Assembly: GCA_030651175.1 (NCBI GenBank) | Contig: JAUSCR010000083.1 | Span: forward strand, 1-32,066 | DNA length: 32,066 nt | Direction of reading: 5' to 3' | Source: Dehalococcoidia bacterium | GTDB lineage: Bacteria > Chloroflexota > Dehalococcoidia > Lucifugimonadales > SHYF01 | In this document: piece after piece, positions 1 through 32,066 of the stretch | Layout of the letters: the number at the start of each line of letters is the position of its first letter | How positions within the stretch are numbered: position 1 is the first letter of the stretch | Made by a program: the position numbers and the translations under genes | Notes under the pieces: generated by a model | Told to the model about the DNA's origin: nothing | Databases searched by the model: none | What the model saw: only the letters and a program-made list of their open reading frames with translations

Positions 1-1
1 G

Positions 2-214
2 GCATTGCTCTCCGCGGTGCCCATTCCAGACCCCATCATAGAATCGCAGCGGGAACGTATCATCCTGACCGGCGACGTTCCCAGCCCACTGCATCCCCCA
101 TCTGGCTGCGTATTCCATACCCGCTGCCCCATCGCCATAGATGAGTGCAGCGGGGGTATTCCGGAGCTTCGAAACGTAGGCAACGACCACTGGGTGGCCT
201 GTATCCGCGTGTAG
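2..214 (+). CDS. Oligopeptide/dipeptide ABC transporter ATP-binding protein, C-terminal fragment
   Basis: This is the last ~70 residues of a peptide ABC transporter ATPase of the OppD/OppF/DppF type, which powers peptide uptake at the inner face of the membrane. The fragment holds the C-terminal oligopeptide_HPY extension, recognisable by [20 protein letters not shown] followed by a later Cys near the end; in this family those cysteines are typical. The ABC core with the Walker motifs lies off the left edge. The ORF track starts at a TTG at 5, but the frame is open to the window edge, so that TTG is not a start. A strong terminator hairpin follows 24 bases after the stop, so this is probably the last gene of a transporter operon. 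OppD and OppF cannot be told apart from this piece. Confidence 0.88.
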
Positions 215-238
215 TTCCGGCCTTTCCTCTGCTCCTTT

Positions 239-276
239 AATAGAAGAAGCGCCCCGGAAGGGGCGCTTCTTCTATT
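239..276. terminator. Strong hairpin terminator, probably bidirectional
   Basis: A perfect 17-bp inverted repeat (aatagaagaagcgcccc and its complement) is separated by a 4-base loop, ggaa. The distal stem ends in an A/T-rich stretch on both sides. It lies between the plus-strand transporter gene and minus-strand gyrA, so it could stop transcription from both directions. Confidence 0.9.
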
Positions 277-364
277 AGTACGGCTAGCGGGGCAAGGGAA
301 CATGGAGCCTGTTCACACTATCCATTGTGGGTTGCTGCGGCTTTGCACGGAATGGCATCACTCT

Positions 365-452
365 TGTCATTGCAAGCGAAGTGACGCAATCTTAGACTGA
401 TAACAGATTGCTTCGTCGTTCCGACACGTCGGGACTCCTCGCAATAACGAAA
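365..452. repeat. Interspersed inverted repeat, 'cattgc...gcaataacg' type
   Basis: The segment begins tgtcattgcaagcgaag and ends cctcgcaataacga, so its two ends are approximate complements. An inner gcaatct/agattgc pair flanks a short loop. This is the layout of short palindromic repeats that accumulate between genes. It sits directly beside a second repeat type at 456-560, together filling the space downstream of gyrA. No coding potential is credible here. Confidence 0.6.
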
Positions 453-455
453 TGT

Positions 456-560
456 GTCACCCTGAGTCCCGATGAATCGGGACTCAGGGTCTGGGGTGGG
501 GCAGCAGTCAAATATGGAGTGGCACTCCGCCCCAGATTCTTCACTCCGTTCAGAATGACG
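456..560. repeat. Interspersed palindromic repeat, 'tcaccctgag...cagaatgac' type
   Basis: The ends tcaccctgag and cagaatgacg also bound a repeat at 13321-13404, and a minimal version lies at 4299-4326. This copy contains a perfect 15-bp inverted repeat at 459-490 with only two bases in the loop (accctgagtcccgat-ga-complement). The middle carries gtctgggg and a matching ccccagattctt. It is a non-coding mobile or REP-like element by form; its function is unknown. Confidence 0.65.
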
Positions 561-627
561 TTCCGTGCAAGGCTGGTTGCCGCTCTGATCCCCACCCCAG
601 CAAGCGGACGTTTTCCCGAACGGCCCC

Positions 628-3186
628 CTAAGACTCCTGCTCTTCTTCTTCGTCGTTCTCCTCCTGGTGGCCATTGGGAGAAGACTCTTCCGATGGGCCG
701 TCCACCACGACACCAAGGCTATGGCCCGCTAGCCGCGGCTTGGTATCTCTGGAGGTCCTGACCCTGGATTCCATAGATGCTATGGATACTATCTCATCGT
801 CCTCCCCCAACTGTTTGACTATCCATACGCCTTGAGTGCGCCTGCTCACCTCTCGAAGCTCAGTCAGGCTAGTGCGGGTCACCTGGGCACGTTCCGAGAC
901 AATGATGATTTCCTGCCCTTCTAGGACCACCTGGGCCGCAGCCACGTTGCCGCTCTCAGAAGTGATCCGGAACGTCTTCAGGCCGTGCCCTCCCCTACGC
1001 TGCAGCCGGTAGCTGGTTAGAGCGGTGGGCTTGCCACGACCTCGCTGGCTGATAACCAGGAGCTGCCCGTCGAGCGTGACCACATCCATGGCCACCACTC
1101 GGTCGTTTTCTCCCATCCGCATGCCTCTTACTCCTCCCGCTGCACGAGAGCGTCTGGGTAGCTGGGACACCGGAAATCTAATAGAGTACCCTTGTTCGCT
1201 GACGATGATGATCTCATCCTCTTCTTCCACCAGACGGACCGACACCAGTTCGTCGCCAGGCTCCAGGTCCATGGCGTTGAGGCCGTTGGAGTGCAGATTC
1301 GTCAGTCTTTGAAGTTCCATCCGCTTAACTTCTCCAGCCCGCGTTGCCAGCACCAGGTCCTTTGCTTCGTGAAGGGATGGAATGGCCAGCACGATTTTCA
1401 CAGACTCCTCCGGCCTTAGGGAAAGCTTGCTGATCAAGGGGACACCCCGGGTTGCCCGGGAGGTATCGGATAGAAGCTCGTACCCTTTGATGGCGTAGGC
1501 CCGCCCGCCATTGGTGAAGAACAGCAGCAGGTCGTGGTTGTCCGCCACCAGGATGTGCCGGAGGGCGTCTCCTTCGCGCGTTGTCTGGCCCCGCACCCCC
1601 TTGCCACCCCTGTGCTGAAGGCGGTACGTTGTGGTTGGAATGCTCTTGATGTAGCCCCGCTGGCTTAGCGTAACCACCATCTCCTGCTGGGGGATCAGCT
1701 GTTCATCTGTGAAGCCGGTGGGAGACTCATTGCCAATGGCGGTGCGCCGGGCGTCACCGTACTGCTCTTTCAGCTTCCGGGTCTCCTCGGTCACCACCGC
1801 CATCACTCGGGCCGGGTCCCCAAGCAAGGCCCGGAGGTCAGCGATGGTTGCAGTCAGCTCTTTGTACTCATCCTCCACTCGCCGGCGCTCCAAGGCAGCT
1901 AGCCGCCGCAGTTGCATGTCCAAGATCGCCTTGGCCTGCTCATCGTCCAGAGAAAACTGCGCGATGAGTCCCTGGCGGGCGGCCTCCGTGTCCGGAGCGT
2001 TGCGGATTAGCTGGATTACAGCATCCAGGTTCTGGATGGCTATCCGCAGCGCCTCCAGTATGTGCAGCCGCGTCTGCGCCTTGCGGACATCGAACTCCGC
2101 CCGACGGCGGATGACATCAATACGATAGGAGATGAACTCCTGGAGCATCGAACGGAGGGACAAAGTACGAGGCTGCGCATTCACCAAGGCCAGCATGTTT
2201 ATGTAGAAGGTGGACTGCAAAGCCGTGTGCTTGAAGAGGTTGTTCTTCACCCGTTCTATCTGGGCATCCCGGCGCAGCTCCACCACCACCCGCATGCCGT
2301 GGCGGTCAGACTCATCCCTGATCTCCGTAATGCCGTCTATCTTCTTGTCTTTGGATAGCTGAGCGATTTTCTCTACCAGCGTTGCCTTGTTCACCATGTA
2401 AGGTATCTCTGTGATGACGAACTGCCAGCGCCCTCCACGGCTCATCTCCTCCACTTCCATGCGGGCTCGCACCACCACTCGCCCGCGGCCGGTTTCATAC
2501 GCCTCCCGTATACCCTCCTGGCCCAGAATAATGGCCCCTGTTGGGAAATCCGGGCCCTTTACAAACTGCATCAGCTCATCAACGGTGGCCTCTGGATGCG
2601 CCATGAGGTAGATTGCTGCATCACATACCTCTGTCAGGTTATGGGGAGGAATGCTGGTGGTCATGCCGACGGCGATGCCTGAGGAGCCGTTTACCAGCAG
2701 GTTGGGCAGGCGTGCTGGCAGAACAGTGGGTTCCTTAAGGGAGCCGTCGAAGTTGGGTGCAAAGTCCACGGTGTCGCGGTCTATATCTACCAGCATCTCC
2801 TGGGCAATGGCAGCCAGACGCGCCTCCGTGTACCGCATGGCTGCGGGAGGGTCGTTGTCAACGCTGCCAAAGTTCCCTTGGCCGGTGATCAACGGATAGC
2901 GCAAGGAGAAGTCCTGGGCCAGCCGCACCATGGCATCGTACACGGAGGTGTCACCGTGAGGGTGGTACTTGCCCAGCACCTCGCCAACCAGGCGGGCGCT
3001 CTTCTTGAAGGACGAGCCTGGGGTCATTCCCAGGTCGTCCATGGCGTAGAGGATGCGGCGCTGCACCGGCTTCAGGCCGTCCCGCACATCTGGCAGCGCC
3101 CGGGCGACTATAACGCTCATGGCGTAGTCCAGGTAGGAGCTACGCATCTCATCTTCTATACGTACCGGTCTGGTCCTTGTAGTCAT
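628..3186 (-). CDS. gyrA: DNA gyrase subunit A
   Basis: This subunit cuts and rejoins DNA in the A2B2 gyrase complex, which introduces negative supercoils. The N-terminal half contains the breakage-reunion domain with the catalytic tyrosine in AMRYTEARL (about residue 119) and the quinolone-contact helix [12 protein letters not shown], which has Thr-Ser where E. coli has Ser-Ala. The C-terminal half has the beta-propeller repeats. The GyrA box appears as QHRGGKG, with a second box-like QRRGGHG later. The chain ends in a very acidic tail ([11 protein letters not shown]). At 852 residues it is of normal length. The ATG at 3186 is preceded by a good ribosome site (GGGAGGA). A promoter candidate lies 78-106 bases upstream. 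gyrB is not in the window. Confidence 0.97.
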
Positions 3187-3263
3187 AGTTCCTCCCAGGG
3201 CTTGGGCTGATTACTGAGCCGCCCCATGATTCTGACCCAACGGGTGGGATTCTCGATGGTGGT

Positions 3264-3292
3264 ATTCTACCAGATACAGTGGGTATTTACAA
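3264..3292 (-). promoter_or_regulatory. Candidate promoter of gyrA
   Basis: On the minus strand TTGTAA and TAGAAT are separated by exactly 17 bases, giving 4/6 and 5/6 matches to the housekeeping consensus. The predicted start would leave a leader of about 70 bases before the gyrA ATG. It is a sequence match only. Confidence 0.45.
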
Positions 3293-3360
3293 CAATTCAA
3301 CTCGGATTGTTCGGATGGAGGGAGCACGCGAACAACATCAGGAGGATGCAGGGCACCGGA

Positions 3361-3440
3361 GCTCCGACTAGGTCGAGAGTTCCGATAAATCGAGAATGCT
3401 CGACGGTAGTCGGCATCTCGACAAAGTCGGAGGGGATGAG
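3361..3440. repeat. Interspersed repeat with 'ctcgacaaagtcggaggggatg' module
   Basis: The module ctcgacaaagtcgga followed by ggggatg recurs in repeat copies D (21824 onward, opposite orientation) and E (26660-26720). The phrase tcgagagttccgat is also shared with copy D. Short inverted pairs (cgac...gtcg, ctcga...tcgag) fill the segment. It lies in the gene-free space between gyrA and the amidotransferase gene. Confidence 0.6.
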
Positions 3441-3472
3441 GGCAATCATCGTACCAAGCGCAGAGGGAAAGG

Positions 3473-4201
3473 TTATGTGGACGATTCCTGGCTGGAGGGC
3501 CGGCGGCCAGCAGCCATCTCAGCCCGCTCTACAAATGCCTGAAACAGCCTGCTAAACGCCTTGGGCATCTCCTCTTCGTTTTCCGGATGGCACTGCACAC
3601 CGATAACCCAGTCGTGGGCAGGGCTTTCCACCGCCTCGATAAGGCCATCACCCAGGGAGTAAGCGGAGGCCAGCAAGGCCACTGACTTCTGTGGCTCCTT
3701 CAAGCCCTGGTGATGCCGGCTGTTCAGCCGGAAGAAGCCTCCAGTTCCCAAAATGGCCGCCAGCTTTGTCCCCAGCGACACGTAGACCTCGTGGAACGCT
3801 GAGTGGCCTGGCCCGTCTCCCGGCTGCTCCCGATGGTTGGGCAGGTCCTGTATCAGCTTGCCGCCAAAGGCAACGTTCATAAGCTGCATCCCGCGGCAAA
3901 CGCCCAGCACGGGCAGATTCTCTCTCAGAGCGTGACGCAGAAGTGCCATTTCCATTTCGTCGCGGCGGGGGTTGGTACGCACTCCCGCCTTTGGGTCAAT
4001 GGCCTCGCCATAACGCTCAGGGTCCACATCTGGGCCGCCCGTGAGCAGCAGGGCAGTGGCGCCACTCATGGGGTCTTCCGAGGGTATCGGCTCCTGCGGA
4101 GATACGACACGCACAGTTGCGCCCCGGCGTTTCAAGGAATCAACGTACGCGCTTGCTGAAAGTTCGTTGGTGGCAGTAACCAAAATGATGGGTTGAGCCA
4201 T
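3473..4201 (-). CDS. Class I glutamine amidotransferase, gamma-glutamyl-GABA hydrolase (PuuD/peptidase C26) type
   Basis: The protein is a stand-alone class I glutamine amidotransferase. Family members hydrolyse gamma-glutamyl amides, such as gamma-glutamyl-GABA in putrescine breakdown. Visible features are LLLTGGPDVDPERYGE, the nucleophile elbow GVCRGMQLMNV and the C-terminal VQCHPENEE holding the His-Glu pair, so the catalytic triad is complete. The track's ORF starts at 4303, but its first 34 residues do not look like protein and overlap a repeat remnant. The ATG at 4201 (MAQPIILVT) starts at the expected beta strand and follows GAGG. No putrescine genes are nearby, so the substrate is open. 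Confidence 0.85.
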   Translation of the reverse strand: MAQPIILVTATNELSASAYVDSLKRRGATVRVVSPQEPIPSEDPMSGATALLLTGGPDVDPERYGEAIDPKAGVRTNPRRDEMEMALLRHALRENLPVLGVCRGMQLMNVAFGGKLIQDLPNHREQPGDGPGHSAFHEVYVSLGTKLAAILGTGGFFRLNSRHHQGLKEPQKSVALLASAYSLGDGLIEAVESPAHDWVIGVQCHPENEEEMPKAFSRLFQAFVERAEMAAGRRPSSQESST

Positions 4202-4298
4202 AGAGCCTCGTGCGAAATCCGATATACAGGGTGTGAGCCTAAGCGGAGACTTGGCCTGCACACCGCTTTGCACAAAAGTCGCTTGGTAGGCAAAAAGT

Positions 4299-4326
4299 GT
4301 CACCCTTCGCTGCGCTCAGAATGACA
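4299..4326. repeat. Minimal copy of the 'tcaccctgag...cagaatgac' repeat
   Basis: The sequence gtcacccttcgctgcgctcagaatgaca joins the two outer ends of the repeat seen at 456-560 and 13321-13404 without the middle part. It lies between the TPR gene and the amidotransferase gene. Confidence 0.5.
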
Positions 4327-4354
4327 TCTTGTTCAAGGACTTGGCCTGCGTACC

Positions 4355-5191
4355 CTAGTTCTCCTCCTCGGCGTCCTCCTCATCGTCTGGCTCCTTAGCA
4401 ATGGCAGAGCGCGGATGAATGTCAGCAGGCTCTCCGCTTTCCTCCCATTCGGAGTTGAACGCTGCTTCAATCTCTTCGTCCTCTTCCTCCTTCAGCAAGT
4501 CCATGTCCAGCATGGGGGTTTGAGGATACGGGCGGAGTTGGTCGCTTCGGGCAGGGAAGGAGGTTATCCTTTCCTGGGTGGGGTGCTGGAATGTCTCCCG
4601 CATAATGATGGTGACCTCGTTGCCGCTTAAGCGGGCCACCGCAGCTTCATACTGGTTGCCGCCTTGCATGAGCCGAACGAGCCGAGCAGCAAGCCGTGGA
4701 GGTACTTGGCCCAGATATTCGCCATCTACGGATTCCGCCACCAGCCTATGTTCGCTAACACGCAGAGTTAATGCGTCACCCGCCGTTACTTTGGCCAGCG
4801 ATTCCTTGCCAGCGGGGTGTTCCAGGACTACTGTCCCCGCCTTTCCCCTCTCCTCCAAGAAATGCTCTGGCCCCAGCTTAGTGGCTTTCTTTGGACGTTG
4901 CTCTTCCTTCTTCAGGAGGCTGAGGCGCTCAAGGTTCTTTCGGGCAATACCGTTGCTGGGGGAAAGCTGTAGCGCCTTGGCAAAGGCGGAACGCGCTTCG
5001 GCATACTTACCCTGCTCAAAGAGGGCTTTGCCCAGCCGGTTATGCGCCTCTATATCGTCCGGGAAGAGCTCTATGATCGAGCGGTTAATGGCCGCCGCTT
5101 CCTCCCAACGGTTCTCCATGGCCATGGCAATGGCCTCTTTGGACTTCTCTCTCCGCACTCGCGATCTGTATTCTGCCTGGTAAAGCGTCAT
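4355..5191 (-). CDS. TPR-repeat protein with acidic C-terminus
   Basis: The N-terminal third (about residues 15-100) forms tetratricopeptide helices, e.g. AHNRLGKALFEQGKYAEARSA, which usually mediate protein contacts. A middle part (about 125-200) looks like a compact beta-rich domain, and the last 60 residues are strongly acidic, ending EEDAEEEN. No signal peptide or membrane segment is seen, so it is probably cytoplasmic. The track begins at a GTG (5206), but the ATG at 5191 (MTLYQAEYR) follows GGAAGG at good spacing and is preferred. The gene stands alone between repeats. The partner and function are unknown. Confidence 0.75.
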   Translation of the reverse strand: MTLYQAEYRSRVRREKSKEAIAMAMENRWEEAAAINRSIIELFPDDIEAHNRLGKALFEQGKYAEARSAFAKALQLSPSNGIARKNLERLSLLKKEEQRPKKATKLGPEHFLEERGKAGTVVLEHPAGKESLAKVTAGDALTLRVSEHRLVAESVDGEYLGQVPPRLAARLVRLMQGGNQYEAAVARLSGNEVTIIMRETFQHPTQERITSFPARSDQLRPYPQTPMLDMDLLKEEEDEEIEAAFNSEWEESGEPADIHPRSAIAKEPDDEEDAEEEN

Positions 5192-5304
5192 ATCTACCTT
5201 CCTCACTCCAGGGGAAGCCGATTGTAAGGCAATGCTACGGTATGCGCAAGCCCCCTTTTGTATTGTTTCCGTATTCTTCCAAATACTGCAGTGCCTTAAC
5301 TTCG

Positions 5305-5449
5305 ACCATCCCCCTGGCCCCCTTCCTGGCCAGGAAGGGGGTGGAAAGTATATCTGGGGGATACCCCCAGACCCCCACCCCTTCGGCTTCGCTCAGGGCA
5401 GGCTCCGGGGCTTCGCCCCTCTGGACTCCCCTTTTTCAGCAGCCTGTTA
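5305..5449. repeat. Structured repeat family, copy A
   Basis: This copy holds three successive hairpins: a perfect 24-base palindrome (cccccttcctgg and complement), then ctggggg-ata-cccccag, then ggggc-ttc-gcccc. Between the second and third lies the module cttcggcttcgctcagggca. It ends tttttcagcagcctgtta. Related copies lie at 9206, 16805, 21824 and 26545. It fills the space between the mannosyltransferase-like gene and the TPR gene. Confidence 0.85.
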
Positions 5450-5459
5450 ATGTTCGTGG

Positions 5460-6194
5460 TCACCGTCCTTCTGCACCGTTAGTCCTAATACGGGTCCAAC
5501 GTACCTGGATTGAACGCCACAAAGCCTCCATCACTATACCTACGCTCATTTTAGACCCACCGGATTTGCGTTCCTGGAAGATATATGGCACCTCCTGTAC
5601 ACTGAACCCCATTTGCTGGCACCGGTACATCAGTTCCGCCTGGAATATGAAACCTTTGCTCCGGAGGGCCTCCAAGGACACCCGCTCCAACACCCTTCTC
5701 TGGATTGCTCTGAACCCCGACTTGGTGTCCTGGAGGTGAAGCCCCATTATCCAGCGTACGTAGAGGTCGCCGCCACGGCTGATGAACCGCCTGGCAACAC
5801 CCCATTCGCTGGCGATTCCACCACCTGGGATATATCTGGACCCCACCGCCACATCATACGTTTTGATGCTTTCCAACAGGGCAGGGATGTACTCCGGAGG
5901 GTGGGACAGGTCAGCATCCATCTGAATGATAACGTCGGCCTGGAGCCGCAGTGCTTCCCTGAACCCAGCCACATACGCAGGCCCCAGCCCTTCCTTCCTG
6001 GGCCGGCGCAGGACGTGAATTCTCCCAGGGTATCTCATCCCCAGCGCCTCCGCCGCTGCGGCTGTGCCATCCGGGGAGTTGTCGTCCACCACCAATAGCT
6101 CCAGGGCTGGAATACGCAGGTCAAAGAGGTGTTGTGCCAGGGTTGACAGGTTCTCTGCCTCGTTGTAGGTGGGAACCACTACCAGAACCTTCAT
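5460..6194 (-). CDS. GT2 glycosyltransferase, polyprenol-phosphate mannosyltransferase (DPM1) type
   Basis: The enzyme is a family 2 glycosyltransferase that by similarity moves a sugar (typically mannose from GDP-mannose) onto a polyprenyl phosphate at the cytoplasmic membrane face. The fold markers are complete: VVVPTYNEAENL at the N-terminus, LLVVDDNSPDGTA, the metal-binding QMDADLSHPP (D93/D95) and DTKSGFRAI. At 244 residues it corresponds to the catalytic domain alone; the C-terminal membrane helices found in some relatives are absent. Its ATG overlaps the stop of the upstream glycosyltransferase gene (ATGA), which points to translational coupling. The sugar is inferred from family only. 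Confidence 0.88.
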   Translation of the reverse strand: MKVLVVVPTYNEAENLSTLAQHLFDLRIPALELLVVDDNSPDGTAAAAEALGMRYPGRIHVLRRPRKEGLGPAYVAGFREALRLQADVIIQMDADLSHPPEYIPALLESIKTYDVAVGSRYIPGGGIASEWGVARRFISRGGDLYVRWIMGLHLQDTKSGFRAIQRRVLERVSLEALRSKGFIFQAELMYRCQQMGFSVQEVPYIFQERKSGGSKMSVGIVMEALWRSIQVRWTRIRTNGAEGR

Positions 6195-6982
6195 TCCTTC
6201 TCCTGTTGCTGGCCCGTGGCGCGGGCAGGCCGCAGCCTTCCGTATTTACCTCGCCAGGCGTTCCAACGCACCCGCAGGAGGTCCCCGCTCATAGCCATCC
6301 CATCGCGTAGGGGCCGAACTTTGCTCTCGTGTCTATAGTACCAGTCTATGGGCACCTCAACTAGCCTTAGCCCCATACGTCGGGCCATAAACAGCACCTC
6401 GACATCAAAGCCGAACCCAGGTATCCGCTGTAAGGGAAATAGGAGCTCCGCTGCGCGGCTGGAAAAGCATTTGAAGCCACACTGGGTATCGCGGATGCCC
6501 GGCACGGCCAGGGCCTTGGTCATGGCGTTGAACAGTCGCCCCTGGACGTGTCTGCGCCACGGCTCGCCTATCCGTCTGGCCCCTTGAGCTTCGCGGGAGC
6601 CTATGGCCACGTCGCAGTCCACAAGTTGCGGCGGAAGGAACCGCTCCAACTGCTCAATTGGCATGGACAGGTCGGCGTCACAGAGGAACCTGTACTGGGC
6701 ACTGGTGGAAAGCATACCGGAGCGCACGGCCCCGCCTTTTCCACGGTGTGACAGAGGGAGCAGCGATACCTGCGGCTGATTCCTGGCAAACTCACTCACC
6801 AGGGCTGCCGTTCCATCGGTGCTACCATCGTCTGCCACCAAGACGTTCCAGGTGTATGTCTGGACAGACAGGTAGCTGGTAACCTGGCGGAGCGTAGCGA
6901 GGATGCGCCGCTCTTCGTTGTAGGCAGGGATTATAACTGAGAGGAACGGCTCGCCTGATGGAACGCGGTTTAGGGAGGCCAA
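6191..6982 (-). CDS. GT2 glycosyltransferase, dolichyl-phosphate glucosyltransferase (ALG5)-like
   Basis: This second family 2 glycosyltransferase resembles enzymes that make polyprenyl-phosphate glucose. Motifs in order are VIIPAYNEERRI, VLVADDGSTDGT, FLCDADLSMPIE (metal-binding DAD) and DTQCGFKCF, the ALG5-like counterpart of KSGFR. No membrane helix is evident. The start at 6982 is a TTG five bases after the lysC stop, without a convincing ribosome site, so it may be read by coupling. The stop overlaps the start of the next glycosyltransferase gene. Together the pair could supply lipid-linked sugars for protein or envelope glycosylation; that role is inferred. Confidence 0.85.
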   Translation of the reverse strand: MASLNRVPSGEPFLSVIIPAYNEERRILATLRQVTSYLSVQTYTWNVLVADDGSTDGTAALVSEFARNQPQVSLLPLSHRGKGGAVRSGMLSTSAQYRFLCDADLSMPIEQLERFLPPQLVDCDVAIGSREAQGARRIGEPWRRHVQGRLFNAMTKALAVPGIRDTQCGFKCFSSRAAELLFPLQRIPGFGFDVEVLFMARRMGLRLVEVPIDWYYRHESKVRPLRDGMAMSGDLLRVRWNAWRGKYGRLRPARATGQQQEKE

Positions 6983-6987
6983 GGTGT

Positions 6988-7473
6988 CTACTGGTCTTCG
7001 TCCAAACGGAAGGCAGCATGCAACGCCTGCACCGCCGCTGGGACCCTGTCCTCGGCAACCAGGCAGGTGATCCTGATCTCCGACGTTGTGATCATCTCAA
7101 TGTTGATGCCGGCTTCCGCCAGTGTACGAAACATGGTGGCGGCGAAGCCTGGCGCGTTCAGCATACCTGTCCCAACTATGCTGACCTTTGCCAGCCTATC
7201 GTCGCTTGCGCAACCTCGAGAGCCAATGCTCTTGACCACGGGGCCTATGACTTCCAGTGCCCGTCTCAGGTCCCGGCGGGACACAGTGAATGTAACATCG
7301 GTGATGTGCTCCACGCTGGCGTTCTGGACAATGGTGTCCACGCTTATGCCTTCCTGAGCCAGGGGATCGAACAGCGCAGCGACTATGCCTGGGCGGTCGG
7401 GTACCCCAAGGACTGTGATCTTGGCCACATCTCGGTCGGCGGCAATGCCTCGGACCTTGTTCCGTACTTCCAT
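6988..7473 (-). CDS. Aspartate kinase beta chain from internal in-frame start
   Basis: Within lysC, codon 245 is an ATG (MEVRNKVRG) preceded by GGAGGAG with a five-base spacer, an unusually strong ribosome site inside a coding region. It would yield a 161-residue chain consisting mostly of the two ACT domains. Overlapping alpha and beta chains made this way are known for aspartokinases of Bacillus and Corynebacterium, which form alpha2beta2 enzymes. The site and frame are seen in the sequence; production of the short chain is inferred. Confidence 0.6.
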   Translation of the reverse strand: MEVRNKVRGIAADRDVAKITVLGVPDRPGIVAALFDPLAQEGISVDTIVQNASVEHITDVTFTVSRRDLRRALEVIGPVVKSIGSRGCASDDRLAKVSIVGTGMLNAPGFAATMFRTLAEAGINIEMITTSEIRITCLVAEDRVPAAVQALHAAFRLDEDQ

Positions 7474-8205
7474 ACCAACTCCTCCATGGATTAGCGTGCC
7501 TGGGGCTTCCACGAAGCTGGAGCTTACCAGAACAGGGACGTTGTAGACCGCCGCCAGCTCAATGGAGCGGGGCTGCATCTTGGCGCCATAGTTGGCCAGC
7601 TCCAGCATTTCCTCAAAGCCAATCTCCTTCAGCTTGCGTGCTTTGGGCACCAGCCTGGGGTCAGCGGTATAAATCCCCTCCACGTCAGTATAGATTTCAC
7701 ACCGTTCCGCTTGCAGTCCCGCGGCCAGAGCTACCGCCGTGAGGTCGGATGCTCCCCGGCCCAGTGTAGTGATGTCCATCTCCTCCGTAACTCCCTGGAA
7801 GCCGGCCACAATCACAATGTGCCCCTTCTCCAGCTCCCGCTGAATGCGGTCAGGCTCCAACCCAGTAATGCGGGCCCGGGTGTGGGCTGTGTCAGTACGA
7901 ATCCCAGCCTGGCCACCGCTCAGGCTGACGGCCTTGTAGCCCAGGTCCTGAAGCGCCATAGCAACCAGGGTACAGGAAACTATTTCGCCCGTGGAGAGCA
8001 GAAGGTCCATCTCGCGAGGAGCCGGCGAGGGTGCTACCTGATGGGCCAGCTCTATGAGATGGTCCGTGGTGTCTCCCATGGCTGAGACCACGGCTACCAC
8101 CCGATTACCCCTATCGTGGCACTGGCCGATGCGCCCGGCCACGTGCTTTATGCGTTCAGCGTTGGCTACGGAACTCCCGCCATATTTCTGGACTATTACG
8201 GCCAT
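6988..8205 (-). CDS. lysC: Aspartate kinase (full-length, alpha chain)
   Basis: This enzyme phosphorylates aspartate, the first step to lysine, threonine and methionine. The N-terminal amino-acid kinase domain opens VQKYGGSSVANAERI and contains TTLGRGASDLTAV. The last ~140 residues form two ACT domains that bind the feedback amino acid (VLGVPDRPGIVAALF and IVGTGMLNAPGFAATM). A length of 405 residues is typical of the monofunctional alpha/beta class. The gene lies 12 bases after thrB and 5 bases before a glycosyltransferase gene, so it is mid-operon. A strong internal start is described separately. Confidence 0.96.
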   Translation of the reverse strand: MAVIVQKYGGSSVANAERIKHVAGRIGQCHDRGNRVVAVVSAMGDTTDHLIELAHQVAPSPAPREMDLLLSTGEIVSCTLVAMALQDLGYKAVSLSGGQAGIRTDTAHTRARITGLEPDRIQRELEKGHIVIVAGFQGVTEEMDITTLGRGASDLTAVALAAGLQAERCEIYTDVEGIYTADPRLVPKARKLKEIGFEEMLELANYGAKMQPRSIELAAVYNVPVLVSSSFVEAPGTLIHGGVGMEVRNKVRGIAADRDVAKITVLGVPDRPGIVAALFDPLAQEGISVDTIVQNASVEHITDVTFTVSRRDLRRALEVIGPVVKSIGSRGCASDDRLAKVSIVGTGMLNAPGFAATMFRTLAEAGINIEMITTSEIRITCLVAEDRVPAAVQALHAAFRLDEDQ

Positions 8206-8217
8206 TGCTCTACCAAC

Positions 8218-9129
8218 TCAATCCTCTGGGATTATGTGAGCGCCCTGCATAATGGGCCTGGTTATACGCACCTGGCCCGGAAGCAGTGCCTTGTCGGCCA
8301 TGTCAGCCATCTCATAGGCGATGGTAAGCTCTCTGCCCTGGGTCAGGGCCAGGACAGTAGGGCCGGCGCCGGAAAGAAACACGCCGAGGGCGCCAGCCTC
8401 CAGCGCGCTACGGAATAGAAGGCGCATCGCCGGCATCAGGGCCTGGCGGGCAGGCTGGTGCAGCCTGTCCTGGGTGGCCACCCTCAGATACTCCAGCCGC
8501 CCTGTCGCCAGGGCATTAATAAGCAGGGCAACCCTCCCAGCATTATACACTGCGTCCTCGCGGCTGACCTGTGGTGAAAGAATGCCTCGCGCCTTTTCCG
8601 TGGGCATGGGGGTGTCTGGAATGAACATCACGGCGCGGAGGTCTTCGGGGAAAGGCACCTGGGCGTGAAGCAGGGTCTCCTGGTCCCGCACCACTATCTG
8701 GCAGCCACCGAAAAGGGCCGCGGTAACGTTGTCCGGGTGGCCTTCCATCTCCACAGCCAGTCGCCATATCAGGTCCAGGTCCAACCCCTTCGCTCCCGCT
8801 ACGGCGCTGGCCGCCAGCAGGCCTCCCACGATAGCGGAGGAGCTGCTCCCCAGTCCTCGTGCCAGAGGTATCTGGTTCCGGCAGGTGATGGATAAGGATG
8901 GCACAGGCAGACCCGCCTCCCGGAAGTACCGCTCCGCCGCCTTGTAAACCAGGTTGTAGCGGCCGGTGCTTAGAGAGCCTGCGCCTTCCCCCTTCACCCG
9001 TAGCGCAGGTCTTTCGCTGGGGCGCAACTCAATCTGGTTCCATATGTCCAGGGCCATGCCCAGGCAATCAAACCCAGGCCCCAGGTTTGCTGTGGTAGCT
9101 GGGATGCTTAGCTTGATCAGATCCTTCAT
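8218..9129 (-). CDS. thrB: Homoserine kinase
   Basis: The protein is a GHMP-family kinase that phosphorylates homoserine on the way to threonine. It starts MKDLIKLSIPATTANLGPGFD, the typical homoserine kinase opening, and carries the ATP loop LARGLGSSSSAIVGG at about residues 89-103 and a C-terminal FLSGAGPTVLAL. The track start at 9159 adds ten unconvincing residues, so the ATG at 9129 is chosen, giving 303 residues, normal for ThrB. It heads an operon with lysC, its pathway neighbour, 12 bases downstream. hom and thrC are not in the window. A TATACT box with a TG extension lies just upstream. Confidence 0.95.
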   Translation of the reverse strand: MKDLIKLSIPATTANLGPGFDCLGMALDIWNQIELRPSERPALRVKGEGAGSLSTGRYNLVYKAAERYFREAGLPVPSLSITCRNQIPLARGLGSSSSAIVGGLLAASAVAGAKGLDLDLIWRLAVEMEGHPDNVTAALFGGCQIVVRDQETLLHAQVPFPEDLRAVMFIPDTPMPTEKARGILSPQVSREDAVYNAGRVALLINALATGRLEYLRVATQDRLHQPARQALMPAMRLLFRSALEAGALGVFLSGAGPTVLALTQGRELTIAYEMADMADKALLPGQVRITRPIMQGAHIIPED

Positions 9130-9149
9130 TGAGCAACACACCCAAGGGG

Positions 9150-9158
9150 AGTATACCA
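9150..9158 (-). promoter_or_regulatory. Candidate extended -10 promoter of thrB-lysC operon
   Basis: On the minus strand TGGTATACT gives an extended -10 box (TGn plus a 5/6 hexamer) about 20 bases before the thrB ATG. No -35 box is clear, which extended -10 promoters can do without. The implied leader is very short, so confidence is low. Confidence 0.3.
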
Positions 9159-9205
9159 CTCCCTTGTCCTATGGCCCCAGGGATTCGCTGTCTTGGTTCT
9201 GTTTG

Positions 9206-9378
9206 CTAGCAGGGTGTTAAAAACTCTTTCAACCATCCCCCTGACCCCAGTTCCTTCGGCCTACTCAGGACAGGCCTGGCCAGAACGGGGGGGAAGAAAT
9301 TGCATCTGAGGGACACCCTCAGACTCCCGGCAGAGGGGCTTCGCCCCTCTGCACTCCCCTTTTTCATTACCCTCCTAG
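9206..9378. repeat. Structured repeat family, copy B, with inverted CTAG ends
   Basis: This copy starts ctagcagggtgttaaaaa and ends tttttcattaccctcctag, which are imperfect inverted repeats of each other. Inside are ccatccccctga, the hairpin ctgaggg-aca-ccctcag and the cagaggggcttcgcccctctg hairpin. Compared with copies A, C and D the second hairpin has changed one base on each arm, keeping pairing. It lies upstream of the thrB operon. Confidence 0.85.
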
Positions 9379-9405
9379 TGCGTGGTGACACCAACCAATG
9401 CACTA

Positions 9406-9474
9406 CTACTCCGCTCGTGGTGAGCCTGCCCGCCCTGAGCGAAGCCGAAGGGTCAAACCATACGAGCGGAGTAG
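9406..9474. repeat. Inverted repeat carrying the 'cctgagcgaagccgaag' module
   Basis: Thirteen-base perfect arms (ctactccgctcgt at 9406-9418 and its complement at 9462-9474) enclose gagcctgcccgccctgagcg and then aagccgaaggg. The enclosed module is the complement of the one in copies A and D, so repeat parts have been shuffled. It abuts copy B and lies just after the PEP mutase-family gene. Confidence 0.7.
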
Positions 9475-9491
9475 GGGTCAACCTATCAAGT

Positions 9492-10373
9492 TTATGACCT
9501 TGCTGGCTTTTCCACCGTCATTTCCTCCAAGCGCCAGTAGTCGGGCAGGTCAACTGTCTCATTGATCTCTTGCATGATGGCAGTCACCGTGGCGGGGTCC
9601 AGGCTGGTTTTCCCGGTTTCTTTTAGCTCCCGCATGGTATCCCGAATGGCGCGGAAGGCGGATACCAGCGCTACGTGGGGGTCCAAAAGCAACGGATAGC
9701 CTAGCCTGGCCATATCTTTGACAGTGGCGTTCAGGCTCTCCAATCTTCCCGGCATCACGAACATAACCAAGGGAGCGCCGATTCCCCTGTGCAGCAGCTC
9801 CACTTCCTGCCTGGTGCGGCCAGCGACCACGATCATGTCGGCGCCCGCGGCCCGGTAGGCGCGGCCCCGTTCTATGGCCTGCGGCACGCCCTCGTTGCGA
9901 ACGCCGTTGGTGCGCGCAATGATAATGAAGTCCGCGTCTTCCCGTGCTGCCACGGCGGCCTTCACCTTGTCCACCATGGCCTCAAGAGGAACCAGGTGCT
10001 CCACCCCTTTGTGGTGGTGGGCCCGTTTTGGGACTATCTGGTCCTCGATTTCGATGGCGGCGGCGCCGGCACGCTCGTACTCCCTGACTGTCCTCATAGT
10101 GTGCAGTGGCTCGCCGAAACCCGTTGCTCCGTCCACGATGAGTGGAATGCGTGTCTTCTGAGTGATCTGGCGTATGGCGGTGGCCATCTCCGTCACTGTA
10201 ATCATGGCCTCGGTGACGTTAAGGGCGTACCCCACTGTACCTGCACCCAGGTAAGCCGCTTCAAAACCCAGGCGCTCCGCCAGCTTGGCGGTCAGTGGGT
10301 CATAGCAACCCCCAGCCAGCACAGTTTCTCCACCGGCAATTAGCTCGCGCAGTCTCCGACCTGGTCCTCCCAT
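9492..10373 (-). CDS. Isocitrate lyase/PEP mutase superfamily protein with altered active site
   Basis: The 293-residue protein has the TIM-barrel layout of the PEP mutase/methylisocitrate lyase family, whose members make or break C-C or C-P bonds in 2-oxo and dicarboxylic acids. Seen are AGGCYDPLTAKLAERLGFEA, LIVDGATGFGEP where the family normally has DADxGFG, and EIEDQIVPKRAHHHKGVE where lyases have KKCGH or KRCGH. The second Asp of the metal motif and the loop cysteine are therefore both absent. The start at 10373 is chosen because GAGGAGGT sits just before it; the track's ATG at 10388 overlaps that ribosome site. A decarboxylase or other non-lyase role is possible. The substrate is unknown. 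Confidence 0.82.
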   Translation of the reverse strand: MGGPGRRLRELIAGGETVLAGGCYDPLTAKLAERLGFEAAYLGAGTVGYALNVTEAMITVTEMATAIRQITQKTRIPLIVDGATGFGEPLHTMRTVREYERAGAAAIEIEDQIVPKRAHHHKGVEHLVPLEAMVDKVKAAVAAREDADFIIIARTNGVRNEGVPQAIERGRAYRAAGADMIVVAGRTRQEVELLHRGIGAPLVMFVMPGRLESLNATVKDMARLGYPLLLDPHVALVSAFRAIRDTMRELKETGKTSLDPATVTAIMQEINETVDLPDYWRLEEMTVEKPARS

Positions 10374-10482
10374 GGCGCACCTCCTCATTAGCAGTAATTG
10401 ATGCCTGGATTGTAGTCAAATCAGGAGCCAGGCACAACCTCAGAAACACAGCGGTTGGCAATACCTATGGTTCAGCAAATCG

Positions 10483-12807
10483 CTAGGCTTCTGCCGCTGC
10501 CTTGCGCTTCAACCCCTCAAGTATCTTCCCAGGGGACATAGGTAGCTCCGTGAAGCGCACGCCTGTCGCATGGTATATCCCGTTCGCCACGGCAGCTAGC
10601 GGCGGAACGATTGAGCACTCGCCCACGCCACGAACGCCGAACGGATGGCCAGGGTTTGGGACCTCCACAAGCACCGCGTCAATCATGGGCAGGTCCAAGG
10701 AGGTGGGCATGCGGTAATCCAGGAAAGTGGAATTTGCCATTGCGCCATCCTTGTTGAAGACGTACTCTTCGTTCAATGCCCATCCAATACCCTGGGCTGC
10801 TCCGCCTTGGATTTGCCCCTCAACATACGTGGGATGGATAGCTTTGCCCACGTCCTGCACCGCTGTGTATCGTAGGATGGTAACCTTGCCTGTATCGGCG
10901 TCAACTTCAACATCAACGATATGATGGGCAAAGGCGTTCCCAACGCCTCTGGGGTTAACCGCAGCACGGCCCACAATTGGACCACCTGTGCCATTCAACC
11001 TGGGAGCCAGGCTCCTGAGTGTCATGGATAGCGCAGGGTCCTGCTTGTGCCTGAGAACCCCATGAGTATACTCCACGTTCTCAATGGGAACGCCCCAGAT
11101 GGTGGCGGCCCGCTTCAGGAGCTGGCTGACCACATCCTGCGCTGCTTGATAGCAAGCTGTCCCCATTTTGAAGGTAACGCCACTTCCTCCTGCGCCCGAG
11201 CTGTATCCAATGGAGTCGGTATCCACAATGGCAGGCCGTACGTCATGGGCAGGGATGCCCAGCACTTCGGCCACATGCATGGCCATGGCAACTCGACTGC
11301 CCCCAATGTCCGGGGAACCTTCTATTAGAGTGGCCGTGCCGTCTGGGTTCACGCTTACCACGGCGCTGGCTGGCCCCGTGCCGTTCATCCAAGCGCCACT
11401 GGCAAAGCCGCGCCCGCGGTATTTGCCAGTCAATGGAGTAGCGGAGTGCGGATGGCTCTTGGCGGCATTCAAAACCTCCACGTTCCCTATCTTGCCAAAC
11501 ACTGGCCCAGGCACCTGGCGGGTACCTTCTCTGGATGCGTTCAACAGCCGGAACTCAATAGGGTCCATTCCAAGTTTCTCGCACAGCTCATCCACTACCG
11601 ACTCGACGGCAAAAGCGGCGGCTGGGGAACCTGGTGCTCGGTAGGCCGCAGCCTTAGGGACGTTGACCACAACATCGTATGCGTCAATATGACCGTTGGG
11701 GATATTGTAAGGCGCAAACATAGTGCGGCAGCCGCCTGAAACGGGCGACCCCGGGAATGCGCCTGCTTCATAGATCATGGTTGTTTCCGCTGCCGTAATA
11801 TGGCCGTCTCTTGTTGCGCCCATTTTCACTCGGATGTGTGTCCCTGAGGTGGGGCCAGTACCGATAAAAACCTCTGCGCGGTTCATGGTGATTTTGACGG
11901 GGCGGCCCGCTTTCTTGGAAAGCATGGCGGCCACAGGTTCCAAGTACACACCTCCAACGCCTTTCCCGCCAAAACCTCCTCCTATCTCCATGGGAACAAC
12001 CTTCAGGTGGGAATAGGGGAGATTGAGGATGCGGGCAATGTGGTCGCGGAAGGCGAAATGCGATTGACTGCTGCACCAAATGGTCAGGTAGCCATCGTTA
12101 TTCCAATGGGCTGTTGCAGCGTGGGGCTCTATGTACCCTTGATGCACAGGGCGGGTGTGGAACTCCCGCTCCACCACCACGTCCGCCTGGCGGAATCCCC
12201 CTTCAACGTCGCCCAACCGGAACTCAAAGTGGTTTGATATGTTTGTCTTCTTGTCGCTGGCGCCATATCCGCCTCCTCTGACCTGGGGAGCGGACATCTG
12301 CACCAGGCGTTCGTGCAAGATTGGCGCGTTCTCTTTCATTGCCTCGCGGCCATCCAGCACAACGGGCAGAACCTCATACTCTACCTCAATCAAGCCCAGG
12401 GCCTGCTCGGCTACGTCATTGCTGGTGGCCGCCACTGCTGCCACGGCATGTCCCCTATACAACGCCTTTTCCCTGGCCATAACGTTTCTACTGTAGAAAC
12501 CGTAGTTGAGCATAGCGCCCTCCTCCAGGTCCGCAACCTCCGCCGAAACCTCCGGCATATCATCGCGGGTCACCACCGCCTTCACTCCAGGCAACGCCGT
12601 GGCCTTGGTCAAGTTGATTGACTTGATCCGAGCATGGGCGTGGGGACTGCGAAGAATCTTGCCAACGAGCACTCCGGAGGGATAGATGTCAGCGCTGTAG
12701 CGAGCATTGCCCGTGACTTTATCCACGCCGTCATGTCTGTCCGGGCGAGTGCCTATTACGGTGAATTGTTCCGCCATCCCTGGGACGGTGGGTTTGTTGT
12801 CTGGCAT
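10483..12807 (-). CDS. Xanthine dehydrogenase/CoxL family molybdopterin-binding large subunit
   Basis: This is the molybdenum-cofactor subunit of a hydroxylase in the xanthine oxidase family, which oxidises aldehydes, N-heterocycles or related compounds. The N-terminal a/b hammerhead domain opens IGTRPDRHDGVDKVTGNARY. Molybdopterin contacts include IGGGFGGKG and YRAPGSPAAAFAVES, and the C-terminal GVGECSIVPPLAAVANGIY carries the catalytic Glu. The CO dehydrogenase loop AYRCSFR is absent, so it is not form I CoxL. The start at 12807 (MPDNKPTVPG) follows AAGGAGG; the upstream 64 residues in the track are not protein-like. Iron-sulfur and FAD subunits are not adjacent. The length of 774 residues is normal. 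Confidence 0.9.
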   Translation of the reverse strand: MPDNKPTVPGMAEQFTVIGTRPDRHDGVDKVTGNARYSADIYPSGVLVGKILRSPHAHARIKSINLTKATALPGVKAVVTRDDMPEVSAEVADLEEGAMLNYGFYSRNVMAREKALYRGHAVAAVAATSNDVAEQALGLIEVEYEVLPVVLDGREAMKENAPILHERLVQMSAPQVRGGGYGASDKKTNISNHFEFRLGDVEGGFRQADVVVEREFHTRPVHQGYIEPHAATAHWNNDGYLTIWCSSQSHFAFRDHIARILNLPYSHLKVVPMEIGGGFGGKGVGGVYLEPVAAMLSKKAGRPVKITMNRAEVFIGTGPTSGTHIRVKMGATRDGHITAAETTMIYEAGAFPGSPVSGGCRTMFAPYNIPNGHIDAYDVVVNVPKAAAYRAPGSPAAAFAVESVVDELCEKLGMDPIEFRLLNASREGTRQVPGPVFGKIGNVEVLNAAKSHPHSATPLTGKYRGRGFASGAWMNGTGPASAVVSVNPDGTATLIEGSPDIGGSRVAMAMHVAEVLGIPAHDVRPAIVDTDSIGYSSGAGGSGVTFKMGTACYQAAQDVVSQLLKRAATIWGVPIENVEYTHGVLRHKQDPALSMTLRSLAPRLNGTGGPIVGRAAVNPRGVGNAFAHHIVDVEVDADTGKVTILRYTAVQDVGKAIHPTYVEGQIQGGAAQGIGWALNEEYVFNKDGAMANSTFLDYRMPTSLDLPMIDAVLVEVPNPGHPFGVRGVGECSIVPPLAAVANGIYHATGVRFTELPMSPGKILEGLKRKAAAEA

Positions 12808-12973
12808 TGATCGCCTCCTTGCGTGTGTTCCTGCTATTCCAAGCGCGCCTCTGTTATCATCTGGCCTGCCCATTGTGCCAGAAACAGCCGCCCAAGGATA
12901 GCTGTACTTAACCACATCTGCTGGGAGATGGCAAGCAAAGCCACTGTTCCCACAGCGGCCCTGCAATGCGGAC

Positions 12974-13002
12974 TTGTCTCCCACCGCGCCGGCACTCATA
13001 AT
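12974..13002 (+). promoter_or_regulatory. Candidate promoter of the zinc-ribbon gene
   Basis: TTGTCT and CATAAT are spaced by 17 bases, with 4/6 and 5/6 consensus matches. The start would leave a leader of about 80 bases before the ATG at 13088. The space 12808-13087 is the divergent region between this gene and the molybdoenzyme gene; nothing else stands out in it. Confidence 0.4.
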
Positions 13003-13087
13003 ATCCTATATCAGCGCTTGCACCTGCCTGCTGCCACGGCGGGGGTGAGACCTCGACAGTTTCGCTGGATGACATAAGGAGGAGTCC

Positions 13088-13306
13088 ATGCCAGGTGACA
13101 TGATGAACGTAGTCCAGATGTGTGGCGTGTGCAAGACGGAGATTGCAACCATACAGGTGAAGAAAGAGAACATGATGCTTTCCACCAGGGCACAACTCTG
13201 GTGCCCTACCTGCCAGGCCCAGCGGCCAGAGATTCGCGATGCCGCCGGGCGGCTGACCGCCATACAGCAAGAGGTAGAGACCTATCCCAGAATTGACGCC
13301 AGCTAG
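13088..13306 (+). CDS. Small zinc-ribbon protein
   Basis: This 72-residue protein has two CxxC knuckles, MCGVC near residue 12 and WCPTC near residue 39, as in a single zinc ribbon. Its C-terminal part (about 45-65) is predicted helical. The ATG follows AAGGAGGAG at ideal spacing, supporting real translation. It has no secretion signal. A second four-Cys protein follows after an interspersed repeat. No specific function is recognised. Confidence 0.72.
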   Translation: MPGDMMNVVQMCGVCKTEIATIQVKKENMMLSTRAQLWCPTCQAQRPEIRDAAGRLTAIQQEVETYPRIDAS

Positions 13307-13320
13307 AAATTATCTCAAAT

Positions 13321-13404
13321 GTCACCCTGAGCAAAGCGAAGGGTCTGGGGTGGTCGGGAAAACCCCTCCCCAGATTCTTCGTCGCTGCGCTCCTCAGAAT
13401 GACA
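13321..13404. repeat. Interspersed palindromic repeat, 'tcaccctgag...cagaatgac' type
   Basis: It shares gtcaccctgag, gtctgggg, cccagattcttc and cagaatgac, in the same order, with 456-560. The middle differs (gtggtcgggaaaacccctcc). It lies between the two zinc-ribbon genes, and the track ORF at 13293 reads falsely through it. Confidence 0.7.
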
Positions 13405-13412
13405 AAGGCGTA

Positions 13413-13601
13413 ATGGCAACTGAAGAGCAGATTTCCCGAGTCCTCATAAGCCTGGCCGAGATCCAATCCTGCGGCCTGTGCGGCACACGCCTGCGATGGG
13501 GCGACTTCGAATGTCCCCATTGCGGCGCGGACCTCGACGACCAGTTGCGGCTTTGGGCACAAAGGCTGGTGGACGCCGTCAACCGCCCGTCCAACCAATG
13601 A
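13413..13601 (+). CDS. Small zinc-ribbon protein, second
   Basis: A 62-residue protein with the metal-binding pattern CGLCGTRLRWGDFECPHCG, a single zinc ribbon flanked by helices. The track ORF starts at 13293, but its first 40 codons lie in the repeat at 13321-13404; the ATG at 13413 (MATEEQIS) with AAAGG upstream is the likely start. It resembles the preceding gene only in type, not in sequence. The function is unknown. Confidence 0.65.
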   Translation: MATEEQISRVLISLAEIQSCGLCGTRLRWGDFECPHCGADLDDQLRLWAQRLVDAVNRPSNQ

Positions 13602-13781
13602 GTCTACTTGCCGCTGCCCCACCACTGTTGCTTCTGTGATAAACTAGCCCCCGGCAGCAGGGACACGCACTCGATGCCCTCCTCCGTCAACGGCGGGCAT
13701 CCAGGGCGCCTCCACTGTAGCTAGTAGCAGTTCATCTCTATGTGGTCATATCTGGTAATGTCCTGAGCGAAAAGGAGACTT

Positions 13782-14549
13782 ATGCGCACCAACAGCACAA
13801 AGGTTAAGCTGTCCCAGGGCAAGGTGGTATTTGGGGCCATAGTAAACGAATACTCCCCGGCAACGGTGGAGTTGTTCGGCGCCCTTGGCTTTGATTTCGT
13901 GTTTATAGACTGCGAGCACGGGCCAATGAGCGTGGACCAGGTGGAAAACATGGTCCGGGCCGCCGAGGTGTTCGGCATAACTCCCATCGCCCGCATCCCG
14001 AACCACGACGACTCTACCATCCTGCGCTTCCTTGACCGGGGTGTGCAGGGCATCATTGTGCCCCACATCAACACCCGGGCGCAGGCCGAGGCCGTGGCCA
14101 AGGCCGCCCGCTACTATCCGGAGGGGCACCGCGGTTCAGCGGGCGGCCGCCCGCAGGATTACGGGGTGGGTGGTAACAGAGACGAGGCTATCCGGTGGGT
14201 GAACTCCCAGACCCTGGTCATACCCATGTGTGAAGAGGTAGAGGCAGTGAAGAACCTGGACGAGATCCTCAAGGTGCCTGGCGTGGACATAGTGCACGTG
14301 GCCTCCGGGGACCTGACCCAGAGCATGGGCAACGCTCCCCAGGCAGAGGTGCGACGGGTGATGGATGGGGTGATACCCAGGATAAAGGCCGCTGGCAAAG
14401 GGGTGGGCATAGGAGGTAACAACCCCTCCGATATCGCCCGCATAGCCCAGGTGATCAAGCTGGGGGCCAACTTTATTACCATAGGCGCGCAGGGGTTGAT
14501 GCGGCTGGGCGCGGAGGACTTCCGAAAGAAGGTACAGGCCGCTTTGTAG
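13782..14549 (+). CDS. HpcH/HpaI family aldolase
   Basis: A class II (metal-dependent) aldolase of the HpcH/HpaI family, which cleaves 4-hydroxy-2-oxo acids to pyruvate or oxoacids and an aldehyde. Active-site elements are FIDCEHGPMS (the His base), IARIPNHD (the Arg that holds the carboxylate), PMCEEVEAVKNL (metal Glu) and VASGDLTQSMG (metal Asp), so it should be active. The length of 255 residues is typical. The ATG follows AAAAGGAG. The gene stands alone and ends before a strong terminator. A paralogue of the same family lies at 28958. The substrate cannot be read from sequence. Confidence 0.9.
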   Translation: MRTNSTKVKLSQGKVVFGAIVNEYSPATVELFGALGFDFVFIDCEHGPMSVDQVENMVRAAEVFGITPIARIPNHDDSTILRFLDRGVQGIIVPHINTRAQAEAVAKAARYYPEGHRGSAGGRPQDYGVGGNRDEAIRWVNSQTLVIPMCEEVEAVKNLDEILKVPGVDIVHVASGDLTQSMGNAPQAEVRRVMDGVIPRIKAAGKGVGIGGNNPSDIARIAQVIKLGANFITIGAQGLMRLGAEDFRKKVQAAL

Positions 14550-14607
14550 CCTGTGCCTTGGGCGGCAGGATGCTGTTGGATTCCATGCACGCCTGCCTGA
14601 CCTGAAC

Positions 14608-14655
14608 GAAGACCCCCGTAGGGATGCAATGCCCTGCACACCTACGGGGGTCTTC
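14608..14655. terminator. Bidirectional hairpin terminator
   Basis: Perfect 15-bp arms (gaagacccccgtagg and complement) flank an 18-base loop. The plus side continues ccctttt. It lies between two converging genes. The following ttccagcagcctgctag matches the end of the structured repeat family (copies A, C, D), suggesting that repeat ends and terminators share sequence here. Confidence 0.85.
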
Positions 14656-14696
14656 CCTTTTCCAGCAGCCTGCTAGTCCGTGTAGGGCAAGGCTCT

Positions 14697-16022
14697 CTAC
14701 CGCAAAGCCCAGTACAGCACCTGCCGTGCCGTTGCATCTGCGGCAGACCAGTTGAGTGTGAAGCCATCGCTGGTGAAGCCCGATAGGGTGGCCTGGGCAT
14801 TCAACGTGGTTGGCCCGGTGGCCATCGTGACTACCGCGTTGGTGGCAGTGTAGCTATTGGTATCCGACGGGTCAACGTTCCTGGCCTGGCTCCAGATGCT
14901 GCCCTGCGCCGCAGAGGATATGCCAGCGCCTACCGACAGTGTGTTGGGCGCTACAATGGTGGTGCCTGCGACCATGTTCCTGCTCAGGAACATGAGGCTC
15001 CGAGGCTGGAAGCCGACGCCAGTTACGGTCTGGCTGCCGGTAGCGGCTGGCTGCGCAAAGTTGCCCACCAGGTGGCTGCCTCCCTTGAGGGCCAGGTAGA
15101 AGATGGGCGTGGAAGCCGCCGGCGCATTGGACTTGTTGACTGTGAAACCATCAACGTCCATGGAGACGAAGGCGGCAATGGCGTCCTGGGCGGGAGGCGC
15201 TGCGTTGGTCAGCAGCAGAATGGAGGCGTTGGTGCGCTGCTGGGACCTCTTGGAAGTGTTGGCAGTATCGGCGTCCCTGGTTGCGACCACCACGGCCCCC
15301 TGGGAGGTGGAGCTCTGGGCAATGCCCAGAGACAATTGAGAGAAGAGCAGTCCGGTATCGTTGGCGCCAGCCGCAGTCCCGCCAAAAAGGAAGAGGACGA
15401 AGTCGGGCTGGAAGCCCAAACCCGTCACCGCCTGGTTGCCGGTGGTAATCGAGAGGTTGAAAGTGCTGGCCACGGCGTTGGTGAGGCCGTCGCCGCCCAG
15501 GGCGATGTAGTGGATGGTATCGGCCCGGGCCTCGTTGGTAGTCCAGTTGATTGTGAAGCCGTCGGCGTCAAAGGAGGTTAGCTCTGCCTTGGCCGCAAGG
15601 GTGGGCGTGCCGTTTGAGAGCATCAAGATCATGTTGGTTGCCGACTTCCAGCTTCCCGCGTTGGAAGTCAAAGCGGCATCGTCCTCGGCGATTGCCACTC
15701 CACGCTCGTTGGCCGCGCCCGTGGCAAAGCCAAAGCCCGTGCTCTGCATGGCGGCGAATCCTGCGGCTGTCTGGCGGGTCCAGAAGAAGATGACTGCCTT
15801 GGGCTGGAAGCCTACGCCTGTGATGGCCTGGCTGGCCGGCGCGCCTGCCGTGACCTTGGTGAAGCTGCCTTTGGCCACCCGCACGAAGGCAGCCGAGGTG
15901 GTGACGGTGTTGCCTGCCACCGGCACGGAGTCGGTGAGCAAGGCCATGGTACGCCCCTGGACGAGGCTGGCCCCAAACAGGGACAGCGCCAGGAGCAGCA
16001 CGGCGCACTGTAGAGCTTTCAT
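14697..16022 (-). CDS. Secreted protein with three internal repeats, probable SipW-type substrate
   Basis: I do not recognise the family. The N-terminus has a hydrophobic stretch (about 5-20) followed by ALLTDSVPVAGNTVTTSAAF, which resembles the start of mature TasA/camelysin proteins cut by SipW-type peptidases (FxDxxxxxGNTFxxG). The rest is three repeats of about 130 residues. Each has GVGFQP-hydrophobic strand (about 68, 200, 334), then DxDGFTxN (about 152, 288, 417) and ends in a strand such as IHYIALGG, IFYLALKGG or VLYWALR. The composition is rich in Ala, Thr, Gly and Ser, as in beta-rich surface proteins. The ATG directly follows the stop of the signal peptidase gene, so the two are co-expressed. 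Confidence 0.7.
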   Translation of the reverse strand: MKALQCAVLLLALSLFGASLVQGRTMALLTDSVPVAGNTVTTSAAFVRVAKGSFTKVTAGAPASQAITGVGFQPKAVIFFWTRQTAAGFAAMQSTGFGFATGAANERGVAIAEDDAALTSNAGSWKSATNMILMLSNGTPTLAAKAELTSFDADGFTINWTTNEARADTIHYIALGGDGLTNAVASTFNLSITTGNQAVTGLGFQPDFVLFLFGGTAAGANDTGLLFSQLSLGIAQSSTSQGAVVVATRDADTANTSKRSQQRTNASILLLTNAAPPAQDAIAAFVSMDVDGFTVNKSNAPAASTPIFYLALKGGSHLVGNFAQPAATGSQTVTGVGFQPRSLMFLSRNMVAGTTIVAPNTLSVGAGISSAAQGSIWSQARNVDPSDTNSYTATNAVVTMATGPTTLNAQATLSGFTSDGFTLNWSAADATARQVLYWALR

Positions 16023-16610
16023 TTACCTGGCCTCTCCATTGGAAGATGGGTCTGGCGATTCCTGCAACCGCGCCCGGGCCTTCTTTCCCTGCCGCTCCCG
16101 GTACCACATCAGGCCCAGGATGACGGCCGGAATGATGACGAAGAGGGTCAGGCCGTTGGTGGAGTGGGCAAAGTTTACCAGGTAGCCCATCTTGGGCACG
16201 TCAAAGATGAACTTGGCCACAACCCGTTCCTCGGCTACCAGCGTACTGTCCGGCGTGGGGTTATTGTCGCCCTTGACCTCAAACTGGCGGCCCTGAGGTG
16301 TATCCACCACTCGGATAATGCGGTGGGTCACGAATATCTTGCCCGAGCGGTATGTCACGACGTCGCCCACCCCAACCGTCGTCGGGTCAACATTCCTTGT
16401 CATGGCGATGTCCCCTACGTGTATGGTTGGCTCCATGCTCCCGGAAAGGACTATCAGGGAGTTGATCCCAAAGAAGCCAGACAGCGTGGTGGCTGCCATC
16501 AGCACGGCTACGAACCCGACCAAGGCGACAGCCAGTCCCATAAGGGCCTGAAGCAGGACCCTCTTGGCCCTTGACGGGGTGCCTTTGACTTTTTCGTTCA
16601 ACTCAACCAT
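16023..16610 (-). CDS. Signal peptidase I, SipW/ER type (S26B)
   Basis: This membrane protease removes signal peptides outside the cytoplasm. It belongs to the Ser-His type: the nucleophile is in VLSGSMEPTIHVGD (S58) and the second catalytic residue in FVTHRIIRV (H96), where ordinary bacterial enzymes have Lys. KGDNNPTPD follows, as expected. There is one membrane helix at about 20-42 and another at about 154-170. The length of 195 residues fits SipW. The zero-base junction with the downstream repeat protein marks that protein as a likely substrate. No strong ribosome site is visible before the ATG at 16610. Confidence 0.9.
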   Translation of the reverse strand: MVELNEKVKGTPSRAKRVLLQALMGLAVALVGFVAVLMAATTLSGFFGINSLIVLSGSMEPTIHVGDIAMTRNVDPTTVGVGDVVTYRSGKIFVTHRIIRVVDTPQGRQFEVKGDNNPTPDSTLVAEERVVAKFIFDVPKMGYLVNFAHSTNGLTLFVIIPAVILGLMWYRERQGKKARARLQESPDPSSNGEAR

Positions 16611-16671
16611 TGCTGTTTCTCGTTGCGCCGTAGCGCCTTTCTCTTCTCTACCAGTTTGACATTGCCAAGCT

Positions 16672-16741
16672 GGGGTAGCTACCCCTCAAGGGAGTGAGAA
16701 GGAGGTGATTTACCCCATCACCCTTTTGGGCGACCAGGCTG
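16672..16741 (-). promoter_or_regulatory. Conserved upstream element of the SipW operon
   Basis: On the minus strand the element reads CCAAAAGGGTGATGGGGTAA then ATCACCTCCTT. A GGTGAT/ATCACC pair can fold, and a perfect 14-base palindrome ggggtagctacccc follows at 16672-16685. Similar sequence lies at 19104-19145 before the TasA-like gene. It may be a promoter, operator or RNA leader; the type is unknown. Confidence 0.4.
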
Positions 16742-16804
16742 GTACTCGGTTGCAATAATCAGCGTTCTCATGAACACTTGCGAACTCGTTATCAACCTAC
16801 CGAG

Positions 16805-16927
16805 CCATCCCCCTTAATCCCCCTTCCTTTCCTGGAAGGGGGATTAAGAACTTTCTGGGGGACACCCCCAGTCCCCTGCCAAAGGGGCTTCGCCCCTCTG
16901 GACTCCTCTTTCTTGGCAGCCTGCTAG
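16805..16927. repeat. Structured repeat family, copy C
   Basis: This is the most compact copy. It has perfect 15-bp arms (cttaatcccccttcc at 16813-16827, complement at 16834-16848), then ctggggg-aca-cccccag, then aggggc-ttc-gcccct, ending ggcagcctgctag. It lies between the second signal peptidase gene and the conserved element of the first. Confidence 0.85.
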
Positions 16928-16929
16928 TT

Positions 16930-17693
16930 TTATCGTCCTTCATTTCGTATTTGCCTTACGCCGGGATCCCCATTTCCCGGATCTGTGCTGCCAGTGGAAG
17001 AGGGGCCTTCCGATGAAGATGGGAGGCCACGTCTCCGGATGGTGCGCCGGAACCCCAGCCACGCCAGCACCAACAAGGGGGCTGCAATGAACAGGACGCG
17101 CCCCGCCGTGGAGTTGACGAAGGAGACAGGAATCCCAGCCGTGGTACGCGGTACACCACCTTCCCCACAATGGCCTGCGCCGGTATCGCCCTGGGGTCCG
17201 CCGTCAGGTTGGCATCACCGCGCATTAGAAAGAAGGGGCCCTGGGGAGTGACGTCCAAACCAACGATGCGGTGGGTGATATTCCCGCCGGCGGTGGAGTA
17301 TGTGACCACGTCCCCTATCTGGAATGCGTATGGGTCTTGCTTCCGGACAACGGCGATGTCCCCTACGTGTATAGTCGGCTCCATGCTGCCGGAGAGTACA
17401 ACCATGGGGTAGAAACCGAAAATCACCGGAAGAAGCGTCATGGCCACCAGCAGGGCCAGGCCGCTCGTCAGGCCAAGAAGCGCCCCAGCCAGGAAGCGCT
17501 GTATTTGCGGGCGAGACGGCATGGCCAGGCCCTTGCGCCGGGGCGTGTCCAAAGGCGCCCCCGCCGGCCCCGGAGCCGCACCAGTCGCCCCACCTACGCC
17601 AGCCTGTGGAGCCTGCCGTTGCTCGCGCTTTCGCTTTCGCTCCTCGTAAGCCTTCCGGCGTGGGGATATCATATGGACAAAGCCTGCCGACAT
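16930..17693 (-). pseudogene. Second SipW-type signal peptidase, frameshifted near its C-terminus
   Basis: The N-terminal 188 residues form a SipW-type peptidase: a charged linker, a membrane helix (about 67-95), VVLSGSMEPTIHVGD (nucleophile S103), NITHRIVGL (H141) and VPRLGFL. The track ORF then continues with a Cys- and Ser-rich tail unlike the family. Moving the frame by one base at about 17127-17129 gives VSFVNSTAGRVLFIAAPL followed by more hydrophobic residues, which matches the second membrane helix of the first peptidase (NFAHSTNGLTLFVIIP) and stops at 16930. A single missing G would explain it. The catalytic residues are intact, so a protein without the C-terminal helix might still act. 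It could be a sequencing error. Confidence 0.8.
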
Positions 17694-17695
17694 TG

Positions 17696-18550
17696 CTATA
17701 TGCCCTGAGCCTGCATCATGAAGTCCACGCTGCAGCTCACTCCCTGGTATTCGTTTCCGGCGTCCTGGGGCACCGATACCAGGATGGCCAAGTTATAACG
17801 CACTCCCGGTTCCAGGACCATGGGCGCCGCCCTGCCATCTATCATGTCCACAAGCTTGCCCTTCGCCACTACCTTGGGGGCTTTGCCAGCCTCAACGGAG
17901 ACAATGGCGGTTCGGAGAGCAGAACACAGCCGGCTATCCTGGCCAGCGGTGACGGTGGGACGGAACTCTGCCAGGATGATGTTCTTGGTGGGGTTCATCA
18001 CCTGGGCCAGGCTCGCCGCTGGGGACCCTGGCACCATGTGCTCCGGGTAGCTAAACTGAGGCTCAGCCTGGGCCGGCTGCGTGGCTGGAGTTGGGCCCTG
18101 GGTTGCCTGCCCCGACGGGCCCGGGACATGAGTCGGCTGCGCCTCCGGTGTAGGAGCGGGGGCAACCGTCATCGGCTTCTCGGAGTACCCCAGGGCTTCC
18201 CTGACCTCGGGCAGTGCCATGGCCCACATCACTGGCTGGACTGTCTCGAGTTGTGCTTTGGTGCTGGGAAGGATGCCGGGTTTCGGGGCCTGGGCCAGGG
18301 TCTCCACCGGGGCCTCCGCCACTACCCTGAACTGAGTCCTGGACACCAGGACCGGCGGGCCGGCGCCGTCCAGAGGCGTGATTACATCGGAGATCCTGGG
18401 GTCGCCCAGGAAGGGAAAGACCGCCACCCACAGAAGAAGCCCAACTATAGCCCCTCCCAGGAACCACCGCTTCCCACCGGCCTTTGCAAGCCAAGGAGAG
18501 ACAGCCCCGAAGGGCTGTCTCTCCTCATGTCCTTGGTGAAGCTCAGCCAA
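17696..18550 (-). CDS. Membrane-anchored protein with TasA/camelysin-like C-terminal end
   Basis: The 284-residue protein has a short cytoplasmic N-terminus, one membrane helix (about 29-48) and a Pro/Ala/Gln/Thr-rich linker (about 127-165). Its C-terminal domain ends NEYQGVSCSVDFMMQAQ, which resembles the last strand of TasA/camelysin proteins. The start is a TTG at 18550 backed by GGAGGAACC. It lies 32 bases after the TasA-like gene and two bases before the second signal peptidase. It could anchor or assemble the TasA-like product; that is inferred. A very stable hairpin covers its first codons. No known family is assigned. Confidence 0.65.
   Translation of the reverse strand: MAELHQGHEERQPFGAVSPWLAKAGGKRWFLGGAIVGLLLWVAVFPFLGDPRISDVITPLDGAGPPVLVSRTQFRVVAEAPVETLAQAPKPGILPSTKAQLETVQPVMWAMALPEVREALGYSEKPMTVAPAPTPEAQPTHVPGPSGQATQGPTPATQPAQAEPQFSYPEHMVPGSPAASLAQVMNPTKNIILAEFRPTVTAGQDSRLCSALRTAIVSVEAGKAPKVVAKGKLVDMIDGRAAPMVLEPGVRYNLAILVSVPQDAGNEYQGVSCSVDFMMQAQGI
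18494..18525 (-). promoter_or_regulatory. UUCG-capped hairpin at the start of the membrane-anchor gene
   Basis: On the minus strand perfect 14-bp arms (aggagagacagccc and complement) are closed by C(UUCG)G, an exceptionally stable RNA loop. It covers codons about 9-19 of the gene starting at 18550. No run of U follows, so it is more likely to be an mRNA stabiliser or translation brake than a terminator. Confidence 0.6.
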
Positions 18551-18582
18551 GGTTCCTCCATGTAGCGTCTGTCAAGCTAGCG

Positions 18583-19092
18583 CTAGTTGTTGACCGTCTG
18601 CTCAGCCGCGAAGGTGAGCGTAGCCGTGGTGGTCAGGCCCTGGAAGGTGTTGCCCGTGCCTATCGGCAGCTCTGCCTGGAAGCACAGGACTTCCGTACCA
18701 GTGGTGGCCACCAGGGTGCGGTCGCCGGCTTGGAGTCCCGTAGTCGGGTCACCAATGAGGTTGATCCCTGCCGTGGTCGCCAGGTCGCCGGCAGCGCGCA
18801 CCACCGTGCCGTCGGTCCCGAAAGCGGCATTGGTGCAGGTTGTGACCCCGCTCTTGATTGTGAGGTCTATCTGCGCCGCCAACACGTTCTCAGTGGTGGT
18901 GCTGGTCACCGCATAGCGGAACTGCAGAGACCCAGGGTTGTTTACCGTAATTGGGTTGGTGACCTTGTCCCCAGGCGCCATGTTGCTAAATGTTATCAGG
19001 GCCGTTGTGGGGCTTGTGGTGAGGTCCACCGTGCCCGTTGCGTGCTTTTCCTGACTGCTGCTATCGTAACCTCCCCTAATTTCGGTGCACAT
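18583..19092 (-). CDS. TasA/camelysin-like fibre protein lacking a signal peptide
   Basis: The mature-type domain is clear: ATGTVDLTTSPTTALITFSN, then MAPGDKVTNPITVNNPGSLQ and a C-terminal strand NTFQGLTTTATLTFAAEQT. This is the pattern of TasA and camelysin, extracellular proteins that form biofilm fibres and need SipW for processing. Two cysteines (TTCTN, VLCFQ) could form a disulfide. The usual hydrophobic signal segment is missing in all frames just upstream. The track start at 19131 would translate the conserved upstream element, so the ATG at 19092 (MCTEIRGG) is preferred, without a good ribosome site. The 5' end is probably deleted or damaged. Confidence 0.7.
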   Translation of the reverse strand: MCTEIRGGYDSSSQEKHATGTVDLTTSPTTALITFSNMAPGDKVTNPITVNNPGSLQFRYAVTSTTTENVLAAQIDLTIKSGVTTCTNAAFGTDGTVVRAAGDLATTAGINLIGDPTTGLQAGDRTLVATTGTEVLCFQAELPIGTGNTFQGLTTTATLTFAAEQTVNN

Positions 19093-19103
19093 CCCATATT
19101 CGG

Positions 19104-19160
19104 GTGAGACAAGGGGGATAAACCACGTCATCCTTTGGTATCAGGCCAGCAGGCCAAAAC
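19104..19160 (-). promoter_or_regulatory. Second copy of the conserved SipW/TasA upstream element
   Basis: On the minus strand CCTGATACCAAAGGATGACG then TGGTTTATCCCCCTTGTCTC aligns with the element before the first SipW gene over about 50 bases, sharing the pattern CCAAARGRTGAYGKGGTWWA followed by ATCMCC. A GGAT/ATCC pair replaces the GGTGAT/ATCACC pair. The element partly overlaps the extended TasA-like ORF. Confidence 0.4.
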
Positions 19161-19482
19161 GCATGCGGCCCCAGCGGGAGTAAGCTGAGAATGGTACTCC
19201 AATGCTGGTCCAGTTTGCTTGTGCGAGGTGGAGGCCATTGGATGCTAGGGTTGAATCCATTATGAGAGGCATGTATTAAGAATCCGCAAAGAACACCTGT
19301 AAACAAAGTGAGAAAACGGGCCTGTTTGTGGTTGCGGGGTGTAGTCCGTACACTCCAGAAATTACTGAGGCGGTCCAGAGGCAGGGGTAACGATTAGAGT
19401 AGCAGGCTCCCTTCGGCAGAGATCAGCCAAGGAGCAGCAGACCGTGGAGAGGGACAGTACGAATATGGTGGGCCGTCAGGGG
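19161..19482. other. Gene-free leader region of the TasA-like operon
   Basis: No convincing ORF, tRNA or repeat copy is seen. On the minus strand a TTTACA box occurs near 19300 but without a well-spaced -10. A small inverted pair gtgta/tacac lies near 19339-19355. The region probably holds the promoter and a long leader of the TasA-like operon. Confidence 0.3.
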
Positions 19483-20670
19483 CTAACCACCTTTGAACGT
19501 CTCGATGGCTGCCCGTAGGCCGGGCAGCGCCCCCTCCAGGTCGCGCTGAGCGACGCAGTAGGAGATGCGGAAATACCCCGGCACTCCAAACCCCCGCCCA
19601 GGTACTGTCAGGACGTTGTGTTTGCTGGTTTCATATACGAACGACACATCATCTTCGATAGGAGAGCGGGGAAACATGTAGAAAGCTCCTTGAGGCTTGA
19701 CCACCGAGTAGCCCATACCGATAAGCTCAGCGTACAGGTAGTCCCGCTTGGCCTGATAGTCGCTGACGTCCACGGTCACCGATTGGAGAACTCGTACTAT
19801 GTGCTGCATGAGCGCGGGAGCATTCACGAATCCCAATGCCCTATTGCAGAAGGTTAGCCCGTCAACCAGCTCGGCTCGGCCCTCGTAATCCGGATTGACC
19901 GCGATGTATCCAATGCGCTCCCCAGGCAGAGCCAGGTCCTTCGAGTGAGAGGTGGCCACTATGGTGTGTTGGTGGTGATGGAAGACATGCGGGTAGTCAA
20001 TGCCGTCATACAGTATCTTACGATAGGGTTCGTCACTCACGAGAAAGATCTCTCTGCCAAAGGTCTGCTCCTTGCTTCTGATGACTTCTGCCAGCGCGGC
20101 CACACACTGGGGGCTATAGACGACACCTGAAGGGTTGTTTGGCGAGTTGAGCAGGACAACCCTGGTGGTGGCACTGAAGCTCGCCTCGAAGGCGTCAAGA
20201 TTGGGATAAAACCTTTCGTCGGTGGGCACAATGCGGCAAGTCCCACCGTGGTTATCGGCGTAGAGGCGATACTCAAAGAAGTAGGGGGCGAAAATGATGA
20301 CTTCGTCGCCGGGATCCAACAAGGTCTTCAGTATGACATTGAGCGCCCCACCGGCACCGCAGGTCATCACTATGTCATTGGTGGTGAAGTCTAGGCCGGT
20401 CTCCTTGCTCAATTGAGCGGCCACCGCAGCTCGTGTCTCCGAATAGCCCGCATTGGGCATATAGCGGTGCATCCCGGGCGCCGAGCTTTCGGCAATCCGC
20501 CGTAGCTCATGAAAAAACTGGGGCGGCGGTTCCATGATAGGGTTGCCCAGAGAGAGGTCAAAGACGTTCTCTTCGCCGTGCCGTGCCTTGAGGGCGTTCG
20601 CCTCCTCGAACATCCTCCGAACCCAGGACCCCTGCTCCATTAAGGTCACTATTTTCTTGGAGATACCCAT
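19483..20670 (-). CDS. PLP-dependent class I/II aminotransferase
   Basis: A fold type I aminotransferase of about normal length (395 residues), which moves amino groups between an amino acid and a 2-oxo acid in the cytoplasm. Motifs seen are MTCGAGGALNVIL (phosphate loop), LLNSPNNPSGVVYS, SDEPYRKILYDG, the cofactor lysine in SHSKDLALPGERIGY, and the substrate-carboxylate Arg in GYFRISYC. The N-terminus through LSLGNPIMEPP is typical of aspartate aminotransferase-like enzymes. The ATG follows AGAGGT. It is not clearly coupled to its neighbours. The substrate cannot be named from sequence. Confidence 0.92.
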   Translation of the reverse strand: MGISKKIVTLMEQGSWVRRMFEEANALKARHGEENVFDLSLGNPIMEPPPQFFHELRRIAESSAPGMHRYMPNAGYSETRAAVAAQLSKETGLDFTTNDIVMTCGAGGALNVILKTLLDPGDEVIIFAPYFFEYRLYADNHGGTCRIVPTDERFYPNLDAFEASFSATTRVVLLNSPNNPSGVVYSPQCVAALAEVIRSKEQTFGREIFLVSDEPYRKILYDGIDYPHVFHHHQHTIVATSHSKDLALPGERIGYIAVNPDYEGRAELVDGLTFCNRALGFVNAPALMQHIVRVLQSVTVDVSDYQAKRDYLYAELIGMGYSVVKPQGAFYMFPRSPIEDDVSFVYETSKHNVLTVPGRGFGVPGYFRISYCVAQRDLEGALPGLRAAIETFKGG

Positions 20671-20845
20671 GTTACCTCTGTTGATCGCTTATGCCGTCAC
20701 AGGCCTCTCACTCCCGTGGCAACAGCTTGCTCTGATCCGTGTCTAGAAGGTCGCTGAAAAAGGATTGGGTTCAGCTGCTGGCCGGGGCCTGCCGCTTTTG
20801 CCTCAAATCATGACGGCGCATTGAAGGCAACACCCACAAAGCCAC

Positions 20846-21778
20846 CTATTTGGCTAATTGCGCCTCTATGGCCTCTAGCAACTCTCGGTAATCCGCCGGT
20901 GGCGAATCGGGAAAGGCTTTCTCCATATTGAAGCCCTTGGTCCAGTCCAGTCGAGCACTGGCCGCTATGGCCATGATAGGTTCCACCCCCAAGGACTTCA
21001 GTGTTTCAGCAACCTCCAGTGCCTCCTGGGAACGCCGCGCATTATGAAGAACACTCCAGAAAGACTCTATATGAGGGACTTGCTGCAGAAACTTTGGGAG
21101 GTTTACCTCGAACGGAGGAAACACGTCCTTTTGCAGGGCCTCCACATCTACTCCCGACTTCCAGGCCGCAATGGCAGCCTCCCATAGGAGTGCCCTTCGC
21201 CCTTTGGTAAGGATGCTGCGGATCATTTTGGCCATGGCCACCGTGCCGGGGCCTCCCCCTGTCAAGACGATGTCCATGCGGTAGGGGTCCATGAGCCTTT
21301 TGAAAGCCTCCCCACCCTCGCTGGCCATCAGGATATGGACCCGGTGGAGGGCCACAGTTACATGCAGCATCCCGCTTTGTTCCCCTTGATCCCTGGCAAT
21401 GATGCCATCCACGTATGTGGCCCCGCTTGGTTGAATGAGCGCAGCAGCTTCTTGTTTGATGGCAGGAGAGCAGGAGTTCATATCCACGTAGAAATGTCTC
21501 TCCTGAATGTAGGCGGCTGCTTCACGGGCAACCGCCAGCGCGTTGGATGGGACAACCACGGAAAAGATGACGTCGGAGCGTCCTACCAGTTTCTCCAGGG
21601 TATCCACAAGCTCTACACCCGCGTCTGCGGCCTTTTTCCTGAAGGCTGGAGTGTAGGGCGGCCTGTTCGTAGCTCCGTTGCTATAGGCAAGTACCTGGGG
21701 TATTCCTTCGGCTTTGAACCCTTTGCCCATGCAGAATCCAACCTCGCCGAACCCAGCAAAACCGATCCGTGGGTGCAT
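20846..21778 (-). CDS. NAD(P)-dependent 6PGDH/hydroxyisobutyrate dehydrogenase-like oxidoreductase (DUF1932 type)
   Basis: The N-terminal Rossmann domain opens RIGFAGFGEVGFCMGKGF, with the GxGxxG nucleotide loop, and continues with DVIFSVVVPSNAL. The C-terminal helical part (TGGGPGTVAMAKMIRSILTK) carries the expected active-site lysine region and looks like the DUF1932 variant. Such enzymes oxidise or reduce 3-hydroxy acids. The track ORF begins at 22018, but its first 80 residues are translated repeat (copy D); the ATG at 21778 follows CAGGAGGT. This gives 310 residues. The substrate is unknown. Confidence 0.85.
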   Translation of the reverse strand: MHPRIGFAGFGEVGFCMGKGFKAEGIPQVLAYSNGATNRPPYTPAFRKKAADAGVELVDTLEKLVGRSDVIFSVVVPSNALAVAREAAAYIQERHFYVDMNSCSPAIKQEAAALIQPSGATYVDGIIARDQGEQSGMLHVTVALHRVHILMASEGGEAFKRLMDPYRMDIVLTGGGPGTVAMAKMIRSILTKGRRALLWEAAIAAWKSGVDVEALQKDVFPPFEVNLPKFLQQVPHIESFWSVLHNARRSQEALEVAETLKSLGVEPIMAIAASARLDWTKGFNMEKAFPDSPPADYRELLEAIEAQLAK

Positions 21779-21823
21779 CTTCGTACCTCCTGTCTTAGCA
21801 TGGTGCGGCAAAACTCCTCCGCC

Positions 21824-22035
21824 CATCCCCTCCGACTCTGTCGAGAGTTCCGATGAGCGGAGCATCATCGGAACTGACCCCCTTTCCTTCGCTACGCTCA
21901 AGGACAGGCTCTGGCCAGGAAGGGGGTAAAAGCTATATCTGGGGGATACCCCCAGACCCCCAACCCCTTCGGCTTCGCTCAGGGCAGGCTCCGGGGCTTC
22001 GCCCCTCTGGACTCCCATTTTTCAGCAGCCTGTTA
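21824..22035. repeat. Structured repeat family, copy D (composite)
   Basis: The left part carries catcccctccgactctgtcg and tcgagagttccgat, the module also seen at 3361-3440. It is followed by gctacgctcaaggacaggct, tggccaggaaggggg, ctggggg-ata-cccccag, the cttcggcttcgctcagggca module, ggggcttcgcccc and tttttcagcagcctgtta. It is nearly identical to copy A in its right part. It lies between the DUF6282-like gene and the oxidoreductase gene. Confidence 0.85.
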
Positions 22036-22050
22036 GGCTACCGGCGCACC

Positions 22051-22884
22051 TTACGAGAAGAGACCCTTGGGGTTTACCTTCCCCATGCGCTCGATCTCCC
22101 GATCTTGAAAACCCAGACGGAGAAGACTAGCAATAAACATGCGCATCCCCTCCACCGGAGGAGGGTCATACGCCCCGCCGAAGTCTGAGGAAATGATGCT
22201 CTGGGAGATGCCCACCGCCTTGATAATATCGGCCATCTCAGGGAAACGACCGTTTCCCAGAGTATTATGAAAGGCATGCTCCACGAAGGCGCCATTTTGA
22301 GCCAGGGACCTCATATCTTCCAGGGGCACCCGGAAGGTCCCGTGAGTGATCACCGTCTTGATATTCCGGCGGAGCGCCTCTGGGACCAGAACTCGGACCT
22401 CCTCTGGCGAAATATGCCCGGTGTTCAAGACTGCGCCGTGGCCTTGGATCACCGCGAGGATATCCATGACAGCAGGGAGCAAACGCCCCGTATGGTCCAG
22501 GAGGGATATGCCTGGCTGTTTCAGGCGCTCCATGCTGTACAGGTGGGCATGAAAGGTGGGCATCCACACCATCCGGGCCCCCAGCCTTACGGCGGCCTCT
22601 ACCACCTCAGGATTCAGACCGCCCACGGTCTTGTTGAGGGCAATAGCTCCCACAAGCTGAAGGTCCGGAAACTGGGGGGCCAGGGTGGAGACCAGGGGCG
22701 CAGTCAAGAACTCGTGGGCCTTGAGCACCAGGCCCGCCATACCAGCCTTGTGGGCCTCCTCCACCGTCTGGACAGCATTCATCCTGCGCGGAAGGTTGAA
22801 AATGGTGCCGTCGGGGAAGGCGTGAACGTGCAGATCGAAGGAGCCGCGTAGCAGGCCATTGATGGTTTCATTCATGTCAGACAT
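22051..22884 (-). CDS. DUF6282-like amidohydrolase-fold protein
   Basis: The 277-residue protein begins with a metal-binding DLHVHAFPD, as in amidohydrolase and PHP folds, and continues with further histidines (MPTFHAH, LNTGHIS, VITHGTF, FVEHAFH) and IISSDFGG. This set matches what I know of DUF6282 proteins, whose reaction is not established. The start at 22884 (MSDMNETI) follows GGAGGGG; the longer track ORF is less likely. A repeat copy separates it from the dehydrogenase downstream. A metal-dependent hydrolase role is inferred. Confidence 0.75.
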   Translation of the reverse strand: MSDMNETINGLLRGSFDLHVHAFPDGTIFNLPRRMNAVQTVEEAHKAGMAGLVLKAHEFLTAPLVSTLAPQFPDLQLVGAIALNKTVGGLNPEVVEAAVRLGARMVWMPTFHAHLYSMERLKQPGISLLDHTGRLLPAVMDILAVIQGHGAVLNTGHISPEEVRVLVPEALRRNIKTVITHGTFRVPLEDMRSLAQNGAFVEHAFHNTLGNGRFPEMADIIKAVGISQSIISSDFGGAYDPPPVEGMRMFIASLLRLGFQDREIERMGKVNPKGLFS

Positions 22885-23425
22885 GTTCTCCCCTCCAAGG
22901 AATTGCTCTCTCAACTTTTGGCACGACCTCCGCACTAGCCTTTGGCCCTATCCTAGCGGAATTCGCAGACTTTCACAAATTACATCTATGACCGGGTTGC
23001 ATCCGGCGGCAGAAAACCAACGTGCCGCCTCTCCACAATCCCCCTACCATTGCACCCTAGCCACTTTCGTGCTAAAACAGGGGCGTCCAGAAGGACTTCC
23101 TTTTGCCGACAAGGAACAACGCCCTCATTGTCACCGACGAATGAGGCCGCGAATCCCGGATTCCGCAAGCAGGTCAACCGTTTGGTGGTCAGGCGAACGG
23201 TCCGATGTATACTTGCCCAAGTACCGATTGCCATCGAGGTCACGCAGGCGTCCTTGAAGACGGTCCTCGGCTTCACGACGTCAAAGGTAGTCACGGAGCC
23301 GTCCGGCAAGACCGTCCTCCGCTTCGCGAGGGCCAACCCGAGCGGCGACCTTCACACCGCACTCAGGCTACGGACGATTAAGAGCGCAGCAGGAGTCGAC
23401 ATCGAGTCTGTGAGCCCGAGGGAGA
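22885..23425. other. Gene-free region between the DUF6282-like gene and the amidase
   Basis: The track shows overlapping ORFs on both strands here (22986-23336 minus, 23050-23490 plus), none recognisable. A short minus-strand frame near 23135-23280 reads LQGRLRDLDGNRYLGKYTSD, which looks somewhat protein-like but is closed by stops on both sides; it may be a gene remnant. Two similar phrases, gtcctcggcttcacga and gtcctccgcttcgcga, lie about 55 bases apart. Confidence 0.35.
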
Positions 23426-24856
23426 ATGATGATGAATCCCAGCGATGTGTACTTCATGAGTTGCCGAGAGTTGGCCGCTCTCATCCGTAGCCGCAAACTA
23501 GCAGCGCGCGAGGTGATGGCGGCATACCTGGGGCAGATCAACCGGGTGAATCCGAAGATCAACGCCATCGTGGCAAAGCTGGACGATGACAAGTGCTTGA
23601 GCTTGGCTGACGAAGCGGACCATCGGATGGCGAGGGGGGAGAGAGTCGGGCCTTTGCATGGCCTGCCCATCGCCATCAAGGATTTGGAGCCGGCGGTCGG
23701 CTTTCCGTGGACCATGGGATCCCCAATCTACAAGGACCGCATGCCGACGGAGGACTCGGTTCTCGTGGAGCGCCTGCGGAATGCCGGTGCGATCCCAATA
23801 GGCAAGACGAACGTGCCAGAGTTTGGGATGGGTTCTCACACCTACAACAAGGTGTACGGGACGACCCTGAATCCATACGACTTGACGAAGAGCGCGGGAG
23901 GATCGAGTGGCGGCGCCGGAGCGGCACTCGCTACTGGTCTGCTACCCGTTGCTGATGGCAGCGACTTCGGCGGTTCATTGCGCAACCCTGCCAATTTCAA
24001 CAACATCGTTGCCATGCGCCCCACCGTTGGCCTCGTGCCCACGGCCCCAACCGCGTTGCCGTTTCTCGGATTCTCGGTGAAAGGGCCCATGGCTCGTTCG
24101 GTCGCCGACACCGCCTTCTTGCTGAGCGTGATGGCCGGGTCCGACTCCCGCGACCCAGGTTGCTATCCCTCCGACCCGTCGGTGTTCGCCAAGCCGCTGA
24201 ATCGCGACCTCAAGGGCGTTCGGGTTGCTTGGTGTCCCGACCTCGGCGGACTCCCGCTTGACCGCCGGGTGCGCGAGGTCCTGGTTGCGCAGCGGAAGAC
24301 CTTCGAGACGCTCGGCTGCATCGTCGAGGAAGCCTGCCCTGATTTCAGCGGAGCGGACTCGGTCTTCCTCACTATTCGTGGGTTTCGCCATGCGGCGCTG
24401 TACGGACCGCTGCTGGCAAAGTACCGCGGTCAGTTGAAACCGGAAGCCCTCGGCGAGATCGGATCAGGGCTGTCGCTGACCAGTGCGGACGTAGCCCAGG
24501 CAATGATCCAACACGGCGCAATCATGGGGCGGATGCGACGATTCCAGGAGAAGTACGAGTTCATGGTCTGCGCTGTGAATCAGGTGCCGCCGTTTGACGC
24601 GACACTGGACTGGCCGAGGGAGATTGAGGGAGTGAAGATGGAGAACTATGTAGCCTGGATGAAATCAGCCTATTGGATCACCGTGACGTTCCGTCCAGCG
24701 ATCTCAGTACCGGCTGGGTTCACTTCCGATGGGTTGCCGGTCGGCCTGCAGATCGTTGGCCGATACCGCGACGATCTCGGCGTGCTTCAGATCGCCGCCG
24801 CGTTCGAACAGGCGACAGGCTTCGGCCGCAGGCGGCCGGCGCTTGCGGCCAACTAA
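23426..24856 (+). CDS. Amidase signature family enzyme
   Basis: A 476-residue serine amidohydrolase of the amidase signature family, cutting C-N bonds in amides. The Ser-Ser-Lys triad is visible: K85 in PIAIKDLEP, the cis-Ser in SAGGSSGGAGAAL (about 160) and the nucleophile in GSDFGGSLRNPAN (S184). The C-terminal part has ISVPAGFTSDGLPVGLQIVG, typical of the family. It starts at the first of three adjacent ATGs after GAGGGAG. It is not a GatA candidate by context, since gatB and gatC are absent. Wording such as 'cgacctcggcgg' suggests a slightly different codon habit from its neighbours, so transfer is possible. The substrate is unknown. Confidence 0.92.
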   Translation: MMMNPSDVYFMSCRELAALIRSRKLAAREVMAAYLGQINRVNPKINAIVAKLDDDKCLSLADEADHRMARGERVGPLHGLPIAIKDLEPAVGFPWTMGSPIYKDRMPTEDSVLVERLRNAGAIPIGKTNVPEFGMGSHTYNKVYGTTLNPYDLTKSAGGSSGGAGAALATGLLPVADGSDFGGSLRNPANFNNIVAMRPTVGLVPTAPTALPFLGFSVKGPMARSVADTAFLLSVMAGSDSRDPGCYPSDPSVFAKPLNRDLKGVRVAWCPDLGGLPLDRRVREVLVAQRKTFETLGCIVEEACPDFSGADSVFLTIRGFRHAALYGPLLAKYRGQLKPEALGEIGSGLSLTSADVAQAMIQHGAIMGRMRRFQEKYEFMVCAVNQVPPFDATLDWPREIEGVKMENYVAWMKSAYWITVTFRPAISVPAGFTSDGLPVGLQIVGRYRDDLGVLQIAAAFEQATGFGRRRPALAAN

Positions 24857-24955
24857 CACGCCGTTGGAGCGGGCCGCAGAAAGACGAGGCCGGTTAACCG
24901 CTATCCGTTGGCCTCATCTTGTACAGTTCGGTGGTGGTTTTAACGGGAAATCGGG

Positions 24956-25207
24956 GTGGATACCCCAGTTTCCGGCTTTCCTGAAGAGATTCTACTCGTA
25001 GATGGCAGGGTGGACATCGCTGACTATTTGCGTCTCGAAGAAGTCCTCCACGTTGCAGCAGCGGAACGAGCGTCCAGTCAGTTATGTGCCGTCGCGTGCA
25101 AGGGGACAACCTGGCAGGTAGAACAAGGACACTTATACAACCAGCGAATCGTCCGATTGTTTTGCGCGCTCAAGGCGATTCAGGCTCGCCACGAGGGTTC
25201 GATGTGA
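24956..25207 (+). CDS. Possible small hypothetical protein
   Basis: An 83-residue ORF with a GTG start reads PEEILLVDGRVDIADYLRLE and continues with a balanced composition, two Cys and a helical C-terminus. It lies in an otherwise gene-free gap before ribonuclease D and overlaps only the doubtful upstream part of that ORF. The ribosome site is weak and no family is recognised, so it may be chance. Confidence 0.3.
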   Translation: MDTPVSGFPEEILLVDGRVDIADYLRLEEVLHVAAAERASSQLCAVACKGTTWQVEQGHLYNQRIVRLFCALKAIQARHEGSM

Positions 25208-25347
25208 TAACATTCGCGGGTGTTGATCCTCCAGACCCAGTGTCCACGGCATTGTCCGTAGGGCCAATACCAAGCAAGAGACGCTCCGCGCTCTTATCTC
25301 TTCTCTACAATAGGCCCGTAGGAGTTGACGTTTCTCCTGTGACCCAA

Positions 25348-26475
25348 ATGACGAACCTTCCGGTCCAGACCATCACCAGTGGCGATCAGCTTGCTGCCGC
25401 TGTGAAGGCCATGCATCGAGAGCCTGCCATCGCGTTGGACACCGAGTCCAACAGCTTCTTCCGCTATCCAGAGCAGCTTTGCCTGGTGCAGATTGCGACG
25501 AGTCGCGCCGTGGTAATCGTCGATCCGTTGGCCTTCAGTGAGGTGCTGCCGCTGAAAGCGCTGCTGGCCAGCCCTAGCTTACAGAAGATAATTCATGCTG
25601 CTGATTACGATGTGAGGAGCCTGGATCGGGCTTGGGGGTTCCGGGTGTCCAACATCTACGACACCAACCTTGCAGCGCGGTTCGCTGGGATGACGCAGTT
25701 GGGACTGGCGGCTCTTGCTCAAGAACTTCTTGGCGTCAGGCTGAACAAGGAGAAACGCCTACAGCGATCGGACTGGGGCCAAAGGCCGCTGAACCGAGAG
25801 GCGCTGGAGTATGCCGCCGCTGACGTCCGCCACCTGATGGCCATCCGCGATGAGTTGGACAAGCGGTTGCGGCTGTTGGGCCGCACGGGGTGGGTCGCTG
25901 AGGAGTTCACACTTCTGGAGAGAATCCGCTATGAGCCACCTGACACCGAATCGGCATTTCTTGCCGTCAAAGGGAGTCGGGACCTCAGCCCGCGCGGGCT
26001 GGCCGTCCTGCGTGCCCTGTTCGCCTTTCGCGATCTAGAAGCGCTGCGCCAGGGCAGGCCATACTTCCGCGTCCTGGGGGATGCCACCCTGGTCTATCTC
26101 GCCGCCCAGCCAGAGGCTGATTTGGCCCAGACGCCCGGCCTTGGTCCTGCGGGCCTGCAACGGTTTGGCCCATCGCTCCGGCAGGCGATCCAGGAAGGCA
26201 GAAGCGCACCGTCGTTTCACAGGCCGCGTCCAGCGCAGCGGCGGGACAGGCCAACCCAGGAGCAGATAGCGCGCTTGCAAATGCTGAAGGCTTGGCGTTC
26301 CGCCCTGGGGCAGCGGCTGTCTATGGACCCATCGCTCTTGTGGCCCATGGCCAGCATGGAACGCCTTGCCGGCCAGACGAGTACGCTGGATGCCGAGCTG
26401 GCAGCACATGAGGTGCGCGCATGGCAGTTCCAGGAGTTTGGTGCGTCCCTTCGAACGCTCCTTGTCACAACCTGA
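25348..26475 (+). CDS. rnd: Ribonuclease D
   Basis: A 3'-5' exoribonuclease of the DEDDy class that trims tRNA and other stable RNA 3' ends. The exonuclease motifs are IALDTESNSFF (D31, E33), IIHAADYDVRSL (D88) and YAAADVRHL (Y155, D159). Two HRDC-like nucleic-acid binding domains follow (about 210-285 and 300-370), ending in an arm around LLVTT. The track ORF starts at 25084, but the extra N-terminal 88 residues are not conserved-looking; the ATG at 25348 gives 375 residues, the usual RNase D length. A GTG at 25339 is an alternative. Confidence 0.93.
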   Translation: MTNLPVQTITSGDQLAAAVKAMHREPAIALDTESNSFFRYPEQLCLVQIATSRAVVIVDPLAFSEVLPLKALLASPSLQKIIHAADYDVRSLDRAWGFRVSNIYDTNLAARFAGMTQLGLAALAQELLGVRLNKEKRLQRSDWGQRPLNREALEYAAADVRHLMAIRDELDKRLRLLGRTGWVAEEFTLLERIRYEPPDTESAFLAVKGSRDLSPRGLAVLRALFAFRDLEALRQGRPYFRVLGDATLVYLAAQPEADLAQTPGLGPAGLQRFGPSLRQAIQEGRSAPSFHRPRPAQRRDRPTQEQIARLQMLKAWRSALGQRLSMDPSLLWPMASMERLAGQTSTLDAELAAHEVRAWQFQEFGASLRTLLVTT

Positions 26476-26544
26476 ACAGGCCCGCCAAATACAAAGCCTT
26501 TTCCTTCACGCAGTCACAATCCGATTGCCGTTTCTAAGGACCAT

Positions 26545-26761
26545 CTAGAGGGTGATGAAAAGGGAAGTGCAGAGGGGCGAAGCCCCGGAGCCTGCCCTGA
26601 TCCTTCCGTGGAAGGACGAAGGGCCGGGAGTCTGAGGTCCGATGGCAGAGCCATCGAGACTCTCGACAAAGTCGGAGATCTGCTCATCCCGACCTGTCGG
26701 GACAAAGTCGGAGGGGATGGTCGAACCGACATGTCGGGGTTCAAGACCCTGGACAATCTAG
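26545..26761. repeat. Structured repeat family, copy E (inverted, composite, CTAG ends)
   Basis: This copy is in the opposite orientation. It begins ctagagggtgatgaaaaggg, the complement of the end of copy B, then agaggggcgaagccccggag and cctgccctga. Its other part carries ctcgacaaagtcgga and gacaaagtcggaggggatgg, shared with 3361-3440 and copy D. Both outer ends are ctag. It fills the space between ribonuclease D and the next gene. Confidence 0.75.
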
Positions 26762-26818
26762 ATTAGTACAAAATTGGTTGCTACAATGTCCGCAGCCAAG
26801 ATCAGGAAGGAGTCCAAG

Positions 26819-27784
26819 ATGCGTGTGATAGATATTCATGCCCACATTAGCCCAGTCGGGGCGCTAGATGCTATTGCCGCCAAAGGGGAATGGCACGGCC
26901 TGACGGCGGCGCAATTGCGGCAACCCCTTCAGTATAACCCTCGAACGTTCTGGTCGCCTGAGGAGCGGCTGAAAGATATGGACTCCCTGGGGGTGGATGT
27001 GCACGTCCTCTCCACCGCAGTTCAGTTCTACTGTTACGAGAAGGATGCTGCCGCTGTCGCCGCCATGCACCGAGAGTGCAACGACTACGTGGCCCACCTG
27101 ACGCGCCAGTATCCTACCCGGTTTGCTGGGCTGGCTAACCTGCCCATGCAAGACGTGGGTCAGGCGGCAACGGAACTAGAGCGGTCGGTGACGCAGCTAG
27201 GCCTGAAGGGGGCCATGATTGGGGACCACGTTAACGGCGTTACTTACGACGACCCTCGCTTTTACCGCCTCTGGCAGGTCGCCGAGCGACTGAACGCCGT
27301 GTTGCTCATCCACCAGGGTGGCGACACACTGGTCAGCTCCCGTCTTGACCGTTACCATTTGCCAAACACCATTGGCAACCTGGCGGACCGGGCGGTGACG
27401 TTTGCCTCATTCGTGTTCGGTGGGGTCATGGATAAGTTCCCCAACCTCAAGGTTTGCCTGTGCCACGGTGGTGGGTACACCTGCTACGGCATCGGCCGCA
27501 TGGACCGGGGCTGGGAAGTGCGCCCAGAGGCCCGGCAGCATATCCAGAAGCCGCCCAGCGCGTACTTGAACCGTTTCTACTACGACTGTTTGACCCACAG
27601 TGAACCGGCGCTGCGCTATCTGATTGACGCTGTGGGCATTGACCAGGTGGTGTTTGGCACCGACTGGCCTTTCGACATGTGCTTCGATTGGCCGACATCC
27701 TGGGTGATGGGGCTGGAAAGCCTGACACAGCAGGAGAAAGAAGCGATTCTCCACAAGAACCTGGAGAAGCTGTTGGGGATTTAG
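26819..27784 (+). CDS. Amidohydrolase 2 family, ACMSD-like metal-dependent hydrolase/decarboxylase
   Basis: A TIM-barrel amidohydrolase related to aminocarboxymuconate-semialdehyde decarboxylase, a group that decarboxylates or hydrates aromatic-derived acids. Metal ligands are in VIDIHAHISP (HxH), LLIHQGG, CLCHGGGY and GTDWPFD. The substrate-side segments FAGLANLPMQ and YYDCLTHSEPALRYL are typical. The start at 26819 (MRVIDIHAH) follows AGGAAGGAG; the track adds 15 doubtful residues. The length is 321 residues. Another amidohydrolase lies convergently 70 bases downstream. The substrate is unknown. Confidence 0.9.
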   Translation: MRVIDIHAHISPVGALDAIAAKGEWHGLTAAQLRQPLQYNPRTFWSPEERLKDMDSLGVDVHVLSTAVQFYCYEKDAAAVAAMHRECNDYVAHLTRQYPTRFAGLANLPMQDVGQAATELERSVTQLGLKGAMIGDHVNGVTYDDPRFYRLWQVAERLNAVLLIHQGGDTLVSSRLDRYHLPNTIGNLADRAVTFASFVFGGVMDKFPNLKVCLCHGGGYTCYGIGRMDRGWEVRPEARQHIQKPPSAYLNRFYYDCLTHSEPALRYLIDAVGIDQVVFGTDWPFDMCFDWPTSWVMGLESLTQQEKEAILHKNLEKLLGI

Positions 27785-27854
27785 TCGCCCAACACCTGAC
27801 CGGACTGCAAACGCTTTGCTGGGAAAGGGCTGAGTGCGAGGGAATGGCCTGAGT

Positions 27855-28874
27855 TCACCTTACGTCATCGGTATCCAGCCGGTAGATCCGCGCGGCAGTT
27901 CCTTGGAACAAAGCAGCCCGTTCCTTTAGGGAGAATTCCTTTGTGATGCGCTTGAACGCGTTCCAGACAACAGTGTACGAATACGACACCTTGTCCACAG
28001 GGAAGTTACTCTCGAACATGCACCGTTCGACCCCAAACGTCTCAATGCAAAAGAGGCAGTAGGGTGCTATGGCCTTGGCCAATTCGGCGGAGGTAGGCGG
28101 CTTTGCGCGCTCGTGCCAACCGAAGCCACATGCCGGCATTCCGAATCCACCCACTTTTACAACCACGTTGGGATAGCCAGCCAGACGAGCCATGCTGCGC
28201 TTCCAAGTCTGGAATACTTCCTCGTGCCTGCCGGCGTAGGGACCGATACCCAGGGGCCCTCCCACGTGGTTGATGATGATGCGCATATCCGGAAATGCTT
28301 TGACCAGGTCCGCCAACTCATCTAGCTGGGGAAAGTAAAGCCAGGCATCGAAACTCATGCCGAACTCCTGCAGGCGCGCAAACCCCTTACGAAAGGTTGA
28401 GTCCAGCAGGAGGCCCTTGGAGGCGACGTCATGGCGTCGCATGACGGGGCTTGCGTCCCAAGCGCTTATGTGCCGGACCCCTCGAAACCGGTCCTTGCTG
28501 GCAGCCCTGTGTGCTTCAAGCACTGGCGTCACCGCGGCGCCCAGCCTCAGATCGGCAAAGCCCACGATCCCCGTAGCAATCTCCGTTGCGCCATATTGGC
28601 CGCTCGCACTCTGGGCGGCAATGCCTTGCACGAACTCCGTTTCACCTATGGGCCGCATCTCCTCAGGCCCCTTCGTCCGGTACATGGAGCCGCACTGGAC
28701 AAAGACGGTCTGGACGATGTGATGGCCTCCTCCCGTGTCCTTCAGGATTTCCTCAAGAAGGTAGCGGTCGTTGGGGCGGGCCCAGAGATGATGGTGTGGG
28801 TCACAGATAGGAAGGTCGGGTTCTAGTGCATCCTCCAGCGTCATCGCCAGCCATCTTTCACGCTCCGTAGTCAT
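27855..28874 (-). CDS. Amidohydrolase 2 family protein (COG3618-like, lactonase type)
   Basis: A 339-residue metal-dependent hydrolase of the amidohydrolase superfamily. ICDPHHHLW at the N-terminus is the usual metal-binding start of the lactonase-like group, with IIINHVGGPLG and CMFESNFPVDK following; these supply the later His and Asp. Members open sugar lactones or hydrolyse 2-pyrone-4,6-dicarboxylate, so a lactone substrate is plausible. The ATG follows CGGAGG. Downstream lies the convergent ACMSD-like gene; upstream, 83 bases away, the second HpcH aldolase, possibly in the same transcript. Confidence 0.88.
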   Translation of the reverse strand: MTTERERWLAMTLEDALEPDLPICDPHHHLWARPNDRYLLEEILKDTGGGHHIVQTVFVQCGSMYRTKGPEEMRPIGETEFVQGIAAQSASGQYGATEIATGIVGFADLRLGAAVTPVLEAHRAASKDRFRGVRHISAWDASPVMRRHDVASKGLLLDSTFRKGFARLQEFGMSFDAWLYFPQLDELADLVKAFPDMRIIINHVGGPLGIGPYAGRHEEVFQTWKRSMARLAGYPNVVVKVGGFGMPACGFGWHERAKPPTSAELAKAIAPYCLFCIETFGVERCMFESNFPVDKVSYSYTVVWNAFKRITKEFSLKERAALFQGTAARIYRLDTDDVR

Positions 28875-28957
28875 GTTGCCTCCGTACTAATCGTCGCCTC
28901 CAGTGGCGTTCCTTGCGTCACCGCATCCGTCTCCATGGAACCCGGCGACTGCCGCTT

Positions 28958-29770
28958 TTACCTTGCTCCACGGGATCTGGTAGCTGTGGGGGTCACCTTT
29001 GCGACCACCTTGTCGTGGAACCCCTTCAGGCCGCTGGCTATGTAGCCCGACGGGTCTCCCATGTTAAGGAAGCGAACGCCCAGGTCGAGGAAATGCTCCA
29101 GGTTGTTATCGTTGACCAGGGTTGCTGCTACCCGTCCGGCGGCTACTATCTGTTTTATTGCTCCATCAACCACCCTCTGGACATCCTGATTCTGCTGCGT
29201 CCCGTACTGGCCAGGGAGGTACTGGGCCCCCATACTTTGGGACAGATCGTTGGGGGCCACCAGGAAAACGTCAATATGGTCCACCGTCAGGATCTCCTTC
29301 AGGTTCTTGACCGCCTCTATATCCTCAATCATCGCCACGATCATCGTCTGGTCGTTGGCCTTGGTGTAATAGTTGGATACACCTAATCCCTGTCGCGGCC
29401 TGCCCATGCCCCGCAAGCCCAGAGGGGCGTACTTGGCTCCCCGGACAGCACGCTCAGCATCCTCCATGGTGTTCACATGGGGGATCATGACTGACAGGGC
29501 TCCCTGGTCCAGAGCGCGTCCAATAAGCCAGGGATCGTTGTTGTTGACACGCACCTGGGGGGTCATGCCCCATAGGTCGCAGATACGGGACAGGTCACGC
29601 AACTGGGCCCAGGTGATTGGCCCATGCTCCATGTCAAAGTTTATGAGATCAACAGTCCCAACCGATCCGAGGAGCTCAATCATGTCGCCGTCGTTCACTT
29701 GCCCGACTCCAATGATTGGCTTGCCTTCTTGAAGCTTGCTCTTGGCCCGGTTCACGCGAAGTTCTGCCAT
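28958..29770 (-). CDS. HpcH/HpaI family aldolase, second copy
   Basis: A second HpcH/HpaI aldolase (270 residues), clearly divergent from that at 13782. The catalytic His is in NFDMEHGPITW, the Arg in PQVRVNNNDP, the metal Glu in AMIEDIEAVKNL and the metal Asp in VAPNDLSQSMG. The GRPRQGLGVSNYY segment replaces the usual glycine-rich loop, so substrate preference probably differs. The ATG follows TAGGAGGG. It lies upstream of a lactonase-like amidohydrolase, as expected if a lactone-derived hydroxy-oxo acid is cleaved. Its promoter has a MerR-like layout. Confidence 0.9.
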   Translation of the reverse strand: MAELRVNRAKSKLQEGKPIIGVGQVNDGDMIELLGSVGTVDLINFDMEHGPITWAQLRDLSRICDLWGMTPQVRVNNNDPWLIGRALDQGALSVMIPHVNTMEDAERAVRGAKYAPLGLRGMGRPRQGLGVSNYYTKANDQTMIVAMIEDIEAVKNLKEILTVDHIDVFLVAPNDLSQSMGAQYLPGQYGTQQNQDVQRVVDGAIKQIVAAGRVAATLVNDNNLEHFLDLGVRFLNMGDPSGYIASGLKGFHDKVVAKVTPTATRSRGAR

Positions 29771-29816
29771 GGTATCCCTCCTACATGCTGCAGATTGTGG
29801 TCTCCTCCATACCCGC

Positions 29817-29848
29817 AGTATAGTGCTACCCTTTTAGAAGGGTGTCAA
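29817..29848 (-). promoter_or_regulatory. MerR-type promoter candidate with dyad in a 20-base spacer
   Basis: On the minus strand TTGACA (perfect) and TATACT (5/6) are separated by 20 bases, longer than optimal. The spacer begins with a perfect dyad ACCCTT-CTAA-AAGGGT that starts inside the -35 box. This is the arrangement of promoters activated by MerR-family regulators. The predicted leader to the aldolase ATG at 29770 is about 40 bases. No merR gene is in the window. Confidence 0.55.
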
Positions 29849-30526
29849 TGCCTTGTTCCCTTCGGTACCGTTCCATTCTCGACCCATATTTGAGTTGAAG
29901 CTGCCACTGACCGTGGCCTGTGTCGTCAGTGCCGTTGGTCCTGTTGCTGGTCACGCTGCGGGGTTGGCACGGAATCTTGTACCTGCCTCAAGCAGAGCAT
30001 CCTGACCAGCATGGACTGGAAGGGGGAACAGGGAGCCCTGGGTATCCTTACCCAGTAGCAAACAGTACCTCTTCCCCTTGCGGGTCACCACTTGCTTGAC
30101 ACCCGTGCTACAATCAGACGCAGTTCGACGTGCCCAGGATATAAATGTCTCACTTACTAGCTGGTGTAGCTTCCGCTCGGACGCCAACCCCCTTCCGTCT
30201 GGTTTTGGCGCCTACCGCTGTTTCTTTCGATTTCGACTGCTGTATGCTGCGCTGCATCTGTACGATGCTGTAGCGCGGCACAGCAGCTAGTCTAGCTTCT
30301 ACCACTCCTAAAGACCCCGCCGCGCTACAGCAACTCAGCGGCAACCGCTTGTTGGTATGGCCCGTGCCGGGCCTTTCCAGCCACTGCTCGCTTCTTCATC
30401 GGCGATGTGTGCGGAAACTCCCAGGGCCATGCACGGGCAAAGAGCGGCAAAGGAACAAGCAGTTGCGCCAGCGGGCCGCGCCACCCATCGTTCCCTAGCT
30501 ACGGTAAGAAAGAGAAAAGGGGTAGA
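29849..30526. other. Gene-free region with an inverted repeat
   Basis: No ORF here is convincing: 29951-30187 (minus) and 30078-30290 (plus) show no domain or ribosome site. A 42-codon ORF at 30145-30273 ends FDFDCCMLRCICTML and has AGGA before its ATG, but this is weak. The main structure is the inverted repeat at 30267-30331. Confidence 0.35.
30267..30331. repeat. Inverted repeat with nested palindrome
   Basis: Perfect 13-base arms (gctgtagcgcggc and complement) enclose 39 bases that contain a second palindrome agctag-t-ctagct. There is no T run, so a terminator is unlikely. It could be a binding or recombination site, or a structured RNA. Confidence 0.5.
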
Positions 30527-30778
30527 ATGAGTTTTATGGTGGACTCAGAAGCATCGAATATCGCGGGACACGGAGATAAGGAGCAATGTCTCACCGATCA
30601 ATGCGAGGGATGGACGACGGCGATCAAGAGGAAAAGCATGTATCTTTTGGGCGCGTTCTTTTACAAAACCAAGTGCCTTGGGATGTTCCATAAGTGGCTG
30701 TACGTTCGAACGGACATTGCACAGTTCAAGTATTGTAAGCGCTGTTATAAGCGCGGGAAAGAGTTACCCACGCCCTAG
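30527..30778 (+). CDS. Small Cys-rich protein, zinc-knuckle like
   Basis: From the ATG at 30527 (MSFMVDSEASN) the protein has 83 residues, with five cysteines. The C-terminal part TKCLGMFHKW...KYCKRCYKRG resembles the short zinc-binding proteins (DUF1660-like) found in phages and genomes, with one Cys-His unit and a closing CxxC. The track ORF begins at 30407, but its first 40 residues are Ser/Lys/Gly-rich and unconvincing. GGGGT precedes the chosen start. It lies 71 bases before the rhodanese gene. The function is unknown. Confidence 0.5.
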   Translation: MSFMVDSEASNIAGHGDKEQCLTDQCEGWTTAIKRKSMYLLGAFFYKTKCLGMFHKWLYVRTDIAQFKYCKRCYKRGKELPTP

Positions 30779-30849
30779 TGGGCGAGCGAGAAACCAAGAG
30801 CAAGTTCGCCCTTGTGAATACGTCTTGCTAGAAAGAAAGGAACCAAGAA

Positions 30850-31842
30850 ATGAAAAAGTTGTTCGCTAAGAAAGTATCGCTGACGGTAATAGCATTCGTC
30901 CTGGTGGCAGTGCTGGCCGCCTGCGGGGCCGAACCCACTCCCACGCCGACCACGCCGGCGGCTACCCCTACTCCAGCTCCAACGGCCACTCCCACCAGGG
31001 CGGCTCCGACTCCCACGCCCACTCCCGCCGGCTTCGCCAATCCTGACCTGCTGGTGGATACGAGCTGGCTGGCCCAGCGCCTGAACGACGCTAACATCCG
31101 CATAGTGGATGCCCGCACCGCCAAAGACTACCAGGCCGGCCACATCCAGGGCGCAGTCAACCTGCCTGTGGCAGACACATTCAACCCGGTGGGTCCTGCG
31201 CAGGACGTCGGCCCAGCGGCGCAGCTAGAGCAGGTCTTTGGCCAGAGAGGGATAAGCGGCGACACCAGGGTGATCGTCTACGACAACGGCAAAGAGACCA
31301 CGGCGGCGCGCGTGCTGTGGACTCTGGAGTACTATGGCAACACCAAGGGCGCTGTGCTCGACGGTGGGTTCAAGAAGTGGCAAAAGGAGGCCAAGACGAT
31401 AAGCACGGAAGAGACCAAGGCCACCGCGGCCAAGTTCACCGCGCAAGTCAGGCCATCCATCTTCGCCAGCAAGGACGACGTCCTCGCCGCACTGAAAAAG
31501 CCCAGCGTGGCTATTGTAGACGCCAGGTCGCCGGCGGAGTACAAGGGCGATGACCTGCGGGCCAAGAGGGGCGGGCATATTCCCGGAGCGGTGAATATAG
31601 ATTGGACGACCCTTTTCACCAGCGACGATGCCGCTGTGCTGAAGCCGTTTGCTGAGATCAGGAAGATGTACGAGGATGCGGGCGTCACCAAGGACAAGGA
31701 TGTGTTCGTCTACTGCCAGACCCATCAAAGGTCATCGGTGTCGTACCTGACGCTCAGGCTCCTGGGCTACGACAAGGTGCACGGCTACGATGGCTCTTGG
31801 GCGGAGTGGGGCAACGACCCGGACGTGCCCATAGAAAAGTGA
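30850..31842 (+). CDS. Tandem-rhodanese lipoprotein (thiosulfate sulfurtransferase type)
   Basis: A secreted lipoprotein that probably moves sulfane sulfur outside the cytoplasm. The signal peptide ends in the lipobox VLAAC (C25), followed by a Thr/Pro/Ala linker (about 30-58) that acts as a flexible tether. Two rhodanese domains follow. In the first (about 65-185) the active-site position is Asp in VYDNGKETTA, so it is inactive, as usual. The second (about 203-325) has catalytic C289 in VYCQTHQRSS, the six-residue loop of true sulfurtransferases. The entry CQTHQR is less common than CRIGER. The ATG follows AAAGGAA. A membrane protein gene starts 13 bases downstream. Confidence 0.92.
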   Translation: MKKLFAKKVSLTVIAFVLVAVLAACGAEPTPTPTTPAATPTPAPTATPTRAAPTPTPTPAGFANPDLLVDTSWLAQRLNDANIRIVDARTAKDYQAGHIQGAVNLPVADTFNPVGPAQDVGPAAQLEQVFGQRGISGDTRVIVYDNGKETTAARVLWTLEYYGNTKGAVLDGGFKKWQKEAKTISTEETKATAAKFTAQVRPSIFASKDDVLAALKKPSVAIVDARSPAEYKGDDLRAKRGGHIPGAVNIDWTTLFTSDDAAVLKPFAEIRKMYEDAGVTKDKDVFVYCQTHQRSSVSYLTLRLLGYDKVHGYDGSWAEWGNDPDVPIEK

Positions 31843-31855
31843 GGAGACACGAATC

Positions 31856-32066
31856 TTGACCGCTGGCAACGTAGATCCCGCTGGGGAACTCTCGATAGGA
31901 CCTGAGGATGCGAGCAGACCTCGGAGGCAGTTGAAGGGTAGAGGCAGGTTATTGCTGAAGGGACTGGTCGGGCTTGCGTGCGTGGCGTACTTCGCCACCA
32001 GCGCGGTGGTGATAGTCAACGCCTTCGTATGGCTGCCATCGTTCCCCAGCGGGTGGTACCGGATGC
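31856..32066 (+). CDS. Membrane protein, N-terminal part
   Basis: The frame starts at a TTG (LTAGNVDPAGEL) nine bases after GAGGAG and stays open to the window edge. After a charged stretch (RPRRQLKGRGR) comes a hydrophobic helix, LLLKGLVGLACVAYFATSAV, that continues with more hydrophobic residues, then FPSGWYRM. It lies 13 bases after the rhodanese stop, so it is probably co-transcribed, perhaps as a sulfur-related membrane partner. The family cannot be told from 70 residues. Confidence 0.6.
   Translation, partial: MTAGNVDPAGELSIGPEDASRPRRQLKGRGRLLLKGLVGLACVAYFATSAVVIVNAFVWLPSFPSGWYRM

Follow-up and report, generated by a model that had tools for sequence, protein, structure and literature searches.

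Among the closest described counterparts of the locus analysed here is the tapA-sipW-tasA operon of Bacillus subtilis, in which a SipW-type Ser-His signal peptidase lies beside a TasA-family protein. TasA assembles by donation of an N-terminal donor strand (PMC9674648, PMC10151520). Variable further secreted proteins accompany SipW in the sipW-calY1-bc_1280-calY2 operon of Bacillus cereus and in the sipW-bsaABCRSD operon of Clostridium perfringens (PMC10151520, PMC7395162). We analysed a 32,066-nt stretch of DNA, hereafter the window, from Dehalococcoidia bacterium GCA_030651175.1 (contig JAUSCR010000083.1, positions 1 to 32,066 of the forward strand; GTDB lineage Chloroflexota; Dehalococcoidia; Lucifugimonadales; SHYF01), whose order includes SAR202. 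A sequence-only reading of this DNA had placed five genes between 14697 and 19131, and we confirmed all of them as minus-strand ORFs. Their arrangement resembles the B. subtilis operon in setting a SipW-type Ser-His peptidase beside a TasA-family protein, but here the host belongs to Chloroflexota, two peptidases stand in tandem, the TasA-like ORF is missing both leader and donor strand, TapA is not recognisable, and there is an additional cargo of phage type. The B. cereus and C. perfringens operons differ from it as well, with one peptidase and other secreted partners. The suggestion that the system is undescribed held in part: SipW/TasA loci are a well-known kind, including operons with several secreted proteins, but the literature searched contained no paper on camelysin together with Chloroflexota. 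On balance, we favour the interpretation that the locus is a damaged, rearranged SipW/TasA-family export locus whose working pair is a peptidase, SipWb, and a repeat protein of 441 residues, P441.

We scanned a genome collection for TasA relatives with a five-row TasA alignment. The closest named relatives came from 'Chloroflexi bacterium', 'SAR202 cluster bacterium' and Ca. Lucifugimonas marina, in agreement with the earlier conjecture that the organism belongs to Chloroflexota. The TasA/camelysin family (M73) was present in 10 of 250 genomes of the order and in 34 of 400 genomes sampled from the phylum, and SipW scored above its cut-off in 27 of the 250. Nine of the ten M73 genomes also carry an above-cut-off SipW (Fisher p 4.8e-9, a value that overstates independence because the genomes are related). 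Conserved co-occurrence, on which the sequence-only reading had staked its module, was thus found for TasA and SipW, which occur together in 9/250 genomes. TasA is followed directly by SipW in G038, G110, G123, G161 and one G111 locus (L033), and this adjacent pair is the usual plan in the order, frequently extended by a third gene for a variable secreted protein. G038, G110 and G123 each carry such a third gene after SipW; the G038 and G110 versions are related to each other, and the G123 one is unrelated to them. At the second G111 locus (L024 4340-6637), the SipW-type peptidase forms the C-terminal end of a 765-aa ORF, in which SPOR-like repeats, recognised by eye, are fused to it. Three tandem TasA-like genes were seen in G154 (L027 535-2974). 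Several TasA genes of the order have response regulators or a histidine kinase nearby, a resemblance to the sipW-bsa operon of C. perfringens; no regulator was seen near the window locus.

Intact TasA–SipW loci exist in the order. Ca. Lucifugimonas marina, whose genome is complete, has one (CP046147.1, L113), in which SipW and then a third secreted gene come after a TasA 52% identical to that of the window. The same order of genes is found in a groundwater Chloroflexi genome (JACQOS010000026.1, L107), whose TasA is 67% identical. Unlike the window, both loci have a complete TasA with a leader, one peptidase and a third gene that differs in sequence and has no phage-type repeats. In this usual plan, a membrane SipW-type peptidase would remove the leader of the neighbouring TasA-like protein, and the cleaved TasA would be expected to polymerise, each N-terminal strand being donated to the next subunit. 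TasA would thereby form fibres in this Chloroflexota group, and a third secreted protein, encoded alongside TasA and SipW, would often be added. In the ocean, SAR202 bacteria are widespread; those in culture encode no peptidoglycan biosynthesis, and one of them has an S-layer-like layer outside its membrane (PMC10444878). SipW/TasA in the SAR202 group, including Ca. Lucifugimonas marina, is a testable candidate for part of their surface. Conclusions from the window copy alone are limited because that copy is damaged.

The five window genes form two groups, TasA-like ORF–P284–SipWa and SipWb–P441, with intergenic spacings of 32 bp, 2 bp and 0 bp inside the groups and 345 bp between them. Two adjacent operons had been proposed; the two groups are there, but two functional operons are not what we found. 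Between the peptidase genes lies a copy of a ~125-bp interspersed, MITE/REP-like repeat (16801..16927, strand not assigned), with ~40 further copies elsewhere in the same metagenome-assembled genome (MAG) at 79-91% identity. The sequence-only reading had missed this repeat, as well as the truncation and the frameshift described below. Promoter and terminator scans of the locus yielded no more than scans of shuffled sequences. A search for the empty site in G001, a genome of the same genus, turned up nothing closer than distant aminotransferases (27% and 31% identity).

The TasA-like ORF (18583..19131, minus strand, 182 aa) matches Pfam M73 (PF12389) at 33.9 bits, over the cut-off of 22.5, and weakly matches the NCBI TasA model (26.5 bits; cut-off 450). 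TasA structures 5of1/8aur are matched with E 2.7e-4, or 5.5e-9 when the family profile is used, and identity to the order's other TasA-like proteins is 34-57%. The TasA/camelysin assignment holds. The homologous part opens only around residue 32 (~19038), with TGTVDL, and the family HMM matches from model position 50 of 207. In the alignment, the 5' part of the ORF (19039..19131, minus strand) is homologous neither to the signal peptide of the family nor to its donor strand. There is no hydrophobic segment within the ORF, and the signal model found no leader upstream of it in any of the three minus-strand frames scanned. The ORF has neither the SipW-type signal peptide nor the N-terminal donor strand of the family. 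Since TasA assembles through its donor strand, the protein as assembled in the window would be neither exported nor polymerised.

Two further TasA copies are present in the same genome. The copy on contig C74 (3.9 kb; L023 2740-3883) has a good leader but is cut off after ~110 residues, where it runs out of frame into the apparent end of an Fe-S oxidoreductase, a function read from the sequence; the junction is either a deletion junction or an assembly chimera. The nucleotide match between it and the window ORF starts only at the TVD codons. The third copy has a disturbed leader region and lies across the start of contig C168 (L155 1-6767), which shares 601 bp with C74 at 86% identity. A LuxR-type response regulator adjoins the C168 copy, and further along that contig we noted by eye a histidine-kinase-like ORF and type IV pilus-like ORFs. 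Over the 66 codons shared by the window and C74 copies, dN is 0.12 and dS 0.43, which suggests that the overlapping part of TasA was under constraint for most of its history.

These copies bear on whether the damage is real. An assembly error could produce it, since the data come from one MAG assembly and the two other TasA fragments are truncated or at a contig edge. We therefore considered the alternative that the window holds an intact two-peptidase TasA system, with the lost leader and the frameshift in SipWa described below being assembly or sequencing errors and P284 being the membrane anchor of the fibre. The absence of an internal stop from the TasA-like ORF, the excess of dS over dN relative to C74 and the strain-like mixture around the C74 and C168 copies all fit such an explanation. 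However, the break in TasA is not a simple indel, and no upstream minus-strand frame offers a leader. Together with the evidence from SipWa and P284 given below, this makes the intact system unlikely. We favour the damaged locus, and the damage, seen in a single fragmented MAG (199 contigs, estimated contamination 5.59%), may be biological or an assembly error.

Both peptidases score above the TIGR02228 cut-off of 51.85 (SipWa 77.4 bits, SipWb 105.6 bits), and both contain the Ser motif SGSMEP and the His motif THRI in the alignment. They are thus Ser-His peptidases of the SipW/archaeal S26 type, as had been proposed. Both fall below the cut-off of 190 for the SipW equivalog of Bacillus (NF046067), with 109.7 bits for SipWb and 57.9 bits for SipWa. 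SipWb (16023..16610, minus strand) has an intact frame with two hydrophobic membrane segments. In SipWa (16956..17693, minus strand), the frame changes near 17125, and its C-terminal membrane segment is encoded in another frame (16930..17125, minus strand; VSFVNSTAGRVLFIAAPLLVLAW... in the translations), so that no complete frame includes this segment. The retention of catalytic motifs in SipWa speaks for an intact system. The two proteins are 46% identical over 135 aa, and given this identity and their common motifs, a tandem duplication appears likely. In the matches listed for the order's 250 genomes, SipW-type peptidases stand side by side in the window's genome alone, which counts against an intact two-peptidase arrangement. 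We propose that the window TasA-like gene has lost its leader and donor strand and that the adjoining SipWa is a frameshifted tandem copy.

P284 (17696..18550, minus strand, 284 aa) consists of an N-terminal membrane segment, a Pro-rich linker and ~40 C-terminal residues resembling the last TasA strands. It had been described as a membrane-anchored protein with a TasA-like terminal strand; the hydrophobic segment at about residue 29, followed by the Pro-rich stretch, supports the anchor, but the resemblance to TasA is weak. The C-terminus aligned to the TasA profile in hhalign with E 0.0016 and a probability of only 16% over 39 columns, and it scored 8.3 bits against TasA in HMMER. While this likeness of the end of P284 to the TasA C-terminus would suit a fibre anchor in an intact system, its lack of relatives does not: there was no credible homologue in the 250 genomes of the order. 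Low-scoring matches there were discarded, falling mainly within the Pro-rich linker. No NCBIfam or Pfam match to TapA/YqxM was obtained at E up to 1, and a single-sequence fold was uninformative (pLDDT 49). One idea is that P284 is a membrane-anchored acceptor of the TasA donor strand.

P441 (14697..16022, minus strand) starts at the base right after the SipWb stop and combines a SipW-type leader (~residues 1-46) with three phage-type beta repeats of ~130 aa each (residues 53-441). The earlier description of a triple-repeat secreted protein with a SipW-substrate-like N-terminus stands for the repeats and the leader, but it missed the phage-type character of the mature part. Residues 4-46 are 53% identical, over 43 residues, to the leader of a secreted protein from G072. 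Against a model of the order's TasA and cargo leaders, from which P441 was left out and in which the TasA leaders were joined by those of L034/L107, the P441 leader scored 21.6 bits, and 0 of 2000 shuffles scored as high. Against the TasA leaders alone, the score was a weak 9.8 bits, with 4/2000 shuffles as high, and the leader is therefore convincing only when the L034/L107 leaders are included. TIGR04088, the model for SipW-dependent signal peptides, gave no P441 match at E up to 10. Most likely, SipWb would cut the leader off P441, and P441, as a three-domain beta protein of phage-virion type, would then be released or displayed at the cell surface, where it may act outside the cell.

The repeats of P441 match 14 IMG/VR loci at 28-38% identity. 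At L125, the homologue lies between the major head protein and the head-tail adaptor, and at L126 it lies beside the tail tape-measure protein. An AF2 model of P441 is confident and all-beta (pLDDT 84.9, pTM 0.90), and its best viral fold match is a phage protein containing DUF7483 (E 8.4e-10, probability 1.00), with a whole-chain TM-score of only 0.42 and 12% identity. By sequence, DUF7483 was absent from the Pfam matches of P441 at E up to 1. There was no usable match among PDB folds, as the listed matches had query-normalised TM-scores < 0.3. Assignments as a YbgE, KdpC or DUF2470 protein were rejected, all being below cut-offs. Nucleotide searches of the locus against phages, and searches of P441 against plasmids, returned no match.

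Phage-type repeats might simply be a prophage relic with a leader-like start, unlinked to SipW, in a chance neighbourhood of decaying genes. The distribution of P441 would suit this: no other genome among 301 from the phylum has the mature part. In the 250 genomes of the order, the only other strong match is to the leader, beside one weak, stop-containing match. The genes flanking the locus are ordinary metabolic genes, which also agrees with chance, but no phage genes were recognised among those searched. Moreover, P441 abuts the SipWb stop, keeps its frame open over 441 codons, with a GC3 towards the top of the range of its neighbours, and resembles the secreted G072 protein in its leader. 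We regard such a chance neighbourhood as quite improbable. The position of the L125 and L126 homologues among virion genes could also point to a surface decoy or adhesin acquired from a phage and placed under SipW control. We give this very little credence.

We therefore retain the damaged locus with SipWb–P441 as its probable working pair. The sequence-only reading had further inferred two substrate sets, each dedicated to the peptidase of one operon. Two such working operons were not borne out, as SipWa is frameshifted and the TasA-like ORF, in its present form, is not exportable; the absence of adjacent peptidases from every other genome listed, the orphan status of P284 and the phage-type cargo leave them equally unsupported. 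A broader possibility, which we hold only tentatively, is that SipW loci of the order have an exchangeable cargo slot next to the peptidase, here occupied by a surface-displayed three-domain phage virion protein with a dedicated peptidase. Phage-type repeats behind a SipW-type leader would exemplify a host that has recruited a structural domain of phage to its own surface. We also observed a homologue of the P441 repeats on a viral-classed contig (L127 3890-5248), where it carries an ordinary Sec-like leader.

Follow-up and report, generated by a model that had tools for sequence, protein, structure and literature searches.

A three-domain module of phage structural regions in a putative SipW-exported protein of a Dehalococcoidia bacterium

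A gene for a predicted secreted protein of 441 aa adjoins a SipW-type signal peptidase gene in the DNA of a Dehalococcoidia bacterium, and raises the question of what an uncatalogued three-repeat protein does at a bacterial export locus. The window (the whole stretch of DNA analysed, 32,066 nucleotides) carries this gene on its reverse strand. Judged from sequence and model comparisons, the gene product is probably (at roughly 0.6) a surface or matrix protein that is secreted after processing by SipW and amounts to one complete phage-type three-domain binding module. Its parts are the following.

14697–16022, reverse strand: tri-domain secreted protein of 441 aa (open reading frame list, repeat alignment and AlphaFold model)
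15885–16022, reverse strand: N-terminal signal region of SipW type, residues 1–46 (MKALQCAVLLLALSLFGASLVQGRTMALLTDSVPVAGNTVTTSAAF), recognized by resemblance to the signals of a same-order protein (L002) and of an own-genome TasA-like protein (L131)
15489–15878, reverse strand: repeat domain 1, residues 49–178 (repeat alignment; 68% identity to domain 1 of the pilin-like fusion L128)
15090–15488, reverse strand: repeat domain 2, residues 179–311 (repeat alignment and domain tree)
14700–15089, reverse strand: repeat domain 3, residues 312–441 (repeat alignment and domain tree)

An earlier note on this DNA described three homologous repeats of about 130 residues, each with a GxGFQP strand, a DxDGFTxN turn and a closing YxAL strand, and this description holds. 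The first motif reads GVGFQP, GLGFQP and GVGFQP at residues 69, 201 and 335 (spacings of 132 and 134), and the closing strand reads YIAL, YLAL and YWAL in repeats 1 to 3. The turn is DADGFTIN, DVDGFTVN and TSDGFTLN, the third repeat deviating at the first D, which is the sole departure from the named motifs. Self-alignment, proposed at the time as a check, is significant: the three repeat pairs reach Smith-Waterman scores of 139, 163 and 155, against means of about 35 and maxima of 65–72 in 2000 shuffles. With z values of 16–20 relative to these shuffles, the similarity between the repeats is not due to chance.

The assignment to an unknown family also stands. No relatives above cut-off were found by sequence in Pfam, NCBIfam, PHROG or the PDB. 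Neither DUF7483 (PF24299) nor the H-type lectin domain (PF09458) matches the protein at its Pfam gathering score, and the camelysin/TasA domain (PF12389, NF046066) is absent from the tri-domain protein itself. A plasmid collection yielded no relatives, literature searches found no prior description of the tri-domain module, an Rfam scan gave no match, and promoter and terminator scans returned results close to chance level. The protein is uncatalogued but, contrary to the first impression, not isolated: when viral contigs were scanned with its three repeats, at least 180 relatives were confirmed, which places it in a large tri-domain family. Members of this family are concentrated in phage structural regions, and some are found on pilus proteins or other proteins of the cell surface.

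A family profile was iterated on the 80 best loci of these machine-classified viral contigs, one GenBank phage and the window. It delimits 255 domains in 89 ORFs, with three copies in 79 of them, six in one, two in three and a single copy in six. Three copies are likewise found in 32 of the 37 complete ORFs of a second sample, picked by DNA pattern, which overlaps the first in part and is not independent of it. The window domains match the profile as three consecutive copies with E-values of 2.5e-39, 3.9e-31 and 2.4e-36, values that are partly circular because the profile was seeded with the window repeats; the phage relatives had already been found in the first scan with those repeats alone. 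Identity between the window protein and family members is mostly 28–38%. The consensus sequence varies with repeat position, and on the domain tree the position labels require 21 changes. Adding the single-copy group raises this number to 29, where shuffled labels need 73 on average. Given this strong clustering of positions 1, 2 and 3, the triplication is old and has been kept.

In the viral contigs, neighbouring genes match the PHROG families tail fibre, tail protein, portal, head-tail adaptor and collagen-like minor tail (two members matched each, among the matches listed). The module exists as a stand-alone phage protein of about 416 aa, and as a single copy at the C-terminus of two tail-type proteins (L048, L069) whose N-terminal parts resemble tail fibres by inspection. 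Single-copy forms would be expected if three copies must come together; such phage proteins could also be derived losses instead of true trimers. Two further arrangements were seen: a phage ORF with six copies as two groups of three (L070, 7974–11435), and three adjacent phage genes, each with one copy behind a similar N-terminal part of about 145 residues (L085, 7557–9958).

An AlphaFold2 model, another check put forward in the earlier note, predicts a confident and compact beta fold for the whole protein (pLDDT 92, pTM 0.88; input of 56 family members), in which the signal region is the only poorly predicted part. Domain 1 alone gives ten strands with a pLDDT of 94.8 and a pTM of 0.87. Of the three-blade or bead-like beta architecture first proposed, the all-beta character is retained but the blades are not, as each repeat is modelled as a whole ten-strand beta domain. 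A beta-propeller (WD40) reading was rejected, the repeats being ten-strand units of 130 residues, in contrast to four-stranded blades of about 40 residues. WD40-like sequence matches in the PDB are short, about 29 residues in designed WRAP proteins, and disagree with the model.

In a fold search of the PDB with the single domain, the best E-value (8.8e-4, Foldseek probability 0.96, TM-score 0.33 by query) belongs to a Klebsiella phage tail fibre, followed in probability (0.91) by an Acinetobacter tailspike. The geometry of these matches is weak, with query-normalised TM-scores of at most 0.35 and rmsd of at least 8.6 Å among the matches listed, and no close solved fold was found for the single domain. 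The full-length PDB search was set aside, as it is dominated by poor superpositions (rmsd of about 20–35 Å); it returned the APC-beta domain of perforin-like protein 1 at a probability of 0.98 and a query-normalised TM-score of 0.28. Known C-terminal receptor-binding domains of phage tail fibres and tailspikes are homotrimers with one copy per chain. The two matched here (Klebsiella phage Kp9 gp42, 7xy1; Acinetobacter phage Fri1 gp49, 6c72) are also all-beta and tail-type, with TM-scores of about 0.3, but differ from the window protein in having one copy per chain instead of three in one chain, and share no sequence match with it.

Two catalogued families come close enough to be weighed. In a viral model library, the top structural match of the whole protein is annotated as DUF7483, a phage domain of unknown function, and the DUF7483 profile finds 2 of the 56 family members at E ≤ 0.05 (best 3.6e-4). 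Identity with this family was rejected, since its model spans 330 positions and matches none of 40 phage records with the tri-module, a weak test in that the controls were silent too. The second is the H-type lectin, whose GFxP ... GFTL ... YLA pattern and trimeric assembly we take to resemble the module. PF09458 matches one of the 56 family members at E = 0.015, below cut-off; with ten strands per domain and no support from the fold search, where H-type lectins are absent among the matches listed for the single domain, it is kept as an analogy only.

The N-terminal region points to export along the SipW route. Among 98 related genomes searched, the same-order protein L002 matches the tri-domain protein at residues 4–46 only, with 53% identity; its N-terminus is MMLRYAILLVALTLLGASFIQGRTFALYTDAPSVGGNAFTT and its body is unrelated. 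The own-genome TasA-like protein L131 has the N-terminus ...VVATLALFTNTASVAANTFSTDTVDIST. The segment TMALLTDSVPVAGNTVTT of the tri-domain protein aligns with the signals of both, and the motif ALxTdxxxVxxNtxxT is common to all three proteins, in agreement with the early remark that the start resembles a SipW cleavage region. TIGR04088, the model for the SipW-cognate signal, does not report the tri-domain gene at E ≤ 1 and picks L131 at 17.8 bits, below its cut-off of 19. Because this model is silent on the tri-domain gene, the SipW assignment is drawn from the signal motif pattern and the gene order. The same-order protein (L002 / L005, 4993–6012 on the reverse strand, 339 aa) combines the same SipW-type signal with a different body, which suggests an exchange of cargo behind one SipW-type signal. 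A further same-order match (L003) lies inside an interrupted frame.

The adjoining peptidase gene is indeed of SipW/ER type and without gap: TIGR02228 scores it above cut-off, and the ATG that starts the tri-domain gene comes immediately after its TAA. This gene and its neighbours on the same strand are the following.

16023–16610, reverse strand: SipW/archaeal-type signal peptidase I (SGSMEPTIHVGD ... THRI; TIGR02228 105.6 bits, cut-off 51.85)
16956–17693, reverse strand: second SipW-type signal peptidase (TIGR02228 77.4 bits; 43% identity to the first)
17696–18550, reverse strand: membrane-anchored protein whose C-terminal end (GNEYQGVSCSVDFMMQAQ) resembles TasA/camelysin, by inspection only
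18583–19131, reverse strand: camelysin/TasA-like protein (PF12389 3.5e-08, above cut-off)

The first peptidase also matches SigPepSipWBacil at 1.2e-31, yet below the cut-off of that model, and the product of 17696–18550 has no hit in the Pfam or NCBIfam libraries. SipW-type peptidases, TasA/camelysin-like genes and the signal motif are shared with the SipW-TasA (camelysin) loci of Bacillus biofilm fibres. The window differs from these in its two peptidase genes and in a cargo with an unrelated tri-domain body, and no TasA hit at equivalog level was found at its locus.

In cellular genomes the module is rare. Across 257 billion bases from bacteria and archaea, the DNA pattern for TGVGFQPK is matched exactly at 18 loci, close to an estimated chance expectation, and a full tri-module is present at five of these loci, with one more cut by a contig end. 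The viral collection holds 49 matches, with the module confirmed at 48 of them. Cellular copies often sit on surface proteins. In L129 the module forms the N-terminus of a PilY1 protein behind a row of prepilin genes, the PilY1 beta-propeller domain PF05567 being detected at 2.7e-28; L124 has the same layout (the PF05567 scan covers L129). In L128 and L121 the carriers are pilin-like proteins encoded within type IV pilus clusters; PilX_N has no Pfam match in either, and they are placed by their prepilin gene cluster and by a hydrophobic segment near the N-terminus. Other copies lie on a protein of 3935 aa (L127), at the edge of a contig after a long repeat-like stretch (L125) and in prophage-like regions (L123, L126, L130). 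In L122 (8022–12317) the tri-module is the N-terminus of a 1431-aa multihaem cytochrome protein with Cytochrome_C7, MtrC/MtrF-like and GSu_C4xC__C2xCH domains.

A tree of 75 modules, built by a quick method and containing long branches, unites the window copy with L128 and L121 in one clade (SH-aLRT 100). These pilin-like fusions are the closest relatives of the window protein (60% identity to L128), and the window copy appears to share a recent ancestor with the copies that pilin-like proteins carry in another phylum. The cellular copies need at least four changes on well-supported branches, which means that the module has crossed between phages and cells on more than one occasion; it appears to have been passed among phages and bacteria several times.

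Taken at its best reading, the module is a horizontally mobile, pseudo-trimeric, lectin- or adhesin-like surface binder of phage-fibre type, and probably an interchangeable one. A binding role is suggested by the carriers and by the position of the module on them. Phage fibres are recognition devices. The PilY1 N-terminal domain has been modelled as the ultimate pilus tip (PMC13190605), and glycan binding is known for a ConA-like lectin module that is grafted onto a minor pilin (PMC9934059). In these modular pilins and PilY1 proteins (Streptococcus sanguinis PilC lectin module, PMC9934059; PilY1 N-terminal variants, PMC13190605) an exchangeable domain sits on a pilus protein, as the module does in L121, L124, L128 and L129. 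Unlike them, the window protein lacks any pilin or PilY1 portion, and its link is to SipW.

The observed basis for a mechanism comprises the beta repeats, the three-copy rule, the phage tail location, the copies at appendage ends and the SipW/TasA locus. The three domains would pack as a single-chain pseudo-trimer, taking the place of the three separate chains at the tip of a phage fibre. In the window organism, the module would be exported by Sec, its signal region cut by SipW, and the product released or displayed in or on a TasA-like matrix, where it may act as an adhesin by binding a surface ligand, most likely a glycan (polysaccharide being the first guess). A wider claim is advanced more tentatively, at somewhat less than even odds: that an uncatalogued single-chain pseudo-trimer replacing the three-chain fibre tip has been exchanged whole, as a shared currency for recognising surfaces, among phage tails, type IV pilus tips, multihaem cytochromes and SipW/TasA matrix systems.

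The module could instead be structural and bind no ligand, closing off a fibre as a rigid pseudo-trimeric cap or plug and, at the window locus, serving as a TasA-like matrix subunit. The extreme constancy of three copies (79/89 and 32/37), the compact and confident model, the TasA-like neighbours and the stand-alone phage protein of about 416 aa are all compatible with such a cap. It is nevertheless unlikely, as the large divergence between copies (mostly 28–38% to the window) and the fusion to numerous dissimilar carriers, the outermost end of PilY1 among them, suit binding better, and a soluble protein secreted on its own has no need of a cap.

The window copy might also be a decaying phage relic or a transferred fragment with no present role. 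The module is rare, occurring in 2 of 393 genomes of the class, including the window's own, and in 1 of 400 of the phylum sample, again the window's own. The 18583–19131 protein has no recognisable signal peptide and, in the second SipW-type gene, the C-terminus is shifted, so the locus may be partly decayed. The former shares 84% DNA identity over 199 bases with its own-genome paralogue in L131 (1243–1746), which has a signal and stops early in its C-terminal half. In the latter, the C-terminal membrane segment SFVNSTAGRVLFIAAPLLVLAWLGFRR is readable in the neighbouring frame, a shift due to mutation or assembly error. A relic is still rather improbable: the tri-domain ORF is open for 441 codons with all domain signatures kept, its SipW-type signal fits and is directly coupled to an intact-looking SipW-type gene, and no phage gene was found among the searched neighbours. 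Contamination of the bin was rejected; a neighbouring aminotransferase is 70–71% identical in same-order genomes, so the contig fits its lineage. Least probable is a surface decoy, a cell-released phage-type tip domain masking the receptor of phages that bear it, for although the module is common in phages and scattered in cells of several lineages, and the window version is secreted with no obvious anchor, the nearest relatives are fused to pilin-like proteins, which speaks for adhesion, and no phage of the window host is known.

If the module is a surface binder, its absence by sequence, at cut-off, from Pfam, NCBIfam, PHROGs and the PDB matters, since a domain abundant in environmental phages and missing from the family catalogues leaves a class of probable recognition proteins unannotated. 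That it occurs at outer pilus ends, in a cytochrome protein and as cargo of SipW suggests a single pool of modules from which both bacterial adhesins and the attachment parts of phages are drawn. Small, stand-alone and apparently soluble once cut, the window protein is a good choice for structural and glycan-array work.

On the forward strand of the window, a short ORF at 13293–13601 has a zinc-ribbon-like end (CGLCGTRLRWGDFECPHCGADL). Its start overlaps a CACCCTGAGCAAAGCGAAGGGTCTG-type sequence that resembles an interspersed repeat and is present in a single copy in the window.
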